The translations under genes were made by a program, and so were the position numbers. A stretch of 64,000 bases of DNA, taken from contig WHVD01000005.1 of NCBI GenBank assembly GCA_015178975.1, positions 1,426,001 through 1,490,000 of the forward strand, in the 5' to 3' direction. The DNA comes from Hysterangium stoloniferum. Taxonomy: Eukaryota > Basidiomycota > Agaricomycetes > Hysterangiales > Hysterangiaceae. This document shows positions 1 to 64,000 of this stretch, in pieces. Below the pieces are notes generated by a model. The model worked only from the letters and a program-made list of their open reading frames with translations. It had not been told where the DNA came from and made no database searches. How positions within the stretch are numbered: the first letter of the stretch is position 1; every line of letters begins with the position of its first letter.

Positions 1-643
1 CCGTGGAAGTCGAGAGGTTGGGTGGAGATGAGTTGGAGGTCAAGAGATAGATGGGTTGGAGCCTGTGGGCTCTGATGAGGTAAAGAGCGGTGTATTTCAA
101 AGAGGAGATTAGAGCAGAAAATGTACTGAGATTACTGGGAAGAATCTAAGCTGATTTTCTTACTGGATTGTATGTACAACATCTGCCAGACTATATAGAC
201 TATGGAATGTATAACATACCAAATCCAGTAATAATGAAATCTAAACTAGTAAATATGAAACGAGATAAGTAAACACCAAACTTGGTGTTAGGAACAGAGT
301 CCAAATCATGACAGGTCATTAGACCATAATGGGAATAGGGTGGGAGTGGAGTCCAAAATGTGACAGGTCATTTGACCATAATGGGAATGGGGCTCAGTTA
401 GAGAGTTGACAGGTTTTCTGAGTGGAGTCTGGTGGTTGGTACGTGGGACAGGGTTGGAGATAGACAGGAGCAGGTTCCAGCGGGTATTCTGGTGACTGAT
501 ACATGAAGTAACGAAGGTCGAGCATGGACAGGTCTGACATCCAGAGTCCAGCAGGTATTCTGGTAAACTGATAATTGGTGCATGTAGGATGTGGGTGCAT
601 ATAAGTTAGTGCCCAGAGTCCAGTGGGTTTTCCAGTCATAACA
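1..643 (-). mobile_element. LTR family A copy, cut by the window edge
   Basis: Matches, in reverse orientation, the complete solo LTR at 8901-9740, including the block with a TATA-like sequence and the inverted LTR start ending in ..CATAACA at 643. The outer part lies beyond base 1, so a target duplication cannot be checked. Family A appears to be the LTR of the chromodomain Gypsy at 31-37 kb, because a family A LTR sits beside that element's purine tract. Confidence 0.8.
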
Positions 644-2073
644 TGAAGCATGGCTAATGGTTTGGCTTTGGGTTCAGTGTGCAACACTTTTCAATGAGGC
701 ATCCACAGATTCAGGCTTCAGTTCAGTTCAATTCAGTGTGTGATGTTTTTCAACAAGGTGTCCATGGGTTCAGGATTCAGGATTCAGTTCAGTTGTGTAT
801 TGGTTTCTAGTAACTTGGGATGGGGCCCATAACCTGTTAGAACTACAACAAATATATCTCCGTCAATGAAGGATATTGGAATTGACTGAGGTATTTACTA
901 CAGTATTGTATGCTTATATGTGCCTTTTGGAACAAAAAAATATCAGAACAAAAGAAATTTGTGAGACAAAGAAGCATTTGTGTTGCAAGTGGCACTTGCT
1001 ATTGTTAGCCCAAATTAGCCTTTTGTTGTGTCATGCCTAGTAAGTCTGCATAAACATCAATTCATAATAGAGGCATATTGTTATCTTGATTAGTGTTACG
1101 ACCGTGTTGCAACCCTATCGGTCCCGAGGTTATCGCCACTTGTCAACGTTTCAAGTCATCCTATCGGAAGCCATCGGCCCCGAAGCTGACGAATGTTTTC
1201 GTGAAGATCAAACTCCATTTACACCCATGTCAAAATAACTCGTATTGTCTGGTCAAACTTTGATACGTCCCCTTTATTATGTTGATCCATCCAATCTTAT
1301 GTTTCGCATATGTCTATCTATATTTGTAGTCCTTGAACTATTCCCTTTTATCGTAATCCCGCTCTCGGTTATCATCGGCCTCCGAACTAATCATAAACTT
1401 CCCGTTCCTAGTCAAGCTTATTGTTAATACCGTGTTCCGCCCTTCTCCCCATTAGTATTTTCCAGATGCCTGTTACTTGTATATGAACCCGCTGTAGTTG
1501 TAGTCACTAGGCAATCAGAATATCGACTCAGAATACCCTCATACACCTGTATCAGTCTCATACTAAGAATCCCCCCATCCGCCTTCGCATGCGCTCGCCC
1601 ACTCCCGGTCCCGACCCCTTGGCCCGACGCTCGACTTGTCCTTCGATTCCGATCGGTATCACGCTGAAAGGTACTCGTTAGGATTAGTCTTCGCCCGCCC
1701 AAAATTTAAGGACATCCTACGGATATTTGCGAGGGCGCAGCACATAAGCTGAAGCCAAGTCCTTCCGATCGGTCCCTGTCAGCCACCGACATTAGTCAGT
1801 TTTCAGTTCTTAACAATTAGGCACACATTAGTCTTTGATCTATAACAAATTTCAGGGTGGGATTTACAGCAGTTTGCATTACATGAGGTGCACACTAGAA
1901 TACCTGGAAGTATTACATGAAAATTGCAAACCTCATAGCTCCTTCAAATGTTGACTGATTACTTGGTAGTTTTGTAGATATATCTTAATACTACATAGTC
2001 ATGTAGTGAATTATCATGCTATGACTGCAAATTTGACCTGTAGCATATTTCCCAAAATCAGAGTCCATTTGAG
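644..2073 (-). mobile_element. Decayed Copia leader and LTR remnant
   Basis: Read on the minus strand, an LTR end (..CTAACA, around 835) is followed at once by GGTTATGGGCCC (823-834), a primer-binding-site-like stretch. The same arrangement occurs at 45111-45123, and a close relative follows the 5' LTR of the complete Copia at 46313. Bases 835-1093 and 1821-2073 would be LTR-like flank split by the family B insertion. No coding sequence remains. The identification rests on the LTR/primer-site junction only. Confidence 0.5.
1094..1815 (+). mobile_element. Solo LTR, family B
   Basis: 722 bp, starting TGTTACGACC and ending TTCTTAACA, flanked by a perfect 5-bp duplication ATTAG (1089-1093 and 1816-1820). 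No internal region lies beside it, so it is a solo LTR. The copy at 9979-11337 is the same family on the opposite strand. It is less decayed than its surroundings and was inserted after them. Confidence 0.92.
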
Positions 2074-2133
2074 TGTGAAGATCCATTCCCAGAGACTCTA
2101 CAGAGTATTTCCTGGACATCATATCAGGTTCTG

Positions 2134-4211
2134 TGTAATCCCGTCATCAATTGGGATCACTGGCAGTCACACAAGTTGACAGGACCATGGTGTATTGTCC
2201 AGAACAAGAACAGGATACAGGCAAGTGCAGCATATGGTAAAGTAAGAGAAGGAAAACTACCTAGGTTTATATAGGCTGTGATCACGTGCTAGAACAAAAG
2301 GAGTGGCACAAACAAGTGACACAAAAGAGAGAAACAAAAGGAGAATGCATAAGACTGGGATGCCAGGCTTACACCCCTCTCCACACAAAAACAAACCAAC
2401 TACTCCAAATAACTAAAAGTTCATGCATGCAAGGCTGCATTGTCACACTCACGACCCTCCCCACACAAAAGCCAACCCACTACCCCAAATTCAACCCTGT
2501 TGGACCTCCTCTATCAATGTGGAGCCTCAGGCAGTGGAGTCCATGAACCCAGTCCAGAAAAACATGCGATGATGATGGAAATTTGACACGGCAATTAAAG
2601 GGTGAGCTAACATATAAAAAAAAACCAATTCATGGCCACATTGGCACGGGTGGCCGGGCCAGTCTGTGGCATCCGAGTCTGTGTCTTCATCCCAGACATC
2701 TGAATCCTCGGGTTGGTCTTCTCCCTGGGCAAAATACTCATCAGCATCCAGCAAGATGGCTCCTGCATGCTCCCTCTTGATGACCGGTGGTGTGGGGGGA
2801 ACAAAATCGGGGCCAGGAGATACTCCTTGGGTGGGGTCTCCAGGGCAGGTGCAACCAATGTGAGGGGTCCACCTGGCATCTGTGGGGACTTTCTGACATC
2901 TCCAGCATCCTCCTGCATGCTCCCTCTTGATGACCGGTGGTGTGGGGGGAACAAAATTGGGGCCAGGAGATACTCCCTGGGTGGGGTCTCCAGGGCAGGT
3001 GCGACCAATGTGGGGGGTCCACCCAGCATCTGTGGGGACTTTCCGACATCTCCAGCATCCTCCAACTGCTGACAGATGCTCACAGTCAGTGAGGCTGAGT
3101 GGGTTTCGATTCCAGGGTTCATTTGCTCGAGGCATGGGTAGGATAGGTGGGACACTAGCAGCTGTTGATGTATATGAGAGACTGGTTCTTGGGGTGGAGC
3201 ATGTAGCCGGGATCTCTATGACGAAACTCTCCCACTGCATGGACATGAGAGCAACAAGGTTGCCAAAACTGATGTCCTCAAGGTCTAAATCTGGGATGGC
3301 CATGATGCGAAGAATGAGCATGGGGTGGGCATGGAAAAGGAGTTGGTACTTGTAGATGGCAGCTGTGATATCGTTGGGTCCCAATGCATTGTGAGCATCT
3401 GCAAGGGTGGCGGCGTATTCCAAAAATGGCAGGTGATTTTGCGCACACAGAAAAAATGTATGGAGGGCAATCATCTTGTAGCCCTTGGGCATGAAACAGT
3501 TCTGAATCTGTTTCTCAAAGGTTTCCCATGAGTCCAGCTTCAGGAACTCCATGTGACCAGCATTCCATCAGGCAGCCATGGTTGGCTCCTGCATATTGGT
3601 GCCCGTAAGTCGGATTTTCATCTCAACAGTGAGGTCCGGGGCCTTTTCAGTCTTTGTGGAGGTGTAGATGGAAAATCCATCCTCACATTGGCCAAGCCAA
3701 CCTTCAATCACAGTTGGCATGAGGGGGCCAGCAAAGGAGATGATGATCTTGGTTGCCATTGCTGGTGAGCTTGAATTGTCATCTTCATCTAAATTAGGAA
3801 CGGGGTGTGGCAAGGGAAGATGACTCCTTGTTGGAAAGGACAAAGGAGTGTGGACTGTGAGGGAATGAGAGTGTGCAGCATGGTGAGTAAACCGAGGTGC
3901 TGTGGGGTTGTCCAGAATGTGGTGTGCTGAAGGGGAGCAAAATAAAAGAATGGCCGATGTCAAAAAAAAAGTGTAATCCTGTCATCAATTGGGATCACTG
4001 GCGGTCACACGAGTTGACAGGACCACAGTGTATTGTCCAGAACAAGAACAGGATACAGGCGAGTGCAGCATACGGTAAGGTAAGATAAGGAAAACTACCT
4101 AGGCTTATATAGGCTGTGATCACATGCTAGAACAAAAGGAGTGGCACAAACAAGTGACACAAAAGAGTGAAACAAAAGGAGAATGCGTAAGACTGGGGTG
4201 CCAGGCTTACA
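2134..4211 (-). mobile_element. Gag-only LTR retroelement, non-autonomous
   Basis: Two 240-bp LTRs (2134-2373 and 3972-4211) start TGTAATCC and end GGCTTACA. A perfect TTCTG duplication (2129-2133, 4212-4216) shows one clean insertion. The LTRs differ at roughly 14 of 240 positions (about 6%), so it is not recent. On the minus strand a purine-rich tract abuts the inner edge of the 2134-2373 LTR, giving minus orientation. The interior holds one gag-like ORF (2527-3552) and no protease, reverse transcriptase or integrase. It looks whole as a gag-only element and would depend on enzymes from a relative. Confidence 0.85.
2527..3552 (-). CDS. Gag-like protein of the gag-only element
   Basis: An uninterrupted 341-residue frame. 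The N-terminal third resembles a retroelement capsid (Trp/Phe-rich start, helical middle). The middle contains a Cys-rich block, GGCWRCRKVPTDAGWTPHIG, followed by a further Cys; the block occurs twice because of an in-frame 150-bp tandem duplication (2761-2910 and 2911-3060, 50 residues each). The spacing resembles a variant CCHC knuckle (CxxC..H..C) of the kind that binds RNA. The tail is acidic. Assignment as gag rests on position between LTRs and this motif. Confidence 0.65.
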   Translation of the reverse strand: MEFLKLDSWETFEKQIQNCFMPKGYKMIALHTFFLCAQNHLPFLEYAATLADAHNALGPNDITAAIYKYQLLFHAHPMLILRIMAIPDLDLEDISFGNLVALMSMQWESFVIEIPATCSTPRTSLSYTSTAASVPPILPMPRANEPWNRNPLSLTDCEHLSAVGGCWRCRKVPTDAGWTPHIGRTCPGDPTQGVSPGPNFVPPTPPVIKREHAGGCWRCQKVPTDARWTPHIGCTCPGDPTQGVSPGPDFVPPTPPVIKREHAGAILLDADEYFAQGEDQPEDSDVWDEDTDSDATDWPGHPCQCGHELVFFYMLAHPLIAVSNFHHHRMFFWTGFMDSTA

Positions 4212-5052
4212 TTCTGAACTATCTTCCAGACTAATATCAAGATCTGGAATCCACTGCAACCTGACCCTCATCCCTCAAGTACCCTTCAACTCAAATCCCA
4301 TTCTGGTATTCTGCCTGGACTCCCCACATTTGTTCTATATATATATTTAATCCATGACCCAACCTTCACCCAATCATCTCTGTCAACCCTTGTCACTTCT
4401 CTATGCCAAGGTTCTGACCTGCCCAGAACCCATGGTTTTCCTAGAAATATGCACACTTAGTCATTATAGTGTTAGGATCCATTTCTGGATAGTATTGGAT
4501 ATCCATGGATATTCCAACTCACTTCCTTTGTTCTGCATTTGGTAACTGACTGGTTGACAGATGTTTATTCATCTGTTTATTGTTCTTGCTCTTATTCCCT
4601 GATCTGTCTCCATCCTTGTATCCTCATTTATCTGACTTGTAATTGTGTACTTAGTTTGGAAAACAGTTCCAAATAGGTCTTATTATGCTCCCAGACTTGT
4701 AGTACAATTATGGAACATCTATATAGTCTTCCATAGTCATGTACTTACTCCTCAGTTTTAATCTCAACTTAGTTAATCCACTCCTTTGTTCTTTCTGTAC
4801 ACATGATAGCCAGAACCCTCTGGACTTCAAGTATCCATAAACACTCCAACAGATATCAGCCCCCTGAAATATGGACACCTGAGTGAGTGCATGAGAGCAT
4901 AACACATATGTAAGCTGAAGCCAAGTCCATCTTGTACTTTGGTAATATTCCAATACTCTCCAGACTAATCCCCAGAAACTCCATGGACATATTTCTGGGG
5001 AAGTGTCCAGAATATCCACCAAAAATTTTGCCCAGAGATCCAGAACTTAACA

Positions 5053-5720
5053 TTGAGCTTGTGAACTCACTTGTGAGCCAACTGCTACACCAGACTTAAT
5101 AAGCTTGTAAGATGTTATTGGACATGTAGTTAGGCACACAAGTTGACAGGACCATGGAGAACTGAGACAGGATACAGGATGTTGCAGTGTAGTAAAGAAG
5201 GAAAACTCCTGGGCTATATACTGGATTGTTAGGATCCCCATCATTTTTGGACCACTGCAACCTGCTTTGGACTCAATACCCTTTGTTGTCTCACTGTCAG
5301 AACCCCTACCAAAGGCATCACCACATGGTGCCCCCAACACTTGTTTTTTTATAGTAATTGACCCTCTAGCTTTCTGTTCTATCTCCATCCCATTCATCCC
5401 CCATCACTGTCTCCCTTTATGTGTCTCATTTGCCACCTCAGACCCCTTTAGTACTGTTTAGCATCTTACATTTAGTCTCTCCACCTTGTCATTGACTTCT
5501 TATGATCTGTTTCACCCTTTGCTTCCTTGATTGGCCCTCTGGTCATCCATCTCATTGTAGTATAAAATCTTCTTCATGTATGCTACAGTTCTTCAGTTTG
5601 AAAATTGACTTAGATTACCCTCTACTAGTTCTCAGTCTCATTCCTCCCTTCTCAATACTCTCAAAGACATTCTTGGCAAGCTGTGAACCCTTACCTTACA
5701 ACTCTTAGTATTTCAGTCCC
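5053..5720. other. Gene-free stretch with decayed repeats
   Basis: No supported gene. Bases around 5125-5225 resemble a decayed piece of the 240-bp LTR at 2134-2373 (shared run ACACAAGTTGACAGGACCATGG in two parts, then GGATACAGG). The rest, up to the family A LTR at 5721, has only short stop-limited frames. Confidence 0.5.
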
Positions 5721-5762
5721 TGTTAGGACTGAAAAACCCACCAGGCTCTGGACCCCATTCTA

Positions 5763-7366
5763 CAGTGGGTCAAAAAACTGCCCCAATGTTTATGCATTTT
5801 AGAAAGATTGATATTGTGTGAAGGAATGACATCAGCAGAAATTCTGAATAATTCACATGATATACTAGAACATGTTGGCTATCTACCAACTTAAGAAATC
5901 ATGTGATTCCAGTCAAAGCTCATTGCTCAATAAATCAAACAAAATAATCACTCATTGGGGCAGTTTTTTGACCCTCTATTATTTTCTCTGATTTTCAATG
6001 TTACACACCAGTATAAGGTAGGAGTGGGTCATGTGAATCATCAACATATCATGTGACCTTATTTGTATCAATTTGGCATGTTGAACTTTGTTCATTCATC
6101 TCCTTGACTCCTTACCACCACTATGAAATCCATCTCTGAAAAGCATTCTTCTGTTGTTTCTCTCCTCAATGAGGGATATTCCCATTGTCAAATTCAAGCT
6201 AGGACTGGCCTGGGGAAGGGTATTATTGGCAGGATCAGTAAGGAGGTAGAGGGGGATAAGGAAAATCATCCTGGTGGCCATCCTTCCAAGCTTTCCCTTA
6301 TGATAAACAGTCAATTATCTGTCAAATCAGCTCTGGGAAGCTTGACAATGCTGTCCAAGCCACCTAATTCATAAATTCCATCATATCTACCTCTGTCACT
6401 CCTCATACTGTTAGGAATGTGTTGAAAGAAGCTGGCTTTAGGTCAGCAACAAAGAAGAAAGTCCCTATGCTCAAGGGGTCTCATTGTCAGCAATATCTAA
6501 AGTTTGCCCAATACCATGAAAATTGGACTATGGAGGACTGGAAGAGGGTGTTGTGGACTGATGAGACAAAAATAAATAGGATTGGGTCAGATGGAAAGGT
6601 ATATGTTTGGAAGCAACAAGGGGAACCAGTATCAGACAGGACCACCACACCAACTGTCAAACATGGAGGGGGGAATAACTTGATGATTTGGGGGTGTATG
6701 GGCTGGAATGGGGTGGGGAAGCTGATAGAGATGCAGGGGAACATGGATGCAGTGCAGTATTGTGAGATTTTGGAGGAGGGAGTGGAGGAGAGCATTGAAA
6801 GTTTGGAGATGGCTGAGGATAAGTGGTACTTCCAACAGGACAATGATCCAAAACATACCTCAAAAAAGGCAGACCAGTGGTTTTATGACAATAACATCAT
6901 TCCCATGAAGTGACCTGCCCAATCCCCTGATCTAAATCCCATTGAACACCTCTGGCAACACCTCAAGGCCAAACTCCAACAATATGACATACCACCCAAA
7001 GGAGTACATGAATTATAGGACAGGGTGGCAAAGGAGTGGACTGAAATACCATCAGAGACATCTCAGAAGCTAATAGAAAGCATGCCTAAGAGGATACAAG
7101 CAGTTTTAAAGGCAAAGGGGCATCATACAAAGTATTAGATTGTAAAATAATAGAGGGTCAAAAAACTGCCCCAATGAGTGACTATTTTGTTTGATTTATT
7201 GAGCAATAAGCTTTGATTGGAATCACATGATTTCTTAAATTGGTAGATAGCTAACATGTTCTAGTATATCATGTGAATTTCTCAGAATTTTTGCTGATGT
7301 AATTCCTTCACACAATATCAATCCTTCTAAAATGCACAAACATTGGGGCAGTTTTTTGACCCACTG
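5763..7366 (+). mobile_element. Tc1/mariner transposon with 216-bp terminal inverted repeats
   Basis: 1604 bp, flanked by TA duplications (5761-5762, 7367-7368). Outer ends read CAGTGGGTCAAAAAACTGCC on both strands. The inverted repeats run 5763-5978 and 7151-7366. Each repeat is itself closed at its inner edge by an inverted copy of the outer tip: GGGTCAAAAAACTGCCCCAA reads inward from both edges. A decayed DD34E transposase lies between. The element inserted into a family A LTR. Confidence 0.93.
6123..7138 (+). pseudogene. Tc1 transposase, DD34E, inactivated
   Basis: The N-terminal part (6123-6330) is a helix-turn-helix region ending in a GHPSKLS motif, the counterpart of the Tc1 GRPxxLS hook. 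The catalytic domain follows with WTDETK (first Asp), QQDNDPKHTS (second Asp) and SPDLNPIEHLW (Glu). Exactly 34 codons separate the second Asp from the Glu. Damage: a frame change near 6330, an in-frame TAA near 6363, a TGA at 6911-6913 where the family has Trp (WPAQSPD), and a TAG near 7016 in place of another likely Trp (HEL*DRV). The last two fit G-to-A change of TGG. The protein would end KAKGHHTKY. Not functional in cis. Confidence 0.92.
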
Positions 7367-7732
7367 TATATACACCCAACTCTTTATACCCAGCAAGTCG
7401 AAGTTCACAACAAGACAATCCACTGGGACCCAGACATCAAACCTGTCTATGCTCGAACCTTTGTGTCTCATGCACCAGTCATTGGAATACCTGCTGGGAC
7501 TGCGCACATTGCACCTGTCTATATCTGACTCTGTCCCAAGTACCAGTCACCAAACTCCACCCAGACAACCTGTCAGCTCTCTAACTGAGCTCCGTTCCCA
7601 TTATGGTCAAATGACCTGTCATGTTTCAGACCCCACTCCCATTCCATTCTGTCCCACACCTACTTTGGTGTTTACTTGTCTTGTTTCATGATTACTTGTT
7701 TTGATCTTCATTATTACTGGATTTGGTATTGC

Positions 7733-8162
7733 TGTCACGAATCGATTATTCTTCGATAAAGTCGAATAATATTCTATTAATTGAACTCGAAAGCCTCATT
7801 CAACGAAGTATATATTCGCCCTGTCGATGAAGTAAGAGGCTAATACCAGTCGCGAGAACTCACAGAAGTATTTGTCGAAGAAGTTACGACAAGATAGATT
7901 ACTAATATCACTAATATACAGATATTTCGACTGACTTCCCTTGCTCCTTTTGTAGCCCTTTTATGCTTTTCGTCATATCATTATGACTATGCTATGAACT
8001 AATAATGAAATCATTCATGACGTCGAATTGAGACATGTCGAAAGAGATTCGATGGTGTTGAATAATGTTCGGTTTTGTCGAGTTGAATTCGATAGGTCAA
8101 AGAGTTGTCGAAAGTTACCTTTGAATGTTTGTGACAATATGTGACATGTGATGGTTGTGACA
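7733..8162 (+). mobile_element. Solo LTR, family F (430 bp)
   Basis: TGTCACGAATCG to GGTTGTGACA, flanked by a perfect ATTGC duplication (7728-7732, 8163-8167). A second copy of exactly the same length lies at 32334-32763. It is inserted in a family A LTR. Strand is nominal: both copies lie in the same direction and no internal region is available to orient them. Confidence 0.92.
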
Positions 8163-8519
8163 ATTGCATACATTCCACAGTCTATATAGCCTAGTTAATG
8201 TTGTACATACAATCTGGTCAGAAAATCAACTAAGTTCTCCCCCAGTTACTTAGTATATACCCATCTCTCATCTTTGAAACACAGCACTTTCAACCTCGTT
8301 GGAGCCCATGGGCTTTCCAACTGGTCTCCTGACCTATTGACTGTTCAACCTATCAATCTATCGACTACACCCAGACTCCCCAGGTTTCCCATCTGCCTAT
8401 TTGAAATTGGACATCACAATCTCACAAGGGCACAGTCTATGTATAAGCTGAAGCCAAATCCTACCAGATTATCTGTGGGTTTCTCCAGAACCCTCTGTGA
8501 GCCTGCATGTCCCTTAACA

Positions 8520-8900
8520 GTCAGTGAAGGATGGGCTGCAAACAGCACAATACTCCAGGAACTGAGTATTGCTATAATTCCTTATTTTTTCCATATTTTA
8601 TATTATTTTTCCTTTACTCCAAATGTGAGATATATCTCACATTTAATAGTGTGAAGGTCCATGTATGCTTGTGGGTGCACAAGTGCCCACAATGTCACAA
8701 ACGTACAAACTCAAATTTCAATAATATTCAATTCAACATTCCTTCAACTTTTCGACTCAATTTCCAACTCGACTTCCAACTTGACTATTCTTTGACAATA
8801 TCAAATATCTTTGACTTGTCTCAGTTTGACATCAATGATGATTTCATTTTGATATCATATTATCATCATAGATAAATGATATATACATAGTATAAAAGGG
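8520..8900. other. Gene-free spacer with a 24-nt perfect palindrome
   Basis: Between two family A LTRs. It holds a perfect palindrome at 8621-8644 (AAATGTGAGATA and its reverse complement) and a run of short CAACTCGACTTC-like repeats near 8740-8790. No coding potential seen. Confidence 0.5.
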
Positions 8901-9740
8901 TGTTACGACCGGACAATCCCGCCGGACTCTGGGCACTAACCCGTACACCCCCACGCGCTACAAGCACCAATCGTCTGTTTATAGGATTTCCCGCCCGGAC
9001 TCCGTTACGTCAAGACTAGTTACGTTCGACCTCAATATGACACATATCAGTCACCGGACTTCCCCCAGACTCCGTTTCTGTCTATGTCCATCTTCGTCCC
9101 ACGCATCAGTCACTGGACCCCACTCAGAATCCCGTCACTGCTCTAATCAAGCCCCGTTCCCATTTTAGTCAAATGACCTGTCACAATTTAGGACTCCACT
9201 CCCGCTCCATTTCCCGTTATGGGTTATGCTTTGTCACGATTCGGACTCCGCTCCATTCCGTTCCATTCCTAACACCAATTTGGTGTTTACTATTCCCGTT
9301 TCATGTTTTGTTAGTTTCGTTTTGCCATTACTGGATTTGGTATGTCATTCACTCCATGGTCTATATAAACTGGCAGATGTTGTACATACAATCCAGTCAG
9401 AAAATTAGCTTAGATTCCCCCCAGTAATCTAATAACATTTTCCGCTCTAAAACCTTACTTGATTCACATCGCTTTCACTAGTCGGAGCCCACGGGCTCCA
9501 GCGCATCTATCTCTCTCAACTATTTTGACTCACGACCCACGACCTCCAACTTACGACCCACGACCCCCGACTTACAACCTATGACCCACGAACCCCACCT
9601 GGACTCCCCAGGATTCCCATCCGTCCATTTGAAATTGGACAACACGATCTAGCGAGGGCGCAGCCTATAAGCTGAAGCCAAGTCCTACTGGATATCCTGC
9701 AGGTTTCTCCAGAAACCCGGCCTGTATGTGTATCCTAACA
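8901..9740 (+). mobile_element. Solo LTR, family A, uninterrupted reference copy
   Basis: 840 bp, TGTTACGACCGG to TATCCTAACA, with a perfect AAGGG duplication (8896-8900, 9741-9745). It contains a TATA-like TCTATATAAACTGG (9360-9373), probably the LTR promoter, and near its 3' end the motif AAGCTGAAGCCAAGTCC that recurs in families B and H. No internal region adjoins it. Confidence 0.93.
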
Positions 9741-9978
9741 AAGGGCAATGATAGTGAGGGAAGTCAGTCAGAAAACCTGTACAATAATTATATTATTAAC
9801 TGTATTACATAATCATCAAACTTTTCCGAAACCTTCTTCGACTTAATTATTAATGAGCCTCTGTGTCCTATGTATCTTTGCCTCACACTTTATCAACCAG
9901 ACAAATTAATACTTTGTCAAATGAGGCATCTGTATTTGATATTGTTGAATATTCTTTGATTGTTTATTTGACTTTATT

Positions 9979-11337
9979 TGTTAAGAACTGAAAACTGACT
10001 AATGTCGGTAGGCCAATGGGACCAATCAGAAGGACTTGGTGTGAAGAGTGGTGGAAGTTCTAACCGTTCTATATACAAAGAATATCGACTGTTTAGGTAT
10101 GACATGACAATGTATTGACTATCTAAGTCTAATACAGACCAAACACATATTGACGGTTTGGTTCAATACGGTCGAGTGAATTAGCTATCTAAAGTAGAAC
10201 AGAGAGCTAAAACAAATAAAGGAGAATCGACTGTAAAGTATGATTCTGAATGACTGCTCAAGTGTTGAAGAGAATAACAAGAGAGTCAAATAACAGAGTA
10301 GTGTGGATGTAGTCCATGCGGATTGAGATAATGGTTTGAGTTTCGACTAGTATAGTTCGAAGCTCTGATTACACTAGTAGTTAAAGCCCATCTGTGACGG
10401 TCGAGATGATACCCCAGTCACAACTTACAGGACACTAACTGGGTGTCTGGGTATGTCATGGCTGCGGGGTAAAAAGTGTCTGAGTTCTACTGGCACTAGA
10501 ATACATAAGTCTGGCACATATGCACCCACAAGAGTCAATGTACCGAATGCATAGGTCGTCGAACTAATTATATGCATATAATAAAATAGAGAGAAAGTAG
10601 AAATAATAATGGAAATATAGTATAAGCTTGTCCAGACTATATTTCTGGAGTATATTTCACCATACCCCTCACACTTGGCTTCAGCTATGTGCTGCACCCT
10701 CACAAGTAACTGTTGGGTGTCCTTAAATTTTGGGTGGGCGAAGACTAGCCCTAATGAGTTCCTCTCGGTGAGTTACCGATCGGGACCAAAGGATAAGTCA
10801 TGTGTCAGGCTGAGGGGTTGGAGGCTGAAGAGAGGCGAGTGCACGCAGAGGTGAGGAGTGGGATACTTAGTGTAAAGCTTATAGAGATGTATGTGGGTGT
10901 TCTGAGTCGATATTCTGATTGCCTAGTATCTACAACTACAGCGGATTCATATACAAATTATTGATGTCTAGAAAATACTAACTAAGGGAAGAGCAGAAAC
11001 ATTACTGACAAATAAACTTGACTAGGAACTGGAAGGTTACGATAAGTTCAGAGGCCATGATTTAACCAAGAGTGGAATTATGAGAAAAGGAAATAGTCCA
11101 TGGGTTACAAGTATATATGGACATATGTGAAACATAGTATAGAATGGATCATCATAATAAAAAGGGACATATCAGAGTATAATTTGATGGGGGTGTAAAT
11201 GGGGTTTGATCGCCGTGAAAGCATATGTCAGCGTCAGGTGACTGACAGTTTCTGATGCAATGACTTGATTGATAACTTGAAACATCAATAGGTGGCAATA
11301 ACCTTGGGGACTGTTGGGTTGTGACATGGTCGTAACA
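9979..11337 (-). mobile_element. Solo LTR, family B, with a nested family C LTR
   Basis: On the plus strand it runs TGTTAAGAACTG to GGTCGTAACA, with a perfect TTATT duplication (9974-9978, 11338-11342). Without the nested LTR it is about 720 bp, against 722 bp for the copy at 1094-1815, whose reverse complement it matches. Confidence 0.92.
10040..10673 (-). mobile_element. Solo LTR, family C (634 bp)
   Basis: Inserted in the family B LTR with a perfect CTTGG duplication (10035-10039, 10674-10678). It is the reverse complement of 37238-37871, the 5' LTR of the Gypsy element there, and has exactly the same length. Because both ends and the duplication are clean, it postdates the B insertion. 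Confidence 0.93.
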
Positions 11338-11403
11338 TTATTGAGAAAAATCTGATTCATGTCACACAAGCCCACAACAGTGACATTTGTAACTGTAGTA
11401 GTC

Positions 11404-12347
11404 ACAACCTTAAGACACTTTTAACCCCAACAACCACCACCACACAAGTATTGGTTTGGGGTTCCATCTCAATAACATCAACATTACCACACTTATATTT
11501 CAACCGTAAGCAAAGCTTTGCACTGTAACAGTCAAAGCTTGCTTGCTACTATTCAACTCAACTCCATGGATAAACTTAGCTTAACAGGATGCATTCCTCA
11601 AGCCATTCACATTGTTGGCCATGATTTGCTCTTGGACAATCTCCTACTGTTTGTGGATTCACTCATCTCTCTCCTTGACCTCATTGGCCCAGGCTGTGAG
11701 GTCTTGTGAAAACACAGGATCCACAAGATTTCTCTCAAGAGCCTTGTTGAGATTAGCTTAGGATTGCATCTTCAAAGCAGTGGAATTGCATTGAGGTTTT
11801 CCATTTCAATCTTCCAATCAATAAACCTTTTGTTGCCTTGGTATGTGGTGAGAATCTCTTTGCAGATAAGCTGGGACCAATTTTTCTCCAGGGTGAAGGC
11901 AGTGAGTTCTTTGAGATACTGATTAAGCATAAACCCATCAATGCATGTTTGGTCACCCTGATACCAGACCATCAAGCATGGATCTATCATGGCATCTGCT
12001 ACATAGCTAACAATCTTGTCTGGTTTCTTTCTGCTGAAATTCATGAACCTGAAACAGGTGACAGACCAATTTTGGTGAACAAATGGCATCTAATGTCCTG
12101 CAGTGAGCATAGGACATTCTTTCAGCTTGGTAACTTTAACCTCAGCCAGGGTTTGAGTGCTGTCCAATTGTGGCATCTTGTGCTTCTTTTTCAATAGGAA
12201 GGAGGTCATTGGTGGTGTGGGAAGTATGATGATGGAACTAAATTGTTGGTGATAGTATCAGCATTGGTGTCTGAGGACTTGGGTTTGATTGTAGTGGATG
12301 TAAGGGGGGGAAATGTCAAGTTATCATTAGTGCTCACTAGGGGTTTA
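11404..12347 (-). mobile_element. LTR-retroelement gag fossil
   Basis: On the minus strand between about 12100 and 11770 a recognisable gag-type stretch is readable, with KPDKIVSYVADAM, VWYQGDQ, LEKNW and FIDWKIEMENLNAI, features I associate with gag proteins of agaricomycete LTR elements. The stretch on either side, down to about 11460, is a weaker continuation. No protease or polymerase accompanies it. It is broken, with several interruptions. Neighbouring solo LTRs do not obviously belong to it. Confidence 0.6.
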
Positions 12348-12891
12348 TGTTACAACCCATTCCTGGATGTTTCAATATCCGACTTCCAATCTCTGACTAC
12401 GGAACATCATAGTTACTGTATCATCCGCGTTCTTCCCTTGTTCCACATTTGGTAATTTGTCCATTGACAAGTATTCACTCGTTTGTTTGTTGTATTCCCG
12501 TTTCGGAATATTGTCTCCCTAATATGTCTTATTGTATTTCCATTTTAAGAACATTTCCGTTTCCGTCTTATTATGGTCTTAGTTTGTAGTACAATAACGA
12601 GTAGACTTATATTAGTTTCTGCGAATTTGTACTTTACCTTAGATCTGATATCGACTTAGTTTCTTATTCCTTCTCCCGTCTTTCTGTATGCTCGATATTC
12701 AGAACTCTTCAGAACTCTGAATATCCGTATCTTCCATTGTAAGTCTCACCTCTGAAATTAAGGACTTTGAGCATTTGCATAGAGGCGCAGCACATAAGCT
12801 GAAACCGACATCCTGACCCTATCCAATAGTTCCCAACTTCCCAGTGACTTTCCGATAGTTCTGGAATAAGTTCCCGACACGGTACTTAACA
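12348..12891 (+). mobile_element. Solo LTR, family H variant (544 bp)
   Basis: TGTTACAACCC to GGTACTTAACA, with a perfect GTTTA duplication (12343-12347, 12892-12896). It aligns with the right-hand half of the family H LTRs (TTTGTTGTATTCCCGTTT region and the 3' motif near 12778-12806) but is shorter and begins differently, so it is a subfamily. Confidence 0.85.
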
Positions 12892-12919
12892 GTTTACAAG
12901 GAAAGGAGGTAGTCTGATT

Positions 12920-13040
12920 AGATGTCTGTCTCATCTCTGAGCAAGTGAAGAGCAGTGCAGTTGTTGATGTCAAAAAAAATGAAAGGCTGTCATTAAATGT
13001 CATTAAACAGCCTCACTTGCTCAGTGACAGACAGGACAAT
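12920..13040. repeat. Imperfect inverted repeat
   Basis: Arms around 12924-12948 and 13014-13034 (CTGAGCAAGTGA against TCACTTGCTCAG, then GTCTGTC against GACAGAC) could fold into a hairpin, with a smaller AGGCTG/CAGCCT stem inside. It marks the edge between the mobile DNA and the host-gene island. No terminal duplication was seen, so it is not called a transposon. Confidence 0.4.
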
Positions 13041-13384
13041 TACTTGTATTTTCTTTTGTTGGTGACAGGAAAAAGGAAATTATGATTATGGATAAGAGTG
13101 CTCTGCGGAAGGTGTAGTAGTCACACAAGGGAGAGAAAAAAAAGGGCGGGGATTTGTAATCAATTATAATAGGTGATGGTGTCATGCATATGTATATGTA
13201 TTAAGACAGTCAGGATTACATATGTAGTATTAAAATATATATATAAAGTTGCAAGGTGATTGGTCAACATTTGAAGCAGCCGTGAAGTTCACAGTTTTCA
13301 CGCAATATTTCCGGGTATTCCAGGGCGCGCCTTATGTAATGCAAACAGCTGTAATCCCATTCCTCTGAATTTCTTTTCTAAAAT

Positions 13385-13660
13385 TTATGCGTTGATTAGG
13401 CGCTTTGCAACCTTTTGTATTTTTGGGCGCTCGAACTTTGTACCATTCGGTATCACCGGACAAAGCCCCGGATCCAAAATCTCAAAAGGACTGTCAATCG
13501 GATCTTTAATCGCCCTCGCGTGCGAGCTAATAGGCGCCTTTGGACTTGGCCGAAAAGTCTCTTCGAGGATATGAATACTCACATTCGTGAAGCCGCGCTG
13601 GGAAAAACCCTCTGGTTTTGATTCATTATTTTCAGTCATTAATATTGTGATAATATCCAC
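13385..13660 (-). CDS. Small hypothetical protein
   Basis: A 91-residue frame; an inner start at the eighth codon (MTENNESKPEGFSQRGF) would give 84 residues. Basic, Pro- and Lys-containing, without signal peptide or membrane segment. It lies about 245 bp beyond the stop of CDC73 on the same strand, in DNA with host-like composition and no repeat similarity. I do not recognise a family. It could be a short conserved fungal protein, the end of a spliced gene, or chance. Confidence 0.35.
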   Translation of the reverse strand: MDIITILMTENNESKPEGFSQRGFTNVSIHILEETFRPSPKAPISSHARAIKDPIDSPFEILDPGLCPVIPNGTKFERPKIQKVAKRLINA

Positions 13661-13904
13661 GCCAAATCTAGGATCGTTTATCTAGCCTGTTCTCCAAACT
13701 AGGCTATAAATCATGCCTTGTACGTGTATTCACTTATCCCAAAATATTGCATGACAACCATCATATTTATTTTATTTTATTCCAAATAGATCGTACGTAC
13801 GGCCGCAAAAATGCTTGCAAGAATACATGATACATGAGATACAACTGGAGGGCCGAGTAGACATGGCAGGAGAATATCCCCGCTTGAACTATTTTGCAAA
13901 ATAC

Positions 13905-15614
13905 TTAGGGCATTAACCATGGTTTGTTGGTCATTGTCCATGTGTCCAGCATCTTCCAGAAGTGTGCTACAACCGATTTATCAACGTGTCGTCGATGTGG
14001 ATCAATCTGTACACTAATGAGTTCGATACTTCCCTATGAAGGAAAAGATCCCAACCTTCATTTCCTGTACGTTCCAATCTTTGATCTTCGTGTTTGGAGG
14101 ATCATTTGACCACGTGACATAAACTCCTTTGACTGCCGAAACACATCACAACCATTATTCAATCGTCATAAAGTACACATACCATGATGAAATAGCTGTT
14201 TCGGCTCTGACCACTTGTACGGCCGGAACTGCCACGCTTGACCAGTGGTCATCACGCAAACTACCCTATCCCTATTCAGCCAAGATCAGTCATTGCATGC
14301 ATGGCCGGATAAAACTACATGCCAGGCATCATCACCAAATTTCTTGAGGGCTTCTACACCATCGACAACAAAGTAGCGCATCCGTGTCTCAGTCTCCTTT
14401 CCACTAGGATCAACCGTTGTGCGCTTTCGATATATTGGGATAAGATCATCAGCACGGCTGTTTCCCTCCGCTGCTGCGCGGGCTCGAGCCTCTGCCGATG
14501 GTTCAAAACTATGAAGTATTTCGTTAGAAATTTCGGAAAAACAGATGGGAAAGGCCAACTACGTACGTAGATTCCTGTAAGAAACGTTTTACGTTGTGCA
14601 TCGTAATAAGGGACGTCGGACTGGAGGAGATGATAATAATAGGGAAGTTATTTCCTAGGGAAGATATCAGCAAGTGTTTAATTTTACGCTCAAAATTGGC
14701 ATACGAGCTTTCTTCGCAATCATCTTCGGATCTATCGAACGAGGCATTGTCGAGATACAATAAATACCATAGGCACATTTCTATCATTTTACGAGGCATA
14801 CCTGGCTTCGGTACAGCAGCTACAGGTATTGCGCCACTCTTCGACATTTCTCTGATTTTCTTTAGACGGTCACCCACAACCGTTCTTATGGCCGAAAAGT
14901 TCTGGCATACAGATAACACATAAGTACTATCTAATGAACTGTGCAACTTGCTACTCACATTAGGTTTAATGCCACGGAGTACAGTCGTTCGATCCCGTAA
15001 TTCAATCTCGGCCTTTTTAATTTTCTTGACGGCTTCAGTGTCAGCTGCATCAGCGACATAGCGTCGTTTGGAAGGGGTAGTCGATGGAGCGGATGGTGTT
15101 GCCAAATTTCTCGATAGTGATGCGCTTTGTGGAGGAGGTGTTCCGGGTGGAGTTGTCGCCTCAACTACACAAATTTTAGTGGGTATATACAAGTCTGTTC
15201 GGAATTATAGCTTTACCCACCATTCAAAGACACAATCCGATCATGTTCTGTCACTTTTCCTTCCAACCATTCTGCTATGCCGTTACGTTCCGTGATTGAG
15301 ACGAATGCACTTATGCCGGCCTCTCGCACTTGCTTCATATACTCGGCCACAGGTGCATCCCGAGCAAGCCAAGCAACCACTATGGCATCCAGAGCAGTAA
15401 AGTCGTTAGGTGCTGCATTCGGATCTGAAGCTGTCGCGCCAGGTCTCTTGAAACGAGTTGGGATATTTTTGGGTAAAACAATACTGGGAGAAAGACGCAG
15501 ATGGGTAGCTTCTGACAATGTTGATACTGAATCGCCAGAACTTGTTATATATTTAATTGAAAATGTCGATTTTATGGCATTCTGCAGGGAAAACAGAGGG
15601 TCACTGGCAGCCAT
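13905..15614 (-). CDS. CDC73: Cdc73 (parafibromin), Paf1 complex subunit
   Basis: Cdc73 belongs to the nuclear Paf1 complex, which travels with RNA polymerase II and supports histone modification and 3'-end processing. Eight exons: 15221-15614, 14959-15164, 14793-14901, 14567-14654, 14323-14508, 14183-14271, 14056-14132, 13905-14006. They sum to 1251 nt, giving 416 residues, close to fungal Cdc73. Diagnostic stretches: ATHLRLSPSIVLPKNIPTRF and DAPVAEYMKQVREAG near the N-terminus, and a C-terminal Ras-like domain from about residue 237 with PIIIISSSPTSLITMHNVKR, VVCVMTTGQAWQFRPYKW and IDPHRRHVDKSVVAHFWKML. The start MAASDPLFSLQNAI is preferred over an upstream in-frame ATG because family members begin with a similar MA(x)SDPL. 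The intron 14272-14322 uses a GC donor (GCATGT); the others use GT. Confidence 0.95.
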
Positions 15615-15799
15615 TAGTGAAAGTATCGTCCAAGCCGCCTTCTGCCGAATCAAACTCCGATCTAATCATGTACACATTTCTCAGAGGAATTAATTTGAGA
15701 ATTTCTTTTTTATGTATATAATCAACTTATCACTCGTATAACTGGGGGAAAATAAAGTTAGTAAATTAAAATATAAGGACTTCGGGGTATAATCCGAGT

Positions 15800-18700
15800 T
15801 TATCTCCGTAGAGATGCCCGTTTTGCTGCTTTTATGCACTTCGTTCGTGCTTGCTCTATAGCCGCCATCCAGTTTTGAGCATCTCTAGCTGAAGACGACC
15901 GTAAATGGATGGCATTTCCACCTCTAGGATAGGCCAACACGATCATGAAGTCCAAGTCTTCTGTTAGGTACGATGTGAGTAGATAAACGATGCGTGAAAG
16001 GGAACTTCTGAGAACTCACGTCGACCATTTCCGTCCTGCACTTGTAGCTCAGACAATGGAATAGGCTGTTATATGGCATCGTTAGAGCAGCTCAAAAGAA
16101 GCTAAGAGATCTTAAACAAACCATTCGATACAAAGATCGAGCTGCGTCATCCGTGAGCACCAATATATCGCTACACAGGAAGGCATTCAGTTTCCGTCCG
16201 CTCTTTGTCTTCCACAGCGGACCCTCCTTAAGCAACTGCCTTGCTCCCATATATCGTGTTGGTTGTGTAAGATCGAGCCGTCTTATTTATTCTTATTCGT
16301 GACATAATAATGCTGACGTGTCACTGGACTCACCCTTGATCAATCCAAAGGGTCCGAGAAATATGCCGTAATCGGTCTTGCCCCTCCTGCTCTCGGATAC
16401 TTTCATTGATAGCATCCAAAACGCGCTCCACTTCTACAATGGAGTCTTCGAGCCGCTTGCGCTCCGGTTGATGGTGTGTCTGATTAAGAATCTATTCTCT
16501 TTTGTTAATACTGTTATAGGTGGCGGCATTCTTTTGCACCTACCTGACGGATAAGCAGAGGGTAACGTGTAATACGTTGCACTAGTGACGTTCAAGTAGC
16601 CATCGTGTATACTTGATCAAATATACATACTAGGTGTGAGCAAGTAGCTTGCAAGATCTAACCCTCGAACATTCGGGTCATCACGAAGCCGCTGTAATGT
16701 GATGAGTAACGCTGCTTTCAGGTTCCGTCGCAAGACTACCTGTAGATGTGCTGCCAACTCCGGCTTCGAATCACGCAGTGATTGAAGGATCTTTATCGCT
16801 GCACCTGTATTGATACAGTATTGCTGTTGAAGAGTTGATTGCTATCGATATGTTTTACATGTGGTAATCTCGAAACTTACCATATAGACACCCATTTTCG
16901 ACATCTGAGATTCCACGAGATCGCCAATGTTATCAATGTAGAGTCTGCAGTCCTTCTGACGGTCCTCAAGTAAACTGAAGAATGTCTTGAAGTACATTAA
17001 GCTTGTATAAGTGGCGTATCAATTTTTTAAGTTTACCGTATTTGTCAGAAGTATGTCTTCAATGTTTGCAAAAATCACGGTAGTGGCTTTCTGATTCAAC
17101 ATCGGCATCATACTAGCATAAAATGTCTGCTGAATGTCTTAACATCGTCATAGGGCAGAGGGAGTTGGCAATGACTTTACCTCGACGATAAGCTGCAAAT
17201 TACGGACGTAGGCACTTTCGGTCATAATAAGCTCAAATATTGCCTTAAAGCCTGTTAGATGGGAGATATGTCAGCTCGCTGTTACTTTGCTCACCTCCTG
17301 CCGCCGCCGTTCATCAGAAGGAATGCCTTCCAGCGCAGCTTTATCAACCAAACTCGACCAAGACTAGAATGGCATGTTAACTTGAAGGTAATTACCACTG
17401 GTCGATAGACGCACCGAACCGAAGGCAGGACTATTCTCGCGACTTGGACTTAATGGCATATTCAAAATTGGACTGGATATCACGAGGCTACTCAAATTAG
17501 AACGACGGTCAGAATCCCCAGCTGGTGTACGCCGGCCTAAGAAGCTGAGAAGACCCGAGTAACGATTCTCTTCCTTAGACTCCGTCCTAGAATGTCCAGA
17601 GGGCGTGTCCACACCAGATGCTGGAACACTGTCAAAGGACGAAGCGATAGATGTTCTCGCACCCAGGTTCTGCTTGTAGCTCTCATATCTTTCGAAAGCA
17701 TCATCTACGCGGAGTACATCAGTGGGAGCTAGCTCCTCTACAGGAATGGGAGGTAAGTCCCGCTGAGGAGTTGCCGTGAATGACGTCTCTTCTCGAGAAG
17801 AAGGGTCCGGCACTGCTGGTGCTGGACGTCGCTTTCTGCGCACAGGTGATGGAGGCAGCGTTGTACTGTCACGTTTGACGATAAGGCCTGCAGCTTCTAA
17901 TACCCTCTGACGCTCGTATTCCCGTGCTATATGCTCAGTTTGGCGCTCTTCCTCCGTTTGAGTATGTTCACTTCCATCCGAATCAGAGTCACTCTCAAAT
18001 GACGTGTAGTCCTCGTCTGATGGGATTTCACCCAACGAAATATCTTTGTTAGTATTTGTAGACACTTCAACGCCAGGGAGAACTGAAGAAATATCATTAC
18101 ACTTATGTGCTGTTGCAACGAAGGTAGAGGCGTTCTCATCTGAGGCTTGAAGGTGGATATCGACGAATTCCATTTTGAAATCATTAATCGCGCATGGAGG
18201 AACATACATGAAAAGAAGCAAAGAAGAAAAATTTAGCCTAGTTTGCCAACGTAGTGTAAATAAAAGAGACTTGAGGGAAGGAGTGTAGTCTCAAAGTTGA
18301 TGACTAACCAATGACCTCTAAATATGCCGCTGGGACTATGAAGATAACGCCATCCCTCTCTGTTTTCCACCAATCTCCCTCACTTCGATCAATGATTGTA
18401 AGGTCGTCACCTTCCGCAAATGGAAGTTCATCTGCATTCTGGCCGGTATAGGAATAAAGCGCCTTGGCTTTGACTGCATACACTGTCAGCGAGGACTTCA
18501 GATCGTTATTAGAAATTATCGTCGCACCATCCTCTAGTTCTTGCACATAAGTGCTAGGAAAGAAGCCAGACTTCCCGGTCTTACTAAGGGTACCGTACCA
18601 CCATTCACTACCTGTTTTAGAAGGATGTGCCCTCATTATTACATTTTCGTCAAATCCTGGAAACATACATGGTCAGACGTCAATGAATAACAATGTAGTC

Positions 18701-21700
18701 AGGTCATACCGAGCTCCTCTGCTCTTTGCCCTTGATACGCGTAAAGCGTCCTGACACGATATTCTGTGGCAATATGAGCGCTATTCCCTATGACTAGCGT
18801 AAGGCAGAAATCTCAAGTACCTATTCCCTGATCAATATCTTCCAACAAATCTTGTTCTTCTTGCGGAGTAGGCATGCTGTCCGAATTCGATGGTGCAGCA
18901 TGCAGCTGAATGTCTGGAATATCGACCGGAGTCTTGAATTCCTCCTCATCCTCCTCGGTCGTTGGTGGAAGCTGTGGTGGGGTAGAGCCATCCGCCGCCA
19001 AATTAGCGTACCAGTCTACTGACTGTCTGCTACCATGACGAGATAGTGAGTGAGCATCAGTGTCTATGGCAGAAGGGGCGAGAGGCTGAACAGGAGATAG
19101 AACCTGAACTGGAGGTGCCAGAGGAACCTGAGCGTTGATGTGAGGCGGCGGTGCAGTATCTCCAAGTACATTCCCAGCAACAGCGGCCGCACTTCTATCG
19201 TTGGTTATGGTTTTGCGGAGTTTAGGCACTCCGCTAGTTATTTGACTGAATAGAGCACCGCGGGCAGCGGGTGATGCGTCACTAGTGGCAACCATGGGTG
19301 CAGGAGGCGCAGGAGGCGCAACAGGCGCTGCGGGTGCGGGGGGAGCAGGTGGAGGGGCTGGCGGCGAGACTGGCGGCGATTTTGCAGACTCGACGGGAGA
19401 TGGTATAACAGGGGTCGAGATCCTGCCAAAGATTTGTTGGGCAAGCATATCTCGAGTATTGCGAGACCTCTTGTATTCATCATCGCTACTGTCTTCTTCA
19501 TCATTCTCTTTCAATATATCCCATCCTTCTTCGTCGCTATCGGTCGGAGCGGTCGGATATATTGGCTTGGTAGGAGGTGGCGTAGCTGTAGTGACGGGAA
19601 GTTGGGGACGAGCAAATGGATTGGTCCCGCCAGCCGCAGCAGGGGGAGAAGGCACTGCAACGCCCCCTTGACCCATGAGCTTATTGAATGGATTCGTCCG
19701 AGATTGGGCGGAAGGGGATGGCACTGGCAAGGTAGGCTCATTGACCGGCGGTGGTGGTGCCGGCGGAGCGGGAGGTGCAGGAGGTGCGGGTGGTGCGGGC
19801 GGTGCGGGTGGAGGAGCGACCACAGATGGCGAAGGCAGTCTGGCAGCCCCGGTAGCTGGGTGTGACAGAACAGGCGGTGGTGGCGCCGGACTGATCGCTC
19901 TTGCAGGAGCAGGAACTCTCGGGGCAATACGCGATGGTGGGGGAGGCGCTGGCGCACGGCTAATAGTAGCCTTTGCTTCCAAAGAGGCCTTACGAGCTGC
20001 GAATTCCTCCTCCGCACGACGTACTTCTGCTTCCTCCTCTTCCAATTGACGAAGGCGCGCTGCTCGAGCTTCCCGAGTTTTCTGCAAGGCTTCTTCGCGT
20101 GCGCGAATGGCCTCTTCCTCTGGGTCGACCTCTGGTGCTGCAGGAGCCGGAGGAACAACTGGTGCCACTAGAGGCGCGGGAGGAGGGGCGGATGCCGAGT
20201 ATTTGGATGAAGCTTTAGGGACCACAGGTGAACGAACTGCTGCTTTGCGTACCGGAGGAGGCGGTGGCGCTTTATTTCTGCTAGCCGATGCAGGTGCTGG
20301 CGCAGGGGATGATGCAACCGCTGCTGGTGCTGCAGGTTTATCTTTCCCTTCCAAAACACCCTTGGCCGATTCCAATCTCTCTCGTCTTACGCGTTCCCGC
20401 TCTTCCGCTTCTTTCTCGGCCTGTTTAGCCTTCTCTTCTGCTTCTTTGCGATCAGCAGCGAGTCTGTCTTCTACACTCGAGTCCACAGAAGGGCTAGATG
20501 AAGGGCCAGGAACACCGAGGGCACGCATACGTTCTTGCATACGACGTTGTGCTTCAGCTTTAATAAAAGCAGCTCTCTCCTCAGGCGTCATCGACTTGGT
20601 ATTCGGAAGGGGTGATGCAGTCGGCGCAGGAGGATTGGCCCGCGCGGCAGTTGATGCGGCGGCAGGGGGAGGCGGCGGCGGAGAGCGTGTGGTAGCGGGA
20701 GGTGACCGAGGACGAGCCGAGTTCCGACCACTGTCGCGTGTATACGAGGAGTCCCTCTCGTAGCTCCTGTCGCGACGCGAGTAGTCCCTGTCCCTGTCCC
20801 TGTCCCTATCTCTTTCCCTATCCCAGTCTCGTTCATCATTCCTGCTGAGAGGACGACGATCGTCACGATCAAACGTGCCCCGTTTGTAGCCATGGTCATC
20901 ATCCTCATCGCGGTATCTTTCCCGGCGAGACGAATAACTGTCGTCGAATCTGGCATATTTATCGTTTGCACGATCTCTAGAGCGTGCCCACTCTGCCTTC
21001 TCGCGGGCTTTTCGTTTGTCACGCTCTTCGATACGTCTTTCAATGTCAGGAAGACGTTCATGCATCAAATTCATCAAATCGCGCTCGAGCTTCCTCCGCT
21101 CCTCATCTTTGGAATACGATCGTGGGCCACGGCTAACATACTCCAAATCGTCTTGAACGCGACGAACTCGGTATCGCAAATCTTCCATCTCCTTGTCAAG
21201 AGCTTCATCTTCAGCCGAGTGCGACGCAGATTCAGCTGCGGTCTTCTCGAGCATTTTGGAGGTATTCTCAAGCTGCCTGCGCATTTCGTTGAGGTCTGTT
21301 GATGGACTTTCATTCCCTGTGCGAACCGTACGCCTATCGAGATGTCGGTTGGGTGGTTTGTAACCAGATACCTCATCTTCGTTATGCCTGTAAATTGTGC
21401 CATCTTTGCGTGTATTCGCGTTGTCAGAAGTGCTATTGAAAGACCGAGTTGGTAACCTCGAAGTAGGTTCATCAACACCATTGGTGACCCTGCTGTGACC
21501 GTCATTGGCAAGAAGCTCTTTGAGGAAACCAACGGAGCTGTCAAGGTCCCGTGCAGAGGGGGGTATAAGTTCTTGCGGGAGTACTTCCGGGATCTCGTTA
21601 CCGTTCAAGTCTAAAGAAAAGGATTGATGATGAGATATATTCAGCTAGAGTGCCAAATTACGTACGTCGATATATAAGGCCCATGGCAACATGGAACTCT

Positions 21701-22659
21701 GCTAAATTGAGCTTTCCTTGATCGTTCTGATCCGCCAATGACCTATAAAATAGTTGAAAATCTACAGAGTAGAAATTAAAATGTTCTAACCAGATACGTG
21801 CCAACTCATTCTTATCCAAGCCACTTTGTCCAAAGACTTGCAAACCGGTTTCACCAGTAATAAAACCCTTACCTTGGGTGTCCCATGCCCGAAATATCTG
21901 ATCATACTGCTTTTTCTCAGCGCGACTGAGAGCCCACGGAATTTTAGGGGCAGCAGTGCCTCTCTGATTCTGATTATGCTGCTGGATAGATTGCTGCAAC
22001 GAAAGACCTTGCTGCGGCTGCGCAAACTGCGGTACTCCTGACGGGGCGAATGGGGCGGACAAGTTGGCAGGCATGAACGAATTACCCATCATCTGCAATC
22101 GTGGATCGACAAAACCTGTCATCTGAGGTACTAGACCGCCGCCACCATATCCGGTCTGTTGGGGTATGAGTGGTCCAGGAGAAGGGGAAAGAAAGGAACG
22201 CTGTTGCTGAAGACCACCACCTAGCATGCCCGTATTTGGCTGCGACGGTTGAAGTTGGGACTGAGGTTGTCCTTGGAATCGACTAGGAATCGGAGGCACT
22301 GGTGGAGGAGGAGGTGCCGCGCGTTGAAACCCAGAACCTCCTTGGAAGCCAGTCTGTTGAAATCCCATGGGACCGCCCAGATACCCTGTCTGCTGGGCCT
22401 GTTGAAAGCCGGTCTGTTGAGCCTGCTGCAACCCGATTTGTGGATTTTGCTGAAACCCAGAAGGCTGCGGTTGCTGTTGAAATCCTTGAGGTTGCTGTTG
22501 AAAACCCCCAGGTCGCTGTTGCGGAAAGCCTGTTGGCTGCGGTTGCATACCACCCCCGAAACCAGGCTGCTGCTGCGGCTGCTGAAAACTAGATGGGATT
22601 CCTGTCTGCATAGGATATTGCTGGAAGCCAGGCTGTCCCTGCTGCCATGGCTGAGCCAT
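15800..22659 (-). CDS. CIN1: Intersectin/Cin1-like (Pan1-type) endocytic scaffold with RhoGEF
   Basis: Scaffold linking endocytic coats, actin and Rho-family GTPases at cortical patches. Seventeen exons from 21791-22659 to 15800-15960; the largest is 18821-21610. They total 5886 nt (1961 residues) and stay in frame. Order: Gln/Pro/Gly-rich N-terminus (1-230), one EH domain (about 240-330, LADQNDQGKLNLAEFHVAMG), charged coiled coil (450-600, with Arg/Asp-Arg runs), a long Pro-rich region, a WH2-like actin-binding motif near 1098 (ALFSQITSGVPKLRKT), two SH3 domains (about 1245-1310 and 1325-1380), a DH domain (about 1625-1840, with QRITRYPLLIRQ) and a PH domain (1845-1961, ending with the helix ARDAQNWMAAIEQAR). 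This is intersectin architecture; the first part alone would be called Pan1. The junction at 18140-18308 (169 bp) is the least certain. Pan1/Eps15 relatives often carry more than one EH; only one is seen. Confidence 0.9.
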
Positions 22660-22895
22660 TGTGGTAGAGAGGAGGAGAGACCGATTACACAAAGCGGTGA
22701 TGCAAGGAGGCAATAATTTGGCGCGGACACAGCTGAGTTTGAATAGCTCAATTCGGTTGCAGTCAGCCATCCAATCAGAACGCTTCATAATCATGGAACA
22801 AAATAGTAGATGAACTGTGAGAGCACTCCTCATAAAGTATAAACAAGGTATCTCTGAAAAACATTTGGCTCCCGACCGAGTGGCATCGATATTTC

Positions 22896-24428
22896 TCAAG
22901 CTTCAAACTGGCACGTTTTCTTCACCTGCAGATTCTCTATACGTTGAAGGGCAAAAGAGCTCAAAGCGTCATTATACCCTACGCATTGAATTCCAACCAC
23001 CGCAATCTTGAGTGCTCCAACTCCGTAAAGTTGTGAAGTTTCAAAAACTATCTGAGGCGTGACATTCTTGCGATCTGAGAGCGTTGTCGTGATCAGTGAA
23101 TCAACAGCCTATAGGATTAAAACACTAAATATCAGCTGTGATTCCTAGAAGGTAGGTATAAATGTGTCTATGAACATGCCTCTTGGCTGAGCTCTGCATA
23201 TTCCTCTGGTGTCAAGTCTGGTAGTCGGAAAGCCTTATACGTCCCCGCGTAGTACCAGTCGGATTGTCTCTTATAAAAACATTCTGAAACGGGGCGTATC
23301 CGCATCCGCCAATTCAATATTCTTTCTTTGCTGTCGCTCACCGGTAGGTTGGGCCATACGAACTTTCACCTCAACTTCTCCCCAACGATGTATAACATTT
23401 GAGCGAGAGCTGGTTTCGCATTTATAAAGAGGTGTAAGATAAAATCCGTGTTCTTCCTGATCTGGGCACCACATCGCAGTTAGTTCTGTAAAGACGCAAT
23501 AGCCTGATAAACTAAATGCAAATAATAAGCATTAACCATTGCTTCTGAGTTAATGGCTCTACGCTTGTCTGAGAGGCTACATGTATATGACTTTAGAGAT
23601 ATACTGATATAGGTGAGGTCATAAACGTGTTTTAACATACATCAAACGCTTTATCTTCAAGGAACTCCTTCAAAGTGATCCCCGCCGGAATTTTCAATGG
23701 TTTGAGATCATCCGAAGGCAGCCCTTCAGGAACAGGAAGCTGAGCAAGAATATTGAGTCGCGTTTTCATTATTTCTTCTGGGGAGGAATACTTGGGCTAG
23801 CATGTAGCTCAATATATGGCTTGAGGGCAAAAAAGAACGAGTTACTTTGTACTCTAGGGTTTCGTGTGCGTGATTCACTTTCAGGCCGATTATGCCCTGT
23901 ATTAGCTGGTTTTGTTGTGTATCGCAATTCTAAGGAAAATAATACACAACGTCAGCGAGATCTAAAAAAATAATGCTAACGTAAAGCTTTTCAGATCCTC
24001 TTCCGTACTTGCAGGGCTTCCGTTTCGTATCCCTTCCTTGTCACTTGCTGACCATCGTTTTTTTTCGCAGGGGTGCAAGCTGTCTTCTTCTCGAGATCAT
24101 TAAGCTTAGCTTCAAGCCGAGAGTTGCACTCGTTCAAGCCTTTATACAATAGCATATATTCACTCAGATGGGTGACAAGTGAGCACCTATCCATAATAAG
24201 CGTTTGAAGTTGAAACTTGAGCTGTTCGTTGTCTTCTAGAATGGTTGAAACAAAGTCGCTAGAATAATTCTGCAGAGGGTTGGGTGTTTTGGGGGTATGT
24301 TCTTGTTGAGCTATTAAAGCGCTGGAATTCTGATCTACAGCACTTATTCCTGGACGAAAACCGAGTACATGATTGTAGTAGGATTTCCTGCCTTGAAGTT
24401 GGATATCGCAAATACCAGGTGTGGTCAT
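22896..24428 (-). CDS. Basidiomycete protein of unknown function, coiled-coil N-terminus
   Basis: Seven exons: 24009-24428, 23846-23929, 23641-23796, 23563-23590 (28 nt), 23342-23503, 23180-23283, 22896-23108. They total 1167 nt (388 residues) with consistent phases. Residues about 65-120 form a leucine-rich coiled coil (DNEQLKFQLQTLIMDR). The C-terminal half is a compact domain with MWCPDQEEHGFYLTPLYKC, HRWGEVEVKVRMAQPT and WYYAGTYKAFRLPDLTPEEY, resembling uncharacterised agaricomycete proteins of the DUF6697 kind from memory; that family name is uncertain. The last intron (23109-23179) uses a GC donor, GCATGT. It lies 237 bp beyond the start of the intersectin gene on the same strand. No localisation signal seen. 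Confidence 0.7.
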
Positions 24429-26432
24429 AACTGCTGCTTGTACAGCGCAGCGGCGGAAAGGTTAGCGGTGGTTAGCGCAGAGAAGCGAAGATGGTGTGGC
24501 GAGTTGGCGAAAAGGGAGCCAGTTACCCCACGTGATATTAAACACGTTTGGCGAATGGACTAAGAACAAGGCAAGCCCCTACATATCCCACAACTTTTCT
24601 CTCTGTGTCGACAATTTATCAGGGCATGTGATCCAACTCAGAAACTTGTCTAAATTTTATTAATTATTTATAATCTTATACTTTTTGAATTCATTGAACC
24701 TAAAAGACATACAGTACATAAGTCAGTCTCTCTTTGCAACTGGGCCTGAGTACTTACTTATGGGTCAATAATAATGTCCTTCAACACTACATCAGCAGTC
24801 ATATCTGTGTCTTGAAGTTTGAATTGAACCGGAACACCATAATAGCGTGATTCTTGGTTACCTTCTTCCTGTGCGTTCAGTACCTTGTGAACAACCTACT
24901 AGAACGACATTAGAAGGACACAGAATCTGTTTGTATGTTTCGAATTAATATGAAGATATTAGTCGGTTGATTGCAACATGGGCATGCCTTTTCTAGCATG
25001 ATCTAGCACGTTATGTGCCTACCTGTATCATACATAATGTGTCTATCCGCCAACGACTTTAGGCACATCTTTTTCACCAGAGCTGGACGGGTACACTTGT
25101 CCCCCCGATAATTTAGTCTAAGGGGAACACTAACATACTAAACCGAAGCCTGTGTACCCTTCATTGAATCACATACTCCAACCTAATGATACTGACATAT
25201 TTTCGCATACAGAATCCACCTGTTACTAATTCTATTTGAATTAAGATTCCTCCAGACTATCAAGGTTGGTGACTAGAGGTTGCATAGACTAAGCCAATGT
25301 AGACTTTGATCACAGGCAGTCTTGAGATCACCAAGCTTGAGGTTGAGAGAAAAGATTGATTCCCAGCTTGGGAGTTGTCTGATAATATTATTTTCAACTT
25401 GTTCCTAGGAGGAAGGTTTCAGAGTGATTTTACTATTCCAGGAACATGTGTGCGTATTATTAAACGATAACGTCAACTTAGGCTGTGTATGAGCAAAAAC
25501 CTCAGAAATGGCTCAGAACTACGCAGAAGACTTTTTGGAGCAAGAAGTCATGAAAAGAGATCATCAAGAAGGAATTCAGCTTCAGTAGGCTAGGAGAATG
25601 GATATAAGTCGTATCTGAATGGCATGCCCAACCAATGTTTCGCCACTCTGGAGTACTAATAGCCAAAAACGCGGTCTTTTGTAGCTAAATCTGAGGATGA
25701 TATGCCCAACGTTTCAAAAGCAGGTATTCAGATCTGAGTGGGATCGCATGGCATTAGCAGTTCCTGGGATCCCTCGCGTGACGTATACTGTCTAGCCAGC
25801 TATGACTTATTGAAAGTCGCCTTGAGTGTGGTCGTATCTTGAGTTTATAGATTGTGTCTTGTTGTTAGAATATAGGGCTGTGCGAGCATGCACAAGGTGC
25901 CACACCGGCAATTTGCCACCCTATTGTTCTTTTGAGTTTGGCTTAACACTTTGTTGCCATACATCTATTGTTCTCAAGGCATATATAACTAGTATAGATT
26001 TTTTGTACTTACGCTATTCGTTTGCCTCCTATGAGACACAGAGGGTCAAATGGAAATGATATTTGTCATTGCTTGAGATTCACAAGCTTGAAGATCTTAT
26101 TTCAACACTTGTATCATATCCTTTGACTTCCTTGGAGTATGTGTGCAAGAAACTCTCAATGCGCATCAAAGGTTAGCCGTAATAATAAAGGGAACTTCGG
26201 GCTGTTGGAATTGAGGTTTTGCATAAGTCACCTCAGCGAGGTAATGGCCATATTGACGTTTGGAAACCAAAAAAAGATTAAGGACTGAGACACCTTCATT
26301 CCATCGCTGGAGGTGCTATATGGTTCAAGGAGCAGAAGTAAATATTGGTAAACTAGTTACGCGACAACAACATAACAAAGGCAACACTACTCATCGTCAC
26401 TGCTCCCCCCTCCATATCATGCACTGGGGAGA
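24429..26432. other. Gene-free stretch between host island and mobile block
   Basis: About 2 kb with only short stop-limited frames and no recognisable repeat, intron-exon pattern or transposon end. The first few hundred bases are probably the promoter of the minus-strand gene starting at 24428. A 77-codon plus-strand frame at 25826-26059 has no recognisable motif and is not called. Confidence 0.5.
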
Positions 26433-27658
26433 TGTGAAGATCCGTTCCTGGAAACTCTTTGGAGTATTTCCCAGATATTATTTCTGGGTCCGAACCATCT
26501 TCTGGACCAGTATCAAGATCCAGAATCCACTGGAACCTGACCCTCATCCCTTCAAGGCAAATCCCATTCTGGTATTCTGCCCTCATTTAGACACCTCCTG
26601 TTATGACCCGGAACTCATCGGACTCTGCCCTTCAGTAGGAGACTTCCAGTCAGACTTCCAGTCAGACTCCCAGTCAGACTTCCAGTCAGACTCCCAGTCA
26701 GACTTCCAGTCAGACTCCCAGTCAGACTTCCAGTCAGACTCCCAGTCAGACTTCCAGTCAGACTCCCAGTCAGACTTCCAGTCAGACTCCCAGTCAGACT
26801 TCCAGTCAGACTCCCAGTCAGACTTCCAGTCAGACTCCCAGTCAGACTTCCAGTCAGACTCCCAGTCAGACTTCCAGTCAGACTCCCAGTCAGACTTCCA
26901 GTCAGACTCCCAGTCAGACTTCCAGTCAGACTCCCAGTCAGACTTCCAGTCAGACTCCCAGTCAGACTTCCAGTCAGACTCCCAGTCAGACTTCCAGTCA
27001 GACTCCCATCTCTGATCTGACTTTCCACCCCAAGTCTCCAATCTGACTTTCTGACATCCACCTCAATATCCGATATGACATCCACCTCAAAATCCGACCT
27101 GACTTCCAACTATGGAACATTTAGTTTCCATATTTCCGAACCTCATCCTTGTTCTGTATTTAGTAACTGACAGGTTAACAGTTATTCATTCGCTTGTTTA
27201 TTGTTCTTGTTGTATTCCCATTTTGGAATCTTCATCCTAATCTGTCTTATTATACTTCTAGATTTATAGTACAATTGCTGGAACATCTATACAGTCTTCC
27301 ATAGCCATGTACTTACTCTTTAGTTTTAATCTCGAATTAGTTTGTATCTTCTGTTTTTCTGTACACTCAATCTTCAGAACTCTCTGGACTCTGGATATCC
27401 AGAACTCCCAGAACTTCTGAGTATCCATAAACATTCCAACATATATTCATCCTCTGAAATATGGACACCCAAGTGAGTGCATGAGGGTGCAGCACATAAG
27501 CTGAAGCCAAGTCCATCTGTACTCTGGTAATATTCCGATACTCCCATTACTAATCCCTGGAAACTCCTGGACTAATTCTCTGAAACTCTGAGGACATATT
27601 TCTGGGAAGTGTCCAGAATATCCATCAGAAATTCTGCCCCGAGATCCGGAACTTAACA
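26433..27658 (+). mobile_element. Solo LTR, family H, enlarged by a minisatellite
   Basis: TGTGAAGATCC to CGGAACTTAACA, with a perfect GGAGA duplication (26428-26432, 27659-27663). It is 1226 bp, longer than the roughly 896-bp copy at 2074-5052, mainly because of the 24-bp tandem array at 26640-27006. The 3' motif AAGCTGAAGCCAAGTCC is at 27498-27514. Confidence 0.92.
26640..27006. repeat. 24-bp minisatellite inside an LTR, about 15 units
   Basis: The unit is CAGACTTCCAGT + CAGACTCCCAGT, two 12-bp halves differing by one base, repeated nearly without variation. As 24 is a multiple of three, several frames stay open across it and give Gln-Ser-Asp-Phe or Gly-Ser-Leu-Thr repeat peptides; these are not genes. 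The homogeneity suggests recent expansion. The family H copy at 2074-5052 lacks the array. Confidence 0.95.
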
Positions 27659-27680
27659 GGAGACCCAGATGCTTGTGTAG

Positions 27681-27796
27681 TGTTATGACCGGAAATCCCA
27701 CCGGACTCTGGGCACTAACTTATACGCACCCACACCCTACACACACCCATTATCAGTTTACCAGAATTCCCACCAGACTCCGTATGTCAGACTTGT
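27681..27796 (+). mobile_element. Family A LTR fragment, first 116 bp only
   Basis: Begins TGTTATGACCGG and matches the start of the LTR at 8901, then stops abruptly at the Copia LTR. A truncated copy. Confidence 0.75.
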
Positions 27797-28821
27797 CTAC
27801 ATTCGACTTCGTTACAGTTGAATAACACTTTGCAGAACACCCCTGTGAGTGTGATTGGAAAGTAAACACTAAGGAGACTTTCCCACACCCACAGTGGAAT
27901 ATACTACTAGGTGCTTATCTAAGCACCTATACAGTAGTTACTGATCTAAGGTAACTCACTCAATACTGCACCTACAGTGCTGGGAAAAATACTACAAATA
28001 TCAGAAAAATATGGAGATCATAATAGACTATGTTAGAACTGTAGTATCATACTCTAACACTCCCACCTGATGAGACAGCTCTATGCTAGTCCCAATAGTT
28101 TTCTCAAATATTCCACCTTTGGCTTAGCCAATGGTTTTGTTAATAAAGCTACAGGCATCTCTGAAGTAGGTAGATGAACAACTTTAATCTTCCCACTATC
28201 AACCTCCTGTTTTAACCAATATGTCCTCAAATCAAGATGCTTCATTCCACCATGGTGTTCAGGATCCCTGGCAACTGCCATAGCAGATTGGTTGTCAAGG
28301 TACAAAGTGGATGCAGTCTTTTGAGGATATCCCAATTCCTCAAACAAGTTCCACAACCATAATACCTCTGCACCTACTGATACTGCTGCAATGTGCTCTG
28401 CTTCAGTAGTGGAGAGAGTAACAATAGTTTGCAGTTTACTCGTCCAGCTAATGGCTCCAGTACCCATTTTAACCACATATGCACCAGTAGATTTTCCAGT
28501 CGATTTATCACCTCCATGATCAGCATCTGAATAGGACACAAATAGTTCCTTGTTATTACTAGAACCATAAGTTAAACCCAAGTCAAGAGTGCTTTTGAGA
28601 TACTGGAAGAGGTGTTTTACTGCTAGCCAATGAGCCTTTCCTGGATTGTGATTGAATCCAGCCAATACACCAACAGTGTAAGCAATGTCTGGATGAGTGG
28701 CAACAGCCAAATACATAAGAGACCCAACAGCATGGATATATGGAATGTCCTTCATATGTGCAATCTCCTCAGGGGATACTGGAGCCTGGTCTTTACTCAG
28801 TTTCAAGTTAGGCACCATAAG

Positions 28822-29792
28822 TGTTAAGAACAGAAAACTGACTAATGTTGGTAGGCTAACAGGGACTGATCAGAAGGACTTGGCTTTAGCTTATGTGCTG
28901 TGCCCTCGCAAGTTACTGTCAGGTGTCCTTAAATTTCAGATGGGTGAAAACTAGTCCTATTGAAATCCTCGCAGTGAGTTACTGTTAGAGTAAACTGCAA
29001 GCCAGGGAACCACAGTATGAGACTTTCTATGTAGGTACTAAGTAACTTAGATAGAACAGTGTAGAATAAACCAGTGATATAGCTGGGCTTCCAGTTGAGG
29101 TTTCTACCCCTCAAATGGACTAACTATATACTGTACTACATGGTCTGTGCACCTGTCTGTAGGACTATCTGCTCAGGAACTATCTAATAATAACTATCAC
29201 ATGATGTGAACCAGTTGAATCTATACAGACACAAAACAAGATATGAGGTCATAGCTAATTGTATATACTCATATTCTAACAGTTACCAATTGGAAATGAA
29301 GGATAAGTCGAGTGTCGGGCCGAGGGGTCAGAGACTGAGGATGGGCAAGTACATGTGAAGGTGGGGAGTGGGATACTTAGTGTAAGACTTATGAGAGATG
29401 TATGTGGGTGTTCTGAGTCAATATTCTGATTGCCTAGTAACTACAACTACAGTGGATTTATATATGTACAAGTTATTGGTGTCTAGAAAATACTAACTAA
29501 GGGAAGAGTGGAAAATACTTTTGACAAATAAGCTTGACTAGAAATCAGGAAGTTACAATAAGTTCAGAGGCCGTGCTTAACTGAGAGTGGAATTACGAGA
29601 AAAGGAAATCATCCAAGGGTTACAGATATATGCGGCATAGGTGAAACATAGAGTAGAGTGGATCATCATAAGTAAAAAGGGGACGTATCAAAGTATAACC
29701 AGATAGTACGAGTATAATCTGACAGGGGCATAAACAGGGTTTGATCACCATGAAGGTACACATCAGTGTCAGGTGGCCGATGGTTTCCGATC
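28822..29792 (-). mobile_element. Truncated family B LTR with nested 299-bp solo LTR
   Basis: Starts TGTTAAGAACAG like the family B copy at 9979 and stays colinear until about 29792, where the last 50-60 bp of the LTR are missing and Copia sequence resumes. Contains the shared LTR motif at about 28876-28915. Confidence 0.8.
28983..29281. mobile_element. 299-bp solo LTR, family D
   Basis: TGTTAGAGTAAAC to TATTCTAACA, with a perfect GTTAC duplication (28978-28982, 29282-29286). Its length and ends are Copia-like, but no internal region is present, so its strand cannot be set. It is the youngest layer at this spot. Confidence 0.9.
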
Positions 29793-29918
29793 AAAGGCCT
29801 CATCTACAGAGATATAAAGATATCTTTCACTGGCACTTAGAGCTTCCTCCTCAGACTCAACTGGTTAAGGAGAAGCTGGTACAGAATTCTCTACTTCATC
29901 ACTGGACTCAACTACAGG

Positions 29919-31000
29919 TGTGAGGAGTATGCTTTTACCACAGTTTCATTGTGGTAAAACACTCCTTTTATTTTATTTATATTTTACACATTTTATTCAT
30001 ATTTTTCTATCCTTTATATTCTTCGAATATTGCACCATTTCATTAGTTCAAAGCTTTGTGTATACTTGGAAGGGTGTTTATAATTAATATAATCTCAAAT
30101 ATTTACTAATAAAAGTCTTATTTTTACAAAACTCCATCTTTAAATAGTGATATCTATTCTGAAACAATTATATCATCAAAAAACAACCATCAGAAATAGT
30201 TCTCCATATTACATTTTATACAACCCATAGTTATTTAACAAATTCCATTGTATATAATTTCCTTCCTTTTACAGATGCCTACTAATACTTTTATTAGTAC
30301 TTTGTTTTTTAAAAGTTGTAATGAAGTTATTTCCATGTAAAATATGTAAAATATTATTGGAAATTTTTCATACCACAGCTGTCTTTATTAAGTAAAACCC
30401 CTTATATATTCTGGGTATGTTGAATCAAGTAGAAATCTGTTTAGATTGACAGATCCATTCCGAAGTAATACATATGTATTTAGAGGTGCCACTGATATAC
30501 ATATTCATAGAATGAACTATCTAAAGGTATCTATTTTTTAAAAGTATTAGTGTTTCAAACTACTAATTTTTTTCATTGTCTACTCGTGTCCGGAAAGATT
30601 CTTTAGTTTGTAATGTATGAGAGAGTTTAAAACTTTTTGAAAGTTTTAAAAACCAAATTATGTTTGAATCACATCCCAGATGTTTAAATGACCTTTAGAG
30701 TATATTAGAATTTGGTATACTTAATAGTTTTCAGATATCCTCCTTGCAGGTGCACTCGGCACCAAATGAAACTCAGACACACTTTTACCCAAGCACCACC
30801 ACTCGTAAGACACAAACTAGGTCTACAGTGAGTGGTGATCAGGGTAATGTGTCAGCTACCACATAGGTAGCATTATCTGAGCTAGCGAACACTTCTGGCC
30901 TCGAACTATAACAGTTGAGGCCTCCACTCGAATCATCCTTCTTCCCATTCTACTCATTTCTTCGTATATAGAACAGTCAGAACTTCCACCACTCTTCACA
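29919..31000 (+). mobile_element. Family C-like solo LTR carrying a 676-bp element
   Basis: TGTGAGGAGTATGC to CCACTCTTCACA, with a perfect ACAGG duplication (29914-29918, 31001-31005). Without the nested 676-bp element it is about 404 bp. The right part is clearly related to the family C LTR at 37238-37871 (shared ends, AACTCAGACAC block), making it a shorter, diverged subfamily. Confidence 0.85.
30068..30743 (+). mobile_element. Unclassified 676-bp element, copy 1
   Basis: Starts GGAAGGGTGTTTATAATT and ends CAGATATCCTCC, with a TT duplication on both sides (30066-30067, 30744-30745). Identical in length to the copies at 49761-50436 and 52094-52769. AT-rich, non-coding, with weak terminal inversion (GGAGG at both tips) and internal small palindromes. 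It is the most diverged of the three, for example near 30370-30410. Confidence 0.9.
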
Positions 31001-31424
31001 ACAGGAGTAGATTCTCTATAGTTGTGGATATTAGCAGGGTCAACTTACCAGAAGCACTTAGGAGGAACTCTGTTTCTGGGTGGATTGCGATGTGGTTGAG
31101 GGGGAGGACTTGGTGAATGCTTAGAAGCAGAATCAGAGCTAGAGCCTGAATCAGGAGCCAAAGCATTACCCTGATCATCTCCCACCTGATTTGGTTCCTG
31201 TGGAGCTCCCACCTGATTAGAATGAGCTCCCACCTGAGTAGACCCAGAGGGGCCAGGAATAAACATATCAATGAATTGTTGGGTATCAGGAAAAATCTTA
31301 GGAATAGATGGTGGTGGTGGTGATGGTGTAGTCTGCTTAGATAGTCCTGGCAAAACTCTCTCATCAAAAACAGTATTATTACTGACTATAATCTTTTCAG
31401 TCAGTGGATTGTAAAATAACCAAC

Positions 31425-32248
31425 TGTTAGGGTACATACATGGCAGGTTTCTGGAGAAACCCGCAGGATATCTGGTAGGACTTGGCTTCAGCTTATAGGC
31501 TGCGCCCTCACGAGATCATGTTGTCCAATTTCAGACAGGTGGACGGGAATCCCAGGGAGTCTGGGCAGGGTTTGTGGGTTGAGGGGTCATAGGTCAGAGA
31601 TCGTGGTAGAGAGGTTGGGGAGTCAGGATAAATAAGAGAGATAGAAGCGTCGGAGCCCACGGGCTCCGACTAGTGGGAGTAGTGTAATTCAAGGAGGAGT
31701 TTAGAGCGGAAAATGTATTAGATTACTGGGGGGAATCTAAGCCGATTTTCTGACTGGATTGTATGTACAACATCTGCCAGACTATATAGACGGTGGAATG
31801 AATAACATACCAAATCCAGTAATTATGAAATGAAACTAGCAAAACATAAAATGAGAATAGTAAACACCAAATTTGGTGTTAGGAACGGGACGGAACAGAG
31901 TGGAGTCCAAATCATGACAAATCAAAAACCATAATGGGAAATGGAGCGGGAGCAGAGTCCAAATCGTGACAGGTCATTTGACTAAAATGGGAACAGGGCT
32001 CAGTTAGAGGGATGATCGGTTTTCTGAGTGGGGTCTGGTGACTGACGTGTGGGATGAGGTTGGACATAGACAGGGACGGAGTCCAGTGGGTATTCTGGTG
32101 ACTGATACACGACATAACAAAGTCGAACGTGGGCAAGTCTGATGTACGGAGTCCAGCAGGAATTCCGGTAAACTGACAATCAGTGCGTATAGGGTGCAGG
32201 TGCATATAAGTTAGTGCCTGGAGTCCGGCAGGAATTCCAGTCGTAACA
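31425..32248 (-). mobile_element. Family A 3' LTR of the chromovirus
   Basis: 824 bp, reverse of the LTR at 8901-9740, ending ..CCAGTCGTAACA at 32248. The flanking pentamers do not match, as expected for one LTR of an element rather than a solo LTR. The shared motif lies at about 31470-31508. Confidence 0.85.
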
Positions 32249-32333
32249 GTACCCTCCCTTTATGCCAAAGTCCCAAAGAGGCTCTAGACCTAGATAAGGT
32301 TCTTGTCGGCTATGTGCATGTGTCAAAAGTCAT

Positions 32334-32763
32334 TGTCATGAATCAATTATTCTTCAATAAAGTCGAATAATATTCTACTAATCGAACTCGAAAGCCTCGT
32401 TCGACGAAGTATATATTCGCCCTGTTGATGAAGTAAGAGGCTGTTACCAGTCACGAGAACTCACAGAAGTATTTGTCGAAGAAGTTACGACAAGATAGAT
32501 TACTAATATCACTAATATACAGATATTTCAACTGACTTCCCTGGCTCCTTTCGTAGCCCTTTTATGCTTTTCGTCGTATTGTTATGACTATGTTATGAAC
32601 TAATTATGAAATCATACATGACGTCGAAATGAGACATGTCGAAAGAGATTCGATGTTGTTGAATAATGTTTGGGTTTGTCAAGTCGAATTCAATAGGTCG
32701 AAGAGTTGTCGAAAGTTACCTTTGAATGTTTGTGACAATATGTGACATGTGACGGTTGTGACA
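32334..32763 (+). mobile_element. Solo LTR, family F, second copy
   Basis: 430 bp, TGTCATGAATCA to GGTTGTGACA, with a perfect GTCAT duplication (32329-32333, 32764-32768). It is exactly the length of the copy at 7733-8162 and inserted in the 3' region of the chromovirus. Confidence 0.93.
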
Positions 32764-32828
32764 GTCATGTCTGTTACACGTATGTGTCAAAGAGTCACAT
32801 GATCTAAAAGGTAAGGTTTAGATGTGAT

Positions 32829-32842
32829 GAGCCTATATAAAA
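32829..32842 (+). promoter_or_regulatory. TATA-like box ahead of the antisense frame
   Basis: GAGCCTATATAAAAAT lies about 60 bp upstream of the ATG at 32894, at a suitable distance for a polymerase II start. Inference from sequence only. Confidence 0.4.
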
Positions 32843-32893
32843 ATTTGAAAAAATGAAATTTCTTCTTCTTTATTTCCCCCAACTTTGTGCTAA

Positions 32894-33874
32894 ATGGGTC
32901 CAAAACCAACACCACAAAGGCCAATGCCAACCGCCAGGCCCTCCACGGGTAATGTTTACTGGGCACCGCTCACTGCTGCCCAAATTTTGGTGCAGTGGGA
33001 GGAACAATGATGACAATGAGAGGAGGTGGAAAAGGAAGCCAGGGAGGTTGAGGAGGCCCTGGATAGGGAATACCAGGCAGCCTTGGCCATGGAGAAAGCA
33101 GCTGAGGAGCAGAGGAAGAGGGATGAGGAGGAGGCTGCGTGAGTTGCCATAGAGAAAGCCTGGGCAGCTGCGGAGAGGGCTGTGGTTGTCGCGGGCAAAG
33201 TAAGTCTCAACTTGTCGTTTTTTTTTTTGACTGACTTGGCATTTTCAGCACAAGGCGACAGAGGTTGAGTCCAAGTCCAAGGGGGAGCCGGAGAGTCCCC
33301 AAAGGTGAGTCTCGGTCTGTGGGAGCTCCATGGAACTAACCAAATCAACAGAAGGTAAGGAAGGCCGCACCAGTCTGCCTACCAGTACGGAATGACCTGC
33401 AGTGTTCCAGTTGTAATGACTGGAACACTGAATGCAATCAAAAGTCCAGGTGGGGACCGGGGTGCTACCAGTGCATGCATCTCAAAGCGAGGTGCTTGCT
33501 CATTCATGAGCAGCCCATGGGGTCCATGGCATGGGACAACAGCAGGTCAGACGGAAATTCCAGTTTGGAAGAAGTCTTGGGATGGATCGCCAAGGGCATC
33601 AAGGCCCAGAACGAGTTGCTCCAGTATTGTGATGGCGAATGATCTCCGTGAGCTCCGCTCGGAGCATTTCAAATTCCTAGTGGAGTATGGTGGCTACATC
33701 GAGGAGCTGCAGGCTGGGAGTTCTGAGGATGCCGGTTCAGATGAGGATGGGATGCCCACAGAGATAGTGGAGCTCCCCGAGGAGATGGCTGAGGTGGAGA
33801 AAGCTGAGGTGGAGAAAGCTGAGGTGGAGAAAAGGAAGGCGGGGAAAAAGGACAGCCCCATAAATGTAGACTGA
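32894..33874 (+). CDS. Antisense reading frame in the chromovirus, Zn2Cys6-like motif
   Basis: Runs opposite to the chromovirus between its chromodomain and 3' LTR. The start region (MGPKPTPQRPMPTARPST) leads into a long Glu/Ala-rich coiled coil. Around 33400-33505 the frame shows Cys spacing C-x2-C-x6-C-x9-C-x2-C-x6-C (CSSCNDWNTEC then CYQCMHLKARC), which fits the fungal Zn(II)2Cys6 binuclear cluster. The tail is acidic with three tandem AEVEK units and ends at 33874. At least one GT-AG intron is likely, and the copy appears broken in a few places, so it is treated as a fossil. Function unknown; a regulator encoded by the element or a captured host domain are both possible. Confidence 0.6.
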
Positions 33875-36800
33875 AATAAAAATAGAACTTGAGAATAATT
33901 CTTTGAACATAAAAGTGAAGCGTGAAAAACATAAGAATCAAAGTCCACGGGAACTCCACTTAAGGACTTGAAAGACATGTCAGAACCTGTAAAAGCAAAG
34001 AGAGACATAGGGCGACAGGGAATAATGAGAATGAGTCCAAATGTAACATGGGGTCTGTGGAGTGTGGTCAGAGAGAAGATAGTGGTCTGGGTTTGAGTGG
34101 GTAAGCTGTATGAAAGTCAGTAATGATTTCCATGGCATTACCGAGTTCTGTGGCCAAAATCCATGAAGTCTCTTCATCGGTGCCCTCATAACCCACCCAC
34201 TTGACCAAGTAAAGCAGTTTACAAGTGCGTCGACGCTTGTCGATTTTCGAATCTAAAATTTGTGAGATTTCAAACTCGGGTTCTCTGTCAATAATGACCG
34301 GAGGAGGTGGAGATTGCATGCAATCCGGGATAGTGTTAGCAGTACAAGGTTCTAACATTGAAACATGAAATATCGGGTGTACCACATGCATGCTATCCAG
34401 AAGCTGTAGGGTCCAAGAGACTGAACCTACTTGTGTGATAATTTCAAAAGGACCTAAATATTTTTCAGCAAGCTTTTTTGATGAACGGGTAGTCTGGAAG
34501 AATTGAGCTTTGACAAAAACACGATCGTCAATCTTGAAGTTGGGTGGTGGAATCCAGTGTTTGTATGCTGAAAGTTGGTATTGCTCTTGGGTGGACTTTA
34601 TTGCAGTCCAGAGTTCCTCGTGGAGCTCATGGAGGTCTGTGGTGAACTCTTGAGCATGGGTGGAGGCGAGATTTCATTCTGGATGTACTGTAATATTTGG
34701 ATTATATCCTTTATTTGCGAAGAATGGGGAAACACCGGTTGTGGCTGAGGGTGCATTGTTGTAAGCAAACTCTGCAAGTGGTAACAAGGATTTCCAATTG
34801 TCCTGTTGATAATTGCAATATACACGGAGATATTGTTCCAATGTCTGATTGACACATTTGGTTTGTCTGTCACCTTCCAGGTGATGTCCAGACGTGAAAT
34901 ATAATTTCATGTCCAAGGATTTCCCAAGGGATCTAAAGAAGTGAGACACAAACTCTGATCCTTGGTCGGAAGTTACATGGGATGGAAGTCTGTGCTTGGA
35001 AAATATGTGGATAATAAAAAGTTCTGCTAACTGCACGGACGTAATTGTATCATGTGTAGGGATGAATATACCTTGTTTTGAGAATCTGTCAACAGCAACT
35101 AGAATGGCAGAAAAGCCTTCGGAGTCCAGTAGGTGTTCAATGAAATCCATAGAAATAGAATTCCATGGGTGTTCCAATACCGGGAGTTGTTTCAAAAGGC
35201 CATATGGCTTGTGTCACTGAGATTTCAAGTGGGGACAAGTAGTGCAAGATTTTACAATAGTGCTTAATGAATCCACGGAGTCTGGGCCAAATGTATTCTC
35301 TTCTTATTAATGATAGAGTTTTGTTGTACCCAAAATGTCCTGAGAGTGGATGATCATGTTTGTACTGAAGGATCCTGAGGCGGAGGCTGCCGGAGTCCAG
35401 TACATAGATCCAATCGTCAAGTCTAATGAAACCATGCTGATCAAGAGACCACCAGGGTTGATTGGGGTCCACAGGATTGTCAAGGTGTGCTTTAGTAATT
35501 GGGTCAAGTGGAATTGCCAATAGAATATCTTGATGTAACTTCTCAATATCCATAATGATAATTCCACGGACAATGGGATGCATGAGGAAAGTTGTGTGGA
35601 CTGATGCGGTAAGTTGCTGATTTGTGAAAATGGGTTTCAGGTTATGCGGGTTTACTGTGGCATAGTCGTTGCTCCCCCTCTTTAGGATAGACATCCCATC
35701 ATCTAGTTAAAGCGTTGGGTTTGCCACCAAGATGGCCGGGTCGAAAACGGATAATCATATTGAAAGCAGATAGATATTCAGACCAGCGGGCCTGCTGACG
35801 GGTCAAAAGTTTTGTAGTAGAAAAGTATTCCAGGTTTTTGTGATCTGTTACAATGTCAATTGGAGTTCCCGAGCCTTCCAAATAGTGTCACCATGTTTTG
35901 AAAGCTGAAACAATTGCCAGGAGTTCCTTATCATGAATGTCATAATTGAGCTCTGCTCTGGTAAAAGTCCAGGACAGAAAAGCCATGGGGTGGACTTCTC
36001 TATTGGAGTCCTGGATTGACAGAATGGCTCCAAGTGCATAGTCTGAGGCGTCTATTTCAACAATGAGTGGGAAGTCTGGTTTCCAATGTGACAGAATTGG
36101 AGCTGATGAAAAAGAATTTTTTAAAAGATTGAAAGCTTTTTGACAGTTATCATTAAAATTCCACGGAGTATCCTTACACATAAGATGGGTAAGGGGAACT
36201 GTGATATCAGAATATCCGTGGATAAACCATCTGTGAAAATTGGCAAAGCCAAGGAAGGATTGTATATCTTTAACTTTTCAGGGTTCAGGCCAATCTTTGA
36301 TGACTTGCACTTTAGTTTCATCCATGTAGAGTCTGTTGGGTCCCATTATGAAACCCAGGTATTCCATGGAGTCCGTGTCAAAAGTACATTTTTTACCATT
36401 CACAAATAAACCATATTGTCTGAGTCTCTGGAAAACTTCACGGACTTGTTTGTCATGTTCCGCGGGATTCTCGGAGTAGATAAGAATGTCATCCAAGTAA
36501 ACAATGACACATACATCGAGCATGTCGGAGAAAATGTCGTTGATAAAACGTTGAAAAACAGACGGAGCATTGGTGAGTCCAAAGGGCATCACCAACCACT
36601 CAAAGGCCCCATAGTGGGTTCTAAAAGTGGTTTACCATTTGTCGCCTGCAGAGATCTGGACCAAGTGATAGGTGTGTTTGAGGTCTATTTTGGTGTAAAT
36701 CCAGGCATTCTGTGGAGCATCGAGCAGATCAGATATAAGTGGGAGTGGATACTTATCCTTTTTTGTGACAGCATTGAGTCCTCTGAAATCAACACATAGT

Positions 36801-39193
36801 CTAAAGGATCCATCCTTTTTTCTGACAAAGAGAACAGGTGCTCCAAAAGGAGACTTTCAGGGTCTGATAAAACCTATGGACAAATGTTCATCCAGGAAAT
36901 CACAGATTGCGGAAAGTTCTGTGGACGAGAGCGGGTAGATATGTCCTAGGGGTGGCTGGGCACCTTCTTTGAGATCGATTTTAAGTCGTATTCTCTGTGG
37001 GGCAGAAGCCGGTCAGCTTTCCACTTGCTAAAAACATCTGCAAAGTCATGATATTTCTCCAGGATGCCTTCTAGGTCAGCGGCTTGCTCAGATGTGGATA
37101 CTGGGGTTGAAAAACGACCAGTTGCTTCATCAATTTTTAGGTTGATAGTGAACGCCTGGGACCCATCCATTTTTGTAGCCCTAATAAAAGCTGCAGCATT
37201 AATCAGAGAAATAGACGGAGGTGCCGTGGGTTCTGGGTGTGAGAGGTATGGCAAAATATGCTCAGGAAATATAGTCTGGATAAGCCCATACTATATTCCC
37301 ATTATTATTTCTTCTTTCTCTCTATTCTATTATACACTTATATTAGTTCGACGACCTATGTATACGGTACATTGACTCTTGTGGGCGCATACACACCAGA
37401 CTCATGTATTCTAGTGCCCGTAATTAGAACTCAGACACTTTTTTACCCCGCAACCACGACTTACCCAGACACACAGTTAGTGTCCTGTAAGTTGTGATTG
37501 GGGTATCGTCTCGACCGTCACAGACGGGCTTCAACTATCTACACAATCAGAGTTTCAAACTGTGCCAGTCAAAACTCCACTTATATCTCGATCTGCATGG
37601 ACCACATCCACACTACTCTATTATTCGACTCTCATTATTCTTTTCTACACTCGAGCAGTCATTCGGAATCGCACCTAACGGTCAATTCCCTTTATTCGTT
37701 TTAGTTATCTACTCTACCTTAGATAGTTACTTCACTCAGACGTATTGAACTAAATAGTCAATACTTGTTCAGTGTGTATTAGACTTAGACAGTCAATACA
37801 ACTACATGTTGTACCTAAACGGTCGATATTCTTCGTATATAGAACGGTTAGAACTTCCACCACTCTTCACAGTGGTGATCCAGGCCGGACCGCTCCTTCC
37901 CTATGAAGAAAATGTTACTCTACGACTATTAATTTCTAAGCACGTAAATGACCACTGGCAAGAACTAAACACCGAGATCTTCAACAACCCCGAGTAGTTC
38001 AAAACCTTGTCAAAGACCTGCAAGTCTGGAACCACCCCATAACGTCACCATGAGGAAGTCTTCATTGACTTTTCAAAAACCAGTTCTTCCTGGAAGTTCC
38101 CCCAGAGCAGCAGCTGGACCGTCAATGGATACTCCCCCAGGTCCACATGAAGAACATCCATCAACTGGGCAGTTGAGCACTCCTGGAGCTAATGCCGAGC
38201 CTACCTGTGCTCCCAAACCCGTTCTCTCATTCCTGCCTAGGCAGGTCATCCTCGCAATTCTTTGGGGGTCATATGGTTTACGCTGAGCCCATCGATTTGC
38301 AATGGGATATGTACTACGCCAATCGAATCTCTGCAGATCAGGTTACTCCCTTTGTCGAGGAGTACAATACAGATTACCCTTCTTTACCGGTGACTGTAGC
38401 AGTCTGGTTAGGTCATTATCAGGCCATCTTATCAGCACAGGACTTATTCATGCAACCAGGAACCCTTGAGGATCTGACCCCCTCGATTCCCAAATGGTTG
38501 AGTGAGGTTACTTCTGTTATGGAAGGAGGAAGGATGATTTTTAAGCAGGAAGTGTTCTCTTTATTCCTCAAAGCACTCCATGCACATGATGATGTGTTGC
38601 AAATCCTTCACGTCCTACTCGGTGGGGACCACATCGTGCCCAAGGTTGACTACCAGTATATATACATCCAGATGTTGGAGGAATCTCTTAACAGGGTCAC
38701 TCAAAATTCATTGTTCACGTATTTTACTCTAAGGGGTCAGTTGAGGTGAAATCAGAGGAGACTCAATAAGATGGTTTTGGAAGTGCTCCACCCTTATAAT
38801 AACTCGATCCAAGTGCCCGATTTGCCCATCTCCACAACTAGTTCGTTTGTTTGTAACCTAAATGGGTCTCCTGACACTTGTTTCCTTCATTCGCTCAATC
38901 GTCCCGTTATTTTACAAGACTTCCTGTTGGATATGAGGATGCAAGTTGCAGACCATCTTCAGGAAAAGGGGATGGAAATCTGCACTCCCTTCCACCAACC
39001 TCAGCCATGTCGGCCTTTGAATACGATCAAAATTGAGAGAGAAATCTCGAAGGAACTTAGCCCGGCACCCACCAGGGAATTCATCACTCTCGCGTCGCAT
39101 TCAAATGAATTTCAGATAATCCTAACTTCGGTGATGAACTACCCACGACTAGGAATAGATCAGTCACCAACAGGGGTCGAGCGTCCTCCTCTA

Positions 39194-41744
39194 CAGTCGC
39201 CTCCCTCATAACCCATACCCCAGATAACCCATACTCCCTCATAGCCCATACATTTTTGGATTTCCTGAGTTGGTATACAGTAATTTTGTAACTATAACCC
39301 ATACCCCATAACCCATACCTATTTTGAGGAGGATAACCCATAGTTACAGTGATGTAACGCCAAATCAGGAAATTATATTATGTAATCAGTATCTCTTAGG
39401 ATTCCAATATGGCGACAATGTCAAAACCTCAGCTCTTCTGGCTCCCACATCATTATGAAACCAGTTGACACTCTAAAAAATGGATTAAAGAAAAGCTGCA
39501 AGATCAAACACATAGCCGGAAAGCTGCACTTGAGGCCACCCTGAAGGCTAATCAGCCAATTTCAGAGGTTGATGAAGAGTGGTTAGATAATGCTGGGAAT
39601 TTGGTGGACGAAGAGCATGTGGTTGATGAATTGGACAAGGCTCTGGATTATGAAAGTGCTCTCAAAAGCTTGGATTTACAGGACAAGTCCATTGTGCAGA
39701 AGTTAACAGAGCTTGCTGCAAATGGTGACAAAAGTGTTGCTCCTGTGAGGAAGGGCAAACGTATGGTTTTCAAGAATTTCAACATTTGAGATTCAAGGTT
39801 ACTGAGTCTATCACAGGTCCAGCACAGCCTGTCAGCACGACTGTTGAACAGCAAAAATATGCCCAGCCAGTCAAAACTCATAAACAAGAAAATGCCTCAC
39901 TTGAACAACAAATTGAAATTCTGAACTGGCATTATGCCAATGGTGAGAATCAGACCAAAACAGCCAACCATTTTGACAAAATCTATCCCACTCTCCATCT
40001 CACTCAACCAAGAATTTCAGCATGGATCAAGCACAAGGCAACATGGCAAGCGGAGTATGAGAGCAGTGTGGGATTGTCTCGTTCTGTGAAGTGAGTGTGC
40101 CGGACCCAACATCCAGAGGTGACAGAAATGCTGGATCTTTGGGTTTCAAAGGCAATGGCTGATAAGCTCTTGCTGATGGGCAAGGTTCTCCGCCAAAAGT
40201 GGAAGGTATTTGCTGACCTTGCTGGTGTACCAGAGGATGAGCATCTTGGTTTGAGTGAGGGGTGGCTTAGTCGATACAAGGCACGAAATGGCTTGAGGCA
40301 GACAAAGTGTCATGGTGAAGCAGCCTCTGCAGCCTCTGACACTGTTGACAAGGAACGGTTGCAAATTCAAGAGTTAATCAAAAAAAGTGGCTACAGATCA
40401 TGTGACATTTTCAATGCTGATGAGTCTTCGCTGTTTTATGCGTATGTGTCTTTATTTCAAATCGTCACAAATCTCAACTCAATTTTAACAGTATGCCTCC
40501 TGATCGAGGACTCTCTGACAAGCAACAATCTGGCATCAAAGGCAAAAAGACCAGATTAACTTATCTCTTCACAGCAAATGCAGATGGCTCACGAAAATTG
40601 GCCCCGCTTATCATTGGGAAGGCATGGAAACCTTGAGCCTTCAAAAACAAGACAGGATCTCAACTTGGCTTCAACTATCGAAACAATGCAAAAGCATGGA
40701 TGACAGCTATACTTTATCAGGAGTGGTTGTTAGATTGGGATGCTAAGCTCAGACAGGAGGGAAGAAAAATCCTCCTCTTGCAAGACAACTTCTCAGGCCA
40801 CATTGTGCCAGATGGTCTCACAAATATTCACATTGAAAACTTCGAACCAAATCTACCTGCACACATCCAGCCCAATGACCAGGGAATTATTCATTGCTTC
40901 AAAGCCCATTACTGGAAGAAATTCATTCAGCATGCTATTGACCTCTATGAATCTGGAATCACTCCTTCACAGATCTATGATATTGACCAGCTCAAGGCAA
41001 TGCGCCTTGCTGATGAAGCATGGAATGAAGTGGACACTACCACAATCCAAAACTGCTGGCACAAGGCTGGTATCTTACCAGACTTTGACTTGCCTCCCAT
41101 TCAACCATCTCTTCCTCTTCCATCCTTGTTCACACTACTTTCAACCCCACAACTCTTCAGGATCCTATTTCACAAGCTGAGAAGCTTGTCGAAAATGCTC
41201 TGGATGATTTGGAGTTGACTGGTGCTCTCCAATGCTCGAATCGAATGAACATCACAGAGCTCCTCAATCCCGCTGCTGAAGTCCACAATGTCTTTGATGC
41301 AACAGATGAGGATATATATCAAGCGATTATGGATGCAAAGAAAGTGCAGGAGGAGTCATCAGGTTGGGGAGTGGGCGACAATTTAGATGATGACACACCT
41401 ATTGAGCAAGCACCTACACGGAGTGAGGCTCTCCAGGCAGTGCTGTTGCTGCAAAAGTACATAAAGGATCTCAATGATCCTTTCACTCATAAGTTAGATG
41501 TGATGTTAGGCTCATTTGGGCAGAGGACACGCACAAAGGAGATGCAGGGCATGAAAGATAGCAAACTGACTTCTTATTACCCTCGTAAAGAGCATTGATA
41601 TTTGTAGTACACTGCTAGACAAACATATATGAAAGCCTGAATTTTTGTCCTGTCCATACCCAATCTCCCGTAAACCCCATACCCCCTCATAACCCATACC
41701 CCATGGTGAAAACCGAGGGGTATGGGTTATGAGGGAGGCAACTG
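39194..41744 (+). mobile_element. pogo/Fot1-type transposon inserted in Gypsy gag
   Basis: 2551 bp with 28-bp terminal inverted repeats differing at one position (left CAGTCGCCTCCCTCATAACC, right tip CAGTTGCC), flanked by TA (39192-39193, 41745-41746). Inside the ends are further CATAACCCATAC repeats in both directions, likely transposase-binding arrays. It carries one CENP-B/pogo transposase gene. Complete as an element but with an inactivated gene. Confidence 0.95.
39409..41598 (+). pseudogene. pogo/CENP-B-like transposase, DD30D, inactivated
   Basis: Likely start at 39409 (MATMSKPQLFW). A psq-type helix-turn-helix (about 39890-40060) and a CENP-B-type DNA-binding region (about 40110-40320) precede the catalytic core: FNADES (Asp 1), LLLQDNFSGH (Asp 2), HIQPNDQGII (Asp 3), with 30 residues between Asp 2 and Asp 3. 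Two GT-AG introns fit the frames: 39761-39816 (56 bp) and 40442-40491 (50 bp, restoring FYAMPPDRGL). Damage: TGA at 39466-39468, 40092-40094 and 40634-40636, each readable as a changed CGA, and a frame change near 41110-41130. The C-terminal part ends at 41598. Confidence 0.9.
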
Positions 41745-44700
41745 TACCACATTCACCGAGGGCATAGCTGGTCAGGTTGCTGGTTGAGGATCTCTGAACC
41801 CAGACGATCCCCGCCATTCCCTGCCGATCTCCTTGAATTCCTTTCTGCCACCAGGAGGAACCCCTAGCAGTTCATCTGGGAGCTCTAGTAGTTCAGACTA
41901 TGGAGGGAATTCGGGATGTGGGGGGCATCATGGTGGAGTACCTAACTCTCCCTTTCAAACTCCAATGCAGCCTCAAGCCAGTGCACCTATTGATGACTTA
42001 CCTAAGGATAAAAATATCTCTCTTAACACCAATGACATCAAGATAAAATGGTCTGACCTTCCCGAATACGATGGAACTCAATCCAAGGCCTTGTACTACA
42101 TCATGGATATCATGAATCTCTCGGAGATCTCAGACTCCATGAGCACATTGTTAGGAGTCGCTCTGCCAAGACGACTCACCGGCAATGCCAAGATCTGGTG
42201 GAGCACTTTAGACTGTGAACATCGCACTGAATTCAGTCAATCTCACAGATTGTTCCTTTGGGGTATCGTAGAGGGATGACTTGGAACTCATTGGCATGAA
42301 TCCTTAGCCTTAGAATGGGAAGCCATGAAATTTCGACAAGTCGGCCACGATCGGGAGACACCTGTTCACTATATTCAATGGAGAATTAAGCTTTATCGAT
42401 TCTTGTATGGCTTCCACCAAAATCGAAAGGACAAAACATGCAGACTCATCCTCACACTACCCACGGAATGGCTTTACCTTCTACAAGGACAACCCATTGA
42501 TGACATCATGAGCTTACAGACTTATGCTAACAATCTGCAAGAGGCTCTGATCAACACTTGGGTCCAAACACATCGAGAGCGTTATCGGTTTCAGAAGCCC
42601 AGAGTCATGATTGCCGAACAGGAAGAATCGGATCTCTGGCATGAAGAAGAGCACTTCAGAGGAATCGATTCCACTAATCAAGGCCACGTCCTTCTCAGTG
42701 AAGCCAAAGATAAAACCACCCCTAGGAGATCCAACACAAAACAGGATAAAAAACAGGGCAAGTTCTTTTTCGAATGAAGTGACAAGAAAAGTGTCACTAA
42801 ACCCCCGAAGGAGTGCTGGATTTGCAGGAGCTTAGAGCATTTTAAGATTGACTGTCCTCACGCTGGTAAGATGTCGCACTATGTCTCTAATAACAAATGC
42901 TCTGCGCAGAACCCAACTGAGGAGGTGGAGGATCAGAGGGCTTATGAAACGGTTTATGGATTAAGCATACAGGGACAAGTACATAACATTGATGAGGAAT
43001 CGATTTTCATTTCTGTCTACCTTCCTCAATCAGAGTACGACATTGTTTTAGACGCGAGTTCATCCCCAAATGAGAATGAAGCATTGCAAGTCTATGTTTC
43101 TATATCAGACCGTGATTTCCTTGAGAAAGGAGACTGGCTAGACGCTCATCGTCAGAACCGGAAAGGTCTGACTGAGATGGGAGCCTTATTGCGATCTAAA
43201 CCTCCTACCATTGAGGAAATCATCGATGAGGAAGTATTTGCAAACCGATCTAAAGAAATAAGTCAGACCTACATTATAGAAGACCCCTCTGAGTTAGAGG
43301 GATCGGAGGAGGAGAACTTCCCCTTTGACCCAGGGCAGTTACCCAACCTAATTCCTTGTGATGAATTGGATTCTGAAGCGGACGACTTTGTTCCGAACGT
43401 ACCTAACGGTAGATGTGTCAGGAGGGACATCAAATTGGCCATAAGAAAGGAAAGCAAAAGACCCAGGGTCCAATACCCTCGATCCAGTCGGCTTATGAAA
43501 GAGGATTTGACCATTATCTACCACAAAAGGGATCCCCCAGGTGGATACTCCAGTATTGGGATTTCAGCATTACATGTCTACGGATGTGTAGGGGACTCCG
43601 AAGCCTCTAATACTATTAAAATCAAGTTGGACGCCGGAGCCGATCTTTCCTTAATTTTGGAGGATTTCTATAAGGAACTAGTGGACCACCCCAAGCTCAA
43701 GCAAGGACTCAAATTACGCCTCATACAGCTTACCGGGTAATGCTAAAGTTTTAGGATATGTTAACATCCCCATTTACCTCGAGGACAACACCAGTATGCT
43801 CCTTAAATTTACCACCAAAATGTACATTGTCCAAGGCATGACTGTCCCAATTCTTCTCGGTGAGGACTTTCATGTGAACTATGAAATCAGAACACTACGA
43901 GACCAGCTGTTGGGCTCTAGATTGATTCTGCCAGGGAGGGCAGGGTCTATCCCAGCCAGTTCCTCCAAGGAGCCACAGCCTTTGGCCTTTTCGATTAGCA
44001 AGATCCCCCTTGAGGAACTAGCCAATGACTCACCTGAATTGACTTCCAAACCAGACAAAGGGGTGTGTACTGAAAGAGTCGCATGGGCCCTACAGGATTG
44101 TACTATAGAGCCAGAATCAGCTCGACTAGTACCAATTTTTGTTGGCGATCTTATTGGTGACCAATGGATAATCGAGGGAGTCATACTGCAGAATGATGAT
44201 GGGAGTATACTAGCTGCTCCCACTGCTATCTCTAGGGAACATGCTGTGATACCTCTTGCTAACCCCTCTCTGACACCAAGAATCATTCGATGAGGGGAAA
44301 CTGTTGGATTAATTCATGACGCGAACGAATGGGCCCAGATGCCTAGATCTTCAACTGAGAAAGCATCAATGCAGTCAACGGCAACCAAGATCACTCACCT
44401 TGTGGAGAGCCTATTGAGAATAGAAGAGGACAGTGTCCTTAATCCTCAACCTTCCAGACAGCCTCCAGAATGGGAACTCGCAGACGATTTGGACCCAGCA
44501 GGCCCTAAAACATCAGAAGTTGCCACCACGGAAACATTCTAAGCGGAGGACCTACATAAGTTGGTCAATTTAGGACCTGACATTCCTGCTGACGTCTCCT
44601 CCTGCCTAGATTCGGTACTGACTAAGAATGTTCAAGCCTTTGGAGTGAGTAGATGGGCATTTAGGACAAGTAGATGTCAAAGTTAATGTCCCATTGAAAG

Positions 44701-45110
44701 AAGGCACACAACCTATTTCGATGTCAATGTTTTGCAGACAACACTGGAAAGTTCCAGAAATGGTAGGAGGGAGTGTGACAGATACATCACAAGGAGTCAC
44801 AAGAGTGACAAAAAAAATGTTGACCTAAAAATGAAAATTGGATGACCAGGTTTTTGACTTTTGGGCATGGGAATATATTTTTTTATAAGGCAGTGGGTGC
44901 TTAATAAGTGAAAATGCATGCAAGGGCAGGGGGGTGGGGTGAGTGCAGAAAGTGACCAAAACAAATGCCAAACCACAGAGATATGACCACAAATAAGATT
45001 CAAATGCAATGTAAAGTGTTTTGGATAATAGAAGTTGTCAATAAAGATGTGGGAAGTGATGGATTGCACAGATATGTACATAGCAACTGGATGCAGCAGT
45101 TTAGAAACTG

Positions 45111-45972
45111 GGGCCCATAACCTGTTGAAACAGTTGAATAACACTTTGCAGAACACCCCTGTGAGTGTGTGATGTATTAGCCTTATTTTAATACTATTTT
45201 CCAAAAAAGGAGTCCAGTGCTCTATCAAAATGTGAAAATACTCAATCACTGCAAGGTAAAATAATTTAAGTATTTGATATTAATCAGTGGCAGCCTTAAT
45301 ACACTTAGAACCCCTGAAGTCAAGAGTTTACTTGAATATATGCACCCTACTTCACAAAGAAGGTTTTGAGAGCTACTTTTGCAAGCTGTTCTTTTTCTGT
45401 GAAAACAATTACTAAAATATGAATAACAATTCACTGGTTCCGAAACTAGATTCAACTTCGATTCTAGCTAGTTTATATATATTTTATACTATTTACCAAA
45501 CAGTAAAAATATTTATAAACAGGTCAAAAGATTAGATATACATAGAATAAAACACTATTTGGCTAATATATGCTTTATTTACACTAACCTACAGGGTCTA
45601 CTATGATACTAGCTTATCAGGATCTTAATGTAGTCTTAAGGATCTTGCAAGAATATTCTCAGTATTTATTTATGCCAAAAACCAGGTAGAAATTAGAATA
45701 TATGTATTCCTAATCTCAATATAACCTAAAATATTTATTACTTTAATTGATAACCAACAACTCAACTAGAGGTGGATAAGTAATAAAGGATAGCCAGCTA
45801 CTCAACTAAGAGGTAACAAAAGGGAACAAGATTGTTTGTCAGAAGCTCAACTAGAGGTGACAAGAGATCCTGAGTTAGCTTAGGTCAGCAGCTCAACTAG
45901 AAGTGACTAAGTGTATGCATGTATTTGTCCAACAGCCCAACTAGGGATGGAATATAATTGCTGATGCAGTGA
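45111..45972. other. Copia LTR scrap and degenerate repeat region
   Basis: 45111-45172 is a minus-strand Copia primer-site/LTR junction (GGGCCCATAACC then TGTTGAAACAG), related to the LTR ending at 27797. Bases 45173-45740 are AT-rich with no gene seen. From about 45750 to 45950, five degenerate copies of CAACTCAACTAGAGGTGACAAG occur at 40-50 bp spacing, directly upstream of the Copia element. Confidence 0.55.
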
Positions 45973-48900
45973 TGTTAGAATTTGAGCATCATGGACAACA
46001 CTAAATTCCAAGACAATGCGATCAAGTAGCGCGGCTATTTTTGACTACACAATGGGACCGTGCCACTCACATTGTCTCATACCATTCCCATTGTTCCCTT
46101 CACATATATAAACTATCTTTTCTATTATACTAGACCTCAGTCCGTTATACGCTACTGTTATACGAGACTGAGGTGAGCAATCCTTTAATACCAGTACTTA
46201 AATATTTATACTAATAGTGTATTAGCTATAATATTTAGGTACTTAATACAGTCCATTATATGCTACTGTTATATGAGACTGAGCTATAATATTTAGGTCT
46301 TACTTTCTAACAGGTTATGGCCCTTTGCTTTTAAGTAGGACCACTATTTTTTTTTACCGATGACTACCCAAACTTCCACGGACACTCTTGCGCCGTCTAT
46401 CACCCTTATCTGTACCAACATCACTTATTCGGGACCCAAGCTCAATAAGCTTAAATCAAACTATTGCCCTTGGCTTCGTGCTGCGGACCTTTTCATTACC
46501 CTCACTGGACTTTCTGGTTATGTCGATGGTACAATCCCAGAGCCCACTGATACTGAACCGCGTGCCCGAGCCAACTGGCTGGCGAACAACTCTTTGGCCA
46601 CTGCCCTTATCATCTCTACTGTGGAGACATCTGAGCAGGAGTACCTCAACCGAAAACTGGGTGCAAAAGCTTGTTGGGAGACTATCCGACAATGCCACCA
46701 GAGTGAAGGCCCTATACGTCAAGTACAGCTGCTGCAGGAAGCCCTTACCACTTGTTGCACCCGTACCAACCCTTTACCCATTACCGCAGAAAATATTTGC
46801 TCTTTGATCAACCGTGCCTATGAAATGGGCAACATTTCTAAGGACCTTTTGAAATGCATTGCCCTCCTGGGTTCCCTTGGCACCGATTTTGGGAATGTTC
46901 GTTCTATTATCACTCGGGATATCTCTGCCTCTACCGACTCTACCCCTTTTACATCTACTCAACTCCATGTTTATTTGGATAATGAGCAAACTCTCATAAA
47001 CTCGGATAAAGTCACCCTTCCTGAATCAGTTGCCCTCTCTGCCCAGCAATCTTTGAAGTCCTCTGTCAGTTGTTCTAACTGCAAACGCAATTTCCATGAA
47101 GCTGAGAATTGCATCCGTCCTGGTGGGGGCATGGCAGGAAAGACTCTTGATGAATCCAAGCAGGCTCGCCACCTTGCTCGAGGTCCCAAGTCGAACAGTT
47201 CTACACCAGCACCCACTAACTCAACCACTCCTACCTCTACTATGCCAAAAGTCCCTATTAAGTTACAGGGTGCTGATAATCGTATCTATATTGTCAATAT
47301 GGACTCTTCTGATTTTTCTTCTTCGGAAATCCTTACTGCCAACCTGGCTATGTTCCCCTCTAACTCTCCTTTCCCTCAGTCGTCCCTGGCCCCTTCTTCA
47401 TCCCTCATTTTGGAACAGGATATCGTGGAGTATGATGGCTGGCTCATCATTGAGGAGGAGTTGACAACGAATATAGATTGGTCCAAACACAGTACCCCAT
47501 CCACCATGACAACAATTAATACTTCCGATATCTCCCCCATTTCCCAATCAAATCGCACACCTATTTCAACTGACTCACATCCATTCTGGATGGATAGTGG
47601 TGCATCTGTACATGTTTCCCCTGATCATACTGATTTTATGACCTTGAAAGCTGTTGCTCCTCGCTCAGTCAAAGGAATTGGTGGTTCATCTATATGGGCA
47701 ATCGGTATTGGGGATATCAAACTTCACATAGGCCGGGGACATCCTTAATTTTACGGAATGTTCTCTATATTCCAGATGCCACAGTACAGTTGATTTCAAT
47801 CCGTTGCCTTACAAAGGATTCAAATGTTATCACACATTTTGACGATACCTCCTGTTGGCTTAGTAGCAAATCGTCTGGTGCAACTATCGCTCGGGGTAAC
47901 CTACTTCCATAAAAAAGTCTTTACTCCTTGAATATCTATTCCACCCATGCTGAACATGTTCTCGTCACATATCGTGCACCCACACTTGAAACTTGGCATC
48001 ACCACCTTGGACATGCAAATTATCAATCTATTCGTGACATGTTCAATAGTGGCCTTCTCAAAGGTGCAACACCAACCTCTTCCTCAACTCATTCTAAATG
48101 TGACTCCTGCATTCTTGGGAAACAGAGTAAAACACCTGTTCCAAAGAAGCAGGAGGAGGGAATGGGTCATAGAGCAACAAGGAAGTTGGAAAAGGTGTGG
48201 GTAGATTTATCAGGACCTAATCATGTCACTTTACGTGCTGGATTCAACTATGCCATGAACATTGTAGATGACTACTCTAGTTTCACTTGGACAATCCTAC
48301 TTAAACTAAAAAGTGATGCCTTTCCCCAGCTTCAAATTTGGGAACAGGCTCAAGAAGTTGAGACTGGATTAAAGGTTGGTATTTATAGAACAGACAATGG
48401 TGAACTCAAAAGCCACGATATGGCGAATTGGTTAGCCTCACGAGGAACAGACCACCAATGTACCGCTCCATACACATCAGCACATATTGGGTGTGTGGAA
48501 AGACTCCATCGCACCTTAATGTCAAAGGCAAGAACCATGCATATCTATGCCAGTTTTCCTGCATATCTATGGGACAAATTCTACCTCACTGCTGCTCACC
48601 TACATGTTAAAACTACCACTAAATCTCTTAAGGACAAGACACCTTGGGAACTGTGGTATGGCCGCACTCCAGATTATTCTTATATGCGTGAAATTGGCTG
48701 TCGGGCTTTCGTCTTAATTCAGAATAGGACAAATCCTAAAATTTACGAATGGTCAATTGAGTGTATTCTTGTTGGATATGATGGCAAATCGAAAACATAT
48801 AGGTGCTATGACCCAAAAACATGACAAATTTACAGTTCTTATCATGTTCGATTCTTGGAGAGTCATGATGGACATCCACGTACTCCCATGATGGAACCTA

Positions 48901-51900
48901 GTGTTGAACTGAGTAACAACCCTACTACGTCATTTGAGCGCACTTTCTCTGATATATATTCCCCCATTCTACCAACTAAACTTCCCATTGATTCTTCTCC
49001 AGCCTTACCACAGCTCGAACCACATTCTGTTCCCACACCAATCATTGATCCACCTCCTCATCGACATTCCAATCGTACTACAGCCGGACAACCAGTTTCG
49101 ATGGCAAGACTTGAACATGCTATTCAGGAGTCCAAGGACAGTGCTGAGAGGTTGCGATTGCAAAAACAGGAACGTCTGCACACCATTAATGAATTACACA
49201 ACACTATTGCAGAACCTCCAGCATCACTTGTGAATCATTACAACAGAATCTTTTGTCAATCCAATTTGCGTCAGACTTACCAAACTTAAATCTTAACTTG
49301 GAAAGCACCTCTGATACACTTGGGGTCGATCCGTTAACGTGCAATGACGAGCCACAGACATGGGCAGAAGCCCTCCAATCGGGGGATGCCTCAAGATGGC
49401 AGGCTGGGTTCCAGGAAGAACTGGACTCTCTCAAGGCTATGGGGGTTTATAAACTTGTCCCTCATATGGAAGTCCCTCAGGGATGTAAAGTACACAAAGG
49501 GCAGCCTGTCTTCCGAATAAAGAGAGATGAATCCAGTAAGGTGGTCCGATGGAAGGTACGGCTAGTTTTCAAAGGTTTCCAACAAATTTATGGCAAAGAT
49601 TACCATAAGACAACCTCTCCTACTGCGCGTATGGAATCTTGGCATGTTTTGCTCCATATAGCTGCCACTCTTGGTTGGGATGCACAACAAATCAATATTA
49701 AGACGGCTTTCCTTTATGGGTTACTTCCTGAGGATGAAATCCAATTTATGGAACAACCTGGGAGGATATCTGAAAACTATTAAGTATATCAAATTCTAAT
49801 ATACTCTAAAGGTCATTTAAACATCTGGGATGTGATTCAAACATAATTTGGTTTTTAAAACTTTCAAAAAGTTTTAAACTCTCTCATACATTACAAACTA
49901 AAGAATCTTTCTGGACACGAGTAGACAATAAAAAAAATTAGTAGTTTGAAACACTAATACTTTTAAAAAGTAGATACCTTTAGATAGTCCATTCCATGCA
50001 TATGTATATTATTGGCACCTCTAAATACATATGTATTACTTTGGAATGGATCTGTCAATCTGAACAGATTTCTACTTGATTCAACATACCCAGAATATAT
50101 AGGTAATTTCACTTAATAAAGAAGGCCATAGGATGAAAAATTTCCAATGACATCTCATATATTTTACTAGGAAATAACTACATTACAGCTTTTAAAAGAC
50201 AAAGTACTAATAAAAGTATTAGTAGACATCTGTAAAAGGAAGGAAATTATATACAATAGAATTTGTTAAATATCTATGGGTTGTATAAGATGCAATATGG
50301 AGAACTATTTCTGATGGTTGTTTTTTGATGATATAATTGTTTCAGAATAGATATCACTATTTAAAGATGGAGTTTTGTAAAAATAAGACTTTTATTAGTA
50401 AATATTTGAGATTATAGTAATTATAAACACCCTCCCTGAAGGATTTGTCGAACCTGGTAAAGAGGATTACGTTTGGATGATACTCTGAGGTTTTTATGGG
50501 ATGAAACAGAGTGGTCGAATCTGGAATAGAACTATGAATGAACAGATGTTGGCTTGGGGCTTTACCAGATTAACCTCGGAATCTTGCATTTACTCCAGAC
50601 ACAGTACCACAGGTACCATTATCGCTGCTGTGCATGTCGATGATTTCCTTTCCATTGCTAGTACAGCTGCAGCAAATGAAATCTTCAAGCAGGAGATGCG
50701 CAGTGTGTGGACTATTTCCAATCTTGGTACTGCCTGTTTTGTTGTTGGAATTGCTATAGAGTGGGATCGGCCTCATAAGTCCGTTTCTCTTTCTCAAACA
50801 GCACTAATCGATAAAATTATACGTCAATTTGGGCAAACTACGGCATCTACTGTCTCCACTCCCTTCGATCACAGTCTCAAACTCCACCGTTTTGACCGTA
50901 CATCCTTATCAAACGTTGAACTTAACAACCTGCTTAGACTACCCTATCGTTCTTTGGTTGGGTGCTTACTTTACCTGGCTATTTCCACTTGTCCTGACAT
51001 TTCTTATGCTGTTCAACAACTGTCCCAATTCCTTGATAGCTATTCGACTCTACACTGGGCTGCAGCAATTCAGGTCATTCGTTATTTGAAAGGCACTAGG
51101 ACCCTCAAGTTGCACCTGGGTTGCCCTGGCAGTCTCAACCTTACCGGATATACTGATTCCGATTGGGCTAATTGCCTCGATACCCACCACAGTATTAGCG
51201 GCTATGCTTTTACCTTGGGCTCTGGCATTATCTCATGGGGCACCAAAAAGCAGAAGACTGTTGCGGCTTCATCTTGTGAGGCTGAATATGTAGCCGCATT
51301 TGAGGCCATCAAGGAGGGAACTTGGCTTTGTGCCTTACTCACGGGCATTTGTTTTCCTTGTATGACTTCTACCACCATTTTTTGTGATAATAATGCCACC
51401 ATAAATTCATCTGAGGACCCTCTACTCCACTCACGTGTCAAACATATTGATATCAAATACTACTTTCTCCGCAAACACATCTATGCAGGTGATTTTACTC
51501 TTCAGTACATCAACATGAAGGATAACATTGCCGACATTTTTACCAAACCCTTTGAACCCTCAAAATTCATACATATCCGCGGATTCTTGGGGCTATACTA
51601 GCCTAGCCCAGTAATCCCACGCGTGAGGAGGAGCAAACATTGTCCACGCTGAGGAAGAGTGTTAGAATTTGAGCATCGTGGACAACACTAAATTCCAAGA
51701 CAACGCGATCAAGTAGCGCGGCTATTTTTGGCTACACAATGGGACCGTGCCACTCGCATTGTCTCATACCATTCCTATTGTTCCCTTCACATATATAAAC
51801 TATCTTTTCTATTATACTAGACCTCAGTCCGTTATACGCTACTGTTATACGAGACTGAGGTGAGCAATCCTTTAATACCAGTACTTAAATATTTATACTG

Positions 51901-51999
51901 ATAGTGTATTAGCTATAATATTTAGGTACTTAATACAGTCCATTATATGCTACTGTTATACGAGACTGAGCTATAATATTTAGGTCTTACTTTCTAACA
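45973..51999 (+). mobile_element. Copia (Ty1/Copia) element with both LTRs
   Basis: 340-bp LTRs (45973-46312 and 51660-51999) with a perfect AGTGA duplication (45968-45972, 52000-52004). Primer site GGTTATGGCCC follows the 5' LTR; a purine tract precedes the 3' LTR. Order: gag from 46360 with a zinc knuckle near 47070 (CSNCKRNFHEAENC), protease near 47590 (WMDSGASVHVS), integrase about 47950-48800 (HHHLGHANYQSI, RTDNGELKSHD), reverse transcriptase about 49330-50760 (HVDDFLSIAS), RNase H about 51100-51570 (TDSDWANCLDTHHS, EAEYVAAFEA). A 676-bp element sits inside the polymerase region. The LTRs differ at about 7 of 340 sites (2%), so it is fairly young; a handful of breaks make it inactive. 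Confidence 0.95.
49761..50436 (-). mobile_element. Unclassified 676-bp element, copy 2, inside Copia
   Basis: Reverse orientation (GGAGGATATCTG ... ACACCCTCCC), with a TG duplication (49759-49760, 50437-50438). The flanking Copia reading frame is colinear across it, so the insertion boundaries are firm. Very close in sequence to copy 3. Confidence 0.93.
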
Positions 52000-52093
52000 A
52001 GTGATACACTGATGTGACTGATGAATGTAGTTAAATTGAGTTATATTTCAGTGGTGGAGCAGAGCTCCTTATATACAGTAAAATCTGAGACAT

Positions 52094-52769
52094 GGGAGGG
52101 TGTTTATAATTACTATAATCTCAAATATTTACTAATAAAAGTCTTATTTTTACAAAACTCCATCTTTAAATAGTGATATCTATTCTGAAACAATTATATC
52201 ATCAAAAAACAACCATCAGAAATAGTTCTCCATATTGCATCTTATACAACCCATAGATATTTAACAAATTCTATTGTATATAATTTCCTTCCTTTTACAG
52301 ATGTCTACTAATACTTTTATTAGTACTTTGTCTTTTAAAAGCTGTAATGTAGTTATTTCCTAGTAAAATATATGAGATGTCATTGGAAATTTTTCATCCT
52401 ATGGCCTTCTTTATTAAGTGAAATTACCTATATATTCTGGGTATGTTGAATCAAGTAGAAATCTGTTCAGATTGACAGATCCATTCCAAAGTAATACATA
52501 TGTATTTAGAGGTGCCAATAATATACATATGCATGGAATGGACTATCTAAAGGTATCTACTTTTTAAAAGTATTAGTGTTTCAAACTACTAATTTTTTTT
52601 ATTGTCTACTCGTGTCCAGAAAGATTCTTTAGTTTGTAATGTATGAGAGAGTTTAAAACTTTTTGAAAGTTTTAAAAACCAAATTATGTTTGAATCACAT
52701 CCCAGATGTTTAAATGACCTTTAGAGTATATTAGAATTTGGTATACTTAATAGTTTTCAGATATCCTCC
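52094..52769 (+). mobile_element. Unclassified 676-bp element, copy 3
   Basis: GGGAGGGTGTTTATAATT ... CAGATATCCTCC, with an AT duplication (52092-52093, 52770-52771). Same length as the other two copies. It lies 95 bp beyond the Copia 3' LTR. Non-coding and AT-rich; contains the palindrome-like ACTAATACTTTTATTAGTAC. Confidence 0.93.
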
Positions 52770-53819
52770 ATGGGAGAATGTTCTAGCTACTTGTTTTACC
52801 TATGTTTAGCTATTTTACCTGGAATCTGCTGAAATATTCCAGGAGTTTCTACTACTTTCCATTGTAGCATATACAGTGACTCAAAAAACCCTTCGCATGT
52901 TTTGTACTTCAGACTTATATCCCTGATAACTCAAAGAATAAAAATCCAAAAATATCAAGAATATTTGTGAACATGCACTATCATATCTAGATTATGGAGG
53001 TATGATGCCATTACATAAGCTCCAAATATGGAAATATTACAAATATTTATATACAAGAGACTCATGCGAAAGGTTTTTTTGCTGGCAACTTTGATGACTA
53101 TAATGCTTACAGTCATGTGACCTTGTTGATTGTTTACCTCCAATTGGGTCATATTAACAATATCATGTGATGTCACATGACCATGTTGTACTGGAGTATA
53201 AATATATGGTCTTTAGCAACCAGCAATGCTCCAATTCCCAAAATGCACACTTTGTCTCTTGCCAGCCAGAATCATATCCTCTCATTGCTTGATGTTGGCC
53301 ATTCAGCTAGCCACATTGCAGCTTTTACTGGTCATAGCATTTTCACAGTCTTTAAGCTTCACTCTAAGCATTATTCTCATCTCTCTAAGTCCATTGGTGT
53401 TCATCCCTCAAAGCTTTCCCCTACCAACATTCACTATGCACAGCACCTCATCTGACACTGCTGTTGATGTGGCCAAAGCTCTTAGGAGTGTCACCAACCA
53501 GTTTATCTGCACCCAAACTGTGTACAATAGTCTTAATATGGTTGGGAATGCCTCAATAACCCTTCTAATGTTTGGTACTTCAGATTTACATCCCTGATAA
53601 CTCAGAGAATAAAAATGCAAAAATATCAAAGATATTTGTGAATATGCTCTATCATATCAATATATAGTAAAGTTGCTTGGTGGATGGTGGGCACTTTTAG
53701 GTGCCGAAGGCACCCCAATTCATCTGCGCCCGAGCTTCTTCCCCCATCAGAGTCAAAAAATCCCAAAGCTTCTGTGTGGGAGAGTGTGACTAATATTAGC
53801 GCTGGAACGTTATTAGTCA

Positions 53820-54260
53820 TCACGGGAGCAAATACGGACCCTTTTTGGCATTTGCGGGAGCATTTCTGCACTCGCGGGAGTATTTTTGGCGCCGTGGGAG
53901 TATTTTGTAACAGGCGCGGAAGTATTATGTCACGCGCGGAAGTATTATGTCACGCGCGGAAGTATTTTGTGATGCGTGGAGGTATTTTTAGATGCGCGGG
54001 AATATTTTGACATGCGCAGGAGTATTATATGAAGGTGCGCGGAGGTATTCTGTAATGCCGCGGGAGTATTGTTACACACGTGGGAGTATTTCTCACATTC
54101 GTGGAACCAGTTCACATGCCCGAATGGAGATATTTCCCATGACTCTCTCCCACGCCGTTCGCCTAAGCATTTCCCACGCTGTTGATGTAACCATTTCCCG
54201 CGCCATTGACGTGGCCGTTTCCCATGCTGCTCACGGGACCATTTCCCACGGGCTTCAATG
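53820..54260. repeat. Degenerate GC-rich arrays (about 20 bp and 30 bp)
   Basis: 53820-54110 holds about a dozen degenerate units around GCGCGGGAGTATTTTG. 54125-54255 continues with CATTTCCCACGC-type units on a roughly 30-bp period. Both contain frequent CpG. No coding role supported. Confidence 0.7.
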
Positions 54261-54339
54261 GAGGAATTTTGAGGCCAGTTCCCCGGAGAAGGATCCCATA
54301 TCCCTGGGGAAGGTCTATAAGGATTTCCGGGAAAATCTC

Positions 54340-54680
54340 AATAAAATCATAATAATTCAAACAAAATACAATAAATGAAAATAAAATGTGATAAATCAAG
54401 AAGAAAAAATAATAATTGAAAATAAAATAAGATAAATCAAATTCAAATTCAATGAATCCAAAAACAATATAATAAATCAAAATAAAATACAGCACATCAA
54501 AATAAAATACAATAAATCAAAATAAGATACATTAAATCAAAATAAAATACATTAAGTTGAATCAATAATTCAGGTGACCGCAATAATTCAGGTGACTGCA
54601 ATAATTCAGGTGACCACAATAATTCAGATGACCGCAATAATTCAGGTGACCGCAATAATTCAGGTGACCGCAATAATTCA
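54340..54680. repeat. AT-rich array and 18-bp CAATAATTCAGGTGACCG array
   Basis: 54340-54555 repeats AAAATACAATAAATCAA-like units of about 20 bp. 54575-54680 holds about six units of CAATAATTCAGGTGACCG. The change from one array to the next is abrupt. Confidence 0.8.
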
Positions 54681-54712
54681 ATTCAACCATTGGAACTGTT
54701 ATTTCTTTTGTA

Positions 54713-55636
54713 ATCATTGTTTTCTTTTGTAACTGTTGACTCCTTTGTAACCGTTGACTCCATTTGTAACCTTTGACTCCATTTGTAACCTTTGATTCCA
54801 TTTGTAACCGTTGATTCCATTTGTAACCGTTGATTCCATTTGTAACCGTTGATTCCATTTGTAACCGTTGATTCCATTTGTAACCGTTGATTCCATTTGT
54901 AACCGTTGATTCCATTTGTAACCGTTGATTCCATTTGTAACCGTTGATTCCATTTGTAACCGTTGATTCCATTTGTAACCGTTGATTCCATTTGTAACCG
55001 TTGATTCCATTTGTAACCGTTGATTCCATTTGTAACCGTTGATTCCATTTGTAACCGTTGATTCCATTTGTAACCGTTGATTCCATTTGTAACCGTTGAT
55101 TCCATTTGTAACCGTTGATTCCATTTGTAACCGTTGATTCCATTTGTAACCGTTGATTCCATTTGTAACCGTTGATTCCATTTGTAACCGTTGACTCCAT
55201 TTGTAACCGTTGACTCCATTTGTAACCGTTGACTCCATTTGTAACCGTTGACTCCATTTGTAACCGTTGATTCCTTTTGTAACCGTTGATTCCTTTTGTA
55301 ACCGTTGATTATTTTTGTAACCGTTGATTATTTTTGTAACCGTTGACTCCTTTTGTGACCGTTGACTCCTCTTGTGACCGTTGACTCCTCTTGTGACCGT
55401 TGACTCCTTTTGTAACCGTTGACTCCTTTTGTAACCGTTGATTCCTTTTGTAACCGTTGATTCCTTTTGTAACCGTTGATTCCTTTTGTAACCGTTGATT
55501 CCTTTTGTAACCGTTGATTCCTTTTGTAACCGTTGACTATTTTTGTAACCGTTGACTCCTTTTGTAACTGTTGACTCCTTTTGTAACCGTTGACTCCTTT
55601 TGTAACCATTGACTCCTTTTGTAACCATTGATTCCT
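54713..55636. repeat. 19-bp minisatellite, about 48 units
   Basis: The unit is TTTGTAACCGTTGATTCCA. Variants form blocks (TTCC, CTCC, TTATT and CTCT forms), with the central block (about 54785-55195) nearly identical. As 19 is not a multiple of three, the minus-strand frames cycle through the unit and create long repetitive frames (up to 357 codons) that are artefacts. Confidence 0.97.
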
Positions 55637-55795
55637 GTAACCCTTTCCGTTCTGTGAACCCTTTCCTTTCTGCGAACCCTTTCCGTTCTGCGAACACTTT
55701 CCATTCTGCGAACACTTTCCGTTCTGCGAACACTTTCCGTTCTACGAACACTTTCCGTTCTACGAACACTTTCCATTCTATGAACACTTTCTGTT
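55637..55795. repeat. 18-bp array, about 9 units
   Basis: The unit is GTTCTGCGAACACTTTCC with minor variants, abutting the 19-bp array at about 55637. It is followed by a GC-rich stretch with a GGTCG/CGACC hairpin. Confidence 0.9.
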
Positions 55796-56796
55796 CTAAC
55801 AGTTTCTCTTTTACAACAATGGACCTCCGAAATACTTTAGAGTTGTGGACGCAGGGGGGTTTGGGGGGCAGGTCGTGAAGCGACCACCCCGCAGCGTAGC
55901 AAGGGTTCCCAGGCTTGTCTATATTATGGAAATACTACAAATATTTATATATAGGAGACTTATTGGAAGGGATTTTTTGTGAGGTTTGGAGAAGGATTTG
56001 TGATGTTATGGGCTACATGCTGTGGGAAGGATTTGGGTATTCTTTCAAGATAGATGAGAGGATGGATGGGGACCTTTATCTTAAGATTATAGAGAAGGAC
56101 CTTCAAGCCAGCTTCAGCTATTATAGAAAATATGTGGGTGATGTCATCTTTCAGCAAGATCATGACCTTGAACATACCTGCAAGAAGGCCCAGACTTGGT
56201 TTCAAGATAATGATTTCAATGTTCTCCAATGGCCAGCACAGTCTCCAGACCTCAACCCCATTGAACACTTGTGGGACTATGAAAAGAGGAGGCTAAGGGA
56301 TACTGGTGTTATGGGAGAGGGTGGAGGAGGAGTGGAACAAGATTGATACAGAGGTGTGTCAGAATTTGATTGAGAGTATGCCTAGGAGGGTTGTAGCTGT
56401 GTTGAAGGCAAAGGGTGGCTATACTAAGTACTAAATATAAGTAGTTTTGTGGGTCAGAGTGGTCAGCAAAAAAACCCTTCACATGAGTCTCTTGTATATA
56501 AATATTTGTAATATTTCCATATTTGGAGTTTATGTAATGGCATCATACTTCCATATTCTAGATATGATAGAGCATATTCACAAATATTTTTGATATTTTT
56601 GCATTTTTATTCTTTGAGTTATCAGGGATATAAGTCTGAAGGGTGAAACATGCAAAGGGTTTTTTGAGTCACTGTATGCTAATGTAATGTTCTCACGCAT
56701 CATGAAGTTGATGATTTTCGTGCACACGCTGATTACATAATTTTCCCACACATGTCACAGTGTTTCCATATGTGTGACATTATTGTTCAGCCGTTT

Positions 56797-56996
56797 GTGA
56801 TAGCTTTGTTGTTTGTGACAACTTGTCGTGTTTGTGACAACTTGTCGTGTTTGTGACTAAGCACCTATACAGTAGTTACCGACCTAAGGTAACTCACTCA
56901 ATACTGCACCTACAGTGCTGGGAAAAATACTACAAATATCAGAAAAATATGGAGATCATAATAGACTATGTTAGAGCTGTAGTATCATACTCTAAC
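56797..56996. repeat. 19-bp direct repeats and a Copia LTR scrap
   Basis: GTTTGTGACAACTTGTCGT repeats about 2.5 times at 56812-56859. From 56857 to 56996 the sequence matches the LTR at 27797-28059 (TAAGCACCTATACAGTAGTT ... CATACTCTAACA), a truncated minus-strand copy. Confidence 0.75.
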
Positions 56997-57178
56997 AATT
57001 GGATACTGAATGCTGTGAGATGTGAGATGTGACGTATGCGTGCTGGCTGCCACTTTTAATTTACTTGGCATAGCCTGAGTGCAACCCTGACCTTACTTTG
57101 CACTACACAGTTGAATTGTTGAGTCATATCCTTATATCTACTCATATTCAACAATTTCAACGGCGTAACTACATCAGG

Positions 57179-58603
57179 ATGTTTCATCTGGCACGAATCT
57201 GGACTCGGAGGCGTCCACTATTAATGTGCATTCCCGACCGTCAACTGGCCGCCGCTCAAAGGCTGCCTGCAGAGATAATATCGTACATTATCATTCTCGT
57301 GTTGGACGCAATGGACGTACCTAATATCAACAGAAAGGCGACCAAGTGGTTCGGCATTGCTCGCGTGTGCCCTCAGTGGTATCTCCCAGCTATGAATGAG
57401 TTATATGTAGCCGTTGCGCCATCGAGTACAAGGGCATGCAAACTTCTCCTCCGAACGCTTGTTGCCAAACCAGGGCTGGGGGGTTTAATTAAATCATTGA
57501 CTTTCCCTGAGGACAGCACATTGTTCAGGAATACCTTTACTACTACTCGGAACCTCCCCCTGTTACGGCCAAGCCTCATTCAACAACTCGTATCCATGTG
57601 TCCCACGCTCATTCATTTGCATCTCCGTATTGAGAGTCATGACCGTTGGTGGAGAGACAGTAACTTTGTTCTCCAGAACTATCCTAACCCATTCCAATTA
57701 CAAGGAATGGCGAGTTTACAAATATCCGTTTTCGGTCCGGGCAGCGGAAGCCTGAGGGAGATGCGGCATGTAATAAGATGGATTGAAACCAATTCCGTAC
57801 TTCGTAATATCGTCCGCGCTATTATTAATGATTCTATCAGAAGTGTTGACGACGACTCATGGCCGGAGATATCCAGTCTACAATCCCTGCAACTCAGTAA
57901 TATTACGTGGCGCATCTACCATAGGTCTGATGCTAAAGCCTTCTGGGCCTACGTCCCCCCCCACCCTAGAATTCCACCTGTGGTTTGGTCTTCGACTCAC
58001 ATTGAGTCGACCAACACACTCTATTTTTCAGAAGTATTCCAATACGACAGGGAAGGCCCAGAGATCTTTGAATGTTATCTCAATTCGGTCCTTGTAATAG
58101 CCCAATCTATGGCCCCAACGGTAGAAACACTTACCATCGTTTTTCCATCCATGGCCCTCAGAGAAGATGCGCAATATCAGTTCCATACATGGGATGAACA
58201 GGATCTGAGACACATGGTCTCTCTCAAAACTCTTCATCTCAGTGATCGTCTAATTCAGCGGAAATTATTACTAGCTCCTCCCCCGCTCCTGCATACGTTA
58301 ATTATTTCCGTTTACGAGGATAGATATGCTAATCATCTCTCTCGGACTGTTGTTGACATAAATCTTATCTTCTCAAACCTACCACTGATGCTGAAAACTC
58401 TTATCTTTCGCGTTGAGACACACATCATAGAAGAAGCCTGGGACTTTCTCGCTCGACGATCCAAATACACGCTCGACCCTCGTGACGCGGGCATTGATGT
58501 CTCCCCTGTGTCTTTTCAACATCAGATATGCAATCTAGCGGAGGCACATGGTATTGAAGTTCAAGTTGAACTGGAATACCGGTGCGTGGTTCTGGTTACC
58601 TAG
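57179..58603 (+). CDS. F-box domain protein
   Basis: Single-exon frame of 474 residues from this ATG (501 from an upstream ATG at 57098). The inner start is preferred because the duplicated copy at 59340 begins at the equivalent Met. An F-box-like region at residues about 25-85 (QRLPAEIISYIIILVLDAMD ... CPQWYLPAMNELY) would bind Skp1 of an SCF ubiquitin ligase. The rest is a Leu-rich region with regularly spaced hydrophobic residues, typical of the large family of agaricomycete F-box proteins whose targets are unknown. No membrane segment. It is isolated between the mobile block and its own broken duplicate. Confidence 0.75.
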   Translation: MFHLARIWTRRRPLLMCIPDRQLAAAQRLPAEIISYIIILVLDAMDVPNINRKATKWFGIARVCPQWYLPAMNELYVAVAPSSTRACKLLLRTLVAKPGLGGLIKSLTFPEDSTLFRNTFTTTRNLPLLRPSLIQQLVSMCPTLIHLHLRIESHDRWWRDSNFVLQNYPNPFQLQGMASLQISVFGPGSGSLREMRHVIRWIETNSVLRNIVRAIINDSIRSVDDDSWPEISSLQSLQLSNITWRIYHRSDAKAFWAYVPPHPRIPPVVWSSTHIESTNTLYFSEVFQYDREGPEIFECYLNSVLVIAQSMAPTVETLTIVFPSMALREDAQYQFHTWDEQDLRHMVSLKTLHLSDRLIQRKLLLAPPPLLHTLIISVYEDRYANHLSRTVVDINLIFSNLPLMLKTLIFRVETHIIEEAWDFLARRSKYTLDPRDAGIDVSPVSFQHQICNLAEAHGIEVQVELEYRCVVLVT

Positions 58604-59339
58604 AGTTTTTAGTACGCTCACTGGCAATATCTAACCTAGTACAATAGTCTAGAACTCGCTGCTATGTTTCAAAACAGAGAACATGTGAAGGCATAGTTGT
58701 CGGTTGATAGCAAATGGACATGCCTTTCTTGCTATGATCTAACGAGCTAATAGTATATACATCTATATGTGTCATACAAGTGTCTGTAGAGTTATCTAAG
58801 TAATGTTTGGATAGGGTATAATATACATAATTACAGGCTGAAACCACAACACCAATCAGTCTCCTCAAGTGGCTTTCATGCTGAACATTTATTCAGAATG
58901 TCTACGAATACCGGCAAAATACATTGTTATACGCTTCCAAATAGAAAATGTATTGATTAGACCGTGCTAAGTACTGTGGGATAAAACATACGTCAACCAA
59001 TACTAGTACACTGCTTTCAGCGTCAAACTCACATCAGGGATTTGGGAATGTCTACACCCACTATGTAGACTCCCTAGATCTATAGTAAGCTTTTATACCG
59101 ACTAGTAAATAGGGATCTCGCGAAAGTAGGGTGTCTAGCCGAGTCTAGTCGAGCTAGCTAGCTCTCCTAGATGGCTCTAGACAATATAGACGGCATACTT
59201 ACTGATCTTCCCTTTCCTGATACAGTGCAACCTTTGCGCACCACAAAGTTGAATTGTTGAGTTATATCCTTATATTCCTCGTCATAGTCTCCAACTCTTC
59301 TGATACCAAATTCAGTTTAACGATGAATACTATATCAGG
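58604..59339. other. Intergenic spacer, no gene seen
   Basis: Contains short frames only. The last 100 bp (from about 59225) are homologous to the sequence just upstream of the F-box gene (GTTGAATTGTTGAGT.ATATCC), so the duplication includes the promoter region. Confidence 0.5.
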
Positions 59340-59552
59340 ATGTTTCCTCTGCCACAAATTTGGAGACGTCCAAGGAGCGTTCGAGTTGTCAACCATCAAC
59401 TGGCTGCCGCTCAAAGGCTGCCCGCAGAGATAATATCGTACATTATCGTTCTCATGTTGGATGTACCAGATGTACCGGACATCGACAGAAAAGCGACCAA
59501 GTGGTTCGGCATTGCTCGCGTGTTCCGTGAAGAGGAAACAAGAGGTGTTTGA
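59340..59552 (+). pseudogene. Truncated tandem duplicate of the F-box gene
   Basis: A 70-codon frame whose first 60 or so residues match the F-box gene at 57179 (QLAAAQRLPAEIISYII, DRKATKWFGIARV). Similarity ends abruptly after GCTCGCGTGT and is replaced by an unrelated short tail (FREEETRGV) and stop. The F-box is cut midway and the target-binding part is absent. It could at most make a short fragment; most likely a dead partial duplicate. Confidence 0.8.
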
Positions 59553-60233
59553 TAGTATCCGGCAGCCGTAAGTCGTAATGTCACTCCATGTTCGTTATCC
59601 ATTTATCTGCGGTCCGCTTGGCTTTTTTGCACCGTTGGCAAGTCACCCATTTTTATTGTTGTATATTCTATTCTATTTATTGTAGACATCAATTGTGTAC
59701 ATTTGCACACCATTATCCCCCCTTCCTCCAACATCGATATCGGTGAAGCGTGGGGTGTAAGTAGCGGCTTGGTGATGATGGTTGGTTTTATAAGGTTCAA
59801 TAATCCGTCACTGACGTTGGAGCTTATTGGTTGTGGATTGGAAAGGGCTGAGATTATACAAGGTTATGATTGTTCAAAATGTGAATATATGCGCTTTTAT
59901 TTTATTTCACTTATTTCTGTGTTTGCGCGGTGGCCACAGGTGATAAGAATAACATCCAACCCACATTCCGTCTACCTAGGCTAATCAGGCGTCGACTACT
60001 CCAGACCGGGGTGTTCTATACCTAGCTGCTCGATAACTAGCTATAAGGCCCTAAAACGCCGTGACTTCACCCACTCAAAGCAGTTCCTGGTCAGCCGGGA
60101 ATATAAAAGTATATGGAAGTATCATTCACATTCAATATTCTTATGCTACACCGAACGGTTCAAATAAAACAGCCCCTTCCCCCGCCATTGTGTATACATT
60201 ATAAGTAATTTAGGCATATTTACCTTGTCAGCT
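59553..60233. other. Intergenic spacer, no gene seen
   Basis: A 93-codon frame at 59703-59984 has no recognisable motif and is not called. The right end is the 3' flank of the minus-strand reductase. Confidence 0.45.
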
Positions 60234-61812
60234 TCATATACGCGCTCTAGCAGTAATCATAGCACCCCCATCCAAGACTATGTGTGCTCCGGTGATATGT
60301 GAAGCAGCAGGGCTAGCCAAGAAAAGCGCTGCACATAAATATATAAGCCACATATCCAAGATATAAAAATAGTGAAAACCTACCAACACCACCCATGTCA
60401 CTGGGTGCTCCAAGACGGCCTAATACAAGATTAATCAATGTCAGGGTAAATGTAGTCCCCAGTTTGGGCTTACCCATAGGTTGACCCTCGGCCATCTTGT
60501 CTCCTTGTTTCTTGAGACCGTAGGCCGTCATCTTCGAAGGAAAGACACTGATACGGAAATCAGATAGGGACGTGAACGGGGGTCGATCATTGTGCTAACC
60601 CAGGACAGATAGCATTGACGCTATGGCCAAAAAGAGATGAAATCATATGACATGGTGATTTGAGAACGTAAGACACATACGTGATATAGCGGCGTGCAAG
60701 AGTCGTCGCCAGCGTGCTTGTCAAATGATTGACTATGGATACGGTACGTCAGAATCAGGACAGTCGATATGAAAGAGACAAAAGTTTTACCAGCTGCTTT
60801 GCTGGTGTTATCTGTAAGATATCAAATAAGTAAAATTCCGCATATTATGCAAACATTTACAGCTCCATAAACCAGTTCCCTCCGCTGAAACTCTGGATCC
60901 TTCGGCAATAGGATTGAACGCGGCAACAGACGAGATGTTAATGACACGCCCAGGGTCCTGGTTGTTTGAATCTTTTGCTAGAAGGTCAGTAAGCCTATAA
61001 GTACATATTCCATATCAGAGAACAGTAATCAAAAAATATGAACAATGGTAAATACCCCTGGGTCACTAAAATAATCGTGAATAATACTGTGGGAAATAGG
61101 GAAGCTATTGAGGGAATCACGATAGAAAATGCTTTTAACATTCAATGCAAGAATACGGTCCCAGCCTTCCTTCTCGGGGAATCTAATACCACAAGTTAGC
61201 AGCTTATAAACAAGTAAATGTAAATTTACGGACTTGTCGTAAGGCGCCCCCCACGAAGCACCCGAGTTATTGACCAAAATATGAATCTTCTGTTCGTTCT
61301 GCTTGATAGCATCAGCTAATTTGTCGCACCCATCTTTTGACTTTACAAGGCATGATCTCAATGAGTAATTTCGTTTGCCCATGAATCTGCAATTAAGCAC
61401 TAACACCGAGGTTTGTGACAATGTAGTGGCAGCTCCCAGGAACAAGCTTGTTCAGCCTTTCACTGACCTTCAGAAATTATCTTGAGACAAGGCAATGACA
61501 TATAAGGGCGGGAGGGGATTGACATACTTCTTTGAGCTGCGATTCTTTCCGAGACGCGATGTATACCTTCGCGCCGTTCTGCACGAGGGCTGTAGCAATC
61601 ATGGTACCAATACCAGAACCCCCTCCCGTCACAACCGCTATAAACATTTCGTTGAGCTTGTCGCACGCAAAATTACCTTGATCTACTAGTACTCACCAAC
61701 TTTACCCTTGACAGTAAATAACGAAGGAATAGTGAGATCTGAGAGGCATATGTAAACGGAGAAAACCTGAACAAAATGTGTGATTCGGAGGATATTTACC
61801 TGGTGTTGACAT
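60234..61812 (-). CDS. Short-chain dehydrogenase/reductase, RhlG-like
   Basis: NAD(P)-dependent oxidoreductase of the classical SDR family, close to the group annotated as rhamnolipid-biosynthesis 3-oxoacyl-ACP reductase (RhlG). The substrate here is unknown. Fourteen exons: 61800-61812, 61697-61738, 61528-61637, 61407-61467, 61234-61333, 61121-61182, 61056-61065, 60861-60994, 60791-60811, 60681-60732, 60600-60620, 60474-60547, 60384-60419, 60234-60328. They total 831 nt (276 residues). Motifs: TGGGSGIG (cofactor, from residue 22), NNSG (about 98), ISS (catalytic Ser about 155), YNTSK (Tyr178, Lys182) and the C-terminal ITGAHIVLDGGAM. Exon 7 is only 10 nt long (61056-61065), coding the centre of LTQG. 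Introns are 49-73 bp. No targeting signal is obvious. Confidence 0.93.
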
Positions 61813-62152
61813 GGTTGAGGCTGTTTGTCAGAATTCGAATAAAGTACATGGCGGATGCCGGTCACTCGGATGCGTGGGAACCCGGTCAGAGTTATCCGTG
61901 CCTCGTTTTTGCATACGAAAAAATATATATGTAGCGTAATTTAGATCATTCTATTTTTATGTAATTATCGTTGTGGATGATTTTTGTCATATCCTCCCTC
62001 GAGCTCGCTCTTTATCGATTAACGTATTTCTGATCCAACACCGTGACTCTACTGTGCGAGTACGTTCAACTTACGCCCATGCTTCCTTGATGTACAAAGA
62101 GTTCGTTCATGATTGGTCTTTGAGGAATTGAGGAGTGTACATATAGTGGTAA
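61813..62152. other. Short intergenic region, probable SDR promoter
   Basis: 340 bp between two minus-strand genes. An AT-rich tract AAAAAATATATATGTAG (about 61918-61934) lies about 110 bp upstream of the reductase start and may act as its TATA region. Confidence 0.4.
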
Positions 62153-62910
62153 TTATAAACGATAGACGAAAGAACTGATGTACGATGCGTTAATCCGCGT
62201 CAATGTTGACTTCATAACAAGTATTGGCTCCATCGCAACGTGAATCACCCCCGCTAATACAACACCAATTCCTGCGCCAGCAAACACTCGCCTACTTGTC
62301 TTCTTTAGACCTCCAGAACCCCATGTCCTCAAAACCACATTCCAGCCCTCGAACGCGTGAATAAGCCCGCACAACACAAGCCCAGTGTATAACACCCAGC
62401 TTCGAATAGGCCAGCGGGCCAAACCTACTTTAACAAACTCATAGTCCAACTCAGAGGGACTAAGCGAGAGGATAGGAAAACCATTCGAAGACGGGTTCAA
62501 TCGGTGTGTCATGACATGGATGGGTAAAAAAATAAGTAGTGGATAGGCCGTGAGTGTGAGCAGGGATGGTCGACGGGGCAGGGGCGCCGCACTGAGAAGC
62601 CGTTTGGTGATCCCAGCTGCTACGTGCACTCCCAATGGTGCAAAAACCAACCATGGCTCACTGAATGTTCCTTGGTAATACTCACGTCCTAACAGCTTTG
62701 AGAGCCGTTTATTAGTACACATGCAGATCGCGACAAAAAGGCACTTGCCATGACTTGAGATGACAACGAGGATCCTTCAAAATTGGCGAGTACAGGTGCG
62801 GATAGATGAATTAGAAGAAACGTCGTAATGAATGGTGTTGGCAGATGTGAAAGACTAGTTAACACAGAAGAAAATCGTCTAGCTTGAGGTTGCTGAGGGG
62901 AGGAAGGCAT
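62153..62910 (-). CDS. MCP1: MCP1-like mitochondrial membrane protein
   Basis: Two exons, 62749-62910 and 62153-62695, giving 234 residues. Five hydrophobic segments are visible: PFITTFLLIHLSAPVLANF, WLVFAPLGVHVAAGITKRLL, LLTLTAYPLLIFLPIHVMTH, VLYTGLVLCGLIHAFEGW and FAGAGIGVVLAGVIHVAM, several with a conserved His in the helix. This pattern fits Mcp1, the yeast mitochondrial outer-membrane protein that compensates for loss of the ER-mitochondria tether and acts in lipid homeostasis. The N-terminus is Ser/Pro/Gln-rich. The intron (62696-62748, 53 bp) has a GC donor, GCAAGT, the classical GC-AG form. A GT donor nine bases upstream (GTCATG) would also keep the frame but is a poor consensus. Confidence 0.8.
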
Positions 62911-63484
62911 GCTAAAATAGAGGTTCTGGTTTCCCTGTTCCAAAAGAACATTATAAAGCTGGATAAGTATGCTTATAATTAGGCTCACTGGCTGTCAAAG
63001 AATGCCCAGTGGTTAGATCAGGGAAACCTGGCTTGCTTACCGGGAACGATGCCGTGCGTGACCTGTCCGGTAAACTGGTTCGCTCCACGAGAGAGTCCTC
63101 AAACCGTTAATCATAAGATATCAAATATATCCTCTAATCCTTTTCCATGCGATTATCCCCCCATATATACTGATTGCCACAGCCATGAAATCATGGCTCT
63201 GGTGGGAAGCCTGTGCACAGGCCCGAGCGTTTGGAGATTTTTTCATAGGATTAATTAATCCATTTCTATCCTTAAGTTGGAGTCTGCTCCAGTATTTGAT
63301 TATCCAACTGCGCTGTGTTAAAAAATGTCTCAATTGTCAATAAATCTCCCCTTCATACATCAGTTTTATGCTAACAAGTATGTTTACAAGGATTCGAGGC
63401 TATCCCTACAAGATACACAAAAATTTACATAATAGTCGTGCTATGGCAGCCTAGACCATTATATCATACACATTCTTATTCGTT
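62911..63484. other. Intergenic spacer, no gene seen
   Basis: Between two minus-strand genes. Only short frames, none with a recognisable motif; it should hold the MCP1 promoter and the 3' flank of the spartin-like gene. Confidence 0.45.
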
Positions 63485-64000
63485 TCACTTACTCCGCGGT
63501 GGCAAAGGTGGTTGGACTCCAAGTCCAGACGTAGTAGACCTGCTAGCTCCAGCAACACTTTCATTTTGCATCGCTTGCGCTTGTGGGCCAAAGACAACCT
63601 CTCTACCTCCCATCCTTGCCTTGACGACAGCCTTTCCCGCCTTGCGCAACAGTGCACGCCTACCAACACCCCGAAGGTCTACATAGACTAAGCCGACATT
63701 GCGAACAGATTGCCCGGTTAGCTGGGACGCCTGTCCCATTTCCGTCCCATACCTAAATAACAGTTTAAAGTAAAATAAAGGGCAGAAAGGAGGTGTCTAT
63801 AACACGCACTTATGTCCCAATGATGCTGATACGGCGTCAGTACCAGTAACAATCAGTGTGTTGGCCGAGTGCTCCAATGTTGTCAACAATAAATCCGTGC
63901 TTGCCAGTATTCTATTCAGGAGCCGCGGCTTTCTTGGAGGTAAAGGAGGCGGTACCGGCATCGGAGCTTCGGAAGACTTAGTGGTCGAAATACCGTCTCG
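63485..64000 (-). CDS. Spartin/senescence-domain protein, C-terminal part
   Basis: Runs off the right edge, so only the C-terminal part is visible: exon 63810 to beyond 64000, intron 63753-63809 (57 bp), last exon 63485-63752. The visible protein has a Pro-rich stretch (MPVPPPLPPRKPRLL), then the senescence-domain core: STDLLLTTLEHSANTLIVTG, SASLGHKYGTEMGQASQLTG and NVGLVYVDLRGVGRRALLRK. The spartin/senescence family associates with lipid droplets and endosomal membranes. It ends with a Gly/Pro-rich tail, LGVQPPLPPRSK. The N-terminal part would be needed to settle the subfamily. Confidence 0.75.

What the first reader, a model, noticed from the sequence alone, without database searches (positions are those of the whole stretch)
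32894..33874. Antisense zinc-cluster ORF inside a chromodomain Gypsy element
Between the chromodomain end of pol and the 3' LTR of a minus-strand chromovirus lies a plus-strand frame with its own TATA-like box, a coiled coil, a C-x2-C-x6-C-x9-C-x2-C-x6-C motif that fits the fungal Zn(II)2Cys6 binuclear cluster, and an acidic AEVEK-repeat tail. Additional antisense ORFs are known from some plant Gypsy elements. I am not aware of a described fungal chromovirus carrying an antisense zinc-cluster frame. It may be an element-encoded regulator or a captured host domain.
Basis: partly seen in the sequence, partly recalled or inferred. Interest (0 to 1): 0.72.

Follow-up and report, generated by a model that had tools for sequence, protein, structure and literature searches.

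The report
Antisense zinc-cluster gene in fungal retrotransposon
A very abundant and recently active fungal jumping gene carries, on its opposite strand, a small spliced gene for a likely DNA-binding protein that natural selection has kept, and that may let the element control its own switch region.

Summary
The antisense frame is real and belongs to the element. The window copy is broken (stops, frameshifts) and has two introns. The segment recurs genome-wide: 150 of 150 scored candidates matched, a capped list. In 21 of 21 long loci it lies just inside the LTR, with the pol-side flank in 20. It is present at 36 of 38 examined youngest pol ends. In a young copy with identical LTRs it is an intact 294-aa spliced gene opposite gag-pol. 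Over 49 copies its frame is under strong purifying selection (N/S about 0.13 outside CpG contexts) and each of six Cys is kept in at least 48. The cluster is a weak, half-swapped relative of Zn2Cys6, below Pfam's cut-off in 14 of 14 proteins. The gene is about 2-4 times more diverged than adjacent pol. The LTR carries repeated CGG-N3-CCG palindromes. Best reading: an element-encoded nuclear regulator acting on its own LTR. Similar antisense genes are known in plant Gypsy elements and HTLV-1; ten searches found no fungal zinc-cluster one. Transcription and DNA binding are untested.

The parts
31424..32248 (-). LTR of the minus-strand chromovirus copy (its 3' LTR; plus-strand right end = start of U3)
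   Evidence: matches the LTR of L049, whose two LTRs are identical over 821 bp
31901..32227 (.). U3 array of five CGGAGTCCG-type palindromes (CGG-N3-CCG, here CpG-decayed) at 31901, 31953, 32077, 32147, 32219; candidate regulator sites
   Evidence: positions 478, 530, 654, 724, 796 of the LTR; enrichment tested on the L049 LTR; binding is inference
32249..32261 (-). polypurine tract next to the LTR
   Evidence: read by eye
32334..32763 (.). 430-bp insert, solo-LTR-like (TGTCA...TGACA), GTCAT on both sides; not part of the family
   Evidence: termini read by eye
32834..32843 (+). TATA box of the antisense gene, about 60 bp before its ATG
   Evidence: a TATAWA lies within 61 bp of the ATG column in 45 of 49 copies
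32894..33199 (+). exon 1: N-terminus and long charged, helix-prone (coiled-coil-like) segment; carries stops in this copy
   Evidence: composition of the L049 product; no coiled-coil predictor was run
33200..33248 (+). intron 1 (GT...AG, CTGAC branch-like site)
   Evidence: GT in 48 of 49 and AG in 48 of 49 copies
33249..33304 (+). exon 2: acidic then basic linker; frame lost in this copy
33305..33351 (+). intron 2 (GT...AG, CTAAC branch-like site)
   Evidence: GT in 47 of 49 and AG in 47 of 49 copies
33352..33874 (+). exon 3: basic patch, Cys cluster, helix-prone region, acidic tail, stop codon
33403..33495 (+). six-cysteine cluster C-x2-C-x6-C-x9-C-x2-C-x6-C
   Evidence: each Cys kept in 48 or 49 of 49 copies; weak Pfam Zn_clus match in relatives
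34068..37237 (-). decayed pol of the same copy (RT, integrase, chromodomain) ending about 190 bp from the convergent antisense stop; its upstream part is missing here

Best explanation
The segment is an antisense gene that belongs to a very abundant chromodomain Gypsy element of a fungus. It is transcribed from its own TATA promoter, placed between the polypurine tract and pol and pointing towards pol, and is spliced twice (both inferred from conserved signals). The product, about 294 aa, has a charged helix-prone segment that probably dimerises, a basic patch that may send it to the nucleus, a six-cysteine cluster with the spacing of the Zn2Cys6 cluster but with the basic half second, and an acidic tail. 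The most likely role is a DNA-binding regulator of the element itself. Its probable sites are the repeated CGG-N3-CCG palindromes of U3. In the 5' LTR these lie upstream of gag-pol; in the 3' LTR they lie beside the antisense promoter. One protein could so set both gag-pol transcription and its own level. Shown: a gene of the element, spliced-gene anatomy, selection, an intact frame in young copies, the palindrome array. Inferred: transcription, zinc and DNA binding, the LTR as target, the sign of regulation.
For: Gene of the element. Intact in a young copy (L049) with identical 821-bp LTRs, a 5-bp duplication GCTGA, open gag (431 aa) and pol (1285 aa, nine Pfam families). Protein coding on the plus strand: N/S 0.126 and 0.127 over 49 copies, other plus frames 1.5-4.0; 0.109 and 0.137 in the 16 loci that also gave pol. 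Introns: GT and AG in 47-48 of 49 copies, lengths in all three remainders of 3. Six Cys invariant in the 14 clean exon-3 proteins aligned and each kept in 48 or 49 of 49 copies. Zn_clus matches in 14 of 14. Basic and acidic segments. CGG-N3-CCG 5 seen in the L049 LTR against 0.45 expected, 0 of 1000 shuffles reach 5; decay-tolerant CGGAGTCCG in 18 of 18 near-complete LTRs examined, three to five sites in 17 of them and one in L023.
Against: No RNA or protein evidence was available. All 14 proteins score below the Zn_clus cut-off (7-20 bits against 21). AlphaFold2 gave low-confidence models (pLDDT 41.9 and 53.7), so the fold is unknown. The CGG test looked at 39 site classes; five further classes, among them CGG-N4-CGG, are also enriched, so no single spacing is singled out. 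The LTR is CGG-rich overall (55 in 821 bp, about 67 per kb, against 47 per kb inside), the palindromes sit partly in longer repeats, the LTR copies are related by descent, and no LTR of an element without the gene served as a control. One young element (L067) has lost the gene and one (L065) most of it, so it may not be needed in cis.
Confidence: 0.55

Rival explanations
1. The protein is a self-encoded repressor (copy-number control or superinfection immunity): made by resident copies, it shuts the LTRs of its own kind, and new antisense alleles let an element escape residents.
For: Of the stretches examined the gene is the most diverged although its protein is conserved: mean non-CpG divergence 0.095 in the gene region against 0.039 in the pol end over 16 loci, with weakly related distances (Mantel r 0.15, 230 of 2000 permutations as high); the peak covers the gene. 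Transversion N/S is 1.03 in the pol end but 0.137 in the gene over the same loci, so pol differences look more post-insertional and gene differences older. Ty1 copy-number control (starts of the abstracts of PMC7055915 and PMC8458377 in a listing) shows that an element may encode its own restrictor.
Against: No sign of repression as such; protein change is restrained, not accelerated, and the Cys cluster hardly varies. The pol figure rests on few silent transversions (38 pairwise differences) and transitions in pol do show selection (0.234). An acidic tail more often goes with activation (recalled).
Confidence: 0.2
2. The protein acts outside transcription, for example as a nucleic-acid-binding accessory in particles, nuclear import or integration beside the chromodomain.
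For: Cys clusters and basic patches also serve RNA binding (recalled); fold unresolved.
Against: Spacing and weak Zn_clus match favour DNA binding; a separate promoter and spliced antisense gene fit a regulator better than a particle part. Gag already shows a CCHC-like stretch by eye.
Confidence: 0.15
3. A chance or decaying open frame, or a host gene or other transposon that landed here.
For: The window copy itself is broken.
Against: Selection in one frame, conserved introns, same position in the long loci, intact in young copies.
Confidence: 0.02
4. The conserved thing is the antisense RNA, which silences gag-pol, the protein being secondary.
For: The antisense unit lies wholly within the element's transcribed stretch (sequence).
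Against: Silent sites change freely while amino acids are kept.
Confidence: 0.05

Closest known systems
Antisense TRP28 genes of plant Retand Gypsy elements, and antisense ORFs of maize Grande, rice RIRE2 and Silene Retand (PMC11963269: abstract, Background, Discussion and passages seen)
   Same: Gypsy element; gene antisense, between pol and 3' LTR, in nearly all recent copies; suspected DNA-binding regulator. The Grande protein is nuclear, and the title of the cited Grande paper says it is transcribed from its own promoter.
   Different: Plant, non-chromovirus lineage; TRP28 domain, not a six-Cys cluster. The paper's main text has no hit for 'intron', 'zinc' or 'fung'. Homology to TRP28 was not tested.
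HBZ of HTLV-1 (start of the abstract of PMC6237760 in a listing; passage)
   Same: Antisense gene of a retroelement with a spliced form; nuclear protein.
   Different: bZIP protein of an animal retrovirus; no sequence relation claimed or tested.
Fungal Zn(II)2Cys6 transcription factors (Pfam PF00172)
   Same: Cys spacing; basic residues in one half; weak profile match in 14 of 14.
   Different: Cluster internal, after the helix-prone segment; basic half second (profile order swapped); below the family cut-off.
Fungal chromoviruses surveyed in PMC2864245 (passages only)
   Same: gag, pol and chromodomain architecture; [quoted passage not shown]
   Different: The words 'antisense' and 'opposite' do not occur in its main text; the orientation and content of that additional frame were not visible to me, so it could be a relative.

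Membership tests
Chromodomain Gypsy (chromovirus) | gag, then pol in order PR-RT-RH-INT with C-terminal chromodomain | tested here: met
   (L049): Retrotrans_gag; RVP_2, RVT_1, RNase H, H2C2, rve, SH3_Tf2-1, Chromo 2.6e-6
Chromodomain Gypsy (chromovirus) | LTRs TG...CA and target duplication | tested here: met
   821-bp identical LTRs TGTTAG...TAACA, duplication GCTGA
Fungal Zn2Cys6 family | C-x2-C-x6-C-x5-12-C-x2-C-x6-8-C spacing (recalled) | tested here: met
Fungal Zn2Cys6 family | Pfam Zn_clus score above 21 bits | tested here: not met
   14 of 14 exon-3 proteins below it, highest 20.3 bits (L056)
Fungal Zn2Cys6 family | basic first half, then second half | tested here: not met
   best stretch: motif half 1 on profile about 16-34 in 12 of 14, motif half 2 on profile about 2-16 in 2 of 14 (L021, L024)
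Fungal Zn2Cys6 family | two-zinc fold and CGG binding | not testable with these tools
   AlphaFold2 models too weak
Antisense accessory genes of plant Gypsy elements (Retand TRP28 type) | antisense frame between pol and 3' LTR in most recent copies | tested here: met
   36 of 38 examined youngest pol ends
Antisense accessory genes of plant Gypsy elements (Retand TRP28 type) | TRP28 domain homology | not tested
   no TRP28 sequence was at hand

The most novel reading that the evidence does not exclude
A fungal retrotransposon carries an exchangeable antisense 'control cassette': a spliced gene for a permuted zinc-cluster protein that reads palindromes in its own U3 from between two promoters, with old, diverse alleles shuffled by recombination onto one nearly uniform pol chassis, as expected if the cassette decides which resident copies can silence or activate which newcomers.
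Probability: 0.15. Interest if true: 0.9.

Novelty: new variant of a known kind. Interest (0 to 1): 0.7.

Why it matters
Antisense genes in LTR elements are known in plants and in some retroviruses, those of plants with unknown roles. Here is one in a fungal chromovirus with very many copies, a clear gene structure, strong selection and a candidate DNA-binding domain and target. It makes testable whether LTR elements encode their own transcription factors, and why such a gene can be far more diverged than the pol beside it. It would also mean that some small zinc-cluster 'host' genes annotated in fungi may belong to transposons (inference).

Tried and rejected
Chance frame, host gene, nested transposon: rejected. 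A gene on the opposite strand of this segment: two minus frames gave N/S 1.5 and 5.1 for transitions (3.7 and 10.5 for transversions); the third gave 0.158 and 0.69, the shadow expected where its silent positions coincide with those of the plus frame. Solved-structure search with the exon-3 profile: four chance-level hits, best E 0.054. Viral contigs: 38 pattern stretches, none a relative by tblastn. AlphaFold2 of exon 3 and of the cluster alone: too weak to use, so no fold search was run. Host Zn_clus genes: 42 places at E 0.001 or better in this genome and none in the 14 control genomes, which fits a fungus; none was compared with the antisense protein. Ten paper searches listed no fungal antisense zinc-cluster gene; only listings and the papers named here were looked at, and the library lacks most subscription papers. 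A paper on extra ORFs of bdelloid rotifer elements (PMC5408684, passages) had nothing on antisense genes of this kind. The species was not identified. More distant families with the gene, or its presence in other fungi, could not be searched: no other fungal genomes are held.

Corrections made on checking: bits of all 14 Zn_clus matches were looked up; the whole-gene matches beside pol ends were recounted; two pol ends near contig starts stay unexamined.

Full report
What was checked. The finding says that a plus-strand zinc-cluster frame lies between the chromodomain end of pol and the LTR of a minus-strand chromovirus. I read the region, listed frames, located the window in its own genome (C441:1426001-1490000 of a 111-Mb, 554-contig assembly), and fetched copies.

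The segment belongs to the element. A DNA search with 32894-33874 scored 40 of 789 first-look candidates and listed 54 matches at 40 places. A protein search with the exon-3 part of copy L029 scored 150 of 1249 and all 150 matched at 70% identity or more; by my hand count of that table 117 of the 150 have no stop in the matched stretch. Both lists are capped. In 20 ten-kilobase loci (L009, the window's own place, included) plus L049, the gap between the PPT-side flank and the gene is 122-129 bp in 20 of 21; the window has 561 bp because of a 430-bp insert. The pol-side flank follows at 112-172 bp in 20 of 21, L015 being the exception; in L010, L012, L014, L016 and L024 only 25-80 bp of it are there before an interruption. 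From the other side, the 40 pol ends most like that of L049 were compared with the gene lists: 31 have the gene, 28 of them by a match over the whole gene and three by exon 3 only. Of the seven fetched, four have the whole gene, one has it as far as the contig reaches (L063), one keeps only its end (L065) and one has lost it between promoter and pol (L067). That is 36 of 38 examined.

The gene. Aligned copies show two short introns on the plus strand with GT, AG and CTRAY-like branch sites. Over 49 copies intron 1 has GT in 48 and AG in 48, intron 2 GT in 47 and AG in 47; a CTRAY site lies near the end in 40 and 48; intron lengths fall in all three remainders of 3. Introns in this orientation cannot be spliced from the genomic RNA, so they survive retrotransposition (established knowledge). 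In L049 the spliced frame is 294 aa and uninterrupted, beside open gag and pol frames with the expected domains, identical 821-bp LTRs and the 5-bp duplication GCTGA. L050, cut by its contig end, carries the same 294-aa protein. L029 also reads through (297 aa), its second intron having an unusual donor in the alignment. The window copy is broken: stops in exon 1 and frameshifts around the Cys motif. Many old copies are decayed, with changes that look like CpG to TpG or CpA (by eye); the tests below therefore leave out CG, TG and CA contexts.

Selection. Outside those contexts the diversity in the first set of 38 copies is 0.065, 0.062 and 0.206 at codon positions 1, 2 and 3, and 0.113 in introns. 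Over 49 copies N/S is 0.126 for transitions and 0.127 for transversions in the gene frame; the other plus frames give 3.2 and 4.0 (transitions) and 1.7 and 1.5 (transversions). All three exons show the third-position excess. Codons read as stops were left out of these counts. Pairs of copies are not independent; codon resampling with 15 random copies, 20 times, gave 0.09-0.19 and 0.07-0.39. The six Cys are each kept in 48 or 49 of 49 copies, and all six are invariant in the 14 clean exon-3 proteins aligned (15 were clean, L050 being left out as identical to L049).

What the protein may be. The order is: proline-rich start, a segment of about 80 residues that is 89% A, E, K, R, Q or L, a linker with basic runs, the Cys cluster with net charge +4, a second helix-prone region, and an acidic tail of net charge -10. 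Pfam finds no family above cut-off. Zn_clus matches 14 of 14 exon-3 members, all below its cut-off of 21 bits; the best is L056 with 20.3 bits, E 6e-4. In 12 of the 14 the best stretch puts the first half of the motif on the second half of the profile, and in L021 and L024 it puts the second half of the motif on the first half of the profile. So the basic half, C-x2-C-x-H-L-K-x-R-C, comes second: a half-swapped cluster. Structure predictions were too weak to help, and the solved-structure search gave nothing.

A possible target. The L049 LTR holds five CGG-N3-CCG sites against 0.45 expected in dinucleotide shuffles (0 of 1000 reach five). Five other CGG spacings are enriched as well (at most 13 of 1000 shuffles). 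The core CGGAGTCCG recurs at like-placed sites (about 477, 529, 654, 724, 796) in the 18 near-complete LTRs compared when CpG decay is allowed for: three to five sites in 17, one in L023. In L049 itself the exact core occurs three times in the 821-bp LTR and four times in about 6.5 kb of internal sequence. Zn2Cys6 proteins bind paired CGG triplets (recalled). This is suggestive only: 39 site classes were looked at, the LTR is CGG-rich, the LTRs are related by descent, and other repeats are present. The array lies in U3, between a TATA-like box for gag-pol (by eye) and, in the 3' LTR, the antisense promoter.

An unexpected pattern. Of the stretches compared (LTR, gene, pol; gag was not), the gene is the most diverged. 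Against L049, 100-bp bins outside CpG contexts give 0.01 just before the promoter, 0.10-0.21 in the gene, and 0.01-0.07 in pol; parts of the LTR reach 0.13. Against the window copy the gene bins give 0.05-0.09, the LTR and pol bins 0.02-0.04. Over 16 loci the mean is 0.095 for the gene region and 0.039 for the pol end, and the two distance tables are only weakly related (Mantel r 0.15; 230 of 2000 permutations as high). In the same loci transversion N/S is 1.03 in the pol end and 0.137 in the gene; transition N/S is 0.234 and 0.109, and the pol transversion figure rests on 38 silent pairwise differences. The simplest reading is that these copies share nearly one pol but carry older, separately evolving antisense alleles, as recombination between elements would give. 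A locally raised substitution rate is not excluded.

Comparison. Antisense genes between pol and the 3' LTR are typical of plant Retand elements and known from Grande and RIRE2 (PMC11963269, abstract, Background, Discussion and passages). HBZ of HTLV-1 has a spliced antisense mRNA (listing of PMC6237760). A fungal survey mentions an additional frame of unknown function in a figure legend, which I could not see (PMC2864245, passages), and another survey of fungal LTR elements has no hit for 'antisense' or 'zinc' in its main text (PMC3248453, passages). None of the ten search listings showed a fungal antisense zinc-cluster gene. I therefore call it a new variant of a known kind.

How sure. That it is an antisense gene of the element: about 0.97. 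That its product binds DNA in the nucleus: about 0.65. That it acts on its own LTR: about 0.45. Activator or repressor is open; the acidic tail leans to activation (recalled rule of thumb), the allele pattern to mutual control.

Noticed in passing
L049:687-1669 against L049:1900-2880; loci L009-L028: The antisense gene is about 2-4 times more diverged between copies than adjacent pol although its protein is conserved; gene and pol distances are only weakly related. Suggests cassette exchange by recombination.
   Followed up: partly
window 32334-32763: 430-bp solo-LTR-like insert with TG...CA ends and GTCAT on both sides, between the LTR/PPT and the antisense promoter of the window copy; similar sequence occurs in L019 and L027.
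   Followed up: partly
window 37237-37871: 635-bp repeat at the point where similarity of the window copy to other copies ends; the same repeat lies at other places in several loci such as L012, L020 and L024.
   Followed up: no
window 8901-9740: A lone stretch 88% identical to the whole L049 LTR, probably a solo LTR of the same family.
   Followed up: no
window 26568-27092: Long array of a 12-bp unit (31 registered copies) that stays open in several frames, coding SDFQSDSQ-like repeats on one strand.
   Followed up: no
L067 (C212:641700-642952): A young element (98% identical flanks) that lacks the antisense gene between promoter and pol: a deletion derivative.
   Followed up: no
L049:529-584: Two 27-bp direct repeats (85%) just upstream of the antisense TATA box, possible promoter sites.
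   Followed up: no
window 39786-41598: Plus-strand frames resembling a pogo/CENP-B-type transposase (recalled resemblance, frames; not searched).
   Followed up: no
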